From Pseudomonas sp. JAI120 (lineage in GTDB: Bacteria > Pseudomonadota > Gammaproteobacteria > Pseudomonadales > Pseudomonadaceae), in the NCBI RefSeq assembly GCF_014207255.1, contig NZ_JACHCZ010000001.1, positions 856,592-920,591 of the forward strand: a stretch of DNA of 64,000 nt. The letters are read 5' to 3'. The notes below the pieces were generated by a model. It saw only the letters and a list, made by a program, of their open reading frames with translations. It was not told the origin of the DNA and did no database searches. Shown here piece after piece: positions 1 through 64,000 of this stretch. Both the position numbers and the translations under genes were made by a program. The first letter of the stretch is position 1. The number at the start of each line of letters is the position of its first letter.

Positions 1-762
1 CGCGGTTTCGCGCAGCACCCGCAAAAGATGTCGACAGGCGCCGAGCAGCAGATCGGCGCCGTCGAGCACCAGCAGCAAATGCCGGGAGACCAGTTGGCGA
101 CACAACTCAGTGGCACTGCCGGCGGGCTCCAGGTGCAGGGCCGTGACCAGGTGGCGCAGCATCATCAGCGGCGTCTCCACAGTGGCCAAGTCGACCCACC
201 ACACACCGTCGCGGTAGCGCGGCAATACACGCTCGGCCAGGGCCTGGGCCAAGACGCTCTTGCCCACGCCGGCGCAACCGGTGAGGGTCATCAGGCGCTG
301 CCCGGACAAACGCCGCACCAGCACGCCCAGCAGTTCATCGCGACCGATCAGCGGGCTGAGCCGGGTTGCGAGGTTATGCCGGCGCAGCACCGCTGCGGCC
401 GGGCCATGTAGGGATGCGGCGAAACAGTAGCCGCGCTGGGGGTCGTTAATAATGAAGCGTTGCCCGTCAAGGGCACGGCGCAGTGCGGCGATGTGCACCC
501 GCAGATTGCTCTCTTCCACCACGCTGCACGGCCAGACCCGCTCGATCAAGGTAGCCTTGCTGATGAATTGCCCTGGCGACTCCAGCAGCACCGCAAGGAC
601 ATCCAACGCCCGACCGCCCAACGGCACCGGCCAACCCGCCTTGCTCACCAACCGCTGCTGCCGGTGAAACGCATAGGTGCCGAAGCGCACCGTGCCATCC
701 GCGTCAATCGCCTGAGGCTCATTCATGTCTGCAATCGCGCTGAAACGCCCGGTCTTGGGCAT
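1..762 (-). CDS. Winged-helix regulator with NTPase domain, 3' end outside the window
   Basis: The visible 254 residues hold an N-terminal OmpR/PhoB-type winged-helix domain (about residues 25-120) followed by an NB-ARC/AAA-like ATPase domain with a Walker A motif GCAGVGKS and a Walker B-like stretch LLLVLDGAD. This matches large signal-transducing transcription factors in which a winged helix is fused to an ATPase and usually a C-terminal repeat sensor. The start is set at the ATG ending at 762 because AAGGA lies 7 nt upstream; an in-frame ATG at 780 lacks a good ribosome binding site. The gene runs off the left edge, so its sensor part and target are unknown. No nearby gene identifies its regulon. 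Confidence 0.8.
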   Translation of the reverse strand, partial: MPKTGRFSAIADMNEPQAIDADGTVRFGTYAFHRQQRLVSKAGWPVPLGGRALDVLAVLLESPGQFISKATLIERVWPCSVVEESNLRVHIAALRRALDGQRFIINDPQRGYCFAASLHGPAAAVLRRHNLATRLSPLIGRDELLGVLVRRLSGQRLMTLTGCAGVGKSVLAQALAERVLPRYRDGVWWVDLATVETPLMMLRHLVTALHLEPAGSATELCRQLVSRHLLLVLDGADLLLGACRHLLRVLRETA

Positions 763-875
763 CCGCGCATCCTTTTCCATGGGCTCGACGTTATCTTGCC
801 AGCTACCTGTAACAGGGCAATGCTGGCACAGGGAGCGATACGGACAATCGGGTGCGCGAGACGGACATCCCGTCG

Positions 876-1841
876 TTAACTGAACTGTTGGCGGTATTGG
901 GTAGGGTTCAAGCCGAGTTTTTCACTGAATAGAAAGCGCATGTGCCGCACGCTGCCGAAGCCTGCATGGAACGCCACGGTCTTGAGCGGCAGGTCGGTGG
1001 TTTCCAGCAGTTGCCGGGCGCGGTCGATGCGCGCGCCCTGCAGGAAGGCCATGGGCGTCATCTGCACGTCCTTGGCGAACAACCGGGCAAAGTGGCGTGG
1101 GCTCATGCCAGCCAGTTCGGCCATGGACTCGATGGTGAAGGGCTGGTCCAGATGGGCGAGCACATGGTTCTGCACGCGGGTGATCGCGGTTTCCTGGGGC
1201 GCCACGGACGCCGTCATCGGACTGAACTGGGCCTGGCCGCCCTGGCGTTTCATCACCACCAGCAGCACCTTGGCCACATCCACCGCCACTTGCTTGCCAT
1301 GGTCCTGGGCGACGATCGACAGCGCCAGATCGATACCGGCGGTGACCCCGCCCGAGGTAATCAACCGCCCATCCTGCAGGTAGATGCGATCCGTCTCGAC
1401 GATGGCCTTGGGGAAGGCCTTGATCAGGCGCTCGGTGTAGTGCCAGTGGGTGGTCACGCGGCGTTCGTCGAGCAGCCCGGCGTGGCCCAGCACAAAGGCT
1501 CCGGTGCAGATCGAGCCGAAGCGCCGCGCCCGTGGCGCCGCCGCCTTGAGCCAGGGCAGCAGCGACGGGTGGCATTCGTTGTAGGCACCCGGGCCGCCGG
1601 GCACCAGCAGCAGGTCATAAGCCGCCTGGTCCTGGTCCAGCAGCAGGTCAGTCTGGACCATCACCCCATTGGAGGCGCGCAAGGGACCGGGCTCGGTACC
1701 CAGGGTGAGAATCTGGTAATGCTCCGCCGCCGACAGGTAGCGGTTGGCAATGGAAAACACTTCGAGCGGCCCGGCCATGTCCAGCAGGAGGAAGTCCGGG
1801 AACAGCGCCATGGCCACGGTTTTCATACGGGAAGAATCCAT
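876..1841 (-). CDS. GlxA-family transcriptional regulator (DJ-1/PfpI domain plus AraC helix-turn-helix)
   Basis: The protein has 321 residues. Residues ~6-180 form a DJ-1/PfpI-like domain with the nucleophile-elbow cysteine in GSICTGAFVLG. Residues ~215-320 form an AraC-type double helix-turn-helix with the typical C-terminal motif AFHAGFGSVRHMRFLFSEKLGLNP split around its second recognition helix. Such regulators act on catabolic genes, often for quaternary amines or amino acids; the ligand cannot be told from sequence. Translation could also begin at Met6 (position 1826), the more usual start for the family (MKTVAMALFP). The gene is divergent from the pirin gene across 166 bp, so it may control that gene, which is inference only. 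Confidence 0.9.
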   Translation of the reverse strand: MDSSRMKTVAMALFPDFLLLDMAGPLEVFSIANRYLSAAEHYQILTLGTEPGPLRASNGVMVQTDLLLDQDQAAYDLLLVPGGPGAYNECHPSLLPWLKAAAPRARRFGSICTGAFVLGHAGLLDERRVTTHWHYTERLIKAFPKAIVETDRIYLQDGRLITSGGVTAGIDLALSIVAQDHGKQVAVDVAKVLLVVMKRQGGQAQFSPMTASVAPQETAITRVQNHVLAHLDQPFTIESMAELAGMSPRHFARLFAKDVQMTPMAFLQGARIDRARQLLETTDLPLKTVAFHAGFGSVRHMRFLFSEKLGLNPTQYRQQFS

Positions 1842-2007
1842 CGAGGGAAGAAAGCGGCGGATATTATGACACGCCTTTTTATTGTCAACATATAGGGGAC
1901 AGTTATTCAGATTCCAGCTTCTTAATGAATATCTCAGTTACCAGTAATCTTCTTCTCAACGCAAGCGCCCTGCATCTCGCAGCCCGCGCTCACTTGAGGA
2001 CAAGACC

Positions 2008-2730
2008 ATGCTGACCCTTCGCAAAGCTTCCGAACGCGGCGCCGCCAATCACGGTTGGTTGAAGTCGTTCCATACCTTCTCGTTCGCCAACTATTGGAAC
2101 CCCAATGAACAGGGTTTTTCCGACCTGCTGGTGATCAACGACGACCGCGTCGCGGCCGGCAAAGGCTTCGGCCAGCACCCGCACCGCGACATGGAGATTT
2201 TCTCCTATGTGCTTGAAGGCGCCCTGGAACACAAGGACACCCTGGGCACCGGCTCGGTGATCCGCCCCGGCGATGTGCAACTGATGAGCGCCGGCAGCGG
2301 CGTGGCCCACAGCGAGTTCAACCACAGCCAGACCCGCGGCGTGCACTTCCTGCAAATCTGGATCGTACCCGCCGTGGCCGGTGCCGAGCCGCGCTATCAA
2401 CAGGAGCACTTCAGCGCGGCGCAGAAACAAGGGCGCCTGCAACTGATCATCTCGCCGGACGGCACCGACGGCTCCCTGACCGTGCGCCAGGACGCCAGGG
2501 TGTACGCCGGGCTGTTCAACGGCGACGAAGCCGCGACCCTCGACCTGCCACCGGATCGCCACGTGTACATCCATGTAGCTCGGGGCAGCGTGGACATCAA
2601 TGGCCAGCGCTTGCAGGAAGGCGACGGTGCCCGAGTGCGCGATGAGCGGCAAATCCGCCTGAGCCAGGGCCAGGATGCCGAGGTGCTGGTGTTCGACCTG
2701 CGTCCCCAGGAATTGCCGCAGATGCCGTGA
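2008..2730 (+). CDS. Pirin family protein (YhhW-like)
   Basis: This 240-residue bicupin protein carries the pirin metal site in the N-terminal cupin: the HPHRDME motif near residue 57 and a later histidine in GSGVAHSE supply the metal-binding His/Glu residues. Bacterial YhhW-type pirins have quercetin 2,3-dioxygenase activity in vitro, but their cellular role is mostly unsettled. Length and order of elements are normal. It is a single gene preceded by GAGGAC near 1994-1999 and followed by a hairpin. It lies divergent from the GlxA-type regulator. Confidence 0.92.
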   Translation: MLTLRKASERGAANHGWLKSFHTFSFANYWNPNEQGFSDLLVINDDRVAAGKGFGQHPHRDMEIFSYVLEGALEHKDTLGTGSVIRPGDVQLMSAGSGVAHSEFNHSQTRGVHFLQIWIVPAVAGAEPRYQQEHFSAAQKQGRLQLIISPDGTDGSLTVRQDARVYAGLFNGDEAATLDLPPDRHVYIHVARGSVDINGQRLQEGDGARVRDERQIRLSQGQDAEVLVFDLRPQELPQMP

Positions 2731-2738
2731 CGAGCACG

Positions 2739-2766
2739 GCGATGGCCCTTTGAAACGGGCCATCGC
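2739..2766 (+). terminator. Hairpin after the pirin gene
   Basis: Perfect 10-bp stem gcgatggccc / gggccatcgc with an 8-nt loop, 9 bp after the pirin stop codon. No T-tract follows, so it may be only a weak or factor-assisted terminator or a 3' end stabiliser. Confidence 0.45.
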
Positions 2767-2875
2767 TGGCATCGATAGTCACCATCAGCCCAATGAAGTT
2801 CTCTTAAAAAATGCAACGCGTAACATCAAACCCATACCAGGCAACACCCAACTAAAACACTCGGAGCACACCATC

Positions 2876-3301
2876 ATGAAACGCCAAATCTTGCTTAGCC
2901 TCGCTTTCTCGGTACTCGCTGCAAACGCATTTGCCCACCCTGTTGTTGCTGAAGGCGGCGCGGATCGCCTGATCGAAAATCGTGTTGCTGAAGGTGGCTC
3001 GGATCGCCTGCTGGAGCGTCGTGTTGCCGAAGGTGGCTCGGATCGCCTGCTGGAGCGTCGTGTTGCCGAAGGTGGTGCTGATCGCTTGCAGCAACGCGGT
3101 ATTGTTGAAGGTGGTGCCGACCGCCTGCAAGGCAACCGCGTTGCCGAAGATGGCGCCGACCGCCTGCAAGGCAACCGCGTTGCCGAAGATGGTGCCGACC
3201 GCCTGCAAGGCAACCGCGTTGCCGAAGGTGGCGCTGATCGCCTGCAGGAACATGGCCTGGCCGAAGGCGGTGCCGACCGCCTGCTGGACAACCACGCTTA
3301 A
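2876..3301 (+). CDS. Small secreted protein made of nine 13-residue repeats
   Basis: The 141-residue product starts with a clear signal peptide (MKRQILLSLAFSVLAANAFA, cleavage expected after residue 20). From residue 24 to 140 it consists of nine 13-residue repeats of the form (V/L)AE(G/D)G(A/S)DRLxxxR. At DNA level this is a 39-bp tandem array. GGAG at 2863-2866 lies 9 nt before the ATG, fixing the start; a rho-independent terminator follows. No enzymatic motif, cysteine or transmembrane segment is present after the signal. I recall similar short repeat proteins in other Pseudomonas carrying an uninformative 'phage infection protein' label; that memory is unverified. Function unknown, expected location periplasm or outside the cell. 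Confidence 0.85.
   Translation: MKRQILLSLAFSVLAANAFAHPVVAEGGADRLIENRVAEGGSDRLLERRVAEGGSDRLLERRVAEGGADRLQQRGIVEGGADRLQGNRVAEDGADRLQGNRVAEDGADRLQGNRVAEGGADRLQEHGLAEGGADRLLDNHA
2945..3295 (+). repeat. Nine tandem copies of a 39-bp coding repeat
   Basis: The array encodes residues 24-140 of the secreted repeat protein. Copies 2 and 3 and copies 6 and 7 are nearly identical at DNA level, which suggests recent unit duplication. Because each unit is 39 bp (13 codons), gain or loss of units keeps the reading frame. Confidence 0.9.
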
Positions 3302-3326
3302 TCCCGCACTGTTCGCGGGGCACCCC

Positions 3327-3354
3327 AAACCGGCCTGATCAGCCGGTTTTTTTT
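3327..3354 (+). terminator. Rho-independent terminator of the repeat-protein gene
   Basis: Stem aaaccggc / gccggttt with loop ctgatca, running into eight T residues, 25 bp after the stop codon. Confidence 0.9.
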
Positions 3355-3363
3355 CGTCTTCGA

Positions 3364-3600
3364 TTAATGCAGCTCGCGATCCACCCACACCACAGCCTTG
3401 CCGATCTGTTGCCGCGCTTCGATGCGCTCATGCACCTGCTGCAGCGTTTCCAAGGTGTAATGCCCTTCGATAGCCACCGTCAACGTACCTTCGAGCATCG
3501 CCGCAAACACCGCGTTGGCACGCTGTTGTACGGTCACGCCGTCGGCCATATGGTCGGCCAACCGGGGGCGCGTCAAAAACAGATGCACCCACTGCGCGGC
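3364..3600 (-). pseudogene. C-terminal fragment of a zinc-type alcohol dehydrogenase/quinone oxidoreductase
   Basis: The last ~75 codons read LTRPRLADH..., then LEGTLTVAIEGHYTLE and VHERIEARQQIGKAVV. This is the usual C-terminus of the medium-chain dehydrogenase/reductase family (quinone oxidoreductase branch). Upstream the similarity stops: the reading frame stays open to 3849, but there is no Rossmann-fold GxGxxG segment or catalytic domain. The gene is therefore a remnant, cut at about 3590-3600. It lies at the left border of the exopolysaccharide island and may be a scar of its insertion. The exact breakpoint is approximate. Confidence 0.7.
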
Positions 3601-4058
3601 GGCCGTGAGATCGCGTTTGCCGCAAGCGACCTGGCCACCCACTGCCGTCGAGGGTCCTGTGCGTGATATTTGGCTCACGGTGTGCCCCCACATGCGCCGT
3701 TCGCCGTCGGTAAAGGTGGTCATGGAGTTTCTGGTGCCGTGCAAAGCCGAGGCGCATCCGCCAACCTTCGGGTCGCCCTGCCGGGCGTTTTTCCGGCCTG
3801 AGCAGGCAACGCTTAAACCTGCGCCCGTCAAAAAAATCGTTGGAACCAAAATACTTATCGAGCATTAAGAGTTTGCACTAGCATATGTGTAAGTCCGTAC
3901 GAGCTCTGTGGAACATCCCCCTATTCCCCCCTGCGAACGTAAAAAACAAGTGGCAAATGTTAAAATTTGTCACGTTTTAGCGTAATCAATTCGATTAGTA
4001 TCTAAACGCTAGCAGTGATTGAACTGACGGCCTTGCATGCCGGAAAAGGGAGTAGGTT
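3601..4058. other. Intergenic stretch left of the regulator genes, no convincing gene
   Basis: The first ~250 bp are GC-rich and open in several frames, but no frame gives a protein I recognise. Near 3771-3794 a short GC hairpin followed by five T residues (gccctgccgggcgttttt) could terminate plus-strand transcription. From about 3850 to 4058 the DNA becomes AT-rich (for example at 3950-4010), which suits a promoter region for the regulator gene at 4059. I could not assign -35/-10 boxes with confidence. Confidence 0.5.
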
Positions 4059-4790
4059 ATGCATTTTTCCAACGTCCTCGCCATTGCACGGACTCAATCG
4101 AAATCGGAGGACTTTCGGGAGCTTTTAGTTCGCACTGTAGCGAATAATTTAAAAGTCGATACACGTTGCTACGGACAACTAATTGACCCCCAGGAAAGCC
4201 ACGTACATTACCGTGCCATCATTATAGAAATTGATACACCCTCCGCCAGCAATCTAAGCCTGGACATAATAAGAAAGGCGCGAACTGAAAACCCTGACTG
4301 CACGATATTCGTCGTCGTCACCTTTGCGTCGACCCTCAGCAAAACAAAATACTACCTGGCCGGCGCCGACTACTGCATCAAGGTGGTCGAAACTTCCCCT
4401 GAAAAAAAATTGAATTTGTTTGATGCCTTTCTCAGTGAGAGCGCTCGACTCAATCAGTGCGACCTGGTGCTCGACCAAGATCGCATGTGCCTGTATGGCG
4501 ATGGGAAAAAGCTGGAAATATCCTTCGTCGAAATGAAAGTACTGGAAGCACTTATTCAGAACCGACTGCTCAGCCATAATGAGATCGCCGGTGTCATGGG
4601 GCTTAATACCAAGTACTACGACTCCCGCGCACTGGAAAAGTCCATCAGCCGTTTGCGCAGTAAGATCAAGGCGCACTATGGTGAAAACATCATCCAAAAC
4701 ATTCGCGGTTATGGTTACAAACTCAGTCGGGGCCTTATTTGCGCCAGCCATTTCCACCCCACTCAGGAGGGGTTGAGCCGTGAAGAGTGA
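4059..4790 (+). CDS. Response-regulator-like winged-helix protein
   Basis: The 243-residue protein has a receiver-like N-terminal half (residues ~1-125: alternating strands such as RAIIIEIDTP and TIFVVVTF, and a final AGADYCIKVVE resembling the receiver GAD...K element) and a C-terminal OmpR/PhoB-type winged helix (about 145-235, with SRALEKSISRLRSKI and NIRGYGYKLS). The phosphoacceptor aspartate is not clear and the lysine is followed by Val rather than Pro, so it may act without phosphorylation. No partner kinase is nearby. Base composition is lower in GC than the flanks. It overlaps the next gene by 11 bp and probably regulates the adjacent exopolysaccharide genes (inference from position). 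Confidence 0.8.
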   Translation: MHFSNVLAIARTQSKSEDFRELLVRTVANNLKVDTRCYGQLIDPQESHVHYRAIIIEIDTPSASNLSLDIIRKARTENPDCTIFVVVTFASTLSKTKYYLAGADYCIKVVETSPEKKLNLFDAFLSESARLNQCDLVLDQDRMCLYGDGKKLEISFVEMKVLEALIQNRLLSHNEIAGVMGLNTKYYDSRALEKSISRLRSKIKAHYGENIIQNIRGYGYKLSRGLICASHFHPTQEGLSREE

Positions 4791-5484
4791 AAAAGAGCCC
4801 TCCCTACATACCCCCCCTGTCAAGATCATCAGGCAAGCTGTCGTTGACCGCAGTCATGCCTGGTGGGGCAGTGAAATCAGCGTAACGGGTGGCGTAGACC
4901 TCGAACAACTTGAAAGTGCCTGCACTAAGGCCTTGCGCTATATCCACCCACCGCGCACAACGCTTAAGGCGGTCAGTCCGGCGACGGGTCATACGCTTTT
5001 GCGCATGGGGCAATCGGCCCTGATGAACGACGACATCCTCAAGGCGATCATTCAGGTCACGCGGGCATTGGAATACCACAAACAACCTTTCACCCTCAGT
5101 CTCGACAACCCCCTGGACGCCCTGCCCGGTCCGGTGGAACGCCGGGCGATGGTGCGCCAGTTGTATAAGTTGAAAGACCAGAGCGGTATCACGTTGGCCT
5201 ATAACAATTACAGACTCGATACAAAGCCGGCGGACCTGCTGATCGGCCTTGAGCTCTACGACTATATAAAGATGCCGTTTCCGGATTCCGCCCTGCGGCT
5301 CAGCCTCAATACCCGCTCGGATCTGTTCGACCGGCTCTACGACCGCATGCTGGAGCTGATGAGTGCAAGCAGAGTGCGCTTTATCGCCGACCAGGTGGAA
5401 TTTTCCGACAGCGCCGTGCTGGCTAAAAACTTGCCGTTCGAATACTTTCAGGGCGGCTATTACTCCCCTGCTGACTGCCTTTAA
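4780..5484 (+). CDS. Degenerate EAL-domain-like protein
   Basis: A perfect AGGAGG at 4765-4770 sets the GTG start at 4780, inside the end of the preceding gene, so the two are translationally coupled. The 234-residue product resembles an EAL phosphodiesterase domain in its second half: residues in ITLAYNNYR sit where the DDFGTG motif should be, and IADQVEFSD...FEYFQGGYYSP matches the end AEGVE...QGYxFxxP. The EAL signature itself and the metal-binding aspartates are missing, so c-di-GMP hydrolysis is not expected. Proteins of this kind (for example YdiV in enterobacteria) can act by protein-protein contact. The likely role is control of the neighbouring winged-helix regulators, which is inference. 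Confidence 0.65.
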   Translation: MKSEKEPSLHTPPVKIIRQAVVDRSHAWWGSEISVTGGVDLEQLESACTKALRYIHPPRTTLKAVSPATGHTLLRMGQSALMNDDILKAIIQVTRALEYHKQPFTLSLDNPLDALPGPVERRAMVRQLYKLKDQSGITLAYNNYRLDTKPADLLIGLELYDYIKMPFPDSALRLSLNTRSDLFDRLYDRMLELMSASRVRFIADQVEFSDSAVLAKNLPFEYFQGGYYSPADCL

Positions 5485-5522
5485 CAACTAACAACTGCAT
5501 CTTCCTGATATGGGTGGCCCCT

Positions 5523-6170
5523 ATGAGCTCTTTCAAGAAACACACTTTCGCTCCAACACTTGCGTCTATCGCACTGCAGGACTTCACGCCCAACGCAGAG
5601 TTCTTCCATTACGACGTAAACGCCCCGGAGGCGACGGACCCCGCCGATACAAACCTGGCGTTTTCTCAAACACGGATCACCTCGCGCTTTAATACCTACA
5701 TTATTACCCACACCCTCAGCTTGCCCTCGCAATCGTTTAACGCCAAGCGGCAAGAATCCAGAATGCCAACCACCAAGGCCCCTGACAGCGCGCCGAATAA
5801 CCCTACGCGTACTCAGGAGACCAGCGCCGGACGAACGCCACTGTATCCACAGGATTTCTGGCTGCTCACTCAACATGACCGAGCACTGGTCAAAGGTGGT
5901 CTGCGCATTTCATTGACCACTATTGAATCGGCGTTGATTAAAAAGATGCTGCACCATGAAGAACGCGTGGTCAGCAAAGAAGAGTTGATCCGCAATATAG
6001 GTCGTGAACCTGACTTATACCGCGGATTGGAAATGTGCCTGAGTCGCCTGCAGGAAAAGTTCAAGCGGGTTAATGACGGTGAACGCCTGTTTCGTGCGGT
6101 AAGAAACCGTGGTTATTGCCTGACGCAAAAAATCAAAAAGCCGCTTGAGCTTAGTCAGCCACGCCGTTAA
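5523..6170 (+). CDS. Winged-helix regulator with an unrelated N-terminal extension
   Basis: The C-terminal ~100 residues form an OmpR/PhoB-type winged helix (ISLTTIESALIKKML, SKEELIRNIG, LEMCLSRLQEKFKRV and the wing FRAVRNRGYCL). The N-terminal ~110 residues are low-complexity, rich in Thr, Pro and Ser, and show no receiver domain or membrane segment. The ATG at 5523 is chosen because a weak GGGTGG lies 5 nt upstream; a GTG at 5514 is in frame but has no ribosome binding site. It is the last of three same-strand regulatory genes before wcaJ. Without a receiver it must be controlled by expression level, by a partner such as the EAL-like protein, or by its extension. Confidence 0.72.
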   Translation: MSSFKKHTFAPTLASIALQDFTPNAEFFHYDVNAPEATDPADTNLAFSQTRITSRFNTYIITHTLSLPSQSFNAKRQESRMPTTKAPDSAPNNPTRTQETSAGRTPLYPQDFWLLTQHDRALVKGGLRISLTTIESALIKKMLHHEERVVSKEELIRNIGREPDLYRGLEMCLSRLQEKFKRVNDGERLFRAVRNRGYCLTQKIKKPLELSQPRR

Positions 6171-6313
6171 ACAATAAAAACAATCCAGCACTTAGCACGC
6201 ACCCTGCCTATTACCACACGCTTCTACCTGCCCTTTTATAACATACAATTCGCCTGCCCCCTTCTGACCTTGTTATAAGTCGTCAGCCACTGCCCCATGC
6301 CGTTCATTACTAT

Positions 6314-6350
6314 CAACAGGCACGCGCTTGCGCGTGCCTGTTGTTTATAA
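6314..6350 (+). terminator. Strong hairpin between the regulator genes and wcaJ
   Basis: Perfect 13-bp stem caacaggcacgcg / cgcgtgcctgttg with loop cttg, followed by the short T-rich run tttat. It lies 143 bp after the third regulator gene and 62 bp before wcaJ, so it could end transcription of the regulators or attenuate read-through into wcaJ. Confidence 0.65.
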
Positions 6351-6405
6351 CAGTTAATCCTAAACACCTGCCACCACGTGCGCGCTCATCACCGGGAGCA
6401 GAACT

Positions 6406-7797
6406 ATGCTTAATAACACTAGAATGCATCGCAACCTCACCCCTAGGGGGTTGACGTTCTGGGGGCAATGGACACTCGCATCGAGCTTAGTTGTTGCGCT
6501 GTTATTCACGCTGGTCATCTTAAAGACTGGCCAACTGGAGTATTACTACCGCGTCCTGGCCGCCTTTACGATATTAGCCTCTCTCCCGGCGTATACCTTG
6601 TGCGGTGTCTACAGCAAGAAAGATGATTATGCCGTAGGCCTTGGACGCTTGTTCATGGGCTGGCTGTTAACCATGGGCATATTGTTTGCCGTGGGTGTAG
6701 CGTGTAATGCCAACGCCCTGTTCCCTGTAGAAATTTTATTACTCTGGGCAGCGGTCAGTTACCCGTTATTGGCACTGTGTTACATACCGCTGCACAGCCT
6801 GTCCCGGTATTACCACCGCCAACTTCACGAGCGCCAAAAGTCATTGATCGTGGGCACCGGCAAGCTTGCCGTGGACCTGGCCAGAACCCTCTCGCGGCAA
6901 AAACGCTCGCCCCTGGTAGGTCTGGTCGGCGGCCGTGCCGAGGCGGCCGAAGATGCGCAAGCGCAGATACTCGGCGAGCTGCAGCAATTACCCCAATTGA
7001 TCCGGCAACACGGCATCCGCCGGCTCTACATCACCCATTCATTGCAGGACGCCACCCACATTGAGGCGTTGTACCTCAACCTGCTGGAGATCAGCGTGGA
7101 TGTGATCTGGGTGCCCGACCTCAATAACATGCTGCTGCTCAACCATTGCGTGGCCGAAGTGGATGGGCTGCCGGCGATCTACCTCAACGAAAGCCCGCTG
7201 ACCAGCCGCCCCACCGCTGCGCTGAGCAAGTCGCTGCTGGACAAGAGCCTGGCGCTGCTGGCTATCATCGCGCTGAGCCCACTGCTGTTGCTGGTCGCCC
7301 TGCTGATCAAGCTCACCTCCCCCGGCCCGGTGATCTTCAAACAGGACCGCCACGGCTGGAATGGTGAGGTGATCAAGGTGTGGAAATTCCGCTCCATGCG
7401 TGTGCATGACGACCATGAGGTACGCCAGGCCAGTCGCAACGATTCGCGCATTACGCCGGTGGGCCGGTTTATCCGACGTACCTCCATCGATGAATTGCCG
7501 CAGCTGTTCAACGTGCTGCAAGGGCACATGGCACTGGTCGGCCCGCGCCCCCATGCGATTGCACACAACGATTACTACTCGGGAAAAATCCGCGCCTACA
7601 TGGCCCGCCATCGAATCAAACCCGGCATCACCGGCCTGGCTCAGGTCAATGGCTGCCGGGGCGAGACCGAGACCCTGGAGAAGATGCAACAGCGCGTCGA
7701 CATCGACCTGCGCTACATCAACACCTGGTCGCTGTGGCTGGACATCAAGATCCTGTTGAAGACGCCATTTACGCTGCTGTCCAAGGACATCTACTGA
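6406..7797 (+). CDS. wcaJ: Undecaprenyl-phosphate glucose-1-phosphate transferase (WcaJ-like)
   Basis: This 463-residue polyisoprenyl-phosphate hexose-1-phosphate transferase starts capsule repeat-unit synthesis by moving a sugar phosphate, usually glucose-1-phosphate, to undecaprenyl phosphate at the inner membrane. Four N-terminal membrane segments (residues ~20-125), a CoA-binding-like middle part and one re-entrant helix near 285-305 precede the catalytic domain. That domain has the family motifs SPGPVIFKQDR, KFRSMR, RRTSIDELPQL, NVLQG, LVGPRP and KPGITGLAQVNG. GGGAG at 6394-6398 supports the start. It is the only polysaccharide gene on the plus strand and converges on gfcD. Glucose as donor is the family norm, not proven here. 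Confidence 0.93.
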   Translation: MLNNTRMHRNLTPRGLTFWGQWTLASSLVVALLFTLVILKTGQLEYYYRVLAAFTILASLPAYTLCGVYSKKDDYAVGLGRLFMGWLLTMGILFAVGVACNANALFPVEILLLWAAVSYPLLALCYIPLHSLSRYYHRQLHERQKSLIVGTGKLAVDLARTLSRQKRSPLVGLVGGRAEAAEDAQAQILGELQQLPQLIRQHGIRRLYITHSLQDATHIEALYLNLLEISVDVIWVPDLNNMLLLNHCVAEVDGLPAIYLNESPLTSRPTAALSKSLLDKSLALLAIIALSPLLLLVALLIKLTSPGPVIFKQDRHGWNGEVIKVWKFRSMRVHDDHEVRQASRNDSRITPVGRFIRRTSIDELPQLFNVLQGHMALVGPRPHAIAHNDYYSGKIRAYMARHRIKPGITGLAQVNGCRGETETLEKMQQRVDIDLRYINTWSLWLDIKILLKTPFTLLSKDIY

Positions 7798-7807
7798 TCC
7801 CCTACGG

Positions 7808-7897
7808 GTAGCAGCTGCCGAGCGCAAGCGAGGCTGCGTCAGCGGTGTGCCTGGCAGGCCGCAAACGCAGCCTCGCCGGGGGCTCGAAAGCTGCTAC
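7808..7897. repeat. REP-like inverted repeat between wcaJ and gfcD
   Basis: gtagcagct at 7808 pairs with agctgctac ending at 7897, and aggctgcgt pairs with acgcagcct inside it. This is a Pseudomonas-type palindromic unit in the gap between two convergent genes, where it may also act as a bidirectional terminator. Confidence 0.75.
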
Positions 7898-7941
7898 GGA
7901 TTTGCGCGGTGTTGGATAAGACAGTATCTACAGGGGTGCAT

Positions 7942-10017
7942 CTATTCGGTGATTTTGTCGATGTTCTTGTAGAACAGCTCACTGTCGCGCCCATCGGTCA
8001 TCGAATGCAGTGAGTAGGCGCGGTTCAAGCGTGCGCCGCCGTCGCGGGTCAGCGGCGCCCATACCAGGTTGGCGCGGCGCATGGTCGACAGGCTCATCAA
8101 CTCATCGAAGGGAATGGACAGGTAGAGGCCCTTGTCGAAGCTGCCTTCGCCATATTGCTCTGTCGACGCGGTGGTCCGGGTGACCCATGCCCCTATGCGC
8201 ACGCCATTGGTGAATTGGCGCGACAGGTCCAGGGTCGCGCCCCAGTCCCTGGCCAGGTAGCGGCCGACACTCAAGGCGCCCTGAATGTTGAACGGCAGAT
8301 CGGTATAGCCGGTGATATGTCCGGTGACGGTGCGGTAATCGCGCAAGCTGAAATCCTGCTCGAAACCGCGCTGGCGCACGTAGTTCAGGTCGGCACCCAA
8401 TGCCCAGCGTTGGCCCATCGGGCGGTACAGCACTTCACTGCCGACACCGGCATACATCGATTCAAGCAAGCCACCGTAGACCATGCCGTAGAGGTCCTGG
8501 TCCAACTGCACCGCATGGTTGAGCTGAAAGGTCGGCAGGGTCACATCGGACGTGGTCATGTACCGGCGCAGGTCAGTTCGTACCCGCGGCAAACCACTGG
8601 GGGCATCGTAGGTAAACCCGTCGTAGTTGTTCAGCAGGTTGACGCTGAGCAGGCCGCTCCACCAAGTATTGCGGGTGAAACGATACTCGGCGTCGAGGTC
8701 GGCGGACACCTGGTAGAGCAAGCCATCCGGCCCACCGACGTTCTGCTTGTAGCCCAGCCCCACACCGTAGGTGAAGGGTTTGGGCGTCTGGGTGTAGAGC
8801 ACTGTCTGGCTACGGTTGCTGGCGCGATTGACTTCGACCTGGCGATGCAGGTCCTGCAGGTCCTCGCGGTGGTTGACCACCTCGCGAAAGGTCTCGCGCG
8901 GCACACTGGTTTCTTCGATCAGCATGGCGTAGCGCTCGCTCACCAGGGTGAACCAATCGATCTGGTCATTCACGCTGTTATCCAGAATCCGACTGGCGCG
9001 GCCCACCGCCTTGGCGCTGTAGAAGTAGCGCTGCTGTTCGCCGTACACCAACAGTTCCGGCCCGCGCTGGGTAATGCGCTGCACGTTGTAGCCGGCATTA
9101 TCGTGCAGACGCTGGGATACGGCCGCCCAATCCACTTGGTCCATCGGCGTGGTCGGTGCTTTGGCAGGCAGCTTGGGGGCCGGCGGGTCGTAGGTTTTTA
9201 CCGGTGCCTTGCGGCTGACGAAATTGGTGTGCAGGGTGATGCCGAACATGGCGGTGTTGCCACGCTCCCAGGCGGCACTCACGTCGATGGCGTCGGCCAC
9301 CTTGTAGACCAGGCCCAGGTTGATCGGCGAGTCCTGGCGAAAGCTGTTGTCCCGAGGCTCGTTCTTGTAGTCGTTACCTTCCACCTCGAGCTTGAGGCTC
9401 AGTGGCGCCCAGGGTGTCTGGTAGGCGACACCGCCGAACAAGGAAGGCCGGCCGCGAAAATAACCGTTGGAAAAATTGCCGGAGCCCTCGGCGCTGGGTC
9501 GCTCCTTGAAGCGATCATCCAGCGCGCCCAGCGGGTTGTCCAAATCACCGCGACTGCCCAGGTAGCCCCAGGCGATGCCGGCACTGAAATCCAGATCGCC
9601 ATAGCGTTTGTTAGCCACCAGGTACTCGCTGGAAAACAGCCCGGTGCCGCCCAGGTCCATGAACCCCAGCGCCACCTCCGGCAGCCAATGGCTTTCCTGA
9701 TACAGGCGCACCTTGGCATCGACCGCCTTGTCCTTGTAACTCTGGCCGCCGCTGAACGACTCGGCGCCATACGGGCGGTTGGTAATCGCGGTGTAGCGAA
9801 AGGTGCCTTCGAGCCAGTCCAGGGGCTGCGCGGAAAAACTATATCGACTGTAAGGTTCGGTGCGATTGGCATTCACGCTGAGTTCGCCAGTGGGCGCCAT
9901 GCGCGCGGTAGGGGTTTGCAGCAGCCCGACGCCGCCAAAATCGCTTTGGGTGTAACGGGGATCGCCGTGCGCGACGCCACAGGGCACCAGCAGCACAGCT
10001 GCAATACATAATTTCAA
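7942..10017 (-). CDS. gfcD: YjbH/GfcD family outer-membrane exopolysaccharide protein
   Basis: The 691-residue protein has a signal peptide (cleavage near VAHG/DPRY) followed at once by the family opening DFGGVGLLQTPTARMAPTGELS. The rest is rich in alternating beta strands typical of an outer-membrane barrel (YjbH, GfcD). The family is needed for export or assembly of group 4 capsule and Yjb polysaccharide. It overlaps gfcC by 4 bp (ATGA) and ends the unit gfcA-wza-gfcB-gfcC-gfcD. Its length is normal for the family. Confidence 0.9.
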   Translation of the reverse strand: MKLCIAAVLLVPCGVAHGDPRYTQSDFGGVGLLQTPTARMAPTGELSVNANRTEPYSRYSFSAQPLDWLEGTFRYTAITNRPYGAESFSGGQSYKDKAVDAKVRLYQESHWLPEVALGFMDLGGTGLFSSEYLVANKRYGDLDFSAGIAWGYLGSRGDLDNPLGALDDRFKERPSAEGSGNFSNGYFRGRPSLFGGVAYQTPWAPLSLKLEVEGNDYKNEPRDNSFRQDSPINLGLVYKVADAIDVSAAWERGNTAMFGITLHTNFVSRKAPVKTYDPPAPKLPAKAPTTPMDQVDWAAVSQRLHDNAGYNVQRITQRGPELLVYGEQQRYFYSAKAVGRASRILDNSVNDQIDWFTLVSERYAMLIEETSVPRETFREVVNHREDLQDLHRQVEVNRASNRSQTVLYTQTPKPFTYGVGLGYKQNVGGPDGLLYQVSADLDAEYRFTRNTWWSGLLSVNLLNNYDGFTYDAPSGLPRVRTDLRRYMTTSDVTLPTFQLNHAVQLDQDLYGMVYGGLLESMYAGVGSEVLYRPMGQRWALGADLNYVRQRGFEQDFSLRDYRTVTGHITGYTDLPFNIQGALSVGRYLARDWGATLDLSRQFTNGVRIGAWVTRTTASTEQYGEGSFDKGLYLSIPFDELMSLSTMRRANLVWAPLTRDGGARLNRAYSLHSMTDGRDSELFYKNIDKITE

Positions 10018-10781
10018 GGCGTGACCTCGGCCAGGGGTTGAGTGGCAAGAAACTCGGCCAATTGCGGGTTCAGGTCGGGGGTGGGCGGGTCCAGGTCATC
10101 ACTGCGGATAGGCACCAGCAATGTGCTGCCCGGCGCCGGCGGATCACCCTCCTCGCGGTTCCAGGGGGCAATGCCCAGGCGCGTGATGCGGCCGTCGGGC
10201 TGGATCAGCCACAGGTAATCGGCATCCGCCTGCGCCGATGACGGGCAGCTGCGCAGGTAATCGCGGGCCGGCTGCAGTGGCTGGAACGCCAGAGTGCAGA
10301 CGCCGGCGACGGCGCCGAACACACGCACGCTGTCAGGCCGTGGCGGATAAACCAGGCGGTCGCCGTCGCTGACCAGCGGGTTCGGCGCAAACCCCACCTC
10401 CACCGCCACCGGGTCCAGCACCGCCACCTGGCGGCCGGTCACCGGCAACGCCTGCACCTGCTCATACAAGCGCACCGCCACCTGGGCCCGGCTTTCGCGC
10501 CCGGCCGCCAATGCCGCACGGCGCAACGTGTCCAGGTCAAACAGCACACCGGCCTTGAGCCGTGCCTGGCGCTCCAGCAACGGCTGGTGCAGCCACGCCG
10601 CGCCCAGCCAATAGCCCTGGGCATCCGGTTGCGCCGCACCGATCACATCCAGCAAGCGGGTCTCGGGGTGCAGCGTGATCGCGCCGGGATTGCGCACCTG
10701 GCCGCTGACCGTCATTGCGGCGTGGCACGCACTGGCGCATCCCCACAACAACAGCAGCGCGCCTAATCGTCGGCCAGTCAT
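10014..10781 (-). CDS. gfcC: GfcC/YjbG family capsule biosynthesis protein
   Basis: The 255-residue protein has a signal peptide (LGALLLLWGCASACHA) and a periplasmic body beginning MTVSGQVRNPGAITLHPETRLLDVI, a ubiquitin-like/SLBB-type beta-grasp fold as in GfcC. Two further such segments follow (VRVFGAVAGVCTLAF... and DGRITRLGI...). Overlaps of 4 bp with gfcB and gfcD show translational coupling. GfcC is a soluble periplasmic partner of the Wza-type export channel; the exact role is unknown. The residues ALLLLWGC could be read as a lipobox, but the family is usually soluble. Confidence 0.88.
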   Translation of the reverse strand: MTGRRLGALLLLWGCASACHAAMTVSGQVRNPGAITLHPETRLLDVIGAAQPDAQGYWLGAAWLHQPLLERQARLKAGVLFDLDTLRRAALAAGRESRAQVAVRLYEQVQALPVTGRQVAVLDPVAVEVGFAPNPLVSDGDRLVYPPRPDSVRVFGAVAGVCTLAFQPLQPARDYLRSCPSSAQADADYLWLIQPDGRITRLGIAPWNREEGDPPAPGSTLLVPIRSDDLDPPTPDLNPQLAEFLATQPLAEVTP

Positions 10782-11437
10782 CGGGCATCCTTGCGGGTGG
10801 GTTGCAGTTGGGTAATGGTCAGGGTCAGGGCGGGCGTGAGGTGCTGCTCGCTCTGCACGACAAAGCCGTTTTCGGGATCGACCCAGTAACGGTTGCGTGC
10901 CTGAAAGCCCAGCGCCTCGGACTCGATGTCTTCGTCTACGCGCAGCAAGGCATAGGGTTTATCGAGAATCTCGACGGTCTCGATGCCTTTGCGCCTCATG
11001 TGACTGGTGACCACCACGCCCAGGCGATAGCCACCGACCAAGTCGATCTGGCGCGTGCTGCGATAGCCATCCGGCACGTGGTGCAGCCCTTGCTGGAACG
11101 GCGACTGGCCCTGCCAGCGCGTGCCATCCAGGTCGGCACCCAGACCGACCGTGCGCACCACCAGGCCATCGCGCACCAGCAACACCTGCTTGCCGGAGGC
11201 CACCCAGAATTGCAAGTCGCCGCGCTGGCGAATCAGCGCCATCACCCCTTCACTGGACACCGTGGTGACCTTGATCTGGGGAAACGGCACCGCATCCACC
11301 TGTGCTTGGCTCAACTGCAACGGTGCAGGCCCGCCCACGGCTGCCTTGAAGGTATCGAGTGAGGCCGTCATCAGCGGATTACAGCCAGCCAACAGCCACG
11401 CCAACCCCGCGTACGTACCGATTTTCAGACTGTTCAC
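10778..11437 (-). CDS. gfcB: GfcB/YjbF family lipoprotein
   Basis: The protein has 219 residues with a signal peptide and lipobox LLAGC (Cys19), so it should be an outer-membrane lipoprotein. The mature part matches the group 4 capsule/YjbF family, including DLVGGYRLGVVVTSHMRRKG and FVVQSEQHL. It starts 12 bp after the wza stop and overlaps gfcC by 4 bp. The family works with GfcC and GfcD in secretion of capsule polysaccharide. Confidence 0.88.
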   Translation of the reverse strand: MNSLKIGTYAGLAWLLAGCNPLMTASLDTFKAAVGGPAPLQLSQAQVDAVPFPQIKVTTVSSEGVMALIRQRGDLQFWVASGKQVLLVRDGLVVRTVGLGADLDGTRWQGQSPFQQGLHHVPDGYRSTRQIDLVGGYRLGVVVTSHMRRKGIETVEILDKPYALLRVDEDIESEALGFQARNRYWVDPENGFVVQSEQHLTPALTLTITQLQPTRKDAR

Positions 11438-11449
11438 GCAGGTACCACC

Positions 11450-12562
11450 CTATCGGCTGCTGGCTTCGCTCAGGTTGTTCTGGGTGGATGCACCAATGCC
11501 GATGATCGACGCGGACGGCACCAGTTGGCTGATAAAGCGGTTCCAGCGCGTGATATTCGCGGGGCCGACAAACACCACATCCTGGGGTTGCACATCAAAG
11601 CGCGTGGCCAGGGCCATGGCCGACGGGGATCCGGCTTCCAGCTGGAACACCTTGGCCGGCTCCACATCGATGTTCTGCGCACCACGAATCACGTAGATGG
11701 CATCGGCGTTGGAGGTGTTCTGGTTAACCCCGCCCACCGAACCCAGCACGTCGGAGAGGTTCATGCTGCGGGTCTTGAAACTCAGTGCGCGCGGCTGCAT
11801 CACCTCGCCCATCACGTAGATGCGCTTGCGGTCGTTGTAGGCCAGGTACAGCTGGTCGCCGTCTTTGAGGTAGATGTCGTTCAACCGCGATGGCTCGAGG
11901 TTGAGCGTATCGAGGTCGAGGGTGTAGCGCTTGCCGCCACGGGTGAGCGTGAGGTTCGACAGGTCGGCATTAATGGGATCGATTCCGGCGGCACCGAGCG
12001 CCTCGGTCAGGTTCATTGCGATGGTGGTGATCGGCACAGGCCCGGCCTTGATCACTGCACCGGTGATCACCACTTTCTGGCTGGCGAAACGCAACACGCT
12101 GATATCCACCTGGGGGCTGTCGATGTACTGACGCAGCTTGTCGGTGATTTCACTGCGCAACGCTTCAATGGATCGGCCCTTGGCAACCACTTCGCCCACA
12201 TAGGGGTAGAACAGATTGCCTTCGGGGCTGACCAGTCGACCGTTGGCATCGATCTGCTGCTGCGGCCCCGAGGGTGCGGTCAGTTCAGGGTGGTCCCATA
12301 CGGTGATATACAGCGCATCATTAGCGCCAATCAGGTACGGGCCGGGTTTATAACTCAAGAGTTCCGCCGGTATGGAATAAGGCACGCGAGTCGCTGCGTC
12401 CATGGCCAATAACTTCGGGGTGATGGGAATTAAATCCACCCGACTATTTTGCGCATCGCCCTCCTGGGTCATGGCCGCCGTGTCCATATATTGACCCGGT
12501 GAAAACATGCAGCCTTGCAACAATGCAGCGGCCACAGCCGCCATAGAAAAAATACGCATCAT
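11450..12562 (-). CDS. wza: Wza-type outer-membrane polysaccharide export lipoprotein
   Basis: The start is set at 12562 (MMRIFSMAAVAAALLQGC), downstream of a terminator; a longer open frame to 12622 would run through that hairpin. The 370-residue protein has the lipobox LLQGC, a Poly_export domain starting with YLIGANDALYITVWDHPEL, two SLBB domains (VVITGAVIKAGPVPITTI and IYVMGEVMQPRALSFKTRSM) and the C-terminal amphipathic helix RWNRFISQLVPSASIIG. In Wza this helix forms the octameric pore through the outer membrane. It works with Wzc in the inner membrane to export the polymer. Confidence 0.94.
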   Translation of the reverse strand: MMRIFSMAAVAAALLQGCMFSPGQYMDTAAMTQEGDAQNSRVDLIPITPKLLAMDAATRVPYSIPAELLSYKPGPYLIGANDALYITVWDHPELTAPSGPQQQIDANGRLVSPEGNLFYPYVGEVVAKGRSIEALRSEITDKLRQYIDSPQVDISVLRFASQKVVITGAVIKAGPVPITTIAMNLTEALGAAGIDPINADLSNLTLTRGGKRYTLDLDTLNLEPSRLNDIYLKDGDQLYLAYNDRKRIYVMGEVMQPRALSFKTRSMNLSDVLGSVGGVNQNTSNADAIYVIRGAQNIDVEPAKVFQLEAGSPSAMALATRFDVQPQDVVFVGPANITRWNRFISQLVPSASIIGIGASTQNNLSEASSR

Positions 12563-12591
12563 AGTGCTAGGACACTCGCGATAAACGACAA

Positions 12592-12630
12592 GAAAAAAAG
12601 ACCACTTGGGCGGGGATTCCAAGCGGTCTT
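12592..12630 (-). terminator. Rho-independent terminator between the gfcA-like gene and wza
   Basis: On the minus strand gaccgcttgg pairs with ccaagtggtc (one G-T pair), followed by seven T residues. It lies 20 bp after the gfcA-like stop and before the wza start, so wza and the gfc genes are expressed by read-through or from their own promoter. Confidence 0.85.
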
Positions 12631-12649
12631 AAAAGCGGAAGATTGACTA

Positions 12650-12889
12650 CTAGTTGCCGGTACCGGTTGTACCGGTTGTACCGGTGGTACCCGTGGTGGT
12701 GCCGCCATTGGAGCTGCCGCCACTGCTGGAAACAGCGGCAACACCGGCGATAAGGGCGCTGCCGACCAGCAGGGTTTGCCCTACCGTCACAGTCCCCGCC
12801 ACCGTTGTATCCAGCCCCAAGGGCAACTCGACGGCCGATGCAGCAGTACTCAATACACTGAGTACCATAACAGCCAGTGCTTTTCTCAT
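12650..12889 (-). CDS. gfcA: GfcA/YjbE-like small secreted Thr/Gly-rich protein
   Basis: AAGGAG 8 nt upstream fixes the ATG at 12889, giving 79 residues. A signal peptide (MRKALAVMVLSVLSTAASA) is followed by a hydrophobic segment VGQTLLVGSALIAGVAAV and a tail rich in Ser, Gly and Thr with repeated TGT units, the pattern of E. coli GfcA (YmcD) and YjbE. The tail is encoded by a 9-bp micro-repeat. A terminator follows directly, so this short transcript can be made much more strongly than the downstream wza-gfcBCD genes. The function of the family is unknown. The assignment rests on composition and position. Confidence 0.75.
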   Translation of the reverse strand: MRKALAVMVLSVLSTAASAVELPLGLDTTVAGTVTVGQTLLVGSALIAGVAAVSSSGGSSNGGTTTGTTGTTGTTGTGN

Positions 12890-13069
12890 ATCAGACTCCT
12901 TATCTTCAGTGAGCAGGCAAACCGATAGTGCCACTCAACTAAACAGCACACCAGACGGACAACTTCCAAGCGTACCAATTGAAAATAACGTTTTTCCGAT
13001 GAAGTGCCCGGCGTTCAATGCATCAGGGCTATCAACGTTATTTTAAATGTTATTAATTGTCGGAAAACC
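12890..13069 (-). promoter_or_regulatory. Probable promoter region of the gfcA-wza-gfcBCD unit
   Basis: This 180-bp AT-rich gap separates cpsB from gfcA, both on the minus strand, and breaks the otherwise overlapping gene chain. It holds the repeated motif cggaaaa...cgttatttt in different arrangements (around 12978-12996 and 13035-13065). I could not assign -35/-10 boxes with confidence. Confidence 0.45.
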
Positions 13070-14479
13070 TCAGACCCTGCCGTACTTATCTTCAAAGCGC
13101 ACAATATCGTCCTCGCCCAAATAAGAGCCCGACTGCACCTCGATCAACTCCAACGGAATCACCCCCGGGTTTTCCAGGGCGTGCACCTGGCCGATGGGGA
13201 TATAGGTCGACTGGTTTTCCGACACCAGGTAAGTCTGTTCGCCATTGGTGACCCGCGCCGTACCGCTGACCACAATCCAGTGCTCGGCGCGGTGGTGGTG
13301 CATCTGCACCGACAACTTGGCCCCCGGCTTCACCGTGATGCGCTTGACCTGATAGCGCTGGCCGTTATCCACCGAGTCGTACATGCCCCATGGCCGATAC
13401 ACCTCGCGGTGGTTGAGATGCTCATGGCGCCCGGCCTGCTTGAGCAGGTCGACGATGCCCTTGACCTGCTGCACCTGGTCCTTATGGGCCACCAGCACCG
13501 CATCCTTCGTCTCGACAATGATCAGGTCCTGCACCCCCACCGTGGCCACCAGCCGACTGTCGGCGTGAACGTACGTGTCACGGGTGTCCAGGCTCAGCCC
13601 ATCGCCGCGTATCACATTGCCGCTGGCATCTTTTTCGCTGGCCTCCCACAACGCCGACCACGAGCCGATATCACTCCAGCCGGCCTGCAACGGCACCATC
13701 ACCGCGTCATGAGTGTTTTCCATCACCGCGTAATCGATGGAATCGTCCGGGCAAGCGGCAAAGGTCGCGGCATGCACGCGGGTGAAGGGTTGATCCTGGC
13801 TGCCCCCTTCCAGGGCCACGCGACAGGCCTCGAGGATGGCCGGCTGGAAGCGTTCCAGTTCCTCCAGGTAACGGCTGGCGCGGAACATGAACATGCCGCT
13901 GTTCCAGTAATACGCACCGCTGGCCACATACGCCGCAGCGGTGGCGGCGTCGGGTTTCTCGACAAAGCGCTTGACCCGATAACCGCCCTCGCCCGCCGCC
14001 GCGCCTTGTTCGATATAGCCGTAGCCGGTATGGGCGCTGGTGGGCGTGATACCGAAAGTCACCAGCTTGCCGTCACGGGCCAGCGGCAACGCCACTTCCA
14101 GGCTGGCATGAAACGCAGGGATGTCTTCAATCAAATGGTCCGCCGCCAGCACCAGCAGGATCGGGTCCTGTTGCTCGGCAAGCGCCTTGCACGCCGCCAG
14201 CGCGATGGCCGGCGCCGTGTTGCGCCCCACCGGCTCCAACAGGATGCTGGCCTGCTCCATGCCCAACTGGCGCAACTGCTCGGCCACCAGGAAGCGGTGC
14301 TGTTCATTGCAGATCAACTGCGGCAGCGCGACGTTGGCGCCTTCCAGCCGCGTGATGGTCTGCTGCAGCATCGACAGGTGCGCGTCGGTCAAGCGCAGGA
14401 ACTGCTTAGGGTTCAGTTGCCGCGAAAGCGGCCACAGGCGCGACCCCGAACCGCCTGCCATGATCACGGGTAACAACAT
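13070..14479 (-). CDS. cpsB: Mannose-1-phosphate guanylyltransferase/mannose-6-phosphate isomerase
   Basis: The 469-residue bifunctional type II enzyme makes GDP-mannose. The N-terminal nucleotidyltransferase domain carries [12 protein letters not shown] and the sugar-binding FVEKP. The C-terminal cupin (residues ~350-469: [42 protein letters not shown]) is the isomerase part that makes mannose-6-phosphate from fructose-6-phosphate. GDP-mannose feeds Gmd/Fcl upstream in the same operon. No phosphomannomutase gene is visible here, so that step must come from elsewhere (for example AlgC, known in Pseudomonas). It is the last gene of the 13-gene run. Confidence 0.95.
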
Positions 14480-14502
14480 GAGAGCGTCCTCGGGAGAGAG
14501 AG

Positions 14503-14967
14503 TCAGAAATAGGCGCGAGTGTGTTCATGCACCCGCAGGCTGATGCGCAGTTCATCCTCGGACCACCAGCGGTAATGCTGGTGTTGCTCCGTGGGCGGCT
14601 GCAGGGTCTGGCCTTGCGCCAGGTCCAGGCAATAGCTGAGCACCACATAATGGGTGTCCGGCCCGGCCCCGGCGTTGGCAAACACGCTGTCGTCGTAGAA
14701 GTGCTCGAACACCCCCCGCAGCCGCGCCTCGGCGCGCTCGAAGGTGTGCCCCAGTTCGTCGTGGGTGATGCGCCGGAATGCGCTGTCGAGGTTTTCGTTT
14801 TTCTGGATACGCCCGCCGGGCACGAACCAGAAGCCGTACGCCGGCCGATTGACGCGCAAGCCCAGCAGGACCTCGCCACGGGTATTTCTCACCACCAGGT
14901 CGATCGCCACCAGCGGCGTCGACGCCACGACCGTATTGAAGGTCGGTAAATCAAGCCACATACCCAT
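14503..14967 (-). CDS. gmm: GDP-mannose mannosyl hydrolase (Gmm/NudD-like Nudix protein)
   Basis: At 154 residues this fits Gmm. The protein opens [24 protein letters not shown], as Gmm proteins do, and has the divergent Nudix box [20 protein letters not shown] followed by ELG, in which the usual REUXEE is altered as in the Gmm subfamily. Gmm hydrolyses GDP-mannose or GDP-glucose to GDP and sugar and probably tunes nucleotide-sugar levels. Its start overlaps the wcaI stop by 1 bp. The position between wcaI and cpsB mirrors the colanic acid cluster of enterobacteria. Confidence 0.9.
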
Positions 14968-16175
14968 CAGACCTGTGCCAGAAAGCGTTGCAGAATGCGT
15001 TCCTTGTCGAGGAACTCCTTGGCGTAGTTCAGCGCCACCTCGTTGCGCGCGGGCAATGCCAGTGCCCGCTCGATCCCTGTGTTCAACGCCGCGACGGATT
15101 CCGGTTCAGTCAACACCGCAATGCCGGGGTGTTCCTCGCACAGGCGCCCGAGGGTGGTGTCGGGGTCGGCGGTGATGATGGCGTGGCCGCCCACCGCCAG
15201 GATATTGGTCAACTTGGAAGGCAGCACTGCGTCCGCCACCCCGCGCTTCTGGATCACCAGGTGCACATCGGCCGAGGCCAGCAGCGCCGGCAAATCCTCG
15301 TAGGGCTGCAACGGCGCAAACAGCACATTGTGCAGGCCATCGCGCTGTACACGCTCGAGCAAGCGTGCCTTGCCGGTGCCCTGGCCGACGATCAGGAACA
15401 CCAGCTCCGGGCGATCGGCATAGGCCTGGGCGGCGTCGAGGATCAGTTCCAGGCCCTGCTTCTCACCGATATTGCCGGAGTACAACAGCACCTTTTGGCC
15501 CGGCGCCACACCCAGGCGTTGCAGCAGCCCGCAGCTGCGAGGCACCTGGCGAAAGCGGGCGGTTTCCGACCAATTGGGAAAGAACAGCAGGCGCTTGCTG
15601 CTCACGCCTTTGCCCCGAGCCTTGTCGAGCATGCCGCTGGAAATCGTCGAGACCCGGTCAAAGCGCCGCAACAGCCAGCGTTCAAGCTCAAACGCCAGGC
15701 GACGCATAACGGAGCCGCCACCAATGCCGAGGCCGAACATCGCGTCCACCTCGTAGTCCTGGATGTGCAGCACCGAGCGCGCGCCACTGAGCTTGGCCAA
15801 CAACAGTGCCTGGGGCGCACAAAACAGGGTCGGCACTACCAGGATCACCAGGTCCGGTTTCCAGCGCAACTGCCCCATGACCGCCAGAAACGAACTGGCG
15901 GAAAAGCTCATCAGGTGCAGCAAGCGCGTCAACGCCGTGGGCTGGCGTGGCACATACAGTGGGCAACGAATCACCGTCACACCCTCATCCTGCTCGGTGC
16001 GAAAGCGCCATGGTGAATACCCATCGCCCACCTGCCACTGCGGGTAATACGGCGGCGCCGTCACCACCCGCACGTCATGCCCCTGGCCCGCCAGCCAGCG
16101 TGCCTGTTCACCGCTGTACTTGCCGATGCCGGTGAGCTCCGGGCTGTAGTTGATGCCGTACAGGAGGATCTTCAT
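14967..16175 (-). CDS. wcaI: WcaI-family colanic acid glycosyltransferase
   Basis: The 402-residue GT4-family (GT-B fold) glycosyltransferase opens with [23 protein letters not shown], the WcaI signature with its glycine-rich acceptor loop. The C-terminal nucleotide-sugar half has VLLYSGNIGEKQGLE, VFLIVGQGTGKARL and a PSKLTNILAVGG segment. It transfers a sugar, in colanic acid probably fucose, to the lipid-linked oligosaccharide on the cytoplasmic side; donor and acceptor here are unknown. It overlaps fcl and gmm by 1 bp on each side. Confidence 0.9.
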   Translation of the reverse strand: MKILLYGINYSPELTGIGKYSGEQARWLAGQGHDVRVVTAPPYYPQWQVGDGYSPWRFRTEQDEGVTVIRCPLYVPRQPTALTRLLHLMSFSASSFLAVMGQLRWKPDLVILVVPTLFCAPQALLLAKLSGARSVLHIQDYEVDAMFGLGIGGGSVMRRLAFELERWLLRRFDRVSTISSGMLDKARGKGVSSKRLLFFPNWSETARFRQVPRSCGLLQRLGVAPGQKVLLYSGNIGEKQGLELILDAAQAYADRPELVFLIVGQGTGKARLLERVQRDGLHNVLFAPLQPYEDLPALLASADVHLVIQKRGVADAVLPSKLTNILAVGGHAIITADPDTTLGRLCEEHPGIAVLTEPESVAALNTGIERALALPARNEVALNYAKEFLDKERILQRFLAQV

Positions 16176-17152
16176 CAGTGGCCCCGAGGCTGTTCAAGGG
16201 CCGCGAGGTAGGCGTTGTAGGCGTCGCGCAGGCCCTCCTCCAGCGGCACATAGGCTTCCCAGCCGAGGGCGTTGATCCGGCTCACATCCAGCAGCTTGCG
16301 CGGCGCGCCGTCGGGCTTGCTGGCGTCAAAGCGCAACTGCCCCTTGAAGCCGGTGACCCGCACCAGCGCCTGGGCCAGTTCGGCGATGGTGCAATCCACC
16401 CCCGTGCCGACGTTCAAATGCGAACGCATCGGCAGGGTCTGCTCGCGGTAGCGTTCCTGGCTAAGCTCCATCACATGCACACTGGCTGCCGCCATATCAT
16501 CCACATGCAGGAACTCGCGCCTCGGCTTGCCACTGCCCCAGATCACTACTTCCTCATCGCCGCGCTGGGTCGCTTCATGGAAGCGCCGCAGCAAGGCGGC
16601 GATCACATGGCTGTTCTGCGGATGGTAGTTGTCGCCCGGCCCGTACAGGTTGGTCGGCATCACGCTGCGGTAATCGCGGCCATGCTGGCGGTTGTAGCTT
16701 TCGCACAGCTTGATCCCGGCGATCTTGGCCACCGCGTAGGGTTCGTTGGTGGGTTCCAGCGCGCCGTCCAACAACACCGCTTCGATCATCGGTTGCGGTG
16801 CATGCACCGGGTAGATGCATGACGAGCCCAGGAACAGCAGCTTCTCCACGCCATGGCTGTGGGCGGCGTGGATCACGTTGGCCTGGATCATCAGGTTCTG
16901 GTAGATGAAATCGGCCGGGTACGTCGCGTTGGCGTGAATCCCGCCGACCTTGGCGGCCGCCAGGTACACCTGGTCCACACGGTGACTGGCGAAGTACGCC
17001 TGCACTGCCGCCGGGTCGAGCAGGTCCAGCTCATCACGGCCGGCGGTGAGCAACTGCGTGTAGCCCAAGGCCCACAGGCGCCGCACGATGGCCGAGCCGA
17101 CCATGCCGCGATGGCCGGCCACAAAAATCCGCGCATCAAAGTCACGAGCCAT
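16175..17152 (-). CDS. fcl: GDP-L-fucose synthase
   Basis: The start at 17152 is supported by GGAGA upstream and lies 2 bp after gmd. The 325-residue SDR epimerase/reductase has the NADP site [14 protein letters not shown], a catalytic Ser in [10 protein letters not shown] and the YxxxK pair in NEPYAVAK. It converts GDP-4-keto-6-deoxymannose, made by Gmd, to GDP-L-fucose by 3,5-epimerisation and reduction. Together with gmd and cpsB it shows that the polymer contains fucose or a derived sugar. Confidence 0.95.
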
Positions 17153-17154
17153 GT

Positions 17155-18276
17155 TCAGTTCTCCACGGCAATCGGTGCATCGTGACCATGGGAGCGCAAC
17201 AAGGCGTGGCGCTGGGCGATCTTGAGGTCTTCGCGGACCATCTCGGCGCACATTTCCTGGGCGCTGATTTCCGGCACCCAGCCGAGCAGGCGCTTGGCCT
17301 TGGCCGGGTCGCCCAACAGCGTCTCGACTTCCGCCGGGCGGAAGTAACGCGGGTCGACGCGCACAATCACATCGCCCACCAGGATGCCCGGCGCCAGGTC
17401 GCCGTCGATCTGCTCGACCACCGCCACCTCTTCCACGCCCTCGCCGACAAAGCGCAAATGCAGCCCCAGTTCCGCCGCCGACCAGCGAATAAAGTCGCGC
17501 ACCGAATACTGCACACCAGTGGCGATCACAAAATCCTCGGGGTGTTCCTGTTGCAGCATCATCCACTGCATGCGCACGTAGTCCTTGGCGTGGCCCCAGT
17601 CGCGCAGTGCATCCATGTTGCCCATGTACAGGCACTGTTCCAGGCCCAGGGCGATGTTGCTCAGGGCACGGGTGATCTTGCGCGTCACGAAGGTTTCACC
17701 GCGACGCGGCGACTCGTGGTTGAACAGGATGCCGTTGCACGCATACAGCCCATAGGCTTCGCGGAAGTTCACGGTGATCCAGTAGGCGTATAGCTTGGCC
17801 ACCGCATAGGGCGAACGCGGGTAGAACGGCGTGGTTTCCTTCTGCGGGGTTTCCTGCACCAGCCCGTACAGCTCGGAGGTCGAGGCCTGGTAGAAACGGG
17901 TCTTCTTTTCCAGGCCCAGCAGGCGGATCGCCTCAAGGATGCGCAAGGCACCCAGGGCATCCACATCGGCAGTGTATTCCGGCGAATCGAAGCTCACCGC
18001 CACGTGGGATTGGGCGCCGAGGTTGTAGATTTCGTCGGGCTGGATCTGCTGGATGATGCGTGTCAGGTTCGACGAGTCCGCCAGGTCGCCATAGTGCAGG
18101 ATCAGGTTTTTATGCAGGGCCTGCGGGTCCTGGTAAATATGATCGATGCGCTGGGTATTGAACGACGAAGAACGTCGCTTGAGGCCGTGCACGGTATAGC
18201 CTTTTTCCAGCAGCAGCTCTGCCAGGTACGAGCCATCCTGACCGGTGATCCCGGTAATAAGCGCGACTTTATTCAT
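17155..18276 (-). CDS. gmd: GDP-mannose 4,6-dehydratase
   Basis: The 373-residue product has the expected length. It shows the NADP motif [12 protein letters not shown], the catalytic STSELYG with threonine/serine and glutamate, YxxxK in SPYAVAK, and the typical [17 protein letters not shown]. It makes GDP-4-keto-6-deoxy-D-mannose, the first step to GDP-L-fucose. GGGAG lies 6 nt before the ATG at 18276; an in-frame ATG further upstream has no ribosome binding site. It is followed by fcl and preceded by the GT2 gene across a 69-bp gap. Confidence 0.96.
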
Positions 18277-18345
18277 GTCTGTCTCCCAATTGATAGGCGA
18301 GCGAAGGCCGACACCCAAACTTGGGTGTTTGTTAAAAACGCTCAG

Positions 18346-19281
18346 TTACTTCGGTGTGGGCAGGTTCAAGTTATGTCCGGTCAACTTTGAGAGTTCCCGG
18401 ACAATGGCTTCCTTATCGTTTAAGTGCGCAATCGCGGTTTCCAGTTCGAGCACTTTGGCGCCCACCAGAAAGCGGTACCAATAGCCCTGGAGCAGGTGAT
18501 AGACCAGGCCACTGCGGCCATCGAGAAACCCCAGCTGGATGATGTAGCGCCACAGGAAATACGCGGTGGAACTGAGGGTGAACGGCACGCGGTTGTACAC
18601 GCGATTCTTGACCAGGCGCTTGGCCTTGGCCTGGAACGAACTCTGCCCGGCATGCAGTTCATCGCGTATCGCAAACAGCCCCAGCCGCGCGTTAAGCACT
18701 TCAATCGCTTCGCGGGTGGCGTACTGGTTGTGCTTGTGGGTGAAGAAGGTCAGGTCATGCAGGTTATGGTCGGCAAACCCGCCTTCGAGGGTGATGGTGC
18801 GGCCCTCGGCGACCGAGATGTGCTCGTCCATCCAACGGTCCTCAACGCGCCCCTGCCCGGTGCGCCACAGCCGCAGCATTTTCAACGGATAGCGGCCGCC
18901 ATGGCGCACCCAACGCCCCATGAAGATATGCTTGCGCTTGAAGTTGATGCCGGTGATGTCGCGAGCCAGGGTCGGCAGTCGGGTATTGATCGCGGCGGCA
19001 AGGTCGGCCTCGATGATTTCGTCGGCATCCAGGCGCATCGTCCAGTTGCCGGTAATCGGCAGGTGATCCAGCGCCCACTGGAACTGCTTGGCCTGGTTGA
19101 CGAATACATGCTGCACCACCAGCGCGCCATGGCGCCGGGCGATGTCGCAGGTGTCGTCGGTGGAAAACGAATCGACCACCAGCACTTCGTCGCTGAAGGC
19201 CCGTACCGACTCGATGGCCCGGGCGATATGCAGGCTTTCGTTGTAGGTAAGGATGATCACACTGACGGTTTCGCGCTTCAT
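18346..19281 (-). CDS. Family 2 glycosyltransferase (WcaA-like)
   Basis: The 311-residue GT-A enzyme has the GT2 features VSVIILTYNES at the N-terminus, the first Asp in EVLVVDSFSTDDT and the metal-binding MRLDADE. Residues 130-200 carry KRKHIFMGRWVRHGG and DHNLHD, common in single-domain lipopolysaccharide/colanic acid GT2 enzymes. Two amphipathic or membrane-associated helices end the protein. The ATG at 19281 lies 1 nt after the nitroreductase-like stop; a GTG at 19290 is also possible. Sugar specificity is unknown. With WcaJ and WcaI it is one of only three sugar transferases in the locus. Confidence 0.88.
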   Translation of the reverse strand: MKRETVSVIILTYNESLHIARAIESVRAFSDEVLVVDSFSTDDTCDIARRHGALVVQHVFVNQAKQFQWALDHLPITGNWTMRLDADEIIEADLAAAINTRLPTLARDITGINFKRKHIFMGRWVRHGGRYPLKMLRLWRTGQGRVEDRWMDEHISVAEGRTITLEGGFADHNLHDLTFFTHKHNQYATREAIEVLNARLGLFAIRDELHAGQSSFQAKAKRLVKNRVYNRVPFTLSSTAYFLWRYIIQLGFLDGRSGLVYHLLQGYWYRFLVGAKVLELETAIAHLNDKEAIVRELSKLTGHNLNLPTPK

Positions 19282-19282
19282 A

Positions 19283-20260
19283 TCAGCCACCGTGCATCTG
19301 CAGGACTTCGGTGGTGAGCCGGCGCGGTGAACGCGCGGCCCGGAAGTGGCTTTCCAGGGGCAGTCCCACGGCGATCATCATGATCAACCGCTCGCTGGCC
19401 GGGATGGCGCCGATGCCACGGATCTTCTTTTCCACCGAATTGAGGATCGCCAGGTTCAGCGGGCACGCGCCCAGGCCATTGGCGTGGCAGGCCAGCAGCA
19501 GGCCCATGGAAAACAACGCACCGTCGACGTATAGCTGGTTGCGCTGCCCCGCGCCGCCCCAGGCGGTGACTTCGGACGTGACCACAAACAGGTTGTCCAC
19601 CGACTGCGCAAACCCGCGCGAGCCGCCTTGCAGTTCAAGCAACTGCGCGATCACCGCGCGGTCCTGATACACATGCACCCGCGATGACTGACGGTTGCAT
19701 TGCGAGGGTGACGACTGCGCCAATTCCACCAGGGACGTCAGCAGGCCACTGTCGATCTTGCCGGCCTGGAACATGCGGCAGCTGGAGCGCGATTGCAGGA
19801 ACGCCTTGGCATCCAGCCCGCCGTTGCCCAGCCACGTCGCCGCGTGCTTGATGCCGCCGCTGCCGGCGGTACCGTCGCGCTTGAGGTGCTCTACATAGGC
19901 ATCCAGGTAAAACACAAAATCGTCGCTGATACCGAGGGTGCGGTGCAGGTCGAGGTAGCCCTGGAAGGCGCCAAGGGCCATCTCCACCGGCAACGCCGAA
20001 TACGTGCGGTCGTAGTCGTTGAGCATATGGATGATGCCGTTAATCTTGTCCTTGCCGAACAGCGGCTTGGGTTCCTTGAGGGACAGGCCTTTTTCCACGG
20101 TGTGGGTTTCGATGAGGATTTTGTAGAACAGCTTCTTGTTGCGGCTTTCCAGCGGCGAGTAACCGTTGTGGCGAATAAACGTGAGCATGTCGCGAAAAAA
20201 CTCGCTGACGAAATACATCAACTTCCATGCCTTATCCATCATGCGTTTCACCTGCTTCAT
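19283..20260 (-). CDS. Nitroreductase-like flavoprotein inside the exopolysaccharide operon
   Basis: The 325-residue protein has a ~130-residue N-terminal part (KAWKLMYFVSEFFRDMLTFIRHNGYSP, THTVEKGLSLKEPKPLFGK) and a C-terminal nitroreductase fold. The latter is indicated by FLQSRSSCRMFQAGKID (FMN-binding RSxR-like), SSPSQCNRQSSRVHVYQD, FVVTSEVTAWGG and GLLLACHANGLGACPLNLA. The start overlaps the wcaF stop (ATGA). Related proteins occur in polysaccharide clusters beside pyruvyl transferases, but I know of no proven reaction. It may reduce a sugar or lipid intermediate or act only as a helper; this is open. Confidence 0.8.
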   Translation of the reverse strand: MKQVKRMMDKAWKLMYFVSEFFRDMLTFIRHNGYSPLESRNKKLFYKILIETHTVEKGLSLKEPKPLFGKDKINGIIHMLNDYDRTYSALPVEMALGAFQGYLDLHRTLGISDDFVFYLDAYVEHLKRDGTAGSGGIKHAATWLGNGGLDAKAFLQSRSSCRMFQAGKIDSGLLTSLVELAQSSPSQCNRQSSRVHVYQDRAVIAQLLELQGGSRGFAQSVDNLFVVTSEVTAWGGAGQRNQLYVDGALFSMGLLLACHANGLGACPLNLAILNSVEKKIRGIGAIPASERLIMMIAVGLPLESHFRAARSPRRLTTEVLQMHGG

Positions 20261-20808
20261 AGTGCGATGTCTCTCGTTTTGAGGGGCCGGCATGGCGCAC
20301 CGACGCAAATCATCCAGGCGGGCAGGCTTGCCGTGACCACCGAGCGCGCGCCGACCACGCAGCCCTCCTCCAGCACACAACCGGGGTGGATAAAGGCCTC
20401 GGCGGCGACCCACACGTGGTCCTTGATCACGATCTCGCGGGTCACCAGGGGCCGCAGCAGACTGCGGGTGTCGTGGCTGCCGGTGCACAGGAAGCTGCGC
20501 TGGCTGATGGTGACTTTGGAGCCCAACGTGATTTTGGCCATGGCGTACACATCGACCCCATCGCCGATGGCGGTGTAGTCGCCGATCTCCAGGTTCCACG
20601 GCGCCCAGATGCTGCACGTGGGCGCGATGCGGCAGCCCACGCCGACCTTGGCGCCAAAGCAGCGCAACAGCCAACGCCGCCAGTTGTGCAGCATCCAGCG
20701 CGGCGTGGGGCGAAACAGCAGCTGGTAGACGATGCCCCACAACAGGCGCCGCGCCTTGTTGCTGCGCGGCAACGTATCGACGTACTTGAGTTGCGCGAAG
20801 TCGCTCAT
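20257..20808 (-). CDS. wcaF: WcaF-like polysaccharide O-acetyltransferase
   Basis: The 183-residue protein belongs to the left-handed beta-helix (hexapeptide repeat) acetyltransferases. After an N-terminal amphipathic stretch (RRLLWGIVYQLLFRPTP) it shows hexapeptide turns in VGVGCRIAPTCSIWAPWNLEIGD, YTAIGDGVDVYAMAKITLG, the catalytic histidine in CTGSHDT and the end VGARSVVTASLPAWMICVGAPC. WcaF acetylates colanic acid sugars using acetyl-CoA. ATGA overlaps on both sides show coupling with the nitroreductase-like and pyruvyl transferase genes. Confidence 0.92.
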   Translation of the reverse strand: MSDFAQLKYVDTLPRSNKARRLLWGIVYQLLFRPTPRWMLHNWRRWLLRCFGAKVGVGCRIAPTCSIWAPWNLEIGDYTAIGDGVDVYAMAKITLGSKVTISQRSFLCTGSHDTRSLLRPLVTREIVIKDHVWVAAEAFIHPGCVLEEGCVVGARSVVTASLPAWMICVGAPCRPLKTRDIAL

Positions 20809-21968
20809 GGCCGGATCGCCGCCAGTTGTTCCAACAGGTAGCGCTCGCCCACCTGTTGCAGGGCCTGGCGCCGGGCCCGCACCGCCACCCAGTCGATGGG
20901 CGCCGCGATCAAGGCCTGCACCTGGTCGGCATTGTCTGCCGGCAGGAAGCGTTGCGACAGTTCCAGCTTCTCCAGCAGGTTGCGCACACGGGCATTCAGC
21001 GAGGCCTTGTTGCCCGGCAACCCCACGGCGATAAACGGCTTCTCGAAAATGATCGCGAACACCGTGGCGTGGAAGGAGTTGGTCACCACGTAGGCACTCC
21101 CCTTGAGCAACTTGAGCCAATCCTGCGGGCCCATCTGCACGGTCTCGCCGATCTGCCGCCAGCGCCGGTGAGCGTTGTACGGCGAGACAATCGGCCCGGC
21201 CACCTGCCGCGACAGCGCCTGGGCCACTTCGCGCACGCCCACGCCGGTGCGCAGCGCATAGCAGAACACGTGGCCGGTGCGGGTCTGGGTGGACGTGGCG
21301 AGCAGCGCCGAATAGTCGCGGTGTAACAGCGTCGGGTCCGGCACACACTGGGCAGCCAGCCCCGAGACCTGTTGCACGATGCTGACTCCGCTCTCCTCGC
21401 GCACGCTGATCGCCGACAGTTGCTTGAGCAGGCCCTCGGCTTCGGCGTGGTACTGCGGCTCCAGGTACTCCTTGCCGAAACTCGCGGCATAGGAAATGCG
21501 CCGGATCGCCTTGTCGCAATCAAAGGCCAGGAAGTACGCCGGATCGAGGCCGGTCTGGCCCGAAGGGTTCCAGATCTGGTCACTGCCGGCCACCAGCAAC
21601 TGCTGGCCGGCCACCGCCTGGTTGAGCTGGTCGGCATGGACATAGCGCGACGCCTGGATATTCAGGAAGCGCGTCTTGAACGCCTGGAACTGGCGCGACT
21701 GGGCATTGGGCCCCAGCACCCGGGTTTTCAACGCCAGGGCCTTAAGGTACAGGGCCTTGAGGTTGGCCTTGAGCTGGCGTGGGTTGAACAGCTGGCGAAC
21801 CTCGCTGCCATCCTCCACGTAGGCCGGGTGGTAGTTGATCAGGCTCACCTGCAAGCCCTGTTGCTGCAGCCAGCGCTGCAAGGCATAGGCTTGCAGCACC
21901 GCGCCGAAGTTTTCGCTGAAGTGGTACGTCAGTATCCCGGCCCTGATAGGGCTTGCAGGTGCGTTCAT
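20805..21968 (-). CDS. Polysaccharide pyruvyl transferase family protein
   Basis: The 387-residue protein opens with AGILTYHFSENFGAVLQAYA, the typical start of the pyruvyl transferase (CsaB/WcaK-type, GT-B-like) family, and later has LLVAGSDQIWNP, ISYAASFG and VVTNSFHATVFAIIF with the conserved SxHxT-like motif. Such enzymes add a pyruvate ketal from phosphoenolpyruvate to a sugar, giving the polymer negative charge. It overlaps wcaF and wzy by 4 bp. Confidence 0.9.
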   Translation of the reverse strand: MNAPASPIRAGILTYHFSENFGAVLQAYALQRWLQQQGLQVSLINYHPAYVEDGSEVRQLFNPRQLKANLKALYLKALALKTRVLGPNAQSRQFQAFKTRFLNIQASRYVHADQLNQAVAGQQLLVAGSDQIWNPSGQTGLDPAYFLAFDCDKAIRRISYAASFGKEYLEPQYHAEAEGLLKQLSAISVREESGVSIVQQVSGLAAQCVPDPTLLHRDYSALLATSTQTRTGHVFCYALRTGVGVREVAQALSRQVAGPIVSPYNAHRRWRQIGETVQMGPQDWLKLLKGSAYVVTNSFHATVFAIIFEKPFIAVGLPGNKASLNARVRNLLEKLELSQRFLPADNADQVQALIAAPIDWVAVRARRQALQQVGERYLLEQLAAIRP

Positions 21969-23140
21969 GATCCAGCCTGTTTCAGTAAGTAATTTGGGTA
22001 AACAGCCTGGCGTGCAGGCGCAACCTTGTTGAGCAGGCCGATGAACATCGACCACACCAGCAAGTAGCTGCCATCGAAGGTGGTGAAGAACTGGTAGCTG
22101 GTCTTGAACGAGAAAATCAGCAGGATCGCCACCACGGCCAGCGATACCGGGTTGCGCGGCAGTCTGCTGAACAGCAGGCAAAACAGCGCCACGCCGACCA
22201 CGCCCAGTTTGGCGGTCACGCCCCAGTAGCCGTTCTCGATATCGAACTTGGAGTTCTCGAACCAGCGCTCGTCATTGGTGGGCACGCCGGGAGTCAATTG
22301 CTTGGCCAGGCCATTGCCCAGGAACACCGTGGCGGGGTTGTCGAGAAACGATTCCTTGGCATGGGCGATCTCGAACGCTCGGGTCACGTCCTCGCCCTTC
22401 TCCTCAAACAGGTAAGTGGCAAAGCGGGACACCGCCAAGGGACTGGCATAGAACGTCAGCGTGCCCAGCGCAGCGATGGCCACCACCAGCACCGCCAATG
22501 ATTTGAGCTTGCGCTGGGTAATCGCCGACAACAGGATCATCACCGCCATCGCCGCAAGGATGGTCTTGGAACCGGCGGCCAGCAGCGTGACCGCGAGGAT
22601 CAGCATCAAGCCGACCCTGCGCTGGCAACAGGCATAGAAAAACAGCAGCACCGCCGAGCTGGTGGGGAACAACATGATCCGCCCGACTTCGTCGCTGGAC
22701 TTGGACGCGGCGTTGGTCAGGTCGATACCCACGCCGTACAGGCTGACCTGCAGTAACTGGCCAAGGGCGAAGATATAGATGATGCGTTCGAGGATGCGCC
22801 GGTAGTTGACGCTATGGGCCAGCGCGATTTTTTCCACATTGGCCAACACATAGCTGTACCCGGCCAACAGCAGCACAAAATAGAAAAACGGAATACCGGA
22901 ACGCAGGAACTGGTACAGCGAGATCTTCGCCCCACTGCTCACCAATACCTGCAACACGCTGGACGCGACCACCAGCGCCAGCAATGGCAGCGCGCGGGTA
23001 AAGCCACGCGCCGCGTACACCACGAACGGCAGCAACAGCAGCAGCGCCAAGGGTTGCGAGAGGTTGTTGCTCAGCGCCAGGGGCAAGGCGAAGAACGTCA
23101 GTGGCAAGTAGAGGGTCAGGCGCGCCTGGGACAGCATCAT
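21965..23140 (-). CDS. wzy: Wzy-type polysaccharide polymerase
   Basis: The 391-residue protein is very hydrophobic, with about ten predicted membrane helices. A large periplasmic loop around residues 245-300 contains ENSKFDIENGYWGVTAKLG, reminiscent of the conserved E-x-G-x-x-x-x-x-x-G region of O-antigen polymerases. It would join lipid-linked repeat units in the periplasm. ATGA overlaps with wzx and the pyruvyl transferase gene place it in the operon. Sequence conservation in this family is poor, so the call rests on topology and context. Confidence 0.82.
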   Translation of the reverse strand: MMLSQARLTLYLPLTFFALPLALSNNLSQPLALLLLLPFVVYAARGFTRALPLLALVVASSVLQVLVSSGAKISLYQFLRSGIPFFYFVLLLAGYSYVLANVEKIALAHSVNYRRILERIIYIFALGQLLQVSLYGVGIDLTNAASKSSDEVGRIMLFPTSSAVLLFFYACCQRRVGLMLILAVTLLAAGSKTILAAMAVMILLSAITQRKLKSLAVLVVAIAALGTLTFYASPLAVSRFATYLFEEKGEDVTRAFEIAHAKESFLDNPATVFLGNGLAKQLTPGVPTNDERWFENSKFDIENGYWGVTAKLGVVGVALFCLLFSRLPRNPVSLAVVAILLIFSFKTSYQFFTTFDGSYLLVWSMFIGLLNKVAPARQAVYPNYLLKQAGS

Positions 23141-24456
23141 GGGCCCACCTCCCCCACGCGAATCACCCGCAGGTACACCAACACCACCAGTTCCGGCAGC
23201 GACAACAACAGCGACGCGCCCAGCAGCGGATCGATACGTTCCTTGCACGCCAGCCACAGCAGCAAGGCCGCGACGCTGCTCAAGGCGTAGATCACCGAAG
23301 TGCGGGTGTGGCGGTTGGTGGAGATCAGCATCGCCGCGAGGATGAACCAGGCCACATTCAAAATCGTATGGGAGCCGATCAGCGCCAATGACAGGCGATC
23401 GACCTGCACCAGGCCATGGCTCCACAGCAGGATGATCTGCGGCCCGGCCCAGATCCCGGCGGCATACACCAGCAGGCACAGGCCCAGTACCAGGGAGCTG
23501 GCGCGCTGGGTAAAGCGTCGCGCCTGTTCGAACTCGCCGCGCCCGGCCAGCCGTGAGATCTCCGGGGTCAGGGCGTTGCTGCAGGTGATGCCTAACTGGA
23601 TGATCAGGCGCATCAAGGTGCGCGCCATGGTGTAACCCACCACCACCGCCGGGCCAGCGATCTGGTTGAGCACTTGCAGGCCGCCTTGCAGGGTGATCGC
23701 CTGTGCCAGCGGGATCGCCGCGCTGCCCAGCGCCGGTTTCCAGATACCGCGAAACTCGGCCCAGGACGCCGACGCCAGCCCCAGCAAAGGCCAGGGTGAA
23801 ATCCGCCGCACAAACAGGGTCACCAGCACCAGGAACAGCACCTGGCTTAGGAACATGCCCTGGGCCAATTGCAGTTCGGAGCCGCCGAGCAGCAGCACGA
23901 CGATGGACAGCACAATGTCCAGGGTTCTGCGGTTGGCCATGATGAAGACGCCGCCGACCGTTCTGTCTATGGTGCGAAACCAGGCGTCGATCGGCCCACC
24001 CAGCAAGCGCGTGCACAGGTAGCCGGACATGAACAGCACCACAAGGCTGGCCTGCTCGGGTGTCAGTGTCTTGAGCCCGAGCAGTGACACCCAGTCGAGC
24101 CACTGGCCCAGGGTCAGGGCGAATACCAGCACCAGCGCAACCACCGCCAGGGTAAAGGCCAGCGCGGTCTGCACACTGCGCCGCGCCCCCGGCACATCGC
24201 CCTGGCTGGCGCGCAACGTGGCGCTGGTGGCCGACGCCTGGGCCACCCCCAGGTCCAGCAGGCTGAGCATCGACGGAATACCGGTGAGCACCAGCCAATC
24301 GGCATAGCGCCCGGTGCCCCAGGCGTGCAGGAAGAACGGCACCAGCACCAGTTGCGCCGCCAGCGTCACCAGTTGGGTGTAGCCGTAGCTCAGCACGTTG
24401 AGGCGAAACCGTCGCGACAACGAACGCGGCATTTCAAGCACTTTGCTCATGGTCAT
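23137..24456 (-). CDS. wzx: Wzx-type polysaccharide flippase
   Basis: The 439-residue protein shows the MATE/PST-like layout of about twelve to fourteen membrane helices. The N-terminal NVLSYGYTQLVTLAAQLVLVPFFLHAWG and LLDLGVAQASATSATLRAS are typical of Wzx. It would flip undecaprenyl-linked repeat units across the inner membrane. It overlaps wzc and wzy by 1 and 4 bp. Met3 at 24450 is an alternative start. Confidence 0.88.
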   Translation of the reverse strand: MTMSKVLEMPRSLSRRFRLNVLSYGYTQLVTLAAQLVLVPFFLHAWGTGRYADWLVLTGIPSMLSLLDLGVAQASATSATLRASQGDVPGARRSVQTALAFTLAVVALVLVFALTLGQWLDWVSLLGLKTLTPEQASLVVLFMSGYLCTRLLGGPIDAWFRTIDRTVGGVFIMANRRTLDIVLSIVVLLLGGSELQLAQGMFLSQVLFLVLVTLFVRRISPWPLLGLASASWAEFRGIWKPALGSAAIPLAQAITLQGGLQVLNQIAGPAVVVGYTMARTLMRLIIQLGITCSNALTPEISRLAGRGEFEQARRFTQRASSLVLGLCLLVYAAGIWAGPQIILLWSHGLVQVDRLSLALIGSHTILNVAWFILAAMLISTNRHTRTSVIYALSSVAALLLWLACKERIDPLLGASLLLSLPELVVLVYLRVIRVGEVGP

Positions 24457-26675
24457 CAGGCCTTGTCGGACTGATAGGCGTAGCTGTAGTAGCCGTAGTC
24501 GCCATAGCCGTAGCTGGCGGACCGGCGTTTTTCCACACCATTGAAGATCGCGCCTTTGAGCTCGATGCCGTTCTGATGGAAGCGGCGCAGGGTCAACTCG
24601 ATTTCCTTCGCCGAGTTCACCCCAAAACGCGTAACCATCAGGCTGGTGCCGGCCTGGCGCCCGACAATCGCGGCGTCGGTCACCGCCAGCAACGGCGGCG
24701 TGTCGATGATCACCAGGTCATAGCGCTCACTGACTTCGGCCAGCAACGCAGCAAAGTTGGGGTGCATCAACAGTTCCGACGGGTTGGGCGGGATCTGCCC
24801 ACGGCCAATGAAGTCGAAACGCTCCACTGCCGTGGGGTGAATCGCTTCCTGCAGATCACAGCGCTTGGCAAGCAGGTCGGACAACCCCGCCTCCACCGCC
24901 TTGCCAAGCATCTTGTGCAAGTAGCCCTTGCGCATGTCGGCATCGATCAGCAGCACGCGCTGGCCCGACTGCGCGACAATCGCCGCCAGGTTGGCCGAGA
25001 CAAACGTCTTGCCCACTTCGGGGCTCGGGCCGGTGATCATCAGGCGGTTGTTCTTGGCTTCGAGCATGGCGAAGTGCAGGCTGGTGCGCAGGCTGCGCAT
25101 GGCTTCCATCACCAGGTCATGGGGATGGTTGAGCGCCAGCAGCGACGGCGCGGCGGAGCGGCCCTTGGCGGCGTTGGTTTCCTCGGCCTTTTGCAAGAGG
25201 CTGAAGGGGATCGAGGCGTACACCGGCAGGCCGAGTTTCTCGATGTCATCCGGGCTTTCCAGGCCACGGTTGAGCAGGCTGCGCACCAGCACGATGCCCA
25301 CCGAAAGCATGCCGCCGAGCAGCATCGCCAGCAGCACCACGATGACCTTGCGCGGCTCCACGGGCTTGGCCAGGTTGACATCGGCACTGTCGATCAGGCG
25401 CACGTTGCCCACGGTGCCGGCGCGCATCACGTCCAGCTCCTGGGAGCGGTTGAGCAACTGGGTGTAGATCTCGGTGCCCACTTGCACGTCGCGGGTCAGG
25501 CTGAGCAATTCCTGCTGGGTCGTGGGCAAGCCTTCGACGCGCTTGGTCATCTGCGCCTGCTTGGCGTTGAGCTCTGCCAGTTTGGCGATCAAGGCACGAT
25601 AAGCCGGGTGCTGGGGGGTGAACTTGCGGTCCATCTCGGCCTGTTGCAGCTTGAGCTCGGAGATGCCGGTGTCCAGGGCCACCACCTGGTCGAGCATGGC
25701 CTTGGCTTCGAGGCTGATGTCGATGGATTTGCTGCGGGTCTGGAAGCGGTTCAAGGCGTTCTCGGCCTTCTCCAGGTCGCGACGCACCTGGGGCAACTGG
25801 TCATTGAGAAACGACAGGCTCTGCGCCGCCTCGGCCGAGGTGCGGTCGACGTTCTGCTTCACATACAGGTTGGAGATTTCATTCAGCGTCCGCACCGCCA
25901 GGGCCGGGCGCGTGCTCTCCAGGGACAGGCTGATGATCCCCGACTCCTTGCCGCGCTCGATCACGGTGAGCAGGTCCTGGTAGTCGGCCACCGCGTCCAG
26001 GCGCGACTTGCGCACGATCTTGAAATGCGCGCCCGGATTGGCCCGCAGCTCCTTGACCAGCACCTCGACACCCTCGGCGGCAAACGGCACGCCGACGCGA
26101 CCCGAGGCGATCTCGACGCCGTCCTCATCAAATAACGTGTAGGCCTGGGCTTCGCCGGCCACCAGTACCAGCTTGGTTCCGAGCAACGCCGTCGGCAGGT
26201 TCAAGCTGCTCAGCACCAGGGACTCGCCACCCGCCGAGTAGCGGCTGAAACCGAACAGCGGTGGCGCAATATCGCCCTTGTGTTCAGGCGCATAACGCCG
26301 CGCGAGGAAGCCACCGATCAACGGAAAATGCTGAGGCGTGATGGTGATATCCAGCGCCAGGGTATCGACGGTCTTGCCAATGATGGTGCGCGATTTGATC
26401 AGCTCGATCTCGGTCACCGCCGGCGATTCCTTGCCCAGCAGGCTGCTGACGTCGGAGAAACCGAGCATGTCGTTCTTCTTCGGTTCCACCTGGATCAACG
26501 CATTCGCCTGGAACACCGGCGCCGACAGAATCGCGTAGGCGGCGCCGATCACCATGCAGGTGCCGGTGATCCCTGCGATCAGCCATTTGTGATCGACCAG
26601 GGTGCCAAGCATGCCGAGCACATCGATCTCGTCACGGTGAGGGCTTTCAGGGGAAGCGTTCTGGGGTGAATGCAT
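24456..26675 (-). CDS. wzc: Wzc-type polysaccharide co-polymerase and tyrosine autokinase
   Basis: At 739 residues it has the normal size. Two membrane helices (about residues 32-50 and 440-460) enclose a Wzz-type periplasmic domain with a long coiled-coil part. The C-terminal BY-kinase domain has Walker A ITGPSPEVGKT, Walker A' VLLIDADMRKG and Walker B YDLVIIDTPP. The tail carries seven tyrosines in SYGYGDYGYYSYAYQ, the autophosphorylation cluster. It controls chain length and opens the Wza channel; cycles of phosphorylation and removal by Wzb are needed for polymer production in E. coli. wzb lies 41 bp upstream. Confidence 0.95.
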   Translation of the reverse strand: MHSPQNASPESPHRDEIDVLGMLGTLVDHKWLIAGITGTCMVIGAAYAILSAPVFQANALIQVEPKKNDMLGFSDVSSLLGKESPAVTEIELIKSRTIIGKTVDTLALDITITPQHFPLIGGFLARRYAPEHKGDIAPPLFGFSRYSAGGESLVLSSLNLPTALLGTKLVLVAGEAQAYTLFDEDGVEIASGRVGVPFAAEGVEVLVKELRANPGAHFKIVRKSRLDAVADYQDLLTVIERGKESGIISLSLESTRPALAVRTLNEISNLYVKQNVDRTSAEAAQSLSFLNDQLPQVRRDLEKAENALNRFQTRSKSIDISLEAKAMLDQVVALDTGISELKLQQAEMDRKFTPQHPAYRALIAKLAELNAKQAQMTKRVEGLPTTQQELLSLTRDVQVGTEIYTQLLNRSQELDVMRAGTVGNVRLIDSADVNLAKPVEPRKVIVVLLAMLLGGMLSVGIVLVRSLLNRGLESPDDIEKLGLPVYASIPFSLLQKAEETNAAKGRSAAPSLLALNHPHDLVMEAMRSLRTSLHFAMLEAKNNRLMITGPSPEVGKTFVSANLAAIVAQSGQRVLLIDADMRKGYLHKMLGKAVEAGLSDLLAKRCDLQEAIHPTAVERFDFIGRGQIPPNPSELLMHPNFAALLAEVSERYDLVIIDTPPLLAVTDAAIVGRQAGTSLMVTRFGVNSAKEIELTLRRFHQNGIELKGAIFNGVEKRRSASYGYGDYGYYSYAYQSDKA

Positions 26676-26716
26676 AAATCGCGTCTTCGTCCTTGCAATC
26701 GTTTAAAGAGGGAGCG

Positions 26717-27157
26717 TCAGCGCGCCAGGCGCTGGGCCCAGGCCTGTGCGGCCTGTTCGATCAAGGCATAGGCCTGCACAAAGGCGGGCTTGCCCTGGCG
26801 ATAGGGGTCGGTGATCTCGCGATCGTGCTGCCACTTGCCCAACAGGAACACCTTGCCCCGCGCCTCGGGGGCGAGGTTGAGCACGCCGTCGATGTGCCGT
26901 TGTTCCATCACCAGGATCAGGTCGGCCTCACTCACCGCTTCAACGCTGAGTTGCCGCGCCTTGTGCGCCCGGGGGACGTGCCCATGCTCCTGCAACACTT
27001 GCCCGGCCATCGGCTCCAGCGGATGGTCACGCAACGCCGCCAAGCCGGCGGAACTCACCGTGATCTCGGAGGACGTAAGCGCGGCACCCAGCAAGTGTTC
27101 CGCCGTAGGGCTGCGGCAGATGTTGCCGATGCACACAATCAATATCTTTTTGAACAA
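26717..27157 (-). CDS. wzb: Low-molecular-weight protein-tyrosine phosphatase (Wzb-like)
   Basis: The P-loop CIGNICRSP (C(x)5R) near the N-terminus and the general acid in the DPYRQG segment identify an LMW phosphatase of the Wzb type that dephosphorylates the Wzc tyrosine tail. I place the start at a TTG at 27157 (MFKKILIVCIGN) because GGGAGG sits 5 nt upstream and this matches the usual N-terminus. The in-frame GTG at 27181 would add eight residues containing that ribosome binding site. The length is 146 residues. It is the first gene of the 13-gene exopolysaccharide operon. Confidence 0.88.
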   Translation of the reverse strand: MFKKILIVCIGNICRSPTAEHLLGAALTSSEITVSSAGLAALRDHPLEPMAGQVLQEHGHVPRAHKARQLSVEAVSEADLILVMEQRHIDGVLNLAPEARGKVFLLGKWQHDREITDPYRQGKPAFVQAYALIEQAAQAWAQRLAR

Positions 27158-27387
27158 GGCAACCTCCCACGCACCGCACACTTATTCTTCGGCAAAAGGG
27201 ACGACCTTATTTAATAACCGGCAACTAACTACCGAGTAATTATGACCACAGCCTACAAACAGAGACCATCTATCGCGCAAGACAAAAAATAACAACCACC
27301 GCATTACCCGACTAAAAATAACATTCCGGTATTTTTTCATCGCCTCATAATAAAGTGCCATTTGAATGCACCAGATAGGAGACGGCC
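27158..27387. promoter_or_regulatory. Divergent promoter region between wzb and an unknown plus-strand gene
   Basis: A 230-bp AT-rich gap lies between the divergent wzb operon and the gene at 27388 and must hold the promoter of the 13-gene operon. Clear -35/-10 pairs could not be assigned by eye; no JUMPstart/ops element was seen. Confidence 0.5.
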
Positions 27388-27696
27388 ATGAACACGTCAA
27401 AGTTATTGGTAGAACGTATTGGCCTATTTCCTTCTTCGGGAAATATTCACGTGGAAGTGCATGACTCAACCCATGTCATCGAGCGCATCCAGGTGCTGTA
27501 TGCCGATAACTCACTGGACAGCGATGCCTCCGGCGCCGGATTTTCCATGGTCTTCGCCGACTGGCGTTTCAAGTTGCAGGTCAGTGATCCGCTGTCCGTG
27601 TGCCTGTGCGTGGAAAGTCGCGGCGACAGCCAGTTCATGCAGGTCAAGACCGCTGAACTGCTGGCCAATATCTGCGGCACCGAGGAGCGGCCATGA
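27388..27696 (+). CDS. Unknown 102-residue protein divergent from the capsule operon
   Basis: I do not recognise this protein. It has no signal peptide or membrane segment and is acidic, with alternating strands (NIHVEVHDSTHVIERIQVLYAD, FSMVFADWRFKLQV, LSVCLCVESRGD) that suggest a small beta-rich fold. TAGGAG at 27374-27379 supports the start. It overlaps the next gene by 4 bp (ATGA), so both are made together. Position beside wzb suggests a role in regulation or assembly of the capsule, which is inference. Confidence 0.75.
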   Translation: MNTSKLLVERIGLFPSSGNIHVEVHDSTHVIERIQVLYADNSLDSDASGAGFSMVFADWRFKLQVSDPLSVCLCVESRGDSQFMQVKTAELLANICGTEERP

Positions 27697-28025
27697 ACCT
27701 GTGGGCAGGCTTGAGACGCGGCTATGCGCTGCGCCGGCTGACGGGGATATTCGAGGGGTTTGCCGAGCCGGTGCTGGGCGCGCAGTACCAGCGCAACACC
27801 CGGGCCATCGGCCGCTGGCTGGACCAGCTGCGAGGCAGTTCCCCCCAGCAGATTACCCATGCGCTGTTCCAGCAGATGAAACGCGCGCGGCGCCGTGGCA
27901 ATGCGCAACGCTTCAACGCGCAGACGACCTTGCTCGCGCTGATGGTGGAAAGCAACCTGGCGCTGGACCTGGCGACTTACTCGGCCTTCCTGTGCGCCGT
28001 TTCCAGCCGCCAGGCAGGCTCTTGA
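27693..28025 (+). CDS. Unknown 110-residue basic helical protein
   Basis: I do not recognise it. It looks all-helical and is arginine-rich (LRRGYALRRLTGIFEGF, MKRARRRGNAQRF) without signal peptide or membrane helix. It overlaps the preceding acidic protein gene by 4 bp, so an acidic/basic pair that binds each other is conceivable. Its 3' end overlaps the convergent PAP2-like gene by 49 bp, which makes the exact coding extent slightly less certain. Confidence 0.68.
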   Translation: MNLWAGLRRGYALRRLTGIFEGFAEPVLGAQYQRNTRAIGRWLDQLRGSSPQQITHALFQQMKRARRRGNAQRFNAQTTLLALMVESNLALDLATYSAFLCAVSSRQAGS

Positions 28026-28597
28026 TGGGCCTGGTCGGCACCTGACAGGATCACCGCGACGCGGTTGAGCAGCAACTCCGCGTTGTACTTGGGCACCAGC
28101 GCACAGACCAGCAAAAACACCAGCCCGCCGCCGATGAACGCTGGGGATACCTTGATGGGTGCGGCATCAACACGCCACAGAAACACAATGGCGGCTGTCG
28201 CCCCCAATGCGGCACCGGCCAGGGCTTCATTCAGCGGATGTATATAAGGCGCGACACAATAAGCACTGAACCCGATACTTATCACTGATCCCGCCAACGC
28301 CGCCGGCCAACGCCAGGCCAAGTTGAACTGGCGGGCCAGCACACTCGTTGCCACCGTGACCATCAAACAGGTGTTCATGGCATGGCCACTTATTACAGCA
28401 ATATCCAAGTGCTGGAAGGATAAGCCCCAACCTTTAAACAGCAACTTGCTGGCCGCCACGATCGAATAAGTAATACCCAGCGTTATTATCCAGGCCCGCA
28501 ATGCCCACGGCGTGGAATACCTTAACCAGACAGCAATCACCAGTGCGGCCGGAATCATGACCGTAATGCCGCCATATTGCGCAAGTTCTGCCCGCAT
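27977..28597 (-). CDS. PAP2-like integral membrane phosphatase
   Basis: The 206-residue protein has about six membrane helices and the three regions of the PAP2 phosphatase family in divergent form: SKLLFKGWG (motif 1), VISGHAM (motif 2, SGH) and YCVAPYIHPLNEALAG (motif 3, His followed by Glu rather than Asp). Family members remove phosphate from lipid pyrophosphates, for example recycling undecaprenyl pyrophosphate, which would suit a Wzy-type capsule locus. The departures in motifs 1 and 3 leave activity uncertain. The ATG at 28597 is preferred over the GTG at 28600; AAGG lies 10 nt upstream. Confidence 0.75.
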   Translation of the reverse strand: MRAELAQYGGITVMIPAALVIAVWLRYSTPWALRAWIITLGITYSIVAASKLLFKGWGLSFQHLDIAVISGHAMNTCLMVTVATSVLARQFNLAWRWPAALAGSVISIGFSAYCVAPYIHPLNEALAGAALGATAAIVFLWRVDAAPIKVSPAFIGGGLVFLLVCALVPKYNAELLLNRVAVILSGADQAHQEPAWRLETAHRKAE

Positions 28598-28779
28598 CAC
28601 TGCCTAACCTTCGAGGTGCCGTTTTCGGCGCTCATCAGACCTCAGGCCCGAAAAAAACACAACGTTATCTAACGTCAGCAACGCCTTCAAAATGCAATTT
28701 ACTGATCACTGCATACAAACATGATTCTATATTTTAATAGTTAGGTTAGAACCAAACGGCATTTTACACAGGCTGTCGC

Positions 28780-28947
28780 GGCCCCTACCGTGGACGAGCA
28801 TGGGCGCTGGTCGACTATTACGACCTCGGCATCACCACCTTCCTGATTCGTGGGTTTGATCCGCTCAATGATGCAATCGACTATGGCAGGCGGTTGATCC
28901 CCCTCACCCGACAGCTGATTGCTGAACGCGAGCAGAAAGTCGCCTGA
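28780..28947 (+). pseudogene. C-terminal fragment of an LLM-class flavin-dependent monooxygenase
   Basis: In one frame the last ~48 codons read ALVDYYDLGITTFLIRG, FDPLNDAIDYGRRLIP and end in a stop at 28945-28947. This is the typical C-terminus of SsuD-like flavin monooxygenases. Upstream the frame breaks up into AT-rich intergenic DNA (28601-28779) in which I see no gene. Only the tail of the gene survives. It marks the right border of the exopolysaccharide island. Confidence 0.72.
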
Positions 28948-28986
28948 CCAAACACCACAAAATCCATGTGGGAGGGGGCATGCCCT

Positions 28987-29068
28987 AATGCCAGTCAGTT
29001 AAGCGTACATCGCCTCCTGTAGGAGCGAGCAAGCTCGCTCCTACAAAATGCCTTAACTGACTGGCATT
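28987..29068. repeat. Nested palindrome: REP core inside a 17-bp inverted repeat
   Basis: The outer arms aatgccagtcagttaag (28987-29003) and its exact complement (29052-29068) enclose an inner palindrome with 13-bp arms (tgtaggagcgagc, 29018-29030, and its complement, 29033-29045). The inner part is a common Pseudomonas REP type. The unit ends 17 bp after the tonB stop codon and may terminate its transcript. Confidence 0.88.
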
Positions 29069-29085
29069 GGGTCGACGGGGAAATA

Positions 29086-29859
29086 TCATTTGATGCGGTA
29101 GTGGAAGGTGTTGCGCACTGCCGGTACGGCCACGGCCTTGCCATCAACGATCCTCGGCTGGTAGCGGAAAGTGTTCGCCGCCGCCAGTGACGGCCGGATA
29201 AACAATGGGTGGCAGCCGTCCAGCACCTTGGGGTTTTCCACGCGGCCTTGGGTGTTGACGCTGTACTCCAAGGTGCAGTCGCCTTCGATGTTCTTGTCCA
29301 GGGCGCGCTCGGGATAGTCCGGTGCCTCCTTGCTCAGGGGTTGGTATTGGCGGCTGTCGAAGGCGGGGGCCGGGGCTGGCGCGGGTGTGGCAACCCGGGC
29401 TTTTTCAGCGGCCAGGCGTTGCTGATTGAGGCGTTGTTGTTCCAGCTCGCGGTTGCGTTGTTCGCTGGCCAGGCGTTCCTGCTGCTGCTCGATTTTCTTG
29501 TCTTCGACGCGTTTACGCGCCAGGGCGGCTTTCTCGAGTTTTTGCGCCTGGACCTGCGGGTCTACCGTGGGCTTTGTCGGCACCGGCACCGGCATCACCA
29601 CCGGCTCCGGCGGTGCGGGTGCAGCCACCACCGGTTCAGGCTCGGGCGCTGGCGCCGGTGGCAGCATGACCAACTGCGTGTGCATCACCCGAGGGGCATC
29701 CACCACAGGCTTCTCCGTCGACCAGCCCAGCATCAACGCGGCCAGCACGCCGACGTGCAGCGCCACCGCCAGGCTGGCGGCGAGGCTGTTTCTCCAAATC
29801 CCGGAAGCATCCCGGGGCGCCATCGTCAGGGAGGGACTGTGCATGATCATCGCCGTCAT
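29086..29859 (-). CDS. tonB: TonB energy transducer
   Basis: The 257-residue protein has one N-terminal membrane anchor (residues ~25-45, LAASLAVALHVGVLAALML), a proline-rich spacer (PAPAPEPEPVVAAPAPPEPV) followed by an Ala/Glu/Arg/Lys-rich helix, and a C-terminal TonB domain (YPERALDKNIEGDCTLEYSV, ANTFRYQPRIVDG). It passes energy from ExbB/ExbD to outer-membrane receptors through their TonB box. It overlaps exbD by 4 bp, and the set sits behind the phytase and receptor genes on the same strand, so it is probably dedicated to that receptor. Confidence 0.93.
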   Translation of the reverse strand: MTAMIMHSPSLTMAPRDASGIWRNSLAASLAVALHVGVLAALMLGWSTEKPVVDAPRVMHTQLVMLPPAPAPEPEPVVAAPAPPEPVVMPVPVPTKPTVDPQVQAQKLEKAALARKRVEDKKIEQQQERLASEQRNRELEQQRLNQQRLAAEKARVATPAPAPAPAFDSRQYQPLSKEAPDYPERALDKNIEGDCTLEYSVNTQGRVENPKVLDGCHPLFIRPSLAAANTFRYQPRIVDGKAVAVPAVRNTFHYRIK

Positions 29860-30302
29860 TGCGGGGCCTCGGTCACCAGCCCCAGGTTGCTGACTCCACC
29901 CTTCTGTAACACCGCCATGGCCGCGACCACACGGCCGTAACCGGCGTTGTCGTCGGCGCGGATATAGACCTGGGTGTCGCTGCGCGCCGCCACCACCTGC
30001 ATGACCTTGGCGCCCATTTCATCCAGGCTCACGGCGCTGTCGGTCTGGTGTTGGGTATCGAGTTCGCCGCCGAGGTTCCAGTAGTAGCCACCGTCGGCCT
30101 TTACCGACAGCGTGAGGATCTGCTGGCGGGTGTCGGTAGCCAACGCCTCGGCGGCGACCTTGGGCAGGTCGATCTTCACGCCCTGGGTCAGCATCGGCGC
30201 GGTGACCATGAAGATCACCAGCAGCACCAGCATCACGTCGATATACGGCACCACGTTCATCTCGGCCTTGGGCCCGTGCTTGCGTTGCGGCCTGACTAAC
30301 AT
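29856..30302 (-). CDS. exbD: ExbD biopolymer transport protein
   Basis: The 148-residue protein has a short cytoplasmic start, one membrane helix with the proton-path aspartate in VPYIDVMLVLLVIFMVTAP (Asp22) and a periplasmic domain. With ExbB it forms the proton-driven motor of TonB. It sits between exbB (14 bp gap) and tonB (4 bp overlap). The N-terminus RPQRKHGPKAEMNVVP is also close to TolR, but tonB linkage decides for ExbD. Confidence 0.92.
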   Translation of the reverse strand: MLVRPQRKHGPKAEMNVVPYIDVMLVLLVIFMVTAPMLTQGVKIDLPKVAAEALATDTRQQILTLSVKADGGYYWNLGGELDTQHQTDSAVSLDEMGAKVMQVVAARSDTQVYIRADDNAGYGRVVAAMAVLQKGGVSNLGLVTEAPQ

Positions 30303-30316
30303 GGGAGTTGCTCCTT

Positions 30317-31009
30317 TCAGGCGGCGGCGGCCAGGTTGATCGACGTACCGCGCAGGGTGCGGTGCAGGCGCACTTGCAGCTCGTTGCCGAAGGCGTAGTA
30401 ACGGGTGAGCAGAGTCTGGCCGCGCGCCGCGAAGCGGTTATAGGCGATCACCGCCGGGATCGCCGCAAACAGGCCGATGGCCGTGGCGATCAAGGCTTCG
30501 GCGATGCCCGGCGCTACGGTGGACAACGTCGCCTGTTGCACCTGGGAAAGACCGATAAAGGAATTCATGATGCCCCACACCGTGCCGAACAGGCCGATAT
30601 AAGGGCTGACCGAACCCACGGTCGCCAGAAATTGCAGGCCCTTTTCCAGCTCGATTTCCTGCTCGGTAATCGCCACCTGCAAGGCCCGCTCCACGCCTTC
30701 AAGCACCGCCGGGTCATGGCTGTGCAGGTGCTGGTATTCCTGGACCCCTGCGATAAAGATCGGCGCAATGCCGCCCTCGCCCGCCTGCTGGATCTCACGG
30801 GACAGTGCCTGCAAATCCGGCGCGACGCGAAAGCGCTGCACAAACGTATTCAACTGCCGTTCCAGGCGGCGCAACACACTGCCGCGCTGGATAATCAGGT
30901 ACCAACTGAGCAAGGACGCCAACAGCAAGGTGACCATGACAGCCTTGACCAACAGGCTGGCGTCGCTGATCAAACCCCAGATCGTCATATGTTCCATCGT
31001 CGCGTGCAT
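30317..31009 (-). CDS. exbB: ExbB/TolQ family proton channel protein
   Basis: The 230-residue protein with three membrane helices (about 18-38, 135-155, 170-190) has the MotA/TolQ/ExbB signature LATVGSVSPYIGLFGTVWGIMNSF and the conserved GIAEALIATAIGLFAAIPAV. It forms the ring around ExbD in the TonB motor. It follows the phytase gene by 47 bp and precedes exbD by 14 bp on the same strand. The sequence is somewhat TolQ-like, as often in accessory TonB systems. Confidence 0.92.
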   Translation of the reverse strand: MHATMEHMTIWGLISDASLLVKAVMVTLLLASLLSWYLIIQRGSVLRRLERQLNTFVQRFRVAPDLQALSREIQQAGEGGIAPIFIAGVQEYQHLHSHDPAVLEGVERALQVAITEQEIELEKGLQFLATVGSVSPYIGLFGTVWGIMNSFIGLSQVQQATLSTVAPGIAEALIATAIGLFAAIPAVIAYNRFAARGQTLLTRYYAFGNELQVRLHRTLRGTSINLAAAA

Positions 31010-31056
31010 AGTGAATCTCCCATTCGATTAAAAAGTGATGACCGGTTGATGACGGT

Positions 31057-32922
31057 TCACGGCAATTTCAATGCGCGGGTGACCTCGGCCCAGGGCACGA
31101 ACTTGAAGTTCTGGGTTTGCTCGGGCATGCGCTTGCGCCCGTCCTGCACCACCAGCATGCCTTGGCTCCATGGCCCGCCGAGGTTGATGGCGGTGACTTC
31201 CAGGCCATCGGTTTCCGACGCGCCGTCGATACCGGCGGCGGCGTTCAAGCCGACACGGAAGCCGCCGTGCACGGCAAACGGCGGTTCGGCATCCACCACC
31301 AGGTAGCTGTCATTGCCTTGGCTTGAGATCACCAGGTAGTCATGTTTATCGCTCTGGTACAGCGCCAGGCCCTCGACATCCGCATGCAATTGCGGGCCGA
31401 CCTTGATCACGCTGGTGAGCGTCGCCGGTTGATCGGCGCGCGCATCCACCGCCCATACGCCGACGTCCTCCTCACCGATAAACAGGCGCTGGCGCTGGTC
31501 GTCGGCCACACAGCCTTCGGGTTGGCTATCGACCTTGAACTGGCGCACCAGCTCGCCGTGCACACGGCCGTCCGGCGCACTGAGGCGGTATTGCAGGAAG
31601 GTGCCGTCCTTGCCGTTGGCAATCGCGTAGATCTCGCCGCTGGCGGGCTGGAACAGGCAGATACCGTAGATTTCCTTGAGCGGCGTGGGCACTTCACCGG
31701 CCTCACGCAGCTCGCCGCTACGGCGGTCGATGCTGAACAGACTCAGGCTGTTGTGGTCGCGATTGCTCGCCACCGCCAGGTCGACCGTTTGCGCGCCGAG
31801 CTTGAAGTTGGGGCGCACGTCCACATTGTTCAGGCGGCCCACCGCCAGCTCCTGCAACAGCTTGCCGTCGAGGTCGTAGGCCAGCAGGCCCTGTTTCTTG
31901 TTGGTGCCGAGCACACGGCTGTTGGCCGGTGTTTCCGGGTGAATCCAGATCGCCGGGTCATCCGCCGCATCGCCCTGGCGGCCGACCGGGTCGCTCTGGC
32001 GCAAGGCCGCGACTTCCGGCAGCACCGCAGCCGCCGCGACGGGTGTGGCCTGCCAGTCGAGCCTGGCCTGGTAGAGCGTGCCGCTGTCGTCATCGCGTAC
32101 CAGCAGCTGGCGGCCATTGATCGCCAATTGTTCCGGTTCTTTCAGGCCCGGCAGGCCCAGGCTCGATTGCTCCACCCAGCGCTCGCCGGTGTGCTGGAAC
32201 AGGTGTAACCGGGCGGTCTTCGGGTCCAGCGCAACCACGCCACCGGGTACCAACGCCATGGCCCCGGCTTCGCGCTTGGGAGTGTCGAACAGCGCCACCG
32301 GCGTGCGTTTCACCTCGGCTTCCGGGTGCGCCGGGTAGGCCCACCAGCCGACATTCTCTTCATTCACCAGCAACTGCTGGGTGGCATCGTCCACCTGGCA
32401 GAACTGCGCCGACGGCGGCAGCGGCAAACCGCGTACGCGCTGGGGATCGGTGAGCAGCGTCGAGCCGTTGCCCACCAGCCATTGCTCGCCCTTGCCCTCT
32501 TCGCCCACCAGGAACACAAACAGGTTGGCCGCTGCGTCGCGGTACAGGCACAGGCCGTTCACCGGGTAGTCGCGGGTCGGCAGGTACAGCGGCTTGCCCC
32601 AGTTTTTGCCGGCGCTGTCCAGGCTGATCAGCAGCGCCTGTTGGCGGTCGTTGTCGAGGCTGGCGACCAGCACCTGGGCACCTGCGGCGCGGGTGTCGAG
32701 GCTGCTGAAATTACCTTTGAAACGCGCCAGCTCGGCGCCCTTGCTGTCGAGCAGTTGCAGGCCGTCGCGGGTGCTGGCAGCCACGCGCTCGGTGGCGTTG
32801 GGCAGGAAGGCCACGGCTTGGGCCTTCAGGCTGGGTGCCCACGGGGTCAGCGCCAGGTCGGCGGCGAACGCATTGCCGCTGGTGACCAGGGCAATCAGCA
32901 GGTACAGCTTGGAAATTCTCAT
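31057..32922 (-). CDS. Beta-propeller phytase
   Basis: The 621-residue secreted protein begins with a signal peptide (MRISKLYLLIALVTSGNAFA). The C-terminal half (~300-620) is a BPP-type phytase: GDAADDPAIWIHPETP, LGTNKKQGLLAYDLDG, GRLNNVDVRP and DVEGLALY are family hallmarks, rich in calcium-binding acidic residues. The N-terminal half is a degenerate propeller, so the protein is of the dual-domain type. It releases phosphate from phytate at the cell surface or in the periplasm. The start at 32922 is chosen for the signal peptide, with AAGGA 12 nt before it. It is separated from the receptor gene by a REP element. Confidence 0.92.
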   Translation of the reverse strand: MRISKLYLLIALVTSGNAFAADLALTPWAPSLKAQAVAFLPNATERVAASTRDGLQLLDSKGAELARFKGNFSSLDTRAAGAQVLVASLDNDRQQALLISLDSAGKNWGKPLYLPTRDYPVNGLCLYRDAAANLFVFLVGEEGKGEQWLVGNGSTLLTDPQRVRGLPLPPSAQFCQVDDATQQLLVNEENVGWWAYPAHPEAEVKRTPVALFDTPKREAGAMALVPGGVVALDPKTARLHLFQHTGERWVEQSSLGLPGLKEPEQLAINGRQLLVRDDDSGTLYQARLDWQATPVAAAAVLPEVAALRQSDPVGRQGDAADDPAIWIHPETPANSRVLGTNKKQGLLAYDLDGKLLQELAVGRLNNVDVRPNFKLGAQTVDLAVASNRDHNSLSLFSIDRRSGELREAGEVPTPLKEIYGICLFQPASGEIYAIANGKDGTFLQYRLSAPDGRVHGELVRQFKVDSQPEGCVADDQRQRLFIGEEDVGVWAVDARADQPATLTSVIKVGPQLHADVEGLALYQSDKHDYLVISSQGNDSYLVVDAEPPFAVHGGFRVGLNAAAGIDGASETDGLEVTAINLGGPWSQGMLVVQDGRKRMPEQTQNFKFVPWAEVTRALKLP

Positions 32923-32956
32923 GAACAAGCAAATCCTTCGGAAGCAATAGAGATCC

Positions 32957-33057
32957 AATGTGGAAGGGGCGGCGCGACTTGCTCCCGATAGCGGTGTACC
33001 AGTCAATAAATTTGTATCTGACCTACCGCCATCGGGAGCAAGCCCCCTCCCACATTT
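32957..33057. repeat. BIME (paired REP units) between receptor and phytase genes
   Basis: The left unit begins aatgtggaaggggcggcgcg and runs through ttgctcccgatagcgg; the right unit is ccgccatcgggagcaagccc followed by cctcccacatt, its near complement. The same family occurs at 35757, 38849, 54376 and 59506. Confidence 0.85.
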
Positions 33058-33071
33058 GGCATGTGTTGAAT

Positions 33072-35585
33072 TCAAAAATGAGTGAAGGTCAGGCCCACTT
33101 TGTAGGTGGGGCCGTACTCTTCGTATTGGCCGTTGTAGCTGCGGTGGCCGGTGTAGACGAAGTACGACTCATCGGTAAGGTTCTGGGCCTCGAAGCTGAC
33201 CTTCAGGTTCTTGGTCAGTGAGTAGCGCGCGCTGAAGTCGACGAAGGTCTGCGCGTCGACGTGCAGGTCGTGGGCCTTGTCGTTGATCGAGGCCAGTTCA
33301 TACAGGTAGGCCGACTTGTAGTTGGCCGACAGGCGCAGGCTGAGCTTGTCGTCCTCCCAGCCGAGCATCAGGTTGCCGACGGTGTCCGACTGGTTGGGCA
33401 GGCTGATGTTGCGCTTGCGATTCGTGCCGCTGGCGGCGTCGAAGCCTTCGATATCGGCGCTGGAGCGGCTGAAGGTGCTGTTGGCGCCGACCAGCAAACC
33501 GTTCCACGGCGCCGGCAGCCAGTCAAACTTCTGTGAGTAGGCCAGTTCCAGGCCGTAGAGCTTGGCGCTGTCGCCGTTGGCGTAGGTGTGAGCCTCGGAG
33601 AAATTGGTCCAGGCGCCGGTGCCGGCGAGGTCGGTGTTGTAGACGAAGTTCTTGATGTCCTTGTAGAACACGAACGCCGACACGGTGCCGGCACGGCCCA
33701 TGAAGTGCTCGATACCCAAGTCAAGGTTGCTCGATTCCAGGGGCTTGAGGTCCGGGTTGCCGAAGGTGGCTTCGTCATCGTCGATCACAAAACCCGGCGC
33801 CAACTGGCCGAACGTCGGGCGCACCACCGACTTGGTCCAGGCCGCGCGCACCTGGGTGTTCTTGTCGATCTTGTAGCGCGCATGCAGGCCCGGCAGCCAA
33901 TGATGATAGCGGCGCTTGGTCTCGGTGGGGGTGAACACGCCATCGGTGGCGCCGGTGCCCTTGGCTTCGAACTCGGTACCTTCGTAGCGCAGCCCGGCGA
34001 TAAAGCGCCAGTCGTCGATGTCGAGGGTGTTCATCAGATAGCCGGCGTTGATGTCCTCGCGGATGGTGAAGTCGTTGACCCGCGATTCGGTCTGGTCATA
34101 GAAGTCCGCCGGGTTGAGGCTGCCGATCAGCTGCTTGATGGCGCCGGGGCTGATGCCGGGGCCGTAGTTGCCCAGGCGATAGTCGACGCTGCCCTTCTGG
34201 AACCGGGTGAGGTTGAGCTGGTCGGCGCTGAAACCGAGGGTGTCGAGGTCTTCGTAGACCCAGGCTTCCAGGTCGTTGTCCTTGTTGCGACGGCTGACCT
34301 TGCCACCGAACTTGACCTGGGACGCATAGCCGCTCAGGTCATAGTCGCGGGCCAGGTCCAGGCGCAGGTTTTTCTCGGTGTCCTGGGTGTTCTGTTTTTC
34401 CCAATCAACCTTGTCGAGGCTGAAGTTGCTGGCGTCGTAGAAGCCGCTGCCGATGATCGGGCGGGGTTTGTCCTTGTCGTAGAAACCGCTGTTGGCAAAG
34501 TCACCGCCGTCGAAGGTGGCGCCGGCGATATGCGCCGGGCTGTCTTCGCTGGACTGGCTGTAGCCGGCCTGGCCGCTTAAGGTCCACAGGCCGAGCATGC
34601 GTTCGCCGCCGAACACATAGGATTGAATTTCCTGGGTTTCCTCACGGTTTTTCAGCTTGCGCTTGCCCTCGGCATCGCCCAGTTGGCCCGGGGCCTGGGG
34701 GTCGGCAAACTCGATGCTGGTGGAGTTGCGGGTTTCGGTGTCGGTGTAGCGGCTGTAGAGGGTGCGCAGGTAGTAGCTGCTGAGGTCGTCGGGCTTGTAG
34801 TCGAAGTTCAGGCCACCGCCGGCGCGCTCGCGACTGATGTCGTAGTCGCGTTGTTCGAACTCGTTGAGCCGCGCGCCGTCCGTAAAGTCCCAGGCGCCGC
34901 CGGTTTCGACGTTGTCCGAGCCGAAGTCGCGCTTTTGCCAGCTCAGCGCTGCGGCGACGCCGAAGTTGTCGATGCCGTCGCCGAGGCTGAAACGGTTACT
35001 GGCGGCGCCGGAGAATTTCGGGCTGGTCTGGCGGGTGTTCTTGTCGTAGCTGGCTTCGCTGCTGCCGGTATAGAACAGGCCTTTATGGTCAAAGGCCGAG
35101 AGGCTTTGCACATCGACGGTGCCGCCGAGGGAGTTGGCGTCCATGTCCGGGGTGAGGGTCTTGATCACCGACAGCGACTGCACCAGCTCCGAGGGCAGCA
35201 CATCGAGGGCCACGGCGCGGCGCGCGCTTTCCGGGGCGGGCACCAGGGTGCCGTTGATGGTCACGCTGTTGAGGTCCGGGCCCAGGCCGCGCACGCTGAC
35301 AAAACGCCCTTCGCCCTGGTCGCGCTCGACACTGATGCCCGGCAGGCGCTGCGCCGCTTCGGCGACGTTCTGATCCGGCAACTGGGCCACGCCGTCGGCA
35401 TGCACCACGCTCTTGATGCTGTCGGCGCTGCGTTGCTCCTTGAGTGCCTGGTCGATGGCGGCAGCCTGGCCGATCACTTCGACATGCTCGGTGGCGCTCG
35501 CTTCGGCGGCGCTCAACCGTTCACTGGCCATCGCCAGGGCCAAGGCGGTAAGCGTAAAGCTGACGAGCCCGGTGCGCTTGTACAT
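33072..35585 (-). CDS. TonB-dependent outer-membrane receptor, probably for phytate or its products
   Basis: The 837-residue receptor has a signal peptide (cleavage near LSA/AEA), a TonB box-like EHVEVIGQA, a plug domain (VAEAAQRLPGISVERDQGEG, VSVRGLGPDLNSVTING) and a 22-strand barrel ending in KVGLTFTHF with the terminal aromatic residue needed for outer-membrane insertion. The family and the next genes (phytase, exbB, exbD, tonB) point to uptake of phytate, inositol phosphates or a bound metal. No N-terminal signalling extension is present. A Pho box lies 74 bp upstream. Confidence 0.9.
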   Translation of the reverse strand: MYKRTGLVSFTLTALALAMASERLSAAEASATEHVEVIGQAAAIDQALKEQRSADSIKSVVHADGVAQLPDQNVAEAAQRLPGISVERDQGEGRFVSVRGLGPDLNSVTINGTLVPAPESARRAVALDVLPSELVQSLSVIKTLTPDMDANSLGGTVDVQSLSAFDHKGLFYTGSSEASYDKNTRQTSPKFSGAASNRFSLGDGIDNFGVAAALSWQKRDFGSDNVETGGAWDFTDGARLNEFEQRDYDISRERAGGGLNFDYKPDDLSSYYLRTLYSRYTDTETRNSTSIEFADPQAPGQLGDAEGKRKLKNREETQEIQSYVFGGERMLGLWTLSGQAGYSQSSEDSPAHIAGATFDGGDFANSGFYDKDKPRPIIGSGFYDASNFSLDKVDWEKQNTQDTEKNLRLDLARDYDLSGYASQVKFGGKVSRRNKDNDLEAWVYEDLDTLGFSADQLNLTRFQKGSVDYRLGNYGPGISPGAIKQLIGSLNPADFYDQTESRVNDFTIREDINAGYLMNTLDIDDWRFIAGLRYEGTEFEAKGTGATDGVFTPTETKRRYHHWLPGLHARYKIDKNTQVRAAWTKSVVRPTFGQLAPGFVIDDDEATFGNPDLKPLESSNLDLGIEHFMGRAGTVSAFVFYKDIKNFVYNTDLAGTGAWTNFSEAHTYANGDSAKLYGLELAYSQKFDWLPAPWNGLLVGANSTFSRSSADIEGFDAASGTNRKRNISLPNQSDTVGNLMLGWEDDKLSLRLSANYKSAYLYELASINDKAHDLHVDAQTFVDFSARYSLTKNLKVSFEAQNLTDESYFVYTGHRSYNGQYEEYGPTYKVGLTFTHF

Positions 35586-35658
35586 GCAATCCTCCCCAAG
35601 AATCCGTTGGCGCCAGGCAAGGGGCCCGGCAACTGGGAGGGCAAGCTAGGGGTGGGGG

Positions 35659-35676
35659 ATGACGGTTCTGTGACAG
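35659..35676 (-). promoter_or_regulatory. Candidate Pho box upstream of the TonB-dependent receptor
   Basis: On the minus strand CTGTCAC-AGAA-CCGTCAT matches the PhoB site of two 7-bp CTGTCAT repeats with an 11-bp period, with 6 of 7 bases in each half. It ends 74 bp before the receptor start codon and is correctly oriented. A weak -10-like TAGCTT follows about 10 bp downstream. This predicts induction of receptor and perhaps phytase under phosphate limitation. Confidence 0.7.
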
Positions 35677-35756
35677 AAGGTCTGTGGCAGGCCCATAAAC
35701 CGAGGGGTTTAGCCGATTTCCGGTTTGAAATGAGCTGAAATGACCTCAGCAGATCG

Positions 35757-35850
35757 AATGTGGGAGGGGACTTGCTCCCGATAGGGGTGGGTCAGTCACC
35801 TGTTTCTCTACTGATCCACCGCTATCGGGAGCAAGCCCCCTCCCACATTT
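35757..35850. repeat. BIME (paired REP units) in the gap 35586-35966
   Basis: aatgtgggaggggacttgct opens the left unit; atcgggagcaagccccctcc closes the right unit, its complement, around a short AT-richer centre. Apart from this element and the Pho box, the 381-bp gap between the divergent receptor and GGDEF genes holds nothing else I can identify. Confidence 0.88.
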
Positions 35851-35966
35851 TTTCATCTCCAGTGTGTTTGAGCTGAGCTGATTCGACCCTCCTCCACCGT
35901 CATCCAACGGTCACATCCATCTGCTGTGCTGGCGCCCATCGCTCATTTGCCCAAGGACCCGCGGCC

Positions 35967-36881
35967 ATGTTTTCCGTGCTCAAGCCCCACCGCTGGAAAC
36001 TCTCGTTGCTGCTGATCGCCGCCAACCTCGGGCTGATCCTGAACCTGGCCTGTGGCGAGTTGAAAAGCGTCAGCGAATGGGTGTGGCTGGATATCTTCGG
36101 CGAAGGCGGTTCCGCCCTGCTCGCCCTGGTGTGGCTGGGCCTGGTGCTCAAGAGCCGCCCCGCCGGGCGCGTCACCAATTACCTGGCGCTGGGCCTGTCG
36201 TGCATCTTTTTCTCCTGGTGGATCGACAGCCTCGACGAATTTATCCGCCTGCCCGACAGCATCACCTGGGACCATTGGCTCGAGTCCGGGCCGATGCCGG
36301 TGGGCATGATCCTGCTGACCATCGGCATCTACCACTGGCACCGCGAACAACTGGCGATCAGCGCGCAGATGGAAAAACGCGAGCGGCTGTTCCGTGAGCA
36401 TCGACTGTTCGACAAACTCACGCCGCTGGCCGGCGCCGACTACCTCAAGCGCCAATTGGCCGACAGCCTGCAAGACAGCCGCGACCAGCAACAACCGCTG
36501 TCGCTGCTGGCCCTGGACTTGGACAACTTCGCCGCCATCAACCAGGCCTACGGGCATGCCGAGGGCGACGCGGTGTTGCAGGCGCTCAGCCATTTGCTGC
36601 TGCTCAACCTGCGCCGCCAGGACCTGCTGTGCCGCCTGGCCGGCGATCGCTTTGTGGTGCTGCTGCCCAATACCGGCGAACGCCAGGCCAAGGAGCTGGC
36701 GCTGGAGTTGCAGCAAGCGGTGCTCGGCCTGGCCCACAAGACCCGGCAACAAGGCGAACGCCTGCAACTGGCCGCGACCACCGCCGTGGTCATGGCCCTT
36801 GAAGAGCCGCCTCAGGACTTGCTCAAGCGCCTGAACCTGGCATTGGCCAGGGCCAAGCAACCGCTTGCGAAAAGTGCCTGA
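35967..36881 (+). CDS. Membrane GGDEF-family protein with altered active site
   Basis: The 304-residue protein has three to four N-terminal membrane helices (residues ~10-120) and then a GGDEF domain (about 150-300) with LSLLALDLDNFAAINQAYGHAEGDAVLQ, the usual metal and nucleotide-binding helices. The signature loop reads RLAGDRFVVLLP: AGDRF instead of GG(D/E)EF. Arg replaces the metal-binding Glu, so diguanylate cyclase activity is doubtful. It ends 1 bp before the AraC regulator gene, so the two are probably co-transcribed and may form a sensor-regulator pair. Confidence 0.88.
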   Translation: MFSVLKPHRWKLSLLLIAANLGLILNLACGELKSVSEWVWLDIFGEGGSALLALVWLGLVLKSRPAGRVTNYLALGLSCIFFSWWIDSLDEFIRLPDSITWDHWLESGPMPVGMILLTIGIYHWHREQLAISAQMEKRERLFREHRLFDKLTPLAGADYLKRQLADSLQDSRDQQQPLSLLALDLDNFAAINQAYGHAEGDAVLQALSHLLLLNLRRQDLLCRLAGDRFVVLLPNTGERQAKELALELQQAVLGLAHKTRQQGERLQLAATTAVVMALEEPPQDLLKRLNLALARAKQPLAKSA

Positions 36882-36882
36882 G

Positions 36883-37920
36883 ATGGCCGTGAAAACCAGC
36901 TGGTATGAAGCCGACAGCCGCTTTATCCCAGGGCATTACCAACCCGCCACGTTGATCGACCTGGCCTTGTCCCGCGACATCGACAGCCATCGCCTGCTGC
37001 GCGGCACCGGGCTGTTTCACGAGGACATCCTGGCCGGCACCGCGCACCTGAGCCCGCAGCAGTTTTTCGGCTTGATCGGCAACAGCCGCAAGTTACTGGA
37101 CGCCGACGACAGCAGCTTCCTGTTTGGCCAGCGCCTGCTACCGGGCTATTACGGTGCCGCCAGCCACGCCCTTGGCCATGCGCAGAACCTGCACCAGGCC
37201 CTGGAGATACTGATCCAGCAACAGGTGCTGCTCAGCCCGTTGGCCACCCTGCAACTGGAGCTGGATGAGCACCATGCCTACCTGTACTGGCTGGACAGTT
37301 GCGGCGCCGGCGAGCACTGGCGTTTCCTGCTGGAAGCCAGCATGACCTCGCTGGTTGCCATGAGCCAATGGCTCAGCGGCGAGCGCCTGCCGTGGACGTG
37401 CAGTTTCAGCCATGCCGAACCGCGTTATATCGAGCAGTACTGGGTGCACCTGGGCGAGAGCACGCGCTTCGAGCGCCCGCTGGACATGATGAGCATCCCG
37501 CGTGAATACCTCACCCGCACCTGGCCTGGTGCCTCGGCCACGGCCGGCCAGGTTGCACGCCGCCAAGCCCGCGAGCAGATTGAGCAGTTGGGCTTTGCCG
37601 GCAGTTTTCTCGACTGCCTCTACGAGTACCTGCGCGACCAGGTGCGCCAGCCGCCCAGCCTGGAACAGGCGGCACAGGCCTTCGCCATGAGCCCGGCGAC
37701 CCTCAAGCGCAAGTTGCACAAGCACGACACCGGTTTTCAACAGCAGGTGGACCGGGTGCGCAAGCAGGTGGCATTGCACTTGTACCAGGTCAAGGGCTAC
37801 AGCAATGATGAGGTGGCGGCGTACCTGAACTTCAACGATGCGGCGAACTTCCGGCGCTCATTCAAACGCTGGACCGGCAGCACCCCGAACCTGATTCGCC
37901 AGCTGTTCAACAGCCGCTAG
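36883..37920 (+). CDS. AraC-family regulator with arabinose-binding-like N-terminal domain
   Basis: The 345-residue protein has the N-terminal ligand domain common to OruR/ArgR-type AraC regulators (LIDLALSRDIDSHRLLRGTGL, LSPQQFFGLIGNSRKLL) and a C-terminal AraC helix-turn-helix pair (SLEQAAQAFAMSPATLKRKL; YSNDEVAAYLNFNDAANFRR and SFKRWTG). The ATG at 36883 starts 1 bp after the GGDEF gene stop. Its targets are unknown. The 3' end overlaps the convergent LysR gene by 14 bp. Confidence 0.9.
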   Translation: MAVKTSWYEADSRFIPGHYQPATLIDLALSRDIDSHRLLRGTGLFHEDILAGTAHLSPQQFFGLIGNSRKLLDADDSSFLFGQRLLPGYYGAASHALGHAQNLHQALEILIQQQVLLSPLATLQLELDEHHAYLYWLDSCGAGEHWRFLLEASMTSLVAMSQWLSGERLPWTCSFSHAEPRYIEQYWVHLGESTRFERPLDMMSIPREYLTRTWPGASATAGQVARRQAREQIEQLGFAGSFLDCLYEYLRDQVRQPPSLEQAAQAFAMSPATLKRKLHKHDTGFQQQVDRVRKQVALHLYQVKGYSNDEVAAYLNFNDAANFRRSFKRWTGSTPNLIRQLFNSR

Positions 37921-38788
37921 CCAGGCGTTCGCGCAAAAACTCCACCAGCGCCTGCACCGGCCGTGAGCTTTGCCGATGCTGGGGATACACCGCCGACAGG
38001 GTCAGGGCTTCGGGGGCAAAGTCATCGAGGACGGTGACCAGGCGCCCGTCCTTCAAGGCGTCGCCGACGATAAAGGTCGGCAAGTAGGTCACGCCCAGCC
38101 CCGCGATGGCGGTGTCGCGCAACAGGTCGCCGTTGTTTACACGCATGCGGCCGCTGACCGGCAGCGCCTGCAACTTGCCCTTGAAGCGCCATTGCACCTG
38201 GCGGCCATGGCCGTAGGGCAGGCAGTCGTGCTCGGCAAGGTCCTCGGGTTTTTGCGGGGTGCCGCGCAGGGCCAGGTAGTCGGGACTGGCGCAATACACG
38301 CGCGGGATGCTGGCGATACGGCGGGCGATCAGGGTGGAGTCTTCCAGGGTGCCGATCCGCAGCACCAGGTCGTAGCCTTCGCCGATCAGGTCCACGGGAC
38401 GGTCGCTGAGGTCGACCTCCACCGAGACCAGCGGATGGCGCTGCAAAAACAGCGGCAACAGGCAACCCAGATGGGCCATGGCAAACGACAACGGCGCGCT
38501 GAGGCGCAGGGTGCCGCGCGGTTCGCTGTTCTGGCCGGCGATGCCCTGCTCCACTTGCTCGACTTCACCGAGCAGGCGCAAGGCGGATTCGTAGTAACTC
38601 TGGCCCAGGGGCGTGATATCCAGGCGGCGCGTGGAGCGGTTGAGCAGGCGCACGCCGAGGCGGTCTTCCAGCTGGATCAGGCGGCGGCTGACAAATTGCT
38701 TGGACAGGCCCAGCTGTTCGGCGGCGGCGGTGAAGCTGCCGGATTCCATGACCTGGCAGAACAGGCGCATGTCTTCGAAGGGGTTCAT
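37907..38788 (-). CDS. LysR-family transcriptional regulator
   Basis: The 293-residue LTTR has an N-terminal winged helix (MRLFCQVMESGSFTAAAEQL, LSKQFVSRRLIQLEDRLGVRLLNRSTR) and a periplasmic-binding-like effector domain. It belongs to the CrgA/YafC-like group (start MNPFEDMRLF, later VDLIGEGYDLVLRIG). Such regulators often control nearby oxidoreductase genes. The ycaC-like hydrolase operon lies just upstream on the same strand, 179 bp away, beyond a REP element; regulation of it is possible but unproven. Confidence 0.9.
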   Translation of the reverse strand: MNPFEDMRLFCQVMESGSFTAAAEQLGLSKQFVSRRLIQLEDRLGVRLLNRSTRRLDITPLGQSYYESALRLLGEVEQVEQGIAGQNSEPRGTLRLSAPLSFAMAHLGCLLPLFLQRHPLVSVEVDLSDRPVDLIGEGYDLVLRIGTLEDSTLIARRIASIPRVYCASPDYLALRGTPQKPEDLAEHDCLPYGHGRQVQWRFKGKLQALPVSGRMRVNNGDLLRDTAIAGLGVTYLPTFIVGDALKDGRLVTVLDDFAPEALTLSAVYPQHRQSSRPVQALVEFLRERLASGC

Positions 38789-38848
38789 TGTCGCTTCTCG
38801 GTGGACAGTTTGGAGATTTATAACTGGATGGTCGCAACATCACAAATC

Positions 38849-38942
38849 AAATGTGGGAGGGGACTTGCCCCCGATTGCGGTGTGTCAGTCTCAATAGCTT
38901 TGACTGATACACCGCTATCGGGGGCAAGCCCCCTCCCACATT
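38849..38942. repeat. BIME (paired REP units) between the LysR gene and ycaC
   Basis: aaatgtgggaggggacttgc at the left and ggggcaagccccctcccaca at the right form complementary units around a short centre that itself pairs (tgtgtcagtc / gactgataca). Same family as the elements at 32957 and 35757. Confidence 0.88.
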
Positions 38943-38967
38943 GATCACCTAAAGGCTTGAAAACCGG

Positions 38968-39585
38968 TTACTTGGCAGTGAACGCCGAGTAGCTGTTCAT
39001 CAGGTTGCGGTAGTTGGGAATGCGCGGCGACAGCAGGTTGGCCAGGCCTTCCATGTCGTTGCGCCAGTCCACTTGCAGCTCGCAGGCCACGGCGAACCAG
39101 TTCACCAGTTGCGCACCTGCGGCGGTCATACGGGCCCAGGCGGCCTGCTGTACGGTTTCGTTGAAGGTGCCGGAGGCGTCGGTGACCACGAACACCTCGA
39201 AGCCTTCGTCGAGGGCGCACAGGGTCGGGAACGCTACGCACACATCCGTCACCACGCCAGCAATGATGATCTGCTTACGACCGGTAGCCTTGACCGCCTT
39301 GACGAAATCTTCGTTGTCCCAGGCGTTGATCTGGCCAGGACGGGCGATGTACGGCGCGTCCGGGAACAGCTCCTTGAGTTCCGGCACCAGTGGGCCGTTA
39401 GGACCGCCTTCAAAACTGGTGGTCAGGATGGTCGGCAGGTTGAAGAACTTCGCCACGTCGGCCAGGGCCAGTACGTTGTTCTTGAATTCGTTAGGGGAGA
39501 AATCCTGCACCAGTGAGATCAGGCCGGTCTGGTGATCGACCAACAGGACAACGGCGTCATCTTTGTTCAAGCGCGAGTAAGTCAT
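38968..39585 (-). CDS. ycaC: YcaC-like isochorismatase-family hydrolase
   Basis: The 205-residue cysteine-hydrolase-fold protein begins DAVVLLVDHQTGLISLV (catalytic Asp19) and has Lys in ATGRKQIIIAGVVTDVCVAF, whose cysteine in VTDVCV is the nucleophile. These supply the Asp-Lys-Cys triad of the isochorismatase-like fold. The physiological substrate of YcaC is unknown. AAAGGAG lies 7-8 nt before the ATG at 39585. It follows the amidohydrolase gene by 25 bp, in an operon with an antibiotic-biosynthesis-monooxygenase-like gene. Confidence 0.93.
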   Translation of the reverse strand: MTYSRLNKDDAVVLLVDHQTGLISLVQDFSPNEFKNNVLALADVAKFFNLPTILTTSFEGGPNGPLVPELKELFPDAPYIARPGQINAWDNEDFVKAVKATGRKQIIIAGVVTDVCVAFPTLCALDEGFEVFVVTDASGTFNETVQQAAWARMTAAGAQLVNWFAVACELQVDWRNDMEGLANLLSPRIPNYRNLMNSYSAFTAK

Positions 39586-39610
39586 GGGGTAACTCCTTTG
39601 GGTAGTGAAA

Positions 39611-41449
39611 TCAGAAGGCAAAGCACGAGCAGCCAAACGCGCCCCAGAACCCCTGGAAGTCGCTGACCGGCACGCTGGAAAGGCGCGCTTTTTCGTGGCT
39701 GTGGGAATGCACGCCGCACGGGCCGCTGCATTGGTGTACTTGAGCTTGCAAAGACGAACTCGGGCGCCAGTGCCCCGGCACCTTGACCACCGGCGACCAG
39801 TCCGGCAGCACCGGCACGCGTGGCGGTGCGAAGTCTTCAAAGTCGCCGGCGCCGTAGACCACCTTGCCGCCCACGACAGTGAGCACGGATTCGATCCACT
39901 TGATGGCTTCTTCATCGACGCTGAAAAAGTCCGCCGACAGCGCCGCCACGTCCGCCAATTGGCCGACCTTGATCTGGCCTTTCTTGCCCTGCTCGGAGGA
40001 GAACCAGGCGCTGCCATGGGTGAACAGCTCCAGCGCGGTGAGGCGCGGCAGGCCTTCGGCGTGCAACTCCAGGCCGCCGACGGTGCGGCCGCTGACCATC
40101 CAGTACAGCGAGGTCCACGGGTTGTAGCTCGAGACCCGCGTGGCATCGGTGCCCGCCCCTACCGGCACGCCTTCGGCCAGCATGCGCTTGATCGGTGGCG
40201 TGGCTTCGGCAGCCTTGGCGCCGTAGCGCTCGACAAAATATTCGCCCTGGAACGCCATGCGGTCCTGGATCGCAATGCCGCCACCGAGGGCGCGGACCCG
40301 CTCGATATTCTTCGGGGTGATGGTTTCGGCATGGTCGAAGAACCACGGCAAGCCATTGAACGGGATGTCGCGGTTGACCTTCTCGAACACATCGAGCATG
40401 CGCGAGATGGACTCGTCATACGTGGCATGCAGGCGGAACGGCCAGCGCTGTTCCACCAGATGGCGCACCACCGGTTCCAGCTCCTGCTCCATGGTCAGCG
40501 GCAGGTCGGGACGGGGTTCGAGGAAGTCTTCGAAGTCGGCGGCGGAGAACACCAGCATCTCGCCGGCGCCGTTGTGACGCAGGTAGTCATCGCCCTGGTG
40601 CAGGGTGACGCTGCCGGTCCAGTTCTTGAAGTCGCTGAGTTCTTCCTTGGGCTTCTGGGTGAACAGGTTGTAGGCGATGCGCACCGTCAGCTGTTGATCC
40701 TTGGCCAGTTGCTCGATCACCGCGTAGTCATCGGGGTAGTTCTGGAAACCACCGCCGGCATCGATGGCGCTGGTCAGGCCGAGGCGATTGAGTTCACGCA
40801 TGAACTGGCGGGTGGAGTTGACCTGGTATTCCAGCGGCAGTTTCGGGCCTTTGGCCAAGGTCGAGTAGAGGATCATCGCGTTGGGTCGCGCCACCAGCAT
40901 GCCGGTGGGGTTGCCGTTGCTGTCGCGCACGATCTCGCCACCCGGCGGGTTTGGCGTGTCCTTGGTGTAGCCGGCCACGCGCAGGGCGGCGCGGTTGAGC
41001 AAGGCGCGGTCATACAGGTGCAGCACGAACACCGGGGTGTCCGGTGCGGCCTGGTTGAGTTCTTCCAAGGTGGGCATGCGTTTTTCGGCGAACTGGAATT
41101 CATTCCAACCACCCACCACCCGCACCCATTGCGGCGTAGGGGTACGGTCGGCCTGCTCCTTGAGCATGCGCAGGGCATCGGCCAGGGACGGCACGCCTTC
41201 CCAGCGCAGCTCGAGGTTGTAGTTGAGCCCGCCACGGATCAGGTGCAGGTGCGAGTCATTGAGGCCGGGGATCACGGTGCGGCCCTTGAGGTCGATGACC
41301 TGGGTACCGCTGCCACGCAGGGCCATGGCCTCGCCATCGGTGCCGACGGCAACAAAGCGTCCCTCGCGGATGGCGACGGCGGTTGCCCGCGGGTTTTCAC
41401 GGTCCACGGTGTGGAACTGGCCATTGAACAGAATCAGATCGGCGTTCAT
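39611..41449 (-). CDS. YtcJ-like metal-dependent amidohydrolase with Cys/His-rich tail
   Basis: The 612-residue amidohydrolase (amidohydrolase_3, YtcJ type) has the metal-binding HLHL in VIPGLNDSHLHL, a central HATYDES and FDHAETIT histidine pair, and the Asp in GAGTDATRVSSYNPW. It would hydrolyse an amide or N-acyl bond; the substrate is unknown. After residue ~560 a tail holds several Cys and His (HQCSGPCGVHSHSHEK, FGCSCFAF at the very end), unusual for the family core and possibly a further metal site. The start overlaps the stop of the upstream ABM-domain gene (ATGA). Confidence 0.9.
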   Translation of the reverse strand: MNADLILFNGQFHTVDRENPRATAVAIREGRFVAVGTDGEAMALRGSGTQVIDLKGRTVIPGLNDSHLHLIRGGLNYNLELRWEGVPSLADALRMLKEQADRTPTPQWVRVVGGWNEFQFAEKRMPTLEELNQAAPDTPVFVLHLYDRALLNRAALRVAGYTKDTPNPPGGEIVRDSNGNPTGMLVARPNAMILYSTLAKGPKLPLEYQVNSTRQFMRELNRLGLTSAIDAGGGFQNYPDDYAVIEQLAKDQQLTVRIAYNLFTQKPKEELSDFKNWTGSVTLHQGDDYLRHNGAGEMLVFSAADFEDFLEPRPDLPLTMEQELEPVVRHLVEQRWPFRLHATYDESISRMLDVFEKVNRDIPFNGLPWFFDHAETITPKNIERVRALGGGIAIQDRMAFQGEYFVERYGAKAAEATPPIKRMLAEGVPVGAGTDATRVSSYNPWTSLYWMVSGRTVGGLELHAEGLPRLTALELFTHGSAWFSSEQGKKGQIKVGQLADVAALSADFFSVDEEAIKWIESVLTVVGGKVVYGAGDFEDFAPPRVPVLPDWSPVVKVPGHWRPSSSLQAQVHQCSGPCGVHSHSHEKARLSSVPVSDFQGFWGAFGCSCFAF

Positions 41450-42036
41450 AGGGTTTCCTTTACAGAGGCTTCAAGCCAGGGAGCGAACAGGCGAGTGGCG
41501 GCCGGCATCAGCAGGTAGACCACCAGCAGGACGATGGTCACGGTGACCAGGAAGGTCGCGACCACATAGTTGGACAGGAACGGGTGCAGGCCGAGGATCG
41601 GACCCCACACGATCGGCACCAACAAGGTCAGCGGCAGGATCACGCACAGGGTGACCACCGCCTGCTTCCAGCGCGGCGGCTTGGCGGCGCTGTCAGCCAG
41701 GGGCGTGAACCAGAATTCGTTGACCGCACCGATTTCGGTCTTGTCGCCGTCGGCCAGCATCGGCGTGGCTTCGGCGATCAGGGTGTTGCGCTCGGGGGAA
41801 TTGAGCCAGGTTTCCAGGTCAGCGGTGGAGCGGTAGCGCAATACGCAGGTGAACAGCGCCAGGCCGTTCTGTTTACTGCGCACTACGTCGACACCGAGGT
41901 GGCCGGGACGCTCGCCGGCGATGCGCACGGTACGGCGTAGCCAGGCTTCGTAGTCGGCTTCGCGGCCTGCCTTGATCAGGTGTTTCACGACCAGGGTGAC
42001 GATTTCGTCGGGCCCTGTCTGTGGTGCTGGGTCCAT
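41446..42036 (-). CDS. Antibiotic biosynthesis monooxygenase (ABM) domain protein with membrane tail
   Basis: The 196-residue protein has an ABM/ferredoxin-like dimeric alpha-beta barrel domain in the first ~110 residues (VTLVVKHLIKAGREADYEAWLRR, RSTADLETWLNSPER) and two membrane helices after it (AVVTLCVILPLTLLVPIVWG and VATFLVTVTIVLLVVYLL). This fused form is common in proteobacteria, and its function is unknown. It heads the operon ABM-amidohydrolase-ycaC. GAGGGG lies 6-7 nt before the ATG. Confidence 0.88.
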   Translation of the reverse strand: MDPAPQTGPDEIVTLVVKHLIKAGREADYEAWLRRTVRIAGERPGHLGVDVVRSKQNGLALFTCVLRYRSTADLETWLNSPERNTLIAEATPMLADGDKTEIGAVNEFWFTPLADSAAKPPRWKQAVVTLCVILPLTLLVPIVWGPILGLHPFLSNYVVATFLVTVTIVLLVVYLLMPAATRLFAPWLEASVKETL

Positions 42037-42141
42037 GGGATGCCCCTCTGCCTTGAAATGTCAGCGATGAGGGGAGTTTGCCGGGGCCAGCGTTGGGAAA
42101 ATTGGATATACGTGCTGTTTAAGCGGGGCGCTGGAAGGGTG

Positions 42142-42729
42142 TCACCAGCCTTCTTTCAGCATGCGCAACTCCAGGTGCTGCAACAGCATGATGGTCTTGC
42201 CGTCGGCGATCTCGCCGCTCTGCACCATGGCCAGTGCCTGCTCGAAACCCAGCTCCAGCACCTCGATGTCCTCGCCCTCCTCTTCCAGGCCGCCGCCACT
42301 GCCGACCCGGTCTCCTGGCTGGTATTCGCCGAGAAAAAAATGAATCCGCTCAGTGACCGACCCCGGGCTCATGAACGCCGCATAGATCTTCTCCACATGC
42401 CCGACGCGATAACCGGTTTCCTCCTCCGCCTCCAGGCGAATGCGCTCTTCAGGGCTGGCGTTGTCCAGCAACCCCGCAGCCGCTTCAATCAGGTAACCGG
42501 GGTAGTCATTGACGAAGGTGGGCATGCGGAACTGGCGAATCAGCAACACCGTGCGTTGCTCACGGTTGTACAGCAGGATGGTCGCGCCATTGCCGCGGTC
42601 ATACACCTCGCGGGTCTGGGCTTGCCAACTGCCGTCGCGGCGACGCAGGTCGAAGCTGTATTTTTTCAGCAGGTACCAGTTGTCCGAGAGAGTCTCTTCG
42701 GCGGTGATGCGAACGGGGCTGTTGTCCAT
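42142..42729 (-). CDS. nudK: GDP-mannose pyrophosphatase NudK
   Basis: The 195-residue Nudix enzyme starts at 42729 (MDNSPVRITAEETLSDNWYLLKKYSF, family-typical). It has the adapted Nudix box GLLDNASPEERIRLEAEEETGY, here in two overlapping parts with the metal-binding EAEEETG. NudK hydrolyses GDP-mannose to GMP and mannose-1-phosphate. It could limit GDP-mannose, which is also used by the capsule operon 15 kb away, but the genes are not linked. It follows the SDR gene by 32 bp. Confidence 0.92.
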   Translation of the reverse strand: MDNSPVRITAEETLSDNWYLLKKYSFDLRRRDGSWQAQTREVYDRGNGATILLYNREQRTVLLIRQFRMPTFVNDYPGYLIEAAAGLLDNASPEERIRLEAEEETGYRVGHVEKIYAAFMSPGSVTERIHFFLGEYQPGDRVGSGGGLEEEGEDIEVLELGFEQALAMVQSGEIADGKTIMLLQHLELRMLKEGW

Positions 42730-42761
42730 GGCTGGCTCTTTTCCAAAGGGGTGATCGGGGT

Positions 42762-43607
42762 TCACGCTTGTTTGATGCGAGGCCACGCGGCCGCAACTTC
42801 TTCAGCACTGCCGGCGTGGATCCGCGCCAGGTTGCGCGGGTAATCCACACCAGGATTCTCAGTGAAGCGCGTTGCGGTGAATTGACCGTTGCTGGCCCGC
42901 AGGACGTAGCCGGTGTCCTCGCACTGTGTGGAGGCGAGGAACAACACGCCTGGGGTTACCCAATCAGGCTTGAGCTCGTCGGGTTCCTCGGTCACGCCCC
43001 ACATCCGCGTCTTGGCCACCGGCGAAATCGCATTGACCCGGATGCCGGCCTCGGCGCCCTCATGGCTAAGCGCGTTCATGATCCCCAGTTGCGCCATCTT
43101 GCCGGCGCTGTAGGCCACCAGGCCGGTCTGCTCGTATTGTGCGTACATGGCGCGGTCGGAGGTGGTGAGGATAATGCGTGGCGCGGTTGAACGCAGCAGA
43201 TGCGGCCAGGCGTGTTTGCACAACCAAAGTGGCGCGTAGAGGTTGATGTCCATGGCCCGCTGCAGGAACGCGGCATCCAGGTCCTGGATGTTCTGGTAAC
43301 CCACCCAACCGGCATTGTGAATCAGGATATCGAGTTGACCGAAGGCCTCGACGGCATATGCAACCAGTTGCCGGCAGCCCTCGTGGGTGGACAAGTCACC
43401 GCCATGCCCGATCACCGCCAGCCCTTCGGCCTGCAAGGCTTCTGCCGCCGCCTTGACCACCGAGGCATCGTTGCCGGCACCCACCTTGTCAGCGCCGATA
43501 TCGCTGATCACCACCCGGGCACCGCCCAGGGCCAGTGCCCGTGCATAACTGAGTCCCAACCCGCGCGCACCGCCGGTGACGATGGCGGTTTTACCTGTGA
43601 AATCCAT
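42762..43607 (-). CDS. Short-chain dehydrogenase/reductase
   Basis: The 281-residue SDR has the cofactor motif TGGARGLGLSYARAL, the structural HNAG (ILIHNAGWVG), catalytic Ser in ILTTSDRAM and YxxxK in YSAGK. An aspartate after strand 2 (VVISDIG) suggests NAD(H). It resembles the family using acyl or steroid-like substrates, but specificity cannot be read from sequence. AGGAGA lies before the ATG. It is probably co-transcribed with nudK. Confidence 0.92.
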   Translation of the reverse strand: MDFTGKTAIVTGGARGLGLSYARALALGGARVVISDIGADKVGAGNDASVVKAAAEALQAEGLAVIGHGGDLSTHEGCRQLVAYAVEAFGQLDILIHNAGWVGYQNIQDLDAAFLQRAMDINLYAPLWLCKHAWPHLLRSTAPRIILTTSDRAMYAQYEQTGLVAYSAGKMAQLGIMNALSHEGAEAGIRVNAISPVAKTRMWGVTEEPDELKPDWVTPGVLFLASTQCEDTGYVLRASNGQFTATRFTENPGVDYPRNLARIHAGSAEEVAAAWPRIKQA

Positions 43608-43769
43608 GTGCTTGCTCTCCTGTTCGGCCGCCTACCCTAACAACCGGTGTACGGGTTGTTCAATGCTGTAACACTTTGCAAGCAATCGCCGTGGGCGGCC
43701 GTCGAATTTATACCTGCCGGTGTAGGCCATCTGGTAAAACGCCCACTTCACCTTTGCCCTGGAATCTTC

Positions 43770-44696
43770 ATGCCCTCTCGTTTTCTATCGCGCCTGAGCC
43801 TGCGCTGGTTTCCCCTGCTGTGCATGGCCCTGTTGATCGTCGGCCTGCCAGTGGGCTGCGCGGTGCTGCAACACAAGGAGCGCGAGCTGGTGTTTCGCAT
43901 CGAGCCCGGCACCGCCAGTTGGTACAGCGGTTTGCCCAAGGCGGTGCAGGAATTCGAACTCAAGCCCGCCAGTTTCAAATCGGGGCAGAACATTCATGGC
44001 TGGTGGTACCCGGCAGCCAACAAGGACGCGCCGGCGATCCTCTACTTGCACGGCGTACGCTGGAACCTCACCGGGCAGCTGTTTCGCATCGAGCAATTGC
44101 ACGCCCTGGGTTACTCGGTGCTGGCCATCGACTATCGCGGTTTCGGCCAGAGCCATGGCGAACTGCCGTCGGAAACCACGGTGTATGAAGATGCACGCAT
44201 CGCCTGGGAACGTTTCCAGGTGCTGCAACCGGACCCCGGCAAACGCCTGATCTACGGGCACTCACTCGGCGGCGCGGTGGCCATCGACCTGGCGGCGGAG
44301 CTGGGCCGGCAAACGCCGCTGCCAGTGCGTGGGCTGGTGATCGAGTCCACCTTCACCTCCCTGGCCGATGTGGCCGCAGCGGTAGCCAATACATCGTTGC
44401 CGGTGCGCTGGCTGCTGTCGCAGAAGTTCGACTCCATCGACAAGATCGCCGACATTCACATGCCGCTGCTGGTGGTCCATGGCCTGGACGACCGCTACGT
44501 GCCGCCGCGTTTCAGCGAGCAACTATTTGAAGCGGCCCGGCAACCCAAACGCCTCTTATTGGTGCCGGGTGCCAGCCATAACAACAGCATGAGCCTGGCC
44601 GGTGGCAGCTATCGCCAGGCACTCAATAACCTGATGCAAGCGAAGATGCCAGCACAGGTGGTCACCCACACTCCAGGTCATAACAACGAGTCATAA
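43770..44696 (+). CDS. Alpha/beta hydrolase with N-terminal membrane anchor or lipoprotein signal
   Basis: The 308-residue protein has an N-terminal hydrophobic segment ending LIVGLPVGCAVLQ (a near lipobox), then an alpha/beta hydrolase core. The oxyanion strand is YLHGVRWN, the nucleophile elbow GHSLGG, the acid Asp lies in VVHGLDDRYVPP and the catalytic His in GASHNN. This is the BEM46/YqkD-like esterase group. The start at 43770 keeps a proper signal sequence. Substrate unknown; location is the envelope. Confidence 0.88.
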   Translation: MPSRFLSRLSLRWFPLLCMALLIVGLPVGCAVLQHKERELVFRIEPGTASWYSGLPKAVQEFELKPASFKSGQNIHGWWYPAANKDAPAILYLHGVRWNLTGQLFRIEQLHALGYSVLAIDYRGFGQSHGELPSETTVYEDARIAWERFQVLQPDPGKRLIYGHSLGGAVAIDLAAELGRQTPLPVRGLVIESTFTSLADVAAAVANTSLPVRWLLSQKFDSIDKIADIHMPLLVVHGLDDRYVPPRFSEQLFEAARQPKRLLLVPGASHNNSMSLAGGSYRQALNNLMQAKMPAQVVTHTPGHNNES

Positions 44697-44824
44697 ATCT
44701 GCTTTTCGGCACTGGGTTCGCGCTTGGCTGTCAAGCGCAAACCCTGCCCATACTGGACATGGCCGGCAGTTGGTCAAATATTAACCTTTGGTTAAATCGC
44801 CAACCCTGCCGGGCGTTCGCAAAG

Positions 44825-44833
44825 TTATCCACA
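44825..44833 (+). promoter_or_regulatory. Perfect DnaA-box sequence
   Basis: TTATCCACA equals the consensus DnaA box. A second, poorer match in the opposite orientation (cgtggacaa, 44851-44859) and a very T-rich stretch follow. The function in this intergenic position is not known and a single 9-mer may occur by chance. Confidence 0.4.
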
Positions 44834-44840
44834 GAGATAC

Positions 44841-44876
44841 CCACGGTTTTCGTGGACAACTCTTTTTATTTTTTTA
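44841..44876 (+). terminator. Possible terminator after the alpha/beta hydrolase gene
   Basis: A 5-bp stem ccacg / cgtgg with loop gtttt is followed after five bases by a T-rich run (tctttttattttttt). The stem is short, so the call is weak. Confidence 0.45.
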
Positions 44877-44891
44877 CGATTTTTTTGCTCA

Positions 44892-46049
44892 CTAAACGGT
44901 TTCGGGGAATGTACCCGGCAGCAAAATCTCGCGATTCACATCGCGTATATCGTTATAGCCACACAGTGCCATCGTTACGTCCAGCTCACGGGCGATGATG
45001 TCAAGCGCCTTGGTCACCCCCGCTTCGCCCATCGCGCCCAAGCCATACAAATGCGGGCGACCGATCATGGTGCCTTTGGCGCCGAGTGCCATCGCCTTGA
45101 GCACGTCCTGACCGGAGCGAATGCCGCCGTCCAGCCACACTTCAATCCGCTCACCCACCGCGTCGACAATCGCCGGCAACTGGCTGATGCTCGACGGCGC
45201 ACCATCCAACTGGCGGCCACCGTGGTTGCTCACCACCAGTGCGTCGGCACCGGAATTGGCGGCCAGGCGCGCGTCCTCAACATCGAGGATGCCCTTGATG
45301 ATCAGCTTGCCGCCCCAGCGCTGCTTGATCCATTCCACATCGTCCCAGCTCAGGCGCGGGTCGAATTGCTGGGCGGTCCACGATGACAGCGAACTCATGT
45401 CCGCCACACCCTTCACATGCCCGACGATATTGCCGAAGCCACGCCGTTGGGTGCCGAGCATGCCCATCACCCACCGCGGCTTGGTGGCCATGTTAAGGAT
45501 GTTCGGCAAGGTCAGCTTGGGCGGTGCCGACAGGCCGTTGATCAAGTCCTTGTGGCGTTGCCCGAGGATCTGCAGGTCCAGGGTCAGCACCAGTGCATCC
45601 ACACCGGCCGCCTTGGCACGTTCGATCAATTGCTCGACAAACGCGCGGTCGCGCATCACATACAGCTGGAACCAGAACGGCTTGCCGACCTGCTCGGCGA
45701 TGTCTTCGAGGGAGCAGATACTCATGGTCGACAAGGTGTAGCGCAGGCCAAACGCAGCGGCGGCGCGGGCGGTAAGAATCTCGCCATCGGCATGCTGCAT
45801 GCCGGCCAGGCCCGTAGGTGCGAGGGCCACCGGCATGGCCATGTCCTGGCCGATCATGCTGGCTCGGATCGAGCGTTCATCGATATTGCGCGCCACGCGC
45901 TGGCGGAATTTGATCCGGGCAAAATCGCTTTCATTGGCCCGGTAGGTGCTCTCAGTCCAGGACCCGGAATCGGCGTAATCGTAGAACATCCGTGGCACAC
46001 GCTTTTGCGCCAGCTTGCGTAAATCTTCGATGGTTGTAATCAACGACAT
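44892..46049 (-). CDS. lldD: FMN-dependent alpha-hydroxy-acid dehydrogenase (LldD-like)
   Basis: The 385-residue protein fits L-lactate dehydrogenase/glycolate oxidase enzymes: N-terminal MFYDYADSGSWTESTYRAN, FMN-binding PVALAPTGLAGM and LSTMSICS, the catalytic histidine and arginine in SNHGGRQLDGAPSS, and DGGIRSGQDVLKAMALGA. It oxidises an L-2-hydroxy acid, probably lactate, to the keto acid and passes electrons to the respiratory chain. No lactate permease or lldR-type GntR regulator is nearby, so another hydroxy acid is possible. A DeoR-type regulator is divergent, 121 bp away. Confidence 0.87.
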   Translation of the reverse strand: MSLITTIEDLRKLAQKRVPRMFYDYADSGSWTESTYRANESDFARIKFRQRVARNIDERSIRASMIGQDMAMPVALAPTGLAGMQHADGEILTARAAAAFGLRYTLSTMSICSLEDIAEQVGKPFWFQLYVMRDRAFVEQLIERAKAAGVDALVLTLDLQILGQRHKDLINGLSAPPKLTLPNILNMATKPRWVMGMLGTQRRGFGNIVGHVKGVADMSSLSSWTAQQFDPRLSWDDVEWIKQRWGGKLIIKGILDVEDARLAANSGADALVVSNHGGRQLDGAPSSISQLPAIVDAVGERIEVWLDGGIRSGQDVLKAMALGAKGTMIGRPHLYGLGAMGEAGVTKALDIIARELDVTMALCGYNDIRDVNREILLPGTFPETV

Positions 46050-46170
46050 CTAGGTCACCTCTCCCTGAACTGAGCACAAAGAGTAACCGCCCCTCGGGTG
46101 GGCAACCAGCCATTGCGTTTATATCGACTGCGGACTAATCTCGCACAAACCCGCAAAAAAGCGCACAAAC

Positions 46171-46956
46171 ATGCATAACACCCATCAAGCCATCGACCTG
46201 CCTTCCCTGCGCAAACAAAAGATCCTGTTATTGCTGGAACGCGACGGCAAAGTCACCGCCTCGGAACTGGTGGAACACTTCGCCGTGTCCCAGGACACCA
46301 TCCGCCGCGACCTCGGCGAACTCGCCGCCGCCGGCCTGTTGCAGCGCGTGCACGGTGGCGCCCTGCCCCGGCCCAAGGATACCGGCAAGGACTTCTTCAC
46401 CCGGGTCGGCGAGACCAATGAAGCCAAGCGTCAACTTGCACAACTCGCCGCTGACCAGGTGCAGGACGGCCAGATTGTGCTGTTCGATTCCGGCTCCACC
46501 ACGTTGCAGATCGCCCAGTCATTGCCGCGCTCGATCCGCCTGACCGTCGTCACGCCGTCACCGATGATCGCCATCGCCCTGGCCGACCATCGCGATGTAA
46601 AAGTGATTCTCGCCGGCGGCCAACTCAACCCGGCCACCTTGTCTACCAGCGGCCAGGAAAGCGTGCGCCTGATCCAGAGTATCAAGGCCGACCTGCTGTT
46701 TACCGGGGTGTGCGCACTGCATCCGCAAGTGGGCATCAGCTCGCTGCATTTTGACGAGGTCGCGGTCAAACAGGCCCTGCTCGACAGCGCGTCCCATGTG
46801 GTGGCGGTGACCCTGGCGGACAAACTCGGTGCGGTGGAACCGTTTGTGGTGGCGCCGTGCAACCGTATTCACACGTTGATCACGGAGTGGCATGTGCCGA
46901 GTGTGGAGGCGTATGAGCAGTTAGGGTTGGAGGTGTTGCGGGTGGAGGTCGAGTAG
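46171..46956 (+). CDS. DeoR/GlpR-family transcriptional regulator
   Basis: The 261-residue protein has the DeoR helix-turn-helix (RKQKILLLLERDGKVTASEL, FAVSQDTIRRDLGELAAAGL, QRVHGGAL) and a sugar-phosphate-sensing DeoRC domain with FDSGSTTLQIAQSLP. These repressors usually respond to a phosphorylated sugar. It faces the lldD-like gene across a 121-bp divergent promoter region and may regulate that gene, which is inference. Confidence 0.92.
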   Translation: MHNTHQAIDLPSLRKQKILLLLERDGKVTASELVEHFAVSQDTIRRDLGELAAAGLLQRVHGGALPRPKDTGKDFFTRVGETNEAKRQLAQLAADQVQDGQIVLFDSGSTTLQIAQSLPRSIRLTVVTPSPMIAIALADHRDVKVILAGGQLNPATLSTSGQESVRLIQSIKADLLFTGVCALHPQVGISSLHFDEVAVKQALLDSASHVVAVTLADKLGAVEPFVVAPCNRIHTLITEWHVPSVEAYEQLGLEVLRVEVE

Positions 46957-47030
46957 CAGCAGGGCATCAAATAGCTGTGTGGCGGATTGGCTTTTGTGAC
47001 TGGCAGACTTGTTGTGGCCAGCAAGTTTAT

Positions 47031-47165
47031 TGTGGCGAGCGGGCTTGCCCCGCGTTGGGGCGCGTAGCGGCCCCACATAAGGTCACCGCCACTATCCTGC
47101 CTAAACGCGGTGGCAGGTTTCAGGGCCGCTTCGCAGCCCAACGCGGGGCAAGCCCGCTCGCCACA
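47031..47165. repeat. 29-bp perfect inverted repeat (another REP/BIME class)
   Basis: Arms at 47031-47059 (tgtggcgagcgggcttgccc onwards) and 47137-47165 are exact complements, with a GC-rich spacer that itself contains gcgtagcggccc / gggccgcttcgc pairs. It lies in the 257-bp gap between convergent genes. Confidence 0.88.
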
Positions 47166-47213
47166 AAAAAAGCTCGCTCACCACGACAAGCTCGATAGCC
47201 ACAACAAGCCTGC

Positions 47214-47648
47214 TCACCACGACAGCACCTTGGCCGCATCGCGCATAAAAATCTCGATGGTCTTGGGCCCCACGCCGTCAAATTCCCCCAGGCGTTTTTC
47301 GAACGCCTGGCGGTTTTCGCTGGCACTGCGAATGTGGCTGATCTTGCCGGCGTACTCGGCGTTGAGCTTGGCACTCAGGTCCAGCAGGCGCTGCGCGGTG
47401 CTTTCGTCGTACCGCACGTAGTGAGCACGCCCGAGCATGGAGACCAGCTCTCGGGAGGTGCAATGTTGCAGCTTGCGCGCAGTATCACGCCCCTCTTCCT
47501 CAACGATCGCCTTGTACGCCTGTGCCGCGATGGGGGCCTGGATGCGCTTGCCCATCAGGAAGCTGGCGACAAACCACTTGAACAGGCTGCTGTCATCCTC
47601 CGGCTTTAGCTCGATACCCAGTTCCGCCGCAGTAATGGCACGGGCCAT
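47214..47648 (-). CDS. Helix-hairpin-helix protein related to endonuclease III
   Basis: The 144-residue, all-helical protein resembles a shortened HhH-GPD DNA glycosylase core with the hairpin LGEFDGVGPKTIEIFMRDA near the C-terminus (DNA backbone binding). The catalytic Lys-Asp pair and iron-sulfur cysteines of endonuclease III are not seen. It may bind DNA without being a glycosylase. It starts 2 bp after the small gene's stop region upstream, so they are likely co-transcribed. Confidence 0.75.
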   Translation of the reverse strand: MARAITAAELGIELKPEDDSSLFKWFVASFLMGKRIQAPIAAQAYKAIVEEEGRDTARKLQHCTSRELVSMLGRAHYVRYDESTAQRLLDLSAKLNAEYAGKISHIRSASENRQAFEKRLGEFDGVGPKTIEIFMRDAAKVLSW

Positions 47649-47650
47649 GT

Positions 47651-47875
47651 TCAGTGGCCCAGCTTGCGCTCGGCCTTGGCGGCCTGCTCGTTGATGGCAT
47701 CGGTCTGGCGTTCAGTGTCTTTGATCGAGGTGGGCGTCAACACTTTATCGACGGTTTCGGTCTTTGGATTCGGGCGTTCCAGGGTCTGGCCTTTGGCAGC
47801 TTTATCAGTACCTTTTTGCGCCTGCTCAGAACTGATGGGGTCTGGGGTTTTGTCGGCAGTCTTGGCGTCAGTCAC
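47651..47875 (-). CDS. Small hydrophilic unknown protein
   Basis: AGGAG lies 8 nt before a GTG at 47875 and decides the start; the product has 74 residues, VTDAKTADKTPDPISSEQAQ at its beginning, highly charged and probably disordered, without cysteine or hydrophobic segment. I do not recognise the family. It lies 2 bp before the HhH protein gene. Codon pattern and the good ribosome binding site argue that it is real. Confidence 0.7.
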   Translation of the reverse strand: MTDAKTADKTPDPISSEQAQKGTDKAAKGQTLERPNPKTETVDKVLTPTSIKDTERQTDAINEQAAKAERKLGH

Positions 47876-48061
47876 GGTGAAATCTCCTGGCAATTGAAGG
47901 CCCGCGAAAGCGGCGGACACTTATGCAGCAGAGGCCTGTGAATTTCGATAGTTCAAGGAAATTGCCGCAGAAAAACAGGAACAAAAAAATTTAAACCTTT
48001 TGCCCAGGCCTCGGCTCAACAGTCAGGTAACGGCATCCCGCCACCTTCAAGGAGCTCCATC

Positions 48062-48565
48062 ATGACCACTCTGCTGATGAAACAAATGGGCCTGACTTTC
48101 GTACTGGTTGCCGGCGCAATGTCCACCGCCATGGCCGCCACCTCCAACAGCTTCGTCGATGACGCAGCCCAAGGCGGTATCACCGAGGTGGAAGCCGGCA
48201 AACTGGCACTCGAAAAAAGCAGCTCGGCCGACGTGAAGACCTTTGCCCAGCACATGGTCACCGACCATACCAAGGCCAATCAGGAACTGGTGGCGCTGGC
48301 AAAAAAACTCGACATCGAAGTGCCGGATGACGCCGCCCTGACCGACAAGGCCAAGAAAGCCATCCTGGAACTGCGTGACGAATCGTTTGACAAGGCCTAC
48401 GCCAACAACCAGGTCGACGCTCATGAAAAAACCGTCGAACTGTTCAAGAAGGAAGCGGCGTCCTCGGACAATGCCGAGCTCAAAGCCTTCGCTGCCAAGA
48501 CGCTGCCAACCCTCGAGGCCCATTTAAAAATGGCCAAGGAGCTGCAAGCCAAGCACGACCATTAA
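48062..48565 (+). CDS. DUF4142 ferritin-like periplasmic protein
   Basis: The 167-residue protein has a signal peptide (cleavage near TAMA/ATSN) and a four-helix DUF4142 domain: DDAAQGGITEVEAGKLALEK, VKTFAQHMVTDHTKANQEL, DESFDKAYANNQVDAHEKTV and LKAFAAKTLPTLEAHLKMA. The conserved His and Glu positions suggest a ferritin-like fold; function is unknown but the genes often respond to stress. AAGGAG lies 8 nt before the ATG. Confidence 0.9.
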   Translation: MTTLLMKQMGLTFVLVAGAMSTAMAATSNSFVDDAAQGGITEVEAGKLALEKSSSADVKTFAQHMVTDHTKANQELVALAKKLDIEVPDDAALTDKAKKAILELRDESFDKAYANNQVDAHEKTVELFKKEAASSDNAELKAFAAKTLPTLEAHLKMAKELQAKHDH

Positions 48566-48595
48566 TTCATTACTGACGCAAGGAGACATTCGATC

Positions 48596-49156
48596 ATGAG
48601 CTCGCAACTCAACGGCAAGAAGATTCTGGTCATCACCTCCAACACCGGTATCGAGCGCGACGAGCTGCTCAAACCCCTGGACGCCTTGCGCGGCTACGGC
48701 GCCACGGTGACCCACGCTTCCAGCAAAGGCGGCACCACCCAGACCTTCGTCGGCGACACCGAGAAAGACAAAACAGTGGAGTCCGAGGTGCAGCTGTCGG
48801 ACGTCGTCAGCGGCGACTTTGACGCCCTGGTCATCCCTGGCGGTACCGTCAATGCCGATACCCTGCGCCAGGATGCGGCGGCGCTGCGCCTGATCAAGGA
48901 CTTCGCCGACGCCGGTAAAACCATCGCCGCGATCTGCCACGGCCCATGGACGCTGATCGATGCCGGCGTGATCAAGGGCAAGACCCTGACCTCCTATAAG
49001 AGCGTGCGCATCGACCTGGAAAACGCCGGCGCGGCTGGATGGGTGGATGCCGAGGTCAAGCAATGCCAGGCCAATGGCTGGACGTTGATCACGTCGCGTA
49101 CGCCGGATGATTTGCCGGCGTTCAACGAAGCGATTGCCAAGGCTGTCGCCGGTTGA
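48596..49156 (+). CDS. PfpI/DJ-1 family protein (YhbO-like)
   Basis: The 186-residue protein has the class I glutamine-amidotransferase-like fold: VLVIPGGTVNADTLRQ (acidic residue and PGG), the nucleophile cysteine and histidine in AAICHGPWTLIDAGVIKG and KTLTSYKSVRIDLENAGA. PfpI/YhbO proteins protect against stress and have been described as proteases or deglycases; the activity is debated. AGGAGA lies before the ATG. It follows the DUF4142 gene by 30 bp and is closed by a terminator. Confidence 0.92.
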   Translation: MSSQLNGKKILVITSNTGIERDELLKPLDALRGYGATVTHASSKGGTTQTFVGDTEKDKTVESEVQLSDVVSGDFDALVIPGGTVNADTLRQDAAALRLIKDFADAGKTIAAICHGPWTLIDAGVIKGKTLTSYKSVRIDLENAGAAGWVDAEVKQCQANGWTLITSRTPDDLPAFNEAIAKAVAG

Positions 49157-49174
49157 ACGGTCACTGTTGAACGT

Positions 49175-49205
49175 AAACAGGCGCCTCTCGGCGCCTGTTT
49201 TTCTT
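49175..49205 (+). terminator. Rho-independent terminator of the DUF4142-pfpI unit
   Basis: Perfect 11-bp stem aaacaggcgcc / ggcgcctgttt with loop tctc, followed by ttcttt. Confidence 0.9.
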
Positions 49206-49217
49206 TCCCCAAGCCCT

Positions 49218-49424
49218 TCAGCTTTTACGCTGCTCCGGCATCTCACGCTTGGGCCCGAACATCGCCCACGCAATCAAGCCAAACAACGGCACAAAGATCA
49301 GGATCACCAACCACAAGCCCTTGCTCTCCCAACCACCGGTGCTGCGCAGGACGATATTGATCGCCCACAACTCCAACAGCAGCAGAATCACCGCCAAGCC
49401 GATCCAGATATATTGAATTTCCAT
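49218..49424 (-). CDS. PLDc_N-type two-helix membrane protein
   Basis: The 68-residue protein has two membrane helices (IQYIWIGLAVILLLLELWAI and LVILIFVPLFGLIAWAMFG) ending in GPKRE. This is the phospholipase D nuclease N-terminal (PLDc_N) domain, here without the nuclease part. Such small free-standing forms are common; function unknown. AGGAGG at 49432-49437 (complement) lies before the ATG. Confidence 0.85.
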   Translation of the reverse strand: MEIQYIWIGLAVILLLLELWAINIVLRSTGGWESKGLWLVILIFVPLFGLIAWAMFGPKREMPEQRKS

Positions 49425-49679
49425 GCTTCACCTCCTAGGTCGTATGCATTAGGTCAAGCATCGGCCGCGAGGGTTCATTTAAATTTTCCGACGTTGTGGA
49501 ATGCAACGCGCCGCAGCGCCGACCATGCAACCTGCACGACAATCGCCCCCCTGATCACATATAACCTGTTGAATTAACGAATAATTTAAAAACTGCTCAA
49601 GTTGGTACACCTGATGCACCTGTCGACTGGACGAGGCGTGCATGTCGACACGCCCTGAAATTCCCGTGAGGTGTCACCG

Positions 49680-50156
49680 ATGAATGCCATTGACCTGCTC
49701 AAAGCCGACCACGAACGCGTGAAGGCCCTGTTGACTCAACTGAGTGAGTCCACTGAACGCGGGGTTAAAAAACGCACTGAATTGCTGGCCAAGCTGGAAG
49801 CGGAAATCAGCCTGCACACCAAGCTGGAAGAAGAAATCCTCTACCCGGCATTCAGGAAGGCTGGCGGCAAGGAACAGGACATCATGTACCACGAGGCCAA
49901 GGAAGAGCATCGCACCGTCGACGCCCTGGTACTGCCCGACCTGAAGCAAACCGAACCTTCGACCACCGAGTTTTCCGGCCGCGTCAAAGTGGTCAAGGAA
50001 TTGCTGGAGCACCATATCGAAGAAGAGGAAACCGAGATGTTCCCGCAGGCTAAAAAGCTGCTGGGCAAGGCGCTGCTTGAAGAGTTGGGCGCTGAAATGG
50101 AAGCCATGAAAGCGGCGCATAAAAAGTTGCAGTCGAGCAAGCCTATGGCGGCTTGA
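49680..50156 (+). CDS. Hemerythrin HHE domain protein
   Basis: The 158-residue helical protein has the hemerythrin-like metal ligands: His in LKADHERVK, HTKLEEEILYP, HEAKEEHRTVD and HHIEEEETEMFP. It probably binds a di-iron centre and O2 or NO, or serves in stress protection. The ATG at 49680 is preferred (GAGG at 49668-49671) to a GTG at 49671. The AT-rich 255-bp region upstream contains no gene. Confidence 0.9.
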   Translation: MNAIDLLKADHERVKALLTQLSESTERGVKKRTELLAKLEAEISLHTKLEEEILYPAFRKAGGKEQDIMYHEAKEEHRTVDALVLPDLKQTEPSTTEFSGRVKVVKELLEHHIEEEETEMFPQAKKLLGKALLEELGAEMEAMKAAHKKLQSSKPMAA

Positions 50157-50168
50157 TCGAGGCATGAC

Positions 50169-50195
50169 AAGAGCCTGGAATTGATCCAGGCTCTT
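50169..50195 (+). terminator. Hairpin after the hemerythrin gene
   Basis: Perfect 10-bp stem aagagcctgg / ccaggctctt with loop aattgat, 12 bp after the stop codon. The following T-run is short. Confidence 0.55.
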
Positions 50196-50224
50196 GATAC
50201 ATCCACACGATAGGGGATAGCGTC

Positions 50225-50503
50225 ATGAAGACCAGATCGTCCCAACGGATTGTGCTTATCGTCGGCCTGTCAGCCCTGCTCACCGGCCCCGCCCTCGCCG
50301 CCTTTGGCGATAACCCTGAACCTGCCTCCAACGCCTTGAGTGGCGACGGCGCCGCCGGCTCCGCCCTGCCACCGGGGACCTACCCCAGCAGCCCTTCCGA
50401 CAGCGACAAAAAAACCAAGGATACCGCCAAACCGCCGAGCAAACCCGCCAGGCCGGCTGACACCCATAAAGACGGCAAGGAAAAACCCCGCTCAGGCAGC
50501 TGA
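50225..50503 (+). CDS. Small secreted unknown protein, Pro/Ser/Lys-rich
   Basis: The 92-residue product has a signal peptide (IVLIVGLSALLTGPALA, cleavage before AFGD) and a mature part rich in Pro, Ser, Asp and Lys that is probably unstructured. No known domain. GATAGGGGATAG lies before the ATG. The 3' end overlaps the convergent DUF3079 gene by 12 bp. Periplasmic or extracellular location expected. Confidence 0.72.
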   Translation: MKTRSSQRIVLIVGLSALLTGPALAAFGDNPEPASNALSGDGAAGSALPPGTYPSSPSDSDKKTKDTAKPPSKPARPADTHKDGKEKPRSGS

Positions 50504-50701
50504 CGGTTCATCCGCAACCGGCGGCTCGGGTGCAAGCCCCCAGTCGCCATGCTCGTACCAGTCGTCCCCGATCATCTCGGCCGGGTACATGGTGCGGTCG
50601 GCGCCATTGCCGCACGCCAGGTCGGTGGCGGCACAGTAGCGATCACAGCCCCAACAGATACGTTCAGGATGCTTGGGATGCAGCGGAAAAGGCTTGGCCA
50701 T
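50492..50701 (-). CDS. DUF3079 cysteine-containing small protein
   Basis: The start MAKPFPLHPKHPERICWGCDRYCAAT at 50701 gives 69 residues and matches the DUF3079 family, which opens with this His/Pro/Cys pattern (CWGCDRYC). The cysteines suggest metal binding; the function of the family is unknown. It is divergent from the ftrABCD operon (180 bp apart). Confidence 0.85.
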   Translation of the reverse strand: MAKPFPLHPKHPERICWGCDRYCAATDLACGNGADRTMYPAEMIGDDWYEHGDWGLAPEPPVADEPSAA

Positions 50702-50810
50702 GCGTGGACTCCCTGGCGACGAACACTCCCAGCAACCTACCCCGATAAAACCTGTACAACCTTGACCGGCATCAAGCCTGGCCAAGATGAAATATCCTCG
50801 AAACTTGACA

Positions 50811-50829
50811 GGAATCATTATTATTTACG
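50811..50829 (+). promoter_or_regulatory. Possible Fur box upstream of the ftr operon
   Basis: The AT-rich ggaatcattattatttacg fits the spacing of Fur repeats (aatcattattattta; complement AATAATAATGATT) only partly, 52-70 bp before the ftrA start. The call is moderate because one half-site is poor; it is strengthened by iron uptake genes downstream. Confidence 0.4.
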
Positions 50830-50880
50830 GCTGACCTTCCTAGACTCGGGTTCTCTCTCCTCACCCGTCAGGAAGCCTCG

Positions 50881-51411
50881 ATGCGTAGCCCTTCTTTGTT
50901 GTCCCTTGCCCTGCTGCTGAGCACCTCCGTGGTGTTTGCCAAGGAGTACCCCATCGGCGAACCGCAACACTGCCCCGGCCTGGAAATCGGCGCGGTGTAC
51001 CTGCAACCGATCGAGATGGCACCCGCCGGCATGATGCGCGCCACGGCCGATTCCGATGTGCACCTGGAGGCCGACGTACGCGCCACGGCGGACAATGCCC
51101 AAGGGTTTCAGGAAGGCAGTTTCGTGCCCTACCTCAACCTGTCTTTCACCCTGAAGAAACAAGGCAGCGACACCCCCATCAGCGGTGATTTCCACGCCAT
51201 GGTCGCCAATGACGGGCCGCACTATGGCGATAACGTCAAGCTGCAAGGCCCCGGCAAATACACCCTTACCTTCAGCGTGTTACCGCCCACCGGCCATCAC
51301 TCCCTGGGTCGTCATACCGACAAGGAAACCGGGGTCGCCCCGTGGTTCGAACGCTGCGAGGTGCACTACGAATTCGTCTACGCCGGCATCGGCAAAAAAG
51401 GCGGCTATTGA
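50881..51411 (+). CDS. ftrA: Periplasmic iron-binding protein FtrA (P19 family)
   Basis: The 176-residue protein with a signal peptide (LLSLALLLSTSVVFA) belongs to the P19/Tp34 family: KEYPIGEPQHCPGLEIGAVYLQPIEM, the Met/His metal site region MMRATADSDVHLEADV and the second site FHAMVANDGPHYG. It binds iron (with copper) in the periplasm and feeds the FtrB-FtrC-FtrD system. The stop codon shares one base with the ftrB start. GAAGCCTCG lies before the ATG. Confidence 0.9.
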   Translation: MRSPSLLSLALLLSTSVVFAKEYPIGEPQHCPGLEIGAVYLQPIEMAPAGMMRATADSDVHLEADVRATADNAQGFQEGSFVPYLNLSFTLKKQGSDTPISGDFHAMVANDGPHYGDNVKLQGPGKYTLTFSVLPPTGHHSLGRHTDKETGVAPWFERCEVHYEFVYAGIGKKGGY

Positions 51412-51734
51412 TGCGCCGCGCCCTGTTGCTGGGCGGCCTGCTGCTGAGCGGCGCGGCGATGGCGGCGCCGTTGCCCACCTATGAGTTGAGCCTGCAGGAC
51501 GGCCATTTCGACCCGCCACAACTGGTGGTCAAGGCCGATGAGCGTTTCAAGATCGTGCTCAAGAACATCGGCCAAGGCCCGGCCGAATTCGAAAGCACGC
51601 CCCTGCGGGTGGAGAAGGTGTTGTCTGCGGGGGTGACCACCTTTGTGGTGATCCACCCGCTCAAGCCGGGGTTGTACCCGTTCTTCGACGAGTTCAACCC
51701 ACAGTTGCCCGAAGGCAGCATCCTCGCCGAATAG
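51411..51734 (+). CDS. ftrB: Cupredoxin-domain protein FtrB
   Basis: The 107-residue protein has a signal peptide (LLLGGLLLSGAAMA) and a cupredoxin-like domain (YELSLQDGHFDPPQLVVKAD, LKPGLYPFFDEFN). In characterised FtrABCD systems this periplasmic partner is thought to oxidise Fe(II) bound to FtrA for uptake by FtrC. Classical copper ligands are not all visible in this short form. The TGATG junction couples it to ftrA; ftrC follows in 9 bp. Confidence 0.88.
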   Translation: MRRALLLGGLLLSGAAMAAPLPTYELSLQDGHFDPPQLVVKADERFKIVLKNIGQGPAEFESTPLRVEKVLSAGVTTFVVIHPLKPGLYPFFDEFNPQLPEGSILAE

Positions 51735-51743
51735 GAGCCGTTG

Positions 51744-52583
51744 ATGAACCAATCGATGTTTATTGTCTGGCGTGAAAGCGTCGAGGCCCTGCTGGTGATC
51801 GGCATTCTGCAGGCCTGGATCAGCCGCCAGGCCGGCCATGCGCAACTGGCCCACTTCCTCTGGGCCGGGGTGCTGCTGGGGTTGTTGTGTTCGGCCGGTC
51901 TGGCCGGTTTGATGCTGTGGGCCGGTGACACCATGACCGGTCCACAGGGCGAGTGGCTGCAAGCGGCGCTGACCCTGTTGGCCAGCGGCTTGATGGTGCA
52001 GATGGTGTTCTGGATGCACCGCAACGCGGCCACGCTCAAACACACCCTGGTACGCGAAGCCGATGAGCGCCTGGCGCGCCAGGGCGGCTGGGGCGTGCTG
52101 TTACTGGCGCTGCTGGCGGTGAGCCGCGAAGGCAGTGAAACCGTGGTGTTTTTGTATGGTGCCGGGGCGCGCCTGCACGAGGAGGCGCAAGGCCTGTTCG
52201 CCGTCGGCGGCGTGCTCGGCCTGGCATTGGCAGGGCTCACCGTGCTGCTGTTGCGCGGCAGTCGGCGCTTTATCTCCTGGTCACTGTTTTTCGCCCTCAG
52301 CGAGGCGCTGCTGTTGCTGCTCGGCGGTGCATTGCTGGTGGCGGCCGTGGATCGCATCAGCGGGCAACTGCTGGGCATGGACATGCCCGAGTGGGCCTAC
52401 GCCGCCTTCGGTGACAGCCGCTGGGACAGCAGCGCACTGCTCAGTGACAGCCATGGCCTCGGCGCACTGCTGGCCGACTTTGCCGGCTACCGCGCGGCCC
52501 CCAGCCTTATCACCGTGTTGGTACTGCTCGGCTACTGGCTCTGGGTGGGCAACGGCCTGCGTCGCGCCCGGCACGCGGCATGA
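51744..52583 (+). CDS. ftrC: FTR1-family iron permease FtrC
   Basis: The 279-residue permease has seven membrane helices and the two REXXE iron-handling motifs: REsvE in IVWRESVEALLVIGIL and REgsE in VSREGSETVVFLY. It moves iron across the inner membrane. AGGAG at 51733-51737, 6 nt before the ATG, sets the start; the TTG one codon earlier is not needed. It overlaps ftrD by 4 bp. Confidence 0.93.
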   Translation: MNQSMFIVWRESVEALLVIGILQAWISRQAGHAQLAHFLWAGVLLGLLCSAGLAGLMLWAGDTMTGPQGEWLQAALTLLASGLMVQMVFWMHRNAATLKHTLVREADERLARQGGWGVLLLALLAVSREGSETVVFLYGAGARLHEEAQGLFAVGGVLGLALAGLTVLLLRGSRRFISWSLFFALSEALLLLLGGALLVAAVDRISGQLLGMDMPEWAYAAFGDSRWDSSALLSDSHGLGALLADFAGYRAAPSLITVLVLLGYWLWVGNGLRRARHAA

Positions 52584-53935
52584 GTTGGCTGCAGCAACTG
52601 GGCGATGGCATGCGCCGCCATGCCCGGCTGATCCGTGCCATGCAATGGGCGGTGGTGCTGGTCTACGCCGTATTGCTGGTGCTGCCCACCCTGCTGCCGT
52701 TGCCGGATAGCCAGGCGCGTGTGGTGAACAACCTGACGCTGCTCGCGCAATTTATCTTCTGGGGGATCTGGTGGCCGTTCGTGTTGCTGTCGATGGTGCT
52801 GTTCGGGCGCCTGTGGTGCGGTGTGCTGTGCCCGGAAGGTTCACTGAGCGAATGGGCCAGCCAGCACGGGCGCGGCCTGGGCATACCGCGCTGGCTGCGT
52901 TGGGGCGGCTGGCCGACCCTGGGCTTTTGCCTCACCACGCTCTACGGCCAGTTGATCAGTGTGTACGACTACGCCCAGGCGGCGTTGCTGATCCTGGGCG
53001 GCTCGACGTTGGCGGCGGTGGTGGTCGGCCTGTTATTCGTGCGCGGCAAGCGCGTGTGGTGCCGTTACCTGTGCCCGGTGAGCGGCGTGTTCGCCCTGCT
53101 CGCCCGCATGGCGCCGCTGCATTTCGCCGTGGATGAACAACGCTGGAAAGCCAACAGCGCCCCGCGCCTGCCTCTGCCCAACTGCGCGCCACTCCTGGAC
53201 ATCCGCCGCCTGCAAGGCGCCAGCGACTGCCACGCCTGTGGCCGTTGCAGCGGGCAACGCGGCGCGGTGCAACTTATCGCCCGCTCGTGCAATCAAGAGA
53301 TTCTGCAGGCACCGCGCCAACCCGGCTCGCCATGGGATACGCGCCTGCTGCTGTTTGGCGTGATCGGCCTGGCCATGGGCGCGTTCCAGTGGACCGTAAG
53401 CCCGTGGTTTATCGCGCTGAAACAGACACTCGCCGAATGGCTGGTGAGCCGCGACTGGGTATGGCTGCTGCAAGACAACGCGCCCTGGTGGCTGCTCACC
53501 CACTACCCACAACTCAACGACAGCTTCAGCTGGCTCGATGGCCTGTGCATCGTGCTGTACCTGGGTGGCAGCGCACTGCTGATCGGCGGTGGCTGCTGGC
53601 TGCTGCTGCGCCTGGCCGCGTATGTGGCCGGAGATCGCGCACTGTTTCGGCCCTTGGCACTGACGCTCACGCCCCTGGGTGGTGCAGGGCTGTTCCTGGG
53701 GCTGTCGGCGACGACGGTGAAGTTGTTGCGTTATGAAGGGTTGGCATTGGCGTGGGTGCAACCGGCGCGCACACTGATGCTGAGCGCCGCGATTGGCTGG
53801 TGCTTGTGGTTGGGGTGGCGGCAGCTCCAGGAGCTGGAAACCCGGCGCCGTTGCCTCGGGTGGTTGTGCGTACTGCTGAGTAATGGGCTGGTGGGGTGTG
53901 GCTGGTGGTTGCAGTTCTGGGGGTGGGCTGGCTGA
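52580..53935 (+). CDS. ftrD: Iron-sulfur membrane protein FtrD
   Basis: The 451-residue polytopic protein resembles NapH/NosR/CcoG ferredoxin-type membrane proteins. It shows CGVLCPEGSLSEW and CRYLCPVSGVFALL, then CHACGRCSGQRGAVQLIARSCN with cysteines for 4Fe-4S centres. In FtrABCD systems it is thought to take electrons from FtrB's Fe(II) oxidation. It is the last gene of the four-gene operon ftrABCD. Confidence 0.9.
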   Translation: MSWLQQLGDGMRRHARLIRAMQWAVVLVYAVLLVLPTLLPLPDSQARVVNNLTLLAQFIFWGIWWPFVLLSMVLFGRLWCGVLCPEGSLSEWASQHGRGLGIPRWLRWGGWPTLGFCLTTLYGQLISVYDYAQAALLILGGSTLAAVVVGLLFVRGKRVWCRYLCPVSGVFALLARMAPLHFAVDEQRWKANSAPRLPLPNCAPLLDIRRLQGASDCHACGRCSGQRGAVQLIARSCNQEILQAPRQPGSPWDTRLLLFGVIGLAMGAFQWTVSPWFIALKQTLAEWLVSRDWVWLLQDNAPWWLLTHYPQLNDSFSWLDGLCIVLYLGGSALLIGGGCWLLLRLAAYVAGDRALFRPLALTLTPLGGAGLFLGLSATTVKLLRYEGLALAWVQPARTLMLSAAIGWCLWLGWRQLQELETRRRCLGWLCVLLSNGLVGCGWWLQFWGWAG

Positions 53936-53950
53936 TGCACACCGATCCAG

Positions 53951-54035
53951 ATGTGGGAGGGGGCTTGCCCCCGATGAGCATGGGTATCTGTGGCGCGGGC
54001 GCTTGCTCCCGTGGCGGCCTTCGGGCCGACCATGT
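53951..54035. repeat. Incomplete REP units after ftrD
   Basis: One REP unit (atgtgggagggggcttgccc) at 53951 is followed by a second, altered unit (cgcttgctcccgtggcggcc). It lies at the start of the 553-bp gap 53936-54488, whose remaining part is the long repeat described next; no gene is seen in the gap. Confidence 0.7.
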
Positions 54036-54080
54036 CGTTGGGGTTGGAATAAGTACATATCCATTGTTGCGGTCACGGCT

Positions 54081-54466
54081 GCTTAGGGTTCCGCCCTTAC
54101 GGCGGGTCACTTTGGAAAAGAGCCCCAAAGTAACCAAAGGGCTCTTGCCCCACCACTCGGTACCTCGCCTAGGCTCGGTATGCCCTCACTCCGGCTTGAA
54201 TCCGTGGGCCGCCGTCATGGGCCATCCCTGGCCCAGGACGGCTAACCCGGCGTCCTGCCGGGTTACCCACGGATTCAAGCCTGCGTTCGGCCAGCGTGGT
54301 TAACGGGGCGCCTAGGATCAAGATCAAAAGCCAGAGCAAAAGCAGACCGAGGTCCATCTGATATATGGAGATCCTAATGTGGGAGGGAGCTTGCCCCCGA
54401 TAGCGGTGAGTCAGTCAACCCAAGTATCACTGACCCACCCTCATCGGGGGCAAGCCCCCTCCCACA
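54081..54466. repeat. Long intergenic repeat, copy 1, with cloverleaf-like segment and BIME
   Basis: About 390 bp nearly identical to 59201-59598. Positions 54194-54280 can fold as a three-way junction: a perfect 15-bp outer stem (gcttgaatccgtggg, 54194-54208 with 54266-54280), a 12-of-13-bp hairpin (54211-54223 with 54230-54242) and an 8-bp hairpin (54243-54250 with 54258-54265). Another 8-bp hairpin lies at 54118-54146, and a BIME at 54376-54466 closes the element. Short open frames inside are not genes. Confidence 0.9.
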
Positions 54467-54488
54467 GTTTTGACCGCACCAGCCGAAG

Positions 54489-56108
54489 TTACACCTTGAA
54501 CCGCGCCACCGTCTGATGCAGCGTCCCCGCCATCCCGGCCAGGTCATGCCCTGCCGTTTCGGTGTGTATCGCGCCCTGCAACACCTGCTGCGACAGGTTG
54601 CGAATGCCCACCAGGTTGCGATCCACTTCCCGCGCCACCAATGCCTGTTCTTCGGTGGCGCTGGCAATCATCATATTGCGTTCGTTGATCTGCGAGATCG
54701 ACCGGGTGATTTCGTCCAGCGCCTCTCCCGAGCGTTGCGCCACGTTCAAGGTCGCCTGTACCCGTTCACTGCTGCTGTGCATGGCGGCCACGGCGTGTTC
54801 GGTGTCCTGGCGGATATTGCCGATCATCTGCTCGATCTCATGGGTCGAGGTCTGGGTGCGATGGGCCAGTGCGCGCACTTCATCGGCGACCACCGCAAAC
54901 CCTCGCCCGGCATCCCCGGCGCGGGCCGCTTCGATGGCCGCGTTCAACGCCAACAGGTTGGTCTGGTCGGCAATGCTGCGGATCACTTCGAGCACGCTGC
55001 TGATGTCTTGCACGCGGCCGGCCAGTTGCTGGATACGCTCCGAGGTTTCCACCACACCGGTGGCCAAGGTGTTGATCGACGCCACGGTTTCCTGCACCTG
55101 CGCCTGTCCACGCTGGGCGGTCTGCTCCGACAGGCGCGAGGCTTCGCTGGTGCTCACGGCATTGCGTGCCACTTCGTCGACGGCGGCAGTCATTTCATTC
55201 ACCGCGGTGGCGGCCTGTTCGATTTCCTGGCCCTGCAACTGCAGGCTGCTGCTGGTCTGGCTGCTGACCGCGCTCAACTCTTCCGACGAACTGGCCACGC
55301 CGTCCACCGACGCCGCGATATGCCGGACCATCTGGTTAAGGTTCTGCTGCATCTGATGCAGATTGCGCATCACACTGCCGTCGATACTGTTGCCCAACGG
55401 CACCTCGATGGTCAGGTCACCCTCGGCGATGTGGCTCAACACCCGCGCCACTTCATCCGGCTCGCCGCCCAGCGGCCGGGTGACGCTGCGCGTGACGATC
55501 ACCGCCGCCGCCACCACCAGGGCCAGGCACAGCAGGAACAGCCCGAGCATATTGCGTCGGGCCTCGTCATAGAGGATTTGCGCCGCCTGCTGGCGCTCGG
55601 CGAACAGCCGCCCCTGCATGGCCATCAACGCATCCAGGCTCTTGAACACTTCCAACTCGGCGGGCATCACCTGTTGCTTGAGCTGGGCCAGGCCCTGCTC
55701 GCGCGCGCCCTGTCGGATCAGCGCCTGCACCTGGGTGAAGGCCGCCACGTAGGCCTCACGGTGGGTTTTCAAGGTGGCATAGGCCGCCTTGCCTTCAGCG
55801 GTGTCGAGCAGCGGCTCAAGGGTAGCGAACGCCTGGGTGATGCGTTCGCGCGTGGTGCCGATGGAGGCCTGGGCCTGTTGGTTGTCCTGGTCGATCAGCA
55901 GGTCGCGGGTGTTGCGCCCGTTATCGCGCACCCCGGTGGCAATCACCATGATCGGCGCGATCCTGGGCCAGTCCTGCTGCACGATCTGCTCGGATTGCTG
56001 CTTGAGGGTTGCCAGGTCGTGAAGGGCGTAAAACACCAAGCCGGCCAGCGCCAACGGCGCAATCGCGAAACCGATGACAATGCGTTGTGCCGTGGTTAAT
56101 TGCTTCAT
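54489..56108 (-). CDS. Methyl-accepting chemotaxis protein
   Basis: The 539-residue MCP has TM1 ([20 protein letters not shown]), a ~150-residue helical periplasmic four-helix-bundle ligand domain, TM2 ([20 protein letters not shown]), a HAMP domain and the cytoplasmic signalling coiled coil with the conserved hairpin tip [20 protein letters not shown] and [19 protein letters not shown]. It senses an unknown ligand and signals to CheA. GGGA 8 nt before the ATG at 56108 sets the start. It is a single gene after nrdG with the same orientation. Confidence 0.94.
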
Positions 56109-56176
56109 TGTGCTATTCCCTGATGAAAACCTGCCCGTCATGGGCAGCATCTATAAAAATCCGCTGAGGGCACGCA

Positions 56177-56872
56177 TCACCCTCGCAATACAAAAGCAGG
56201 AAACAATTCGCGCAATCGGCCCCATAACTCCGGCAATGCGGCCTGTGCCGGTGAGCTCGACAATTGCGCATCGAGCATGCTGGCCGTGCGCACCATTTGC
56301 ACCGCAAAGCGTTGCACACCGTTGGCTTGCAAACGCTGGGCCAGCAACAACAACCGAGGGGGGTCGATCAAATGCCAATGCACCGTGGTGCGGCACTCGT
56401 ATTCCACACCGCTGGCCAACAGGGTGTCGAGGCTGCGCCAGTTGGCGGCACCGCTGTTCCTGACCTGGGTAATCAACTGGCAATCCTCGGCCAGCGCCTT
56501 GACGTCAAAACCGACCCAGTCGGCATGGCGCAACGCATTGGCAAATCCTGCCGGCTTGATCCCGGCACTGTGCAGGCCGACGCGAAAGCCCATCGCCCGC
56601 ACTTCATCCATGGCCGCCGGCAAGCCTTCCTGCAAGGTCGGCTCGCCACCACTGAACACCACGGCGTCGAGCAGGTCCTTGCGCCGCTGCAAAAACAGCA
56701 ACACCCGGCGCCAATCCACCTCCGTGCTGCCGCGCGGTGGGATCAGGTCCGGGTTGTGGCAGTAACGACAGCGCCAGGCACAGCCCTGGCAAAACAGCAC
56801 ACAGGCGAGCATGCCGGGGTAGTCGAGGGTGGTCAGGGGCACCAGGCCCCCGATCCGTAGCGCTCGACTCAT
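56177..56872 (-). CDS. nrdG: Anaerobic ribonucleotide reductase activating enzyme NrdG
   Basis: The 231-residue radical SAM protein opens MSRALRIGGLVPLTTLDYPG and has the CxxxCxxC cluster motif in GCAWRCRYCHNPDL and the SAM-binding GGEPTLQ. It cleaves S-adenosylmethionine to install the glycyl radical on NrdD. Its start overlaps by 4 bp (ATGA) the stop of the 51-residue gene that carries the radical glycine motif, so target peptide and activator are translationally coupled. Confidence 0.94.
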   Translation of the reverse strand: MSRALRIGGLVPLTTLDYPGMLACVLFCQGCAWRCRYCHNPDLIPPRGSTEVDWRRVLLFLQRRKDLLDAVVFSGGEPTLQEGLPAAMDEVRAMGFRVGLHSAGIKPAGFANALRHADWVGFDVKALAEDCQLITQVRNSGAANWRSLDTLLASGVEYECRTTVHWHLIDPPRLLLLAQRLQANGVQRFAVQMVRTASMLDAQLSSSPAQAALPELWGRLRELFPAFVLRG

Positions 56873-57024
56873 TGGCGCCCGGCCACGGCGGCCGTTTCAG
56901 TGAAATGCACCCGTTCCTTGTGCTCGGATTGTTTGCCGGGATTGAACGCCGACACGGGCCGGTGATAGCCCATCACCCGGGTCCAGACTTCGCAGCGCTG
57001 ACGTTGTGGCTGGGATGTTTGCAT
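56869..57024 (-). CDS. Separate glycyl-radical C-terminal peptide of class III ribonucleotide reductase
   Basis: The 51-residue protein contains CEVWTRVMGYHRPVSAFNPG and the following KQSEHKERVHF, which correspond to the last part of NrdD in many bacteria. There the glycine in the RVxGY motif becomes the stable radical and the GKQ...ER.. segment ends the chain. Here it is an independent gene with a strong AAGGAG, 8 nt before the ATG at 57024, 31 bp after the nrdD stop and overlapping nrdG by 4 bp. Since the large nrdD product lacks this motif, the two proteins must act together. Function by homology; the split itself is directly seen. Confidence 0.85.
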   Translation of the reverse strand: MQTSQPQRQRCEVWTRVMGYHRPVSAFNPGKQSEHKERVHFTETAAVAGRQ

Positions 57025-57055
57025 GGTGAATCTCCTTGCGGGTTGGAAGATCGGT

Positions 57056-59056
57056 TCAATGCGCAGCGGCAAGTGCCAGCACTTCATCGCACTTGGGACA
57101 GAACTCATGCTCACCGGCGAGGTAGCCGTGCACCGGGCAGATCGAGAACGTCGGGGTGATCGTCAGGTACGGCAGGCGGAAACGCCCCAACGCCTTGCGC
57201 ACCAGTTGCTTGCAGGCCTGGGCCGAGGAAATCTGCTCGGCCATGTACAGGTGCAACACGGTGCCGCCGGTGTATTTGCATTGCAGTTCGTCTTGCAGCT
57301 CCAGGGCTTCGAAGGGGTCTTGGGTAAAGCCCACCGGCAATTGCGAGGAGTTGGTGTAGTACGGCGCGACGTCGCTGCCGGCCTGCAGGATGTCCGGATA
57401 GCGCTTGCGGTCTTCCTTGGCGAAGCGGTAGGTGGTGCCTTCCGCCGGCGTGGCTTCGAGGTTGTAGAGGTGGCCGGTGTCTTCCTGGAAGCGCAGCAAG
57501 GTGGCGCGTACATGGTCGAGCAGCTTGAGGGCAAACGCGCGGCCCTCTTCGGTGTGCATGCCCTGCTCGTCGCCGGTGAAATTGCGCAGCATCTCGTGCA
57601 TGCCGTTGAGGCCGATGGTGGAGAAGTGATTGCGCAAGGTGCCGAGGTAACGCTTGGTGTACGGGTACAAGCCGGCGTCCATATGGTGCTGGATCACCTT
57701 GCGCTTGACCTCCAGGCTTTCCATGGCCATGTCCATCAGGCTGTCCAGGCGTTGCAACAGGCCTGAGGTGTCGCCCTTGAACAGGTAACCCAGGCGCGCG
57801 CAGTTGATCGTCACCACGCCGAGGCTGCCGGTCTGCTCCGCCGAACCGAACAACCCCCCGCCGCGCTTGAGCAGCTCGCGCACGTCCAGTTGCAGGCGGC
57901 AGCACATCGAGCGCACCTGGTTGGGTTGCATATCGGAATTGAGGAAGTTCTGGAAATACGGCAGGCCGTAGCGCGCGGTCATCTCGAACAGACGGTCGGC
58001 GTTCTCGCTGTCCCAAGGGAAGTCGTGGGTAATGTTGTAGGTGGGAATCGGGAAGGTGAACACCCGGCCCTTGGCATCGCCGGCCTGCATCACTTCGATA
58101 TAGGCGCGGTTGATCAGCTCCATTTCCGCTTGCAGGTCGCCATAGGCAAACGGCATTTCCTCACCCCCGATCACCGGCACCTGCTCGCGCAGATCTTCCG
58201 GGCACACCCAGTCGAAGGTCAGGTTGGTAAACGGCGTCTGGGTGCCCCAGCGCGACGGTACGTTGAGGTTGTAGATAAACTCCTGCACCGCCTGGCGCAC
58301 CTCGGCGTAGCTCAGTTGATCCTTGCGCACATAGGGCGCCAGGTAGGTATCGAACGAACTGAACGCCTGGGCGCCGGCCCATTCGTTTTGCAGGGTGCCG
58401 AGGAAGTTGACCATCTGCCCCAGGGCGCTGCTCAAGTGCTTGGGCGGCCCCGCTTCGACACGGCCCGGCACACCATTAAGGCCTTCGTGCAGCAGTGAAC
58501 GCAGCGACCAGCCGGCGCAATAACCGGCGAGCATGTCCAGGTCATGGATATGCAAATCCGCCTCGCGGTGCGCGCGACCGATCTGCTGGCTGTAGACCTC
58601 GTCGAGCCAATAGTTGGCGGTGACCTTGCCCGACACGTTCAACACCAGCCCACCCAGGGAGTAGCCCTGGTTGGCATTGGCTTGCACGCGCCAGTCTTCG
58701 CGGTCGAGGTATTCGTTCATCGAGGTGGCGACTTCCACCAGGGTCTTGCGGTCGCGACGCAGGCGGCCGTGTTGTTCGCGGTAGACGATATAGGCGCGCA
58801 TGGAGAGGAAGTAGCCGGCGTCCATCAGTACGCGTTCGACGCTGTCCTGGATTTGTTCGACGTCCAGGTGTTCGATGCCCCTCAGGCGGGCCAGGACGGC
58901 GCCCAGTAACAGGTCGACGTCGGCCTCCTGGTACTCGCCGGTGGCGGTGCCGGCGGCGATCAGGGCGTGGTGGATTTTTTCGGCGTTGAAGGGGACCAGG
59001 CTGCCGTCGCGTTTGTGTAGGCGGGTGCTGACCAACGGGGTGAGCGTGTTTTGCAT
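57056..59056 (-). CDS. nrdD: Anaerobic ribonucleoside-triphosphate reductase NrdD, lacking the glycyl-radical end
   Basis: The 666-residue protein has an N-terminal ATP-cone (STRLHKRDGSLVPFNAEKIHHAL) for allosteric control and the class III catalytic barrel, with MCCRLQLDVRELLKRGGG containing candidate active-site cysteines. The C-terminal zinc site is SICPVHGYLAGEHEFCPKC. It ends there: the RVxGY radical segment expected next is encoded by the following small gene. It reduces ribonucleotides under anoxia. The ATG at 59056 has GGAG about 9 nt upstream. A candidate ANR box lies 89 bp before it. Confidence 0.93.
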   Translation of the reverse strand: MQNTLTPLVSTRLHKRDGSLVPFNAEKIHHALIAAGTATGEYQEADVDLLLGAVLARLRGIEHLDVEQIQDSVERVLMDAGYFLSMRAYIVYREQHGRLRRDRKTLVEVATSMNEYLDREDWRVQANANQGYSLGGLVLNVSGKVTANYWLDEVYSQQIGRAHREADLHIHDLDMLAGYCAGWSLRSLLHEGLNGVPGRVEAGPPKHLSSALGQMVNFLGTLQNEWAGAQAFSSFDTYLAPYVRKDQLSYAEVRQAVQEFIYNLNVPSRWGTQTPFTNLTFDWVCPEDLREQVPVIGGEEMPFAYGDLQAEMELINRAYIEVMQAGDAKGRVFTFPIPTYNITHDFPWDSENADRLFEMTARYGLPYFQNFLNSDMQPNQVRSMCCRLQLDVRELLKRGGGLFGSAEQTGSLGVVTINCARLGYLFKGDTSGLLQRLDSLMDMAMESLEVKRKVIQHHMDAGLYPYTKRYLGTLRNHFSTIGLNGMHEMLRNFTGDEQGMHTEEGRAFALKLLDHVRATLLRFQEDTGHLYNLEATPAEGTTYRFAKEDRKRYPDILQAGSDVAPYYTNSSQLPVGFTQDPFEALELQDELQCKYTGGTVLHLYMAEQISSAQACKQLVRKALGRFRLPYLTITPTFSICPVHGYLAGEHEFCPKCDEVLALAAAH

Positions 59057-59144
59057 TTTCCGGGCTCCAGGCACTACATATAGATGTTTTTAGGCTTTAA
59101 GACACAAGATGCAGTGAGGTTACGGAGAATGGGGTGGGGGTCCC

Positions 59145-59158
59145 TTGATCGGGGTCAA
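59145..59158 (-). promoter_or_regulatory. Candidate ANR/DNR box upstream of nrdD
   Basis: TTGATCGGGGTCAA fits the ANR/FNR consensus TTGAT-N4-(A/G)TCAA exactly in both half-sites as used in Pseudomonas (the palindrome reads TTGACCCCGATCAA on the other strand). It ends 89 bp before the nrdD start, a position suited to activation under low oxygen. Confidence 0.75.
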
Positions 59159-59200
59159 GGTTTTTTGATTGGGGGTATATCCGTTATTTGGGTAACGGCG

Positions 59201-59598
59201 GCTTAGGGTTCCGCCCTTACGGCGGGTCACTTTGGAAAAGAGCCCCAAAGTAACCAAAGGGCTCTTGCCCCAACACTCGGCACCTCGCCTAGGCTCGGTG
59301 TGCCCTCACTCCGGCTTGAATCCGTGGGCCGCCGTCATGGGCCATCCTTGGCCCAGGACGGCTAACCCGGCGTCCTGCCGGGTTACCCACGGATTCAAGC
59401 CTGCGTTCGGCCAGCGTGTTTGACGGGGCGCCCAGGATCAAGATCAAAAGCCAGAGCAAAAGCAGAGCAAAAGCAGACCGAAGTCCATCTGATATATGGA
59501 GATCCAAATGTGGGAGGGGGCTTGCCCCCGATAGCGCCGGGTCAGTAAAAAATAAGTGACTGACACTCCCTCATCGGGGGCAAGCCCCCTCCCACATT
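59201..59598. repeat. Long intergenic repeat, copy 2, with cloverleaf-like segment and BIME
   Basis: Nearly identical to 54081-54466; it differs by a few substitutions and an extra 11-bp unit (agagcaaaagc) near 59451-59471. The three-way-junction segment at 59314-59400 keeps every paired base; the one change within it (59348) falls in a hairpin loop. The BIME at 59506-59598 closes the element. It fills most of the 690-bp gap 59057-59746, whose other contents are the ANR box and a partial inverted copy. Confidence 0.9.
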
Positions 59599-59639
59599 TT
59601 TTACCGAGTACACCAGACACAACTGCGGTCGGCTCTAAG

Positions 59640-59740
59640 GCCGCCGCGCTTTGGCTTTTGATCTCAAATCGCCCCGTCAAACACGCTGGCCGAACACAAG
59701 CTTTGGAGCGTAGCTAACCCGGCAGGCCGAAGTAATGGGT
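59640..59740. repeat. Partial inverted copy of the long intergenic repeat
   Basis: cgccccgtcaaacacgctgg and the next bases (59671-59696) are the exact complement of 59405-59430; the flanking gctttggcttttgatct (59649-59665) matches the complement of the tail with small changes. After 59697 the similarity is lost except for short pieces such as taacccggcagg. No gene is seen. Confidence 0.75.
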
Positions 59741-59746
59741 ATGCAC

Positions 59747-60733
59747 TCACCCCCCACTCATATTCATAAACCGCACCACCTGCACCTCCCCCGCCCCACT
59801 GAAATCATGCCGCAACGGCTTGCCCTTCAACCCCCTGTGCAGCGCCTCAACCAACGGCCCATCCGCCAACGGATAGCGCCGTAACAAAGCGCGAAAATCC
59901 AGCGCATCCTCCTGCCCCAGGCACAACAGCAACTGCCCTTCCACTGTCATTCGTACCCGATTACAACTGCCACAGAAATTATGCGAATTAGGCGAAATAA
60001 ACCCCACCCGGGTCCCAGGGTGCCCCGCCAATCGCACATACCGCGCTGGCCCTCCGCTGTTCTCGGTGCTATCGATCAGCCCATGCTCACGGGCAATCAC
60101 CGCCCGTACTTCATCGCTGGAGCAGAACGTCTCCCCCCGCGACCGCCCGACGTCCCCCAGGGGCATTTCCTCGATAAAACTGATGTCGACACCATGGTCA
60201 ATGGCATACCGCACCAACGCCGGGACCTCGTCAAAATTGCGCCCCTTCATCACCACGCAGCTGAGCTTGACCCGCTCGAACCCCGCCTCCCGCGCGGCCT
60301 CGATACCGTCCAGCACCTGGCGCAGATCACCGTTGCGGGTAATTGCGCGAAAGCGCTGCGTATCCAGGCTGTCAAGGCTGATGTTCATGCGCTTGACCCC
60401 CGCCTCCACCAACGGCCGCGCCAGTCGCGCCAACTGCGAGCCATTGCTGGTCATCACCAGTTCACGCAAGCCCGGCAGCGCCGCGATGTTGCGGCACAAG
60501 CCGACAATGCCCGGGCGAATCAGGGGCTCGCCCCCGGTCAGGCGGATCTTGCGTACGCCCTGCCCCACAAACAGCGCGGCAAGGCGTTCCAGTTCTTCCA
60601 GGGTCAGCACCTGCTGGCGCGGCAGGAATGTCATGTTTTTCGCCATGCAGTACACACAGCGAAAATCGCAACGGTCGGTCACCGACAAGCGCAGGTAATC
60701 GATCGAACGGCCCACCCCATCCACCAGGCTCAT
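59747..60733 (-). CDS. moaA: GTP 3',8-cyclase MoaA
   Basis: The 328-residue radical SAM enzyme has the N-terminal cluster motif [13 protein letters not shown]-binding [11 protein letters not shown] and the C-terminal second cluster [13 protein letters not shown] with the third cysteine in LLCLGQ. It performs the first step of molybdopterin synthesis from GTP. The usual extreme C-terminal GG is present as NMSGG, needed with MoaC-type function and for activity. It starts 1 bp after the PPIase stop, so it belongs to the nar operon, providing cofactor for NarG. Confidence 0.95.
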
Positions 60734-60734
60734 G

Positions 60735-61661
60735 TCACTGCACCAACGGTGAGTCGGCGCCCTGCAGCGCGATGCCACGGATGTCCGCTGCGCCGATCAG
60801 GGTTTGCAGGTACTGCACCAATGCTTTCTGCCACACCCCTTGCTGCAACTGGGTGCGAATCGCGACGGCTACCGCTTCATACGGCAACGGCTGGCCTTCG
60901 ATACGTTGGTCGACACTGATCACATGCCAGCCGTAACGGCTCTCCAGCGGCTTGGCGGCCAGGCCTGGGGCCAGGGTGAACAGCTGGCGCTCCAGCTCGG
61001 GCACGGTCTGGCCTTTGCTCACCTGGCCCAATGAACCGCCCTGGGCCTTGGACGGGCAAGCCGAGTACTTGAGCGCCAGTTCGGCAAATTGGCCCGGTTG
61101 TTCTTCCAGGCTCAGCAGCAGGACTTCGGCCTGGGTGCGCGCCAGGTGGCGCGCCTCGGCGTCGTCCGGCGCGCATTCGAGCAGGATGTGCCGCGCCGCC
61201 AGCAACGGCGCGCTGTGAAAGCGCCCGCGGTTGTTCTCGAAGTAGCGCACACAGGTCGCCTCGTCGCAGTCGGGCACCGTCACCTCACGCTCCAGCAGCA
61301 GGCGCGTGGCGGCTTCTTCTTCGTTCTCGCCGGCGGCGATCTCCACCGCCAGGCCCAGCTCGGCGATCCGCTGTTGCAACAGCTCGCGGATCACCAGCGC
61401 GCGGGCGGCCAGGTACACCGCTTCCTCGCGGCTGTCGGCCGGGTGGTACTGCAACTCCAGGGCCATGGCCTCGGGCGTGACCGCCACGCCGTTGACGCTG
61501 ATGATCGGCCATTCCTGTTCACTGCTGGCGATCAACTCCGGCGCCTTGATCTCCTCGAAAGAAGCCTGGGCCACACCCTCGGCCACCACCGGTTCTTTGG
61601 CCGACGAGCCGCAACCACCGCTGCCGCCGTTACCGCCACCACATCCGCATCCTGTACTCAT
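60735..61661 (-). CDS. Parvulin-type peptidylprolyl isomerase of the nar operon, Cys-rich N-terminus
   Basis: The 308-residue protein has a cysteine/glycine-rich start ([20 protein letters not shown]), a SurA-like helical part and a parvulin domain ([72 protein letters not shown]). No signal peptide, so it acts in the cytoplasm, probably on folding or assembly of the nitrate reductase. GAGGAG lies 7 nt before the ATG. It sits between narI and moaA, as in other Pseudomonas nar operons. Confidence 0.92.
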
Positions 61662-61671
61662 GACGTTCTCC

Positions 61672-62352
61672 TCAGTACTTCTGCCGCACGATTTGATAAC
61701 GACGCCCCAGGTACCAGATAGGCGCGCTGACCATGTGCACCAAGCGGGTAAACGGGAACAGCACAAACAGGGTCAAGCCCAGCGCCACGTGGGCCTTGTA
61801 GATCAGCGACACCGGCGCAATCGACTCGGCCGCTTCCACCGGCCGCAACAGCACCACGTTCTGCGCCCAGTCGGCGAGCATCACCATCACCGAGCCGTCC
61901 ATATGCCCGGTGGACGCGACGATGGTCAGCAAGCCCAGCACCAGCTGCGCCAGCAGCACCAGCAGGATCAGGATGTCCGACGGGCTCGAGGTAGCCCGCA
62001 CGCGCGGGTCACCCAGGCGGCGCTTGACCAGCATCAGCAAGCCCACCAGGCACAGCAGTCCGAAGAAGCCACCCGAGACCATCGCCAGCAACTGCTTGTT
62101 CTCAGTGCTGATCACATGGTGGTAGACCGACGCCGGGGTCAGCAGGCCGACAAAATGCCCGGCCAGCACGAACAGCACGCCGATGTGGAAGAAGTTGCTC
62201 GCCACGCGCATGCCCCGGTTGTTGAGCATCTGGCTGGATCCGGCCTTCCAGGTGTACTGCGACAGGTCGAACCGCGCCCAACTGCCCAACAGGCAGATCG
62301 CCAGGGCCACATAGGGGTACACCCCGAATACCAGCAAATTCCACTTAGACAT
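61672..62352 (-). CDS. narI: Respiratory nitrate reductase gamma subunit NarI
   Basis: The 226-residue protein has five membrane helices and histidines for the two b-type hemes (NFFHIGVLFVLAGHFVGLL and the pair in YKAHVALGL...TRLVHMVS). It takes electrons from quinol and passes them to NarH. The ATG at 62352 overlaps the end of narJ by 8 bp, which shows coupling. The protein has the usual length. Confidence 0.95.
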   Translation of the reverse strand: MSKWNLLVFGVYPYVALAICLLGSWARFDLSQYTWKAGSSQMLNNRGMRVASNFFHIGVLFVLAGHFVGLLTPASVYHHVISTENKQLLAMVSGGFFGLLCLVGLLMLVKRRLGDPRVRATSSPSDILILLVLLAQLVLGLLTIVASTGHMDGSVMVMLADWAQNVVLLRPVEAAESIAPVSLIYKAHVALGLTLFVLFPFTRLVHMVSAPIWYLGRRYQIVRQKY

Positions 62353-63100
62353 TACCCACCTCCCCGGCGGGCGCTGCGGCCCGGCCTTCTTGCTGAAAAT
62401 CCACCCAGTGCAACGGCACCGCGCTTTCTTCGCGGGCCTTGCCCGGACTGCTCGGCATTGAACTGCAGCGGTCCTGTTGCTCAGCCTGCATAAAGTCCAC
62501 CGCTTCCTCTTCCCAGATTTTGTCCAGGGCTTCGAGGGAGTCGTCGCGCGGTTCGGCGGCGACCTGGGCGCGCAGTTCGGCCACGGCCTGGTGCGGCTCG
62601 GCGCCGGCAATCTGCAACAGCGCACGGAAGCAACCGGCATAGCCGCTCTCACGCTCGTCCAGACGCGCAGCGAGCAAGGCCAACAGGTGCGCCACATCCG
62701 CCAGGCCCTCGCGGGCCTCGATGTCTTCGCGGGTGGACAGGAACTCCAGGTACAACGGGATGTAGTCCGGCAGCTCCTTGACGCCAATGGCGAAGCCGGC
62801 TTCTTCGTACTGGGCCATCATGTCGACCATGGCCTGACCGCGGTCGCGGGACTCGCCGTGCACGTGTTCGAACAACAACAGCGACAGCGAACGCCCCCGG
62901 CCAAACAGCGCGCCGTAGTGTTCCTGGCCGTCCATCAGGTCATTGGCGCAGATCAGTTCCAGCAGCTCGAACAACGCACCGCGCTGCTTGGGGCTGATTT
63001 CCCGCGATTCGAGAATCGCCTGTTCCAGTTCGTCGCGGCCGTTCACCAAGGTTTCAGTGGGATAGTCCAGCAGCAACGAAATCACTTTAAGAATGCGCAT
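62345..63100 (-). CDS. narJ: Nitrate reductase assembly chaperone NarJ
   Basis: The 251-residue, all-helical TorD/NarJ-family chaperone (RILKVISLLLDYPTETLV, VHGESRDRGQAMVDMMAQYE, ELPDYIPLYLEFLS) binds apo-NarG for molybdenum cofactor and iron-sulfur insertion. It starts 3 bp after narH and overlaps narI. The extended acidic C-terminus is normal for Pseudomonas homologues. Confidence 0.95.
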   Translation of the reverse strand: MRILKVISLLLDYPTETLVNGRDELEQAILESREISPKQRGALFELLELICANDLMDGQEHYGALFGRGRSLSLLLFEHVHGESRDRGQAMVDMMAQYEEAGFAIGVKELPDYIPLYLEFLSTREDIEAREGLADVAHLLALLAARLDERESGYAGCFRALLQIAGAEPHQAVAELRAQVAAEPRDDSLEALDKIWEEEAVDFMQAEQQDRCSSMPSSPGKAREESAVPLHWVDFQQEGRAAAPAGEVGNV

Positions 63101-63103
63101 GGC

Positions 63104-64000
63104 TCAGTCCTCCCAGATCTGGACGGTTTTCAGCACGTCACGGCGGTTGGCTTTCTTGGCGCCGAACATGTTGGTGTCGGAGCTGCCGCTGCAACCGCTG
63201 CCGAAGCTGAAACCACACCCGGAACGTTCGGCGAACGCGTCGCTCATGGCGTCTTCACGGTGGGCGCTCGGTACCACGAAGCGATCTTCGTAGTTGGCAA
63301 TGGCCAGGTAGCGGTACATCTCTTCCACCTGTTCAACGCTCAGGCCGACGTCTTCGAGCACTTGCAGGTCCTGCACGCCATCGACTTGCTGGGAGCGTTT
63401 GTAGGCGCGCATCGCCAACAGGCGCTTGAGTGCACGCTTGACCGGTTTTTCATCGCCGGCGGTGAGCATATTCGCCAGGTAACGCAGCGGAATACGCAGG
63501 CTATCCACATCCGGGATCACCCCGTTCATGCCCACGGTGCCGGCAGCAGCGGCGTTCTGGATCGGTGACAGCGGCGGCACGTACCAGACCATCGGCAAGG
63601 TGCGGTATTCCGGGTGCAGCGGCAGCGCCAACTTCCAGTCGACGGCCATTTTGTACACCGGCGAACGCTGGGCCGAGTCGATCACCGACTGCGGCACGCC
63701 ATCGGCCAGGGCCTGGCGAATCACCGCCGGGTCATTCGGGTCGAGGAAGATTTCCAGTTGCTTCTCGTACAGGTCCTGCTCGTTGGCGGTGCTTGCCACT
63801 TCGCTGATGCGGTCGGCGTCGTACAGCAACACACCGAGGTAGCGAATCCGACCCACGCAGGTTTCGGCGCACACGGTCGGCATACCGGCTTCGATACGCG
63901 GGTAGCAGAAGATGCACTTCTCGGACTTGCCGCTCTTCCAATTGAAGTAGATTTTCTTGTACGGGCAGCCGCTGATGCACATGCGCCAGCCCCGGCACTT
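63104..64000 (-). CDS. narH: Respiratory nitrate reductase beta subunit NarH, 5' part outside the window
   Basis: The window holds 298 C-terminal codons. The frame is open to the right edge and reads KCRGWRMCISGCPYKKIYF and SEKCIFCYPRIEAGMPTVC...ETCVGR, cysteine clusters for [4Fe-4S]/[3Fe-4S] centres, followed by the typical PLHPEYRTLPMVWYVPPLSP. NarH carries electrons from NarI to NarG. The C-terminus contains a Gly/Ser/Cys stretch (SGCGFSFGSGCSGSS). The upstream part and narG lie beyond the window. Confidence 0.96.
   Translation of the reverse strand, partial: KCRGWRMCISGCPYKKIYFNWKSGKSEKCIFCYPRIEAGMPTVCAETCVGRIRYLGVLLYDADRISEVASTANEQDLYEKQLEIFLDPNDPAVIRQALADGVPQSVIDSAQRSPVYKMAVDWKLALPLHPEYRTLPMVWYVPPLSPIQNAAAAGTVGMNGVIPDVDSLRIPLRYLANMLTAGDEKPVKRALKRLLAMRAYKRSQQVDGVQDLQVLEDVGLSVEQVEEMYRYLAIANYEDRFVVPSAHREDAMSDAFAERSGCGFSFGSGCSGSSDTNMFGAKKANRRDVLKTVQIWED

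Follow-up and report, generated by a model that had tools for sequence, protein, structure and literature searches.

Class III ribonucleotide reductases (RNRs) have been described as homodimers whose catalytic chain itself carries the glycyl radical, and the nrdD locus of Pseudomonas sp. JAI120 raises the question of where the radical of its enzyme resides. In the window, which is the whole stretch of 64,000 nucleotides of DNA that was analysed, the large chain encoded by nrdD ends with CPVHGYLAGEHEFCPKCDEVLALAAAH, directly past the predicted zinc site, and no glycyl-radical motif RVxGY was found in its own sequence. A 51-aa peptide encoded by a separate gene (Table 1) carries RCEVWTRVMGYHRPVSAFN, including the glycyl-radical motif RVMGY, and the start of nrdG overlaps the stop of the peptide gene as ATGA (56872-56869). 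The original prediction had placed the end of the large protein right past the zinc motif and had noted both the ATGA overlap and the AAGGAG of the small gene. The coordinates and the 666-aa chain agree with this, and only the 8-nt spacing given for the AAGGAG had to be corrected, to 7 nt. The four predicted zinc-site residues, C640, H643, C653 and C656, are invariant in 29/29 large chains (alignment A6). In addition, an Anr/Dnr-like box, recognized by the consensus given in PMC4860495, lies upstream of nrdD and suggests anaerobic control of the operon; such a box was found within 300 nt in 101 of the 197 loci examined.

Table 1. Features of the nrdD locus, with positions in the window.
Feature	Position	Strand	Remarks
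nrdD, large chain (alpha)	57056..59056	-	666 aa; ATG 59056; matches to PF03477, PF13597, NF006126 and structures
nrdD stop TGA	57058-57056	-	frame of the radical-peptide gene is +1 relative to nrdD
Predicted zinc-site motif C640-x2-H643 ... C653, C656	57089..57139	-	read from sequence
Ribosome-binding site AAGGAG of the radical-peptide gene	57037-57032	-	7 nt 5' of its ATG
Glycyl-radical peptide gene, 51 aa	56869..57024	-	ATG 57024, stop 56871-56869; PF13597 match
Codon of predicted radical glycine, Gly19 of RVMGY	56970-56968	-	from peptide sequence
nrdG, radical-SAM activase, NrdG2 type	56177..56872	-	TIGR02495, 9.2e-63
Anr/Dnr-like box TTGACCCCGATCAA	59145..59158	-	88 nt upstream of nrdD ATG

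The domain content suggests how the two proteins belong together. Among the 562 positions of the PF13597 (NRDD) model, the large chain covers positions 2-528 (E=2.2e-175) and the peptide covers positions 532-562 (E=1.5e-9); therefore, by profile matching, the two are one NRDD domain cut in two, and the peptide corresponds to the radical loop portion of the NrdD glycyl-radical domain. The peptide gave no Pfam match besides PF13597 at E<=0.1, and no match to PDB sequences with phmmer at E<=1. The large chain contains an ATP-cone at aa 15-97 (PF03477) and scores 1134 bits against NF006126 (model positions 3-650 of 684; cut-off 548 bits). Its finger loop reads S383-M-C-C-R-L, a double-cysteine class with Met according to PMC9669993; a coarse motif search over 209 rows found SMCCRL in 179, another motif in 3 and none in 27. 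The predicted structure of the large chain alone (mean pLDDT 77.5) matches class III RNR structures. Meanwhile, in the predicted structure of a natural fused relative (L224) the radical region has a pLDDT of 35-47, with an input alignment (A5) that mixes long and short rows; alignments A2-A4 are mixed in the same way, and parts of their short rows are misplaced.

The genome of strain JAI120 was searched for other places where the radical could be held. It contains two matches to PF13597, the large chain and the peptide, and no third at E<=10, so a second full-length nrdD, which could have overturned the original prediction, was not found; likewise, no PF01228 glycyl-radical domain was found in the genome at E<=1. 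Since the genome thus shows no other NrdD piece and no radical domain of the pyruvate formate-lyase (PFL) type, the searches support the 51-aa peptide as its only visible glycyl-radical source, in line with what had been proposed. PF02867 has one match in this genome, a 1065-aa frame; because this sole match resembles class I NrdA, no class II RNR was seen by the PF02867 search.

We then have to consider whether the separation is a property of one locus or of a group. Of this NrdD type, 188 unique loci were sampled: 174 are split, with a large chain that lacks its own radical motif, eight are fused, and six were scored as having no radical gene. The question of where NrdD is split across genera, raised together with the original prediction, thus leads far beyond Pseudomonas, and the split pair is present in C. 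necator, Stutzerimonas, Bradyrhizobium, Paracoccus and, probably, P. aeruginosa. All 174 split loci have an ATG start for the radical-peptide gene; a Shine-Dalgarno match of at least 5 nt precedes 159 of these ATGs versus 49 of 870 internal control ATGs, and is present in 116 of the 124 loci with a single possible peptide ATG. The radical motif is RVMGY in 173/174 split loci and RSMGF in one, in loci that had been found by a motif search allowing some variants. Where the fetched DNA extends 400 nt or more past the peptide gene (172 split loci), nrdG follows downstream in 167 cases. In Pseudomonadaceae, the peptide frame shows 14619 synonymous versus 2004 non-synonymous codon differences, and the relation is reversed in the other two frames, which supports purifying selection on the peptide frame. 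In the tree, the fused versions nest inside the split clade, one of them within the genus of the host, and because of this nesting the natural fusions indicate a joint function of both parts. A single clade of all split rows was rejected (p-AU 0.0002) in a test on 52 hand-picked rows, with a simpler model than was used for the 114-row tree.

The anatomy of these loci bears on several other explanations. A programmed +1 shift of the ribosome at the end of nrdD could fuse both frames into a full-length NrdD, and in the host a single slip would suffice, as the peptide gene is in frame +1 relative to nrdD and its reading frame stays open upstream as far as 57114. However, the peptide gene lies in frame 0, +1 or +2 relative to nrdD in 54, 68 and 52 of the 174 split loci, with an intervening stop codon in the frame-0 cases; the distance from the large-chain stop to the radical motif varies from 28 to 537 nt, while the ATG and ribosome-binding site are conserved; and in one genome (G1461) the two genes are 9.2 kb apart. 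A frameshift fusion was rejected on the frame counts, and we regard it as very improbable. The same counts make a sequencing error at the nrdD stop, named as a possible flaw with the original prediction, very unlikely, since 174/188 loci share the arrangement in three relative frames. A decaying pseudogene, with class III being lost, could find some ground in the frequent absence of the enzyme, as no match at E<=1 was found in 215 of the 298 genomes sampled from the genus (and none above the family cut-off in 227). However, the same anatomy recurs in many families, the peptide is under apparent purifying selection, and ribosome-binding sites and nrdG are kept. In addition, a P. aeruginosa strain mutated in nrdD shows strongly reduced growth without oxygen, and B12 allows it to grow (PMC4860495). 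Error or decay thus has hardly any probability left.

Alternatively, the peptide might be a repair part similar to GrcA, and the large chain might work alone or with another radical source. This would follow the same logic as YfiD and Y06I (PMC8683613), and copies of the peptide without NrdD do occur in viral contigs; however, the large chains of split loci have no radical motif of their own and the host genome has no other PF13597 or PF01228 domain, so that such a role seems improbable. Joining of both chains after translation, by a split intein or by ligation, is the least credible of these explanations: eight residues precede the conserved domain of the peptide and nine follow that of the large chain, and flanks of this length are too short for intein halves.

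The locus thus consists of two genes from one ancestral domain, with independent translation signals and selection on the peptide frame, at a single locus. The best explanation, to which we assign a probability of about 0.88, is a two-subunit class III RNR with the radical on the small subunit, activated by NrdG. The genes nrdD, the 51-aa gene and nrdG would form one operon, probably induced without oxygen. The large chain would hold an allosteric ATP-cone, the catalytic barrel with the SMCCRL finger loop, and the zinc site, and the peptide would supply the radical loop, docking beside the zinc site and the finger loop in a non-covalent complex. We infer that NrdG, a radical SAM enzyme, installs the glycyl radical on Gly19 of the peptide, from which it would pass to a finger-loop cysteine of the large chain. 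The benefit may be that oxygen damage costs merely a replaceable 51-aa subunit. Against the two-subunit enzyme stand two split-clade loci (L219 and L220) whose fetched DNA shows no radical gene, and one (L055) with an in-frame stop directly behind the radical glycine. The original prediction of a catalytic chain with a separate radical peptide is supported by the peptide's own starts and ribosome-binding sites, by the scrambled frames and by purifying selection. We found no earlier description of a two-subunit class III RNR in the open-access papers searched.

Canonical class III NrdD (E. coli, phage T4, T. maritima; PF13597, TIGR02487) shares the barrel, the zinc site, an RVxGY-type motif and NrdG with the host pair, but has its radical loop in the same chain. 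The PRK08270-type NrdD (NF006126) belongs to the same subfamily as the host large chain; its model holds the radical segment (649-682) within one chain, as do 8/188 sampled relatives, whereas that of the host is separate. The comparison with YfiD/GrcA made in the original prediction applies to the mode of action only; the peptide matches PF13597 and not PF01228, the family of GrcA/YfiD. GrcA/YfiD of E. coli and Y06I of phage T4 are likewise small stand-alone glycyl-radical domains that complete a larger enzyme (PMC8683613). However, GrcA/YfiD serves PFL after oxygen cleavage and repairs an enzyme with its own radical domain, whereas the host peptide is the sole radical source found and the only NrdD of the host genome has no radical motif. 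The split class II RNR NrdJa/NrdJb of P. aeruginosa also consists of two polypeptides, both needed (PMC4520616), but represents another RNR class with another cut site. Phage nrdD or nrdA genes in pieces (phiAS4, Lactococcus phage 949, Aeh1) are ascribed in PMC3653736 to introns, endonuclease genes or unknown events; these breaks are sporadic and in single phages, in contrast to the conserved separate radical subunit of the host type.

Should Pseudomonas, Cupriavidus, Paracoccus and many others carry the radical on a small separate subunit, purified 'NrdD' alone would lack the radical residue. One survey discarded all sequences of <400 residues (PMC9531940); surveys that discard short sequences are therefore blind to the radical peptide. 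Installation, holding and transfer of a glycyl radical across a subunit interface would become testable, as would detachability as a strategy against oxygen damage. According to PMC8683613, spare-part proteins are validated for PFL only, and the two-subunit RNR would carry the spare-part principle over to the synthesis of DNA precursors, possibly including phage versions. The radical domain was seen at 80 viral loci, and at 79 of them the fetched DNA contains neither NrdD nor NrdG; these stand-alone peptides may serve as spare radical subunits for the large chain of the infected bacterium. In much of Proteobacteria, the radical subunit might be freely exchangeable, split early and fused again several times, and phages carrying only the ~50-aa peptide might supply or renew the radical on the large chain of the infected bacterium. 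We give this reading an even chance. The search of named phages speaks against it: 50,697 named phage records yielded just two weak matches to the peptide, one of them annotated NrdD, and the evidence for viral copies therefore comes from metagenome contigs. A literature search joining RNR, glycyl radical, auxiliary metabolic gene and phage found no paper.

In a study from 1999, Pseudomonas extracts reportedly showed no detectable class III activity, which speaks against the two-subunit enzyme. In P. aeruginosa, a plasmid with nrdDG complements the biofilm of the nrdD mutant (PMC4860495). PAO1 lies outside the annotated collections sampled, and the link to P. aeruginosa therefore rests on the promoter box, by which the locus G414 is probably that of P. 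aeruginosa. This locus is split and has its Dnr box exactly 98 nt upstream of nrdD.

The class III ribonucleotide reductase of strain JAI120 appears to be a two-subunit enzyme, with the glycyl radical on a separate small subunit and NrdG as the activase. The large chain (NrdD) covers positions 2-528 of the Pfam family PF13597 and the small peptide positions 532-562, while NCBIfam NF006126 (684 positions) is matched by the large chain as far as 650 and by the small peptide from 649 on. Because both matches are divided between the two genes, each gene encodes one part of a single known protein, the cut falling immediately after the zinc site. Coordinates and both divisions agree with the original prediction of a large chain and a separate 51-residue radical gene, and the predicted ATGA overlap with nrdG was confirmed; however, AAGGAG lies 7 nt before the small-gene ATG, not 8 nt as claimed.

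Features of the nrdD operon and the repeats flanking it
Feature	Position	Strand	Product	Remark
nrdD (large chain)	57056-59056	minus	666 aa	
Small gene (radical peptide)	56869-57024	minus	51 aa	
nrdG	56177-56872	minus		start within the ATGA ending the small gene
Direct repeat	54057-54346			290 nt
Direct repeat	59177-59466			290 nt

Genes for nitrate reductase delta- and gamma-type subunits, a PPIC-type rotamase and a MoaA-type radical-SAM protein lie upstream of nrdD, and an Anr/Dnr-like box stands 88 nt before its start. The neighbourhood is, by its predicted genes, one of anaerobic respiration. The two direct repeats, 96% identical and 5.1 kb apart, flank the operon plus a chemotaxis-receptor gene.

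The PF13597 family was found over the cut-off in 71 of 298 genomes of the genus sample, and 29 of the 30 genus loci read in detail (L001, L003-L031) are split, the other (L003) being fused. In the family, order and class samples, 112 of 298, 41 of 293 and 38 of 369 genomes have a match, with at least two matches listed for 101, 22 and 28 of them, respectively. Single matches come from split genes that have a stop in frame, from fragments and from one fused Pseudomonas, as well as from other, fused NrdD types, such as ten E. coli-type loci among those listed for the order sample. Among the best 80 of at least 592 loci in named genomes, the split was seen in Pseudomonas brassicacearum, P. chlororaphis, Stutzerimonas stutzeri, Thiobacillus thioparus, Hydrogenophaga taeniospiralis, Undibacterium aquatile and Parasutterella secunda. 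Plasmid pHG1 of Cupriavidus necator H16 (676 aa, 66 aa and nrdG) and plasmid records of Bradyrhizobium, Azospira, Shinella and Sulfuricurvum are also split, the annotation there calling the small gene nrdD; unannotated plasmid records of Paracoccus and C. metallidurans are likewise split. As far as seen, the small gene is thus undiscussed rather than invisible, since automatic annotation already calls it nrdD in some records. No description of a split class III enzyme with a separate radical subunit was found in searches of an open-access library, and an older mention may exist outside it. The class II enzyme of P. aeruginosa (NrdJa/NrdJb) also consists of two polypeptides, both required according to PMC4520616, but it belongs to another class and is cut at a different site.

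The counts rest on those cellular and plasmid loci, up to L238, whose large chain aligns with that of the window over at least 300 residues at 55% identity or more: 201 loci, or 188 once identical ends were removed; more distant NrdDs, fused wherever read here, were left out. Mapping the split across Pseudomonas and other genera, as had been proposed, gave 174 split, 8 fused and 6 loci without a scored radical gene; as the number of loci taken per search was limited, these counts are samples rather than a census, and among the named sources are some metagenome bins of unsure phylum. nrdG follows the peptide in 167 of the 172 split loci with at least 400 nt of sequence behind it.

Two artefacts could mimic such a split: a frameshift that joins the two frames during expression, or a sequencing error at the nrdD stop. 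The small gene lies in frame 0, +1 or +2 relative to nrdD in 54, 68 and 52 of the 174 split loci, and the distance from the large-chain stop to the motif varies from 28 to 537 nt. An ATG is within reach in all 174, and a Shine-Dalgarno (SD) match of at least 5 nt precedes 159 of the 174 radical-peptide ATGs vs 49 of 870 internal ATGs, bearing out the prediction of a strong ribosome site of its own. Because the SD score helped to choose the start, a separate count took the 124 loci where just one ATG is possible, and 116 of them have the SD match. In the Pseudomonadaceae peptide core, pairwise codon differences (pairs not independent) are 14619 synonymous vs 2004 non-synonymous, and 524 / 15041 and 1621 / 13097 in the other two frames. 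The three relative frames, the variable spacing and the conserved ATG and SD contradict the frameshift; the recurrence of the split in 174 of 188 loci, the ATG with SD and the synonymous excess make the error very unlikely.

Among the six unscored loci, L052 has its radical gene at a contig edge, L191 ends near a contig end, and L118 (genome G1461) carries the large chain at C4:22532-24490 and the peptide 9.2 kb away on the same strand (C4:33655-33777). The radical gene of L055 has a stop in frame immediately behind the radical glycine; the genome of this locus, G399, is 93% complete, and relatives keep an intact gene. For L219 and L220, large chains of the split clade, the 1.6 kb downstream yielded no recognisable radical gene. 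Radical peptides also occur as orphans or extra copies: on an Allochromatium vinosum plasmid (L155), in a stretch of genome G747 that looks prophage-like (L087), and in genome G1093 as a second copy away from NrdD (L248).

A 114-row tree was built from NrdD cores, excluding the radical part. Four fused rows on the outgroup side fall outside a 110-row clade (support 100) of 98 split, 8 fused and 4 unclassed rows. The split/fused label needs seven changes on this tree and five on a 52-row tree, on which a single clade of all split rows was rejected (p-AU 0.0002). The simplest account is one early split followed by several re-fusions; the number of events is uncertain, because the 114-row tree leaves 49 of its 111 inner branches open and brings long branches together. 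The fused L003, from the window's genus, reads CPKC-AGVTR-CEVWTRVMGY, with tail, gap and start missing, in a frame without ATP-cone.

The small peptide had been predicted to be the only radical source. In the JAI120 genome (6.89 Mb, rated 100% complete) no third PF13597 piece was found at E<=10, and thus no second full-length nrdD, and no PF01228 domain at E<=1. The single PF02867 match falls within an open frame of 1065 aa, consistent with class I NrdA, from which we infer that a class II enzyme is absent.

For strains of P. aeruginosa apart from PAO1, PMC5645315 gives the nrdD box as TTGACGCAGATCAA and places it at -98 in PAO1 numbering. This box occurs once among 25 genomes of one genus (g9), in G414, exactly 98 nt before nrdD, and G414 is therefore taken as P. 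aeruginosa or a very near relative. Its locus encodes a 675-aa large chain and a separate peptide. According to passages of PMC4860495, anaerobic growth of a P. aeruginosa nrdD mutant is strongly reduced, B12 addition allows growth, and an nrdDG plasmid restores biofilm. Together with the split G414 locus, this implies that a split enzyme is active in cells.

In the proposed mechanism, the large chain would dimerise as in other class III enzymes, the peptide would sit by the zinc site and complete the radical domain, NrdG would generate the glycyl radical, and a finger-loop cysteine would take it over. The SMCCRL loop of the large chain has a double cysteine and a methionine, which parts of PMC9669993 link to formate or thioredoxin as reductant. 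Oxygen damage might then cost 51 residues, not 666; a comparable saving is argued for YfiD in passages of PMC8683613.

Viruses may carry the radical peptide alone, for use on the host's large chain. Thirty-two viral contigs (L255-L286, IMG/VR) came out of a motif scan, each with a short stand-alone radical frame and with no relative of the window NrdD or NrdG in the surrounding DNA retrieved. Among 80 retained of the 127 relatives in a viral profile scan, 76 are stand-alone (L287-L362, also IMG/VR), three end a longer open frame and one was unparsed; no NrdD or NrdG of the window type lies near the 79 parsed loci. All 79 have RVMGY, part of which the scan pattern itself demanded. Thirty whole viral records of 27-212 kb, possibly fragments and none rated 90% complete, each gave one PF13597 match, to the radical piece only. 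Ten of 18 neighbour proteins match a PHROG, including tail-fibre, tape-measure and endolysin families, and four near L317 have no match; phrog_4132, of unknown function, matches two radical peptides tested. Differences among the viral peptides are more often synonymous than non-synonymous in the peptide frame (22767 / 14460), against 3154 / 33069 and 2062 / 29457 in the others. However, 50,697 named phage records gave two weak matches to the peptide, one annotated NrdD, which counts against use of the peptide by phages.

Of 80 viral NrdD relatives retained, 53 parsed as fused and 19 as split, while 8 lack a radical part; some of the 19 look like gene breaks different from this architecture. 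Six viral NrdDs (L367, L375, L383, L385, L397, L405) seem by sequence to bear a C-terminal extension similar to thioredoxin/glutaredoxin domains, and thioredoxin as the reductant would agree with this. In L368-L372, L374, L376, L378-L380 and L407 the NrdD match begins behind the ATP-cone, and the radical motif follows 119-135 nt further on, either in a different frame or after a stop.
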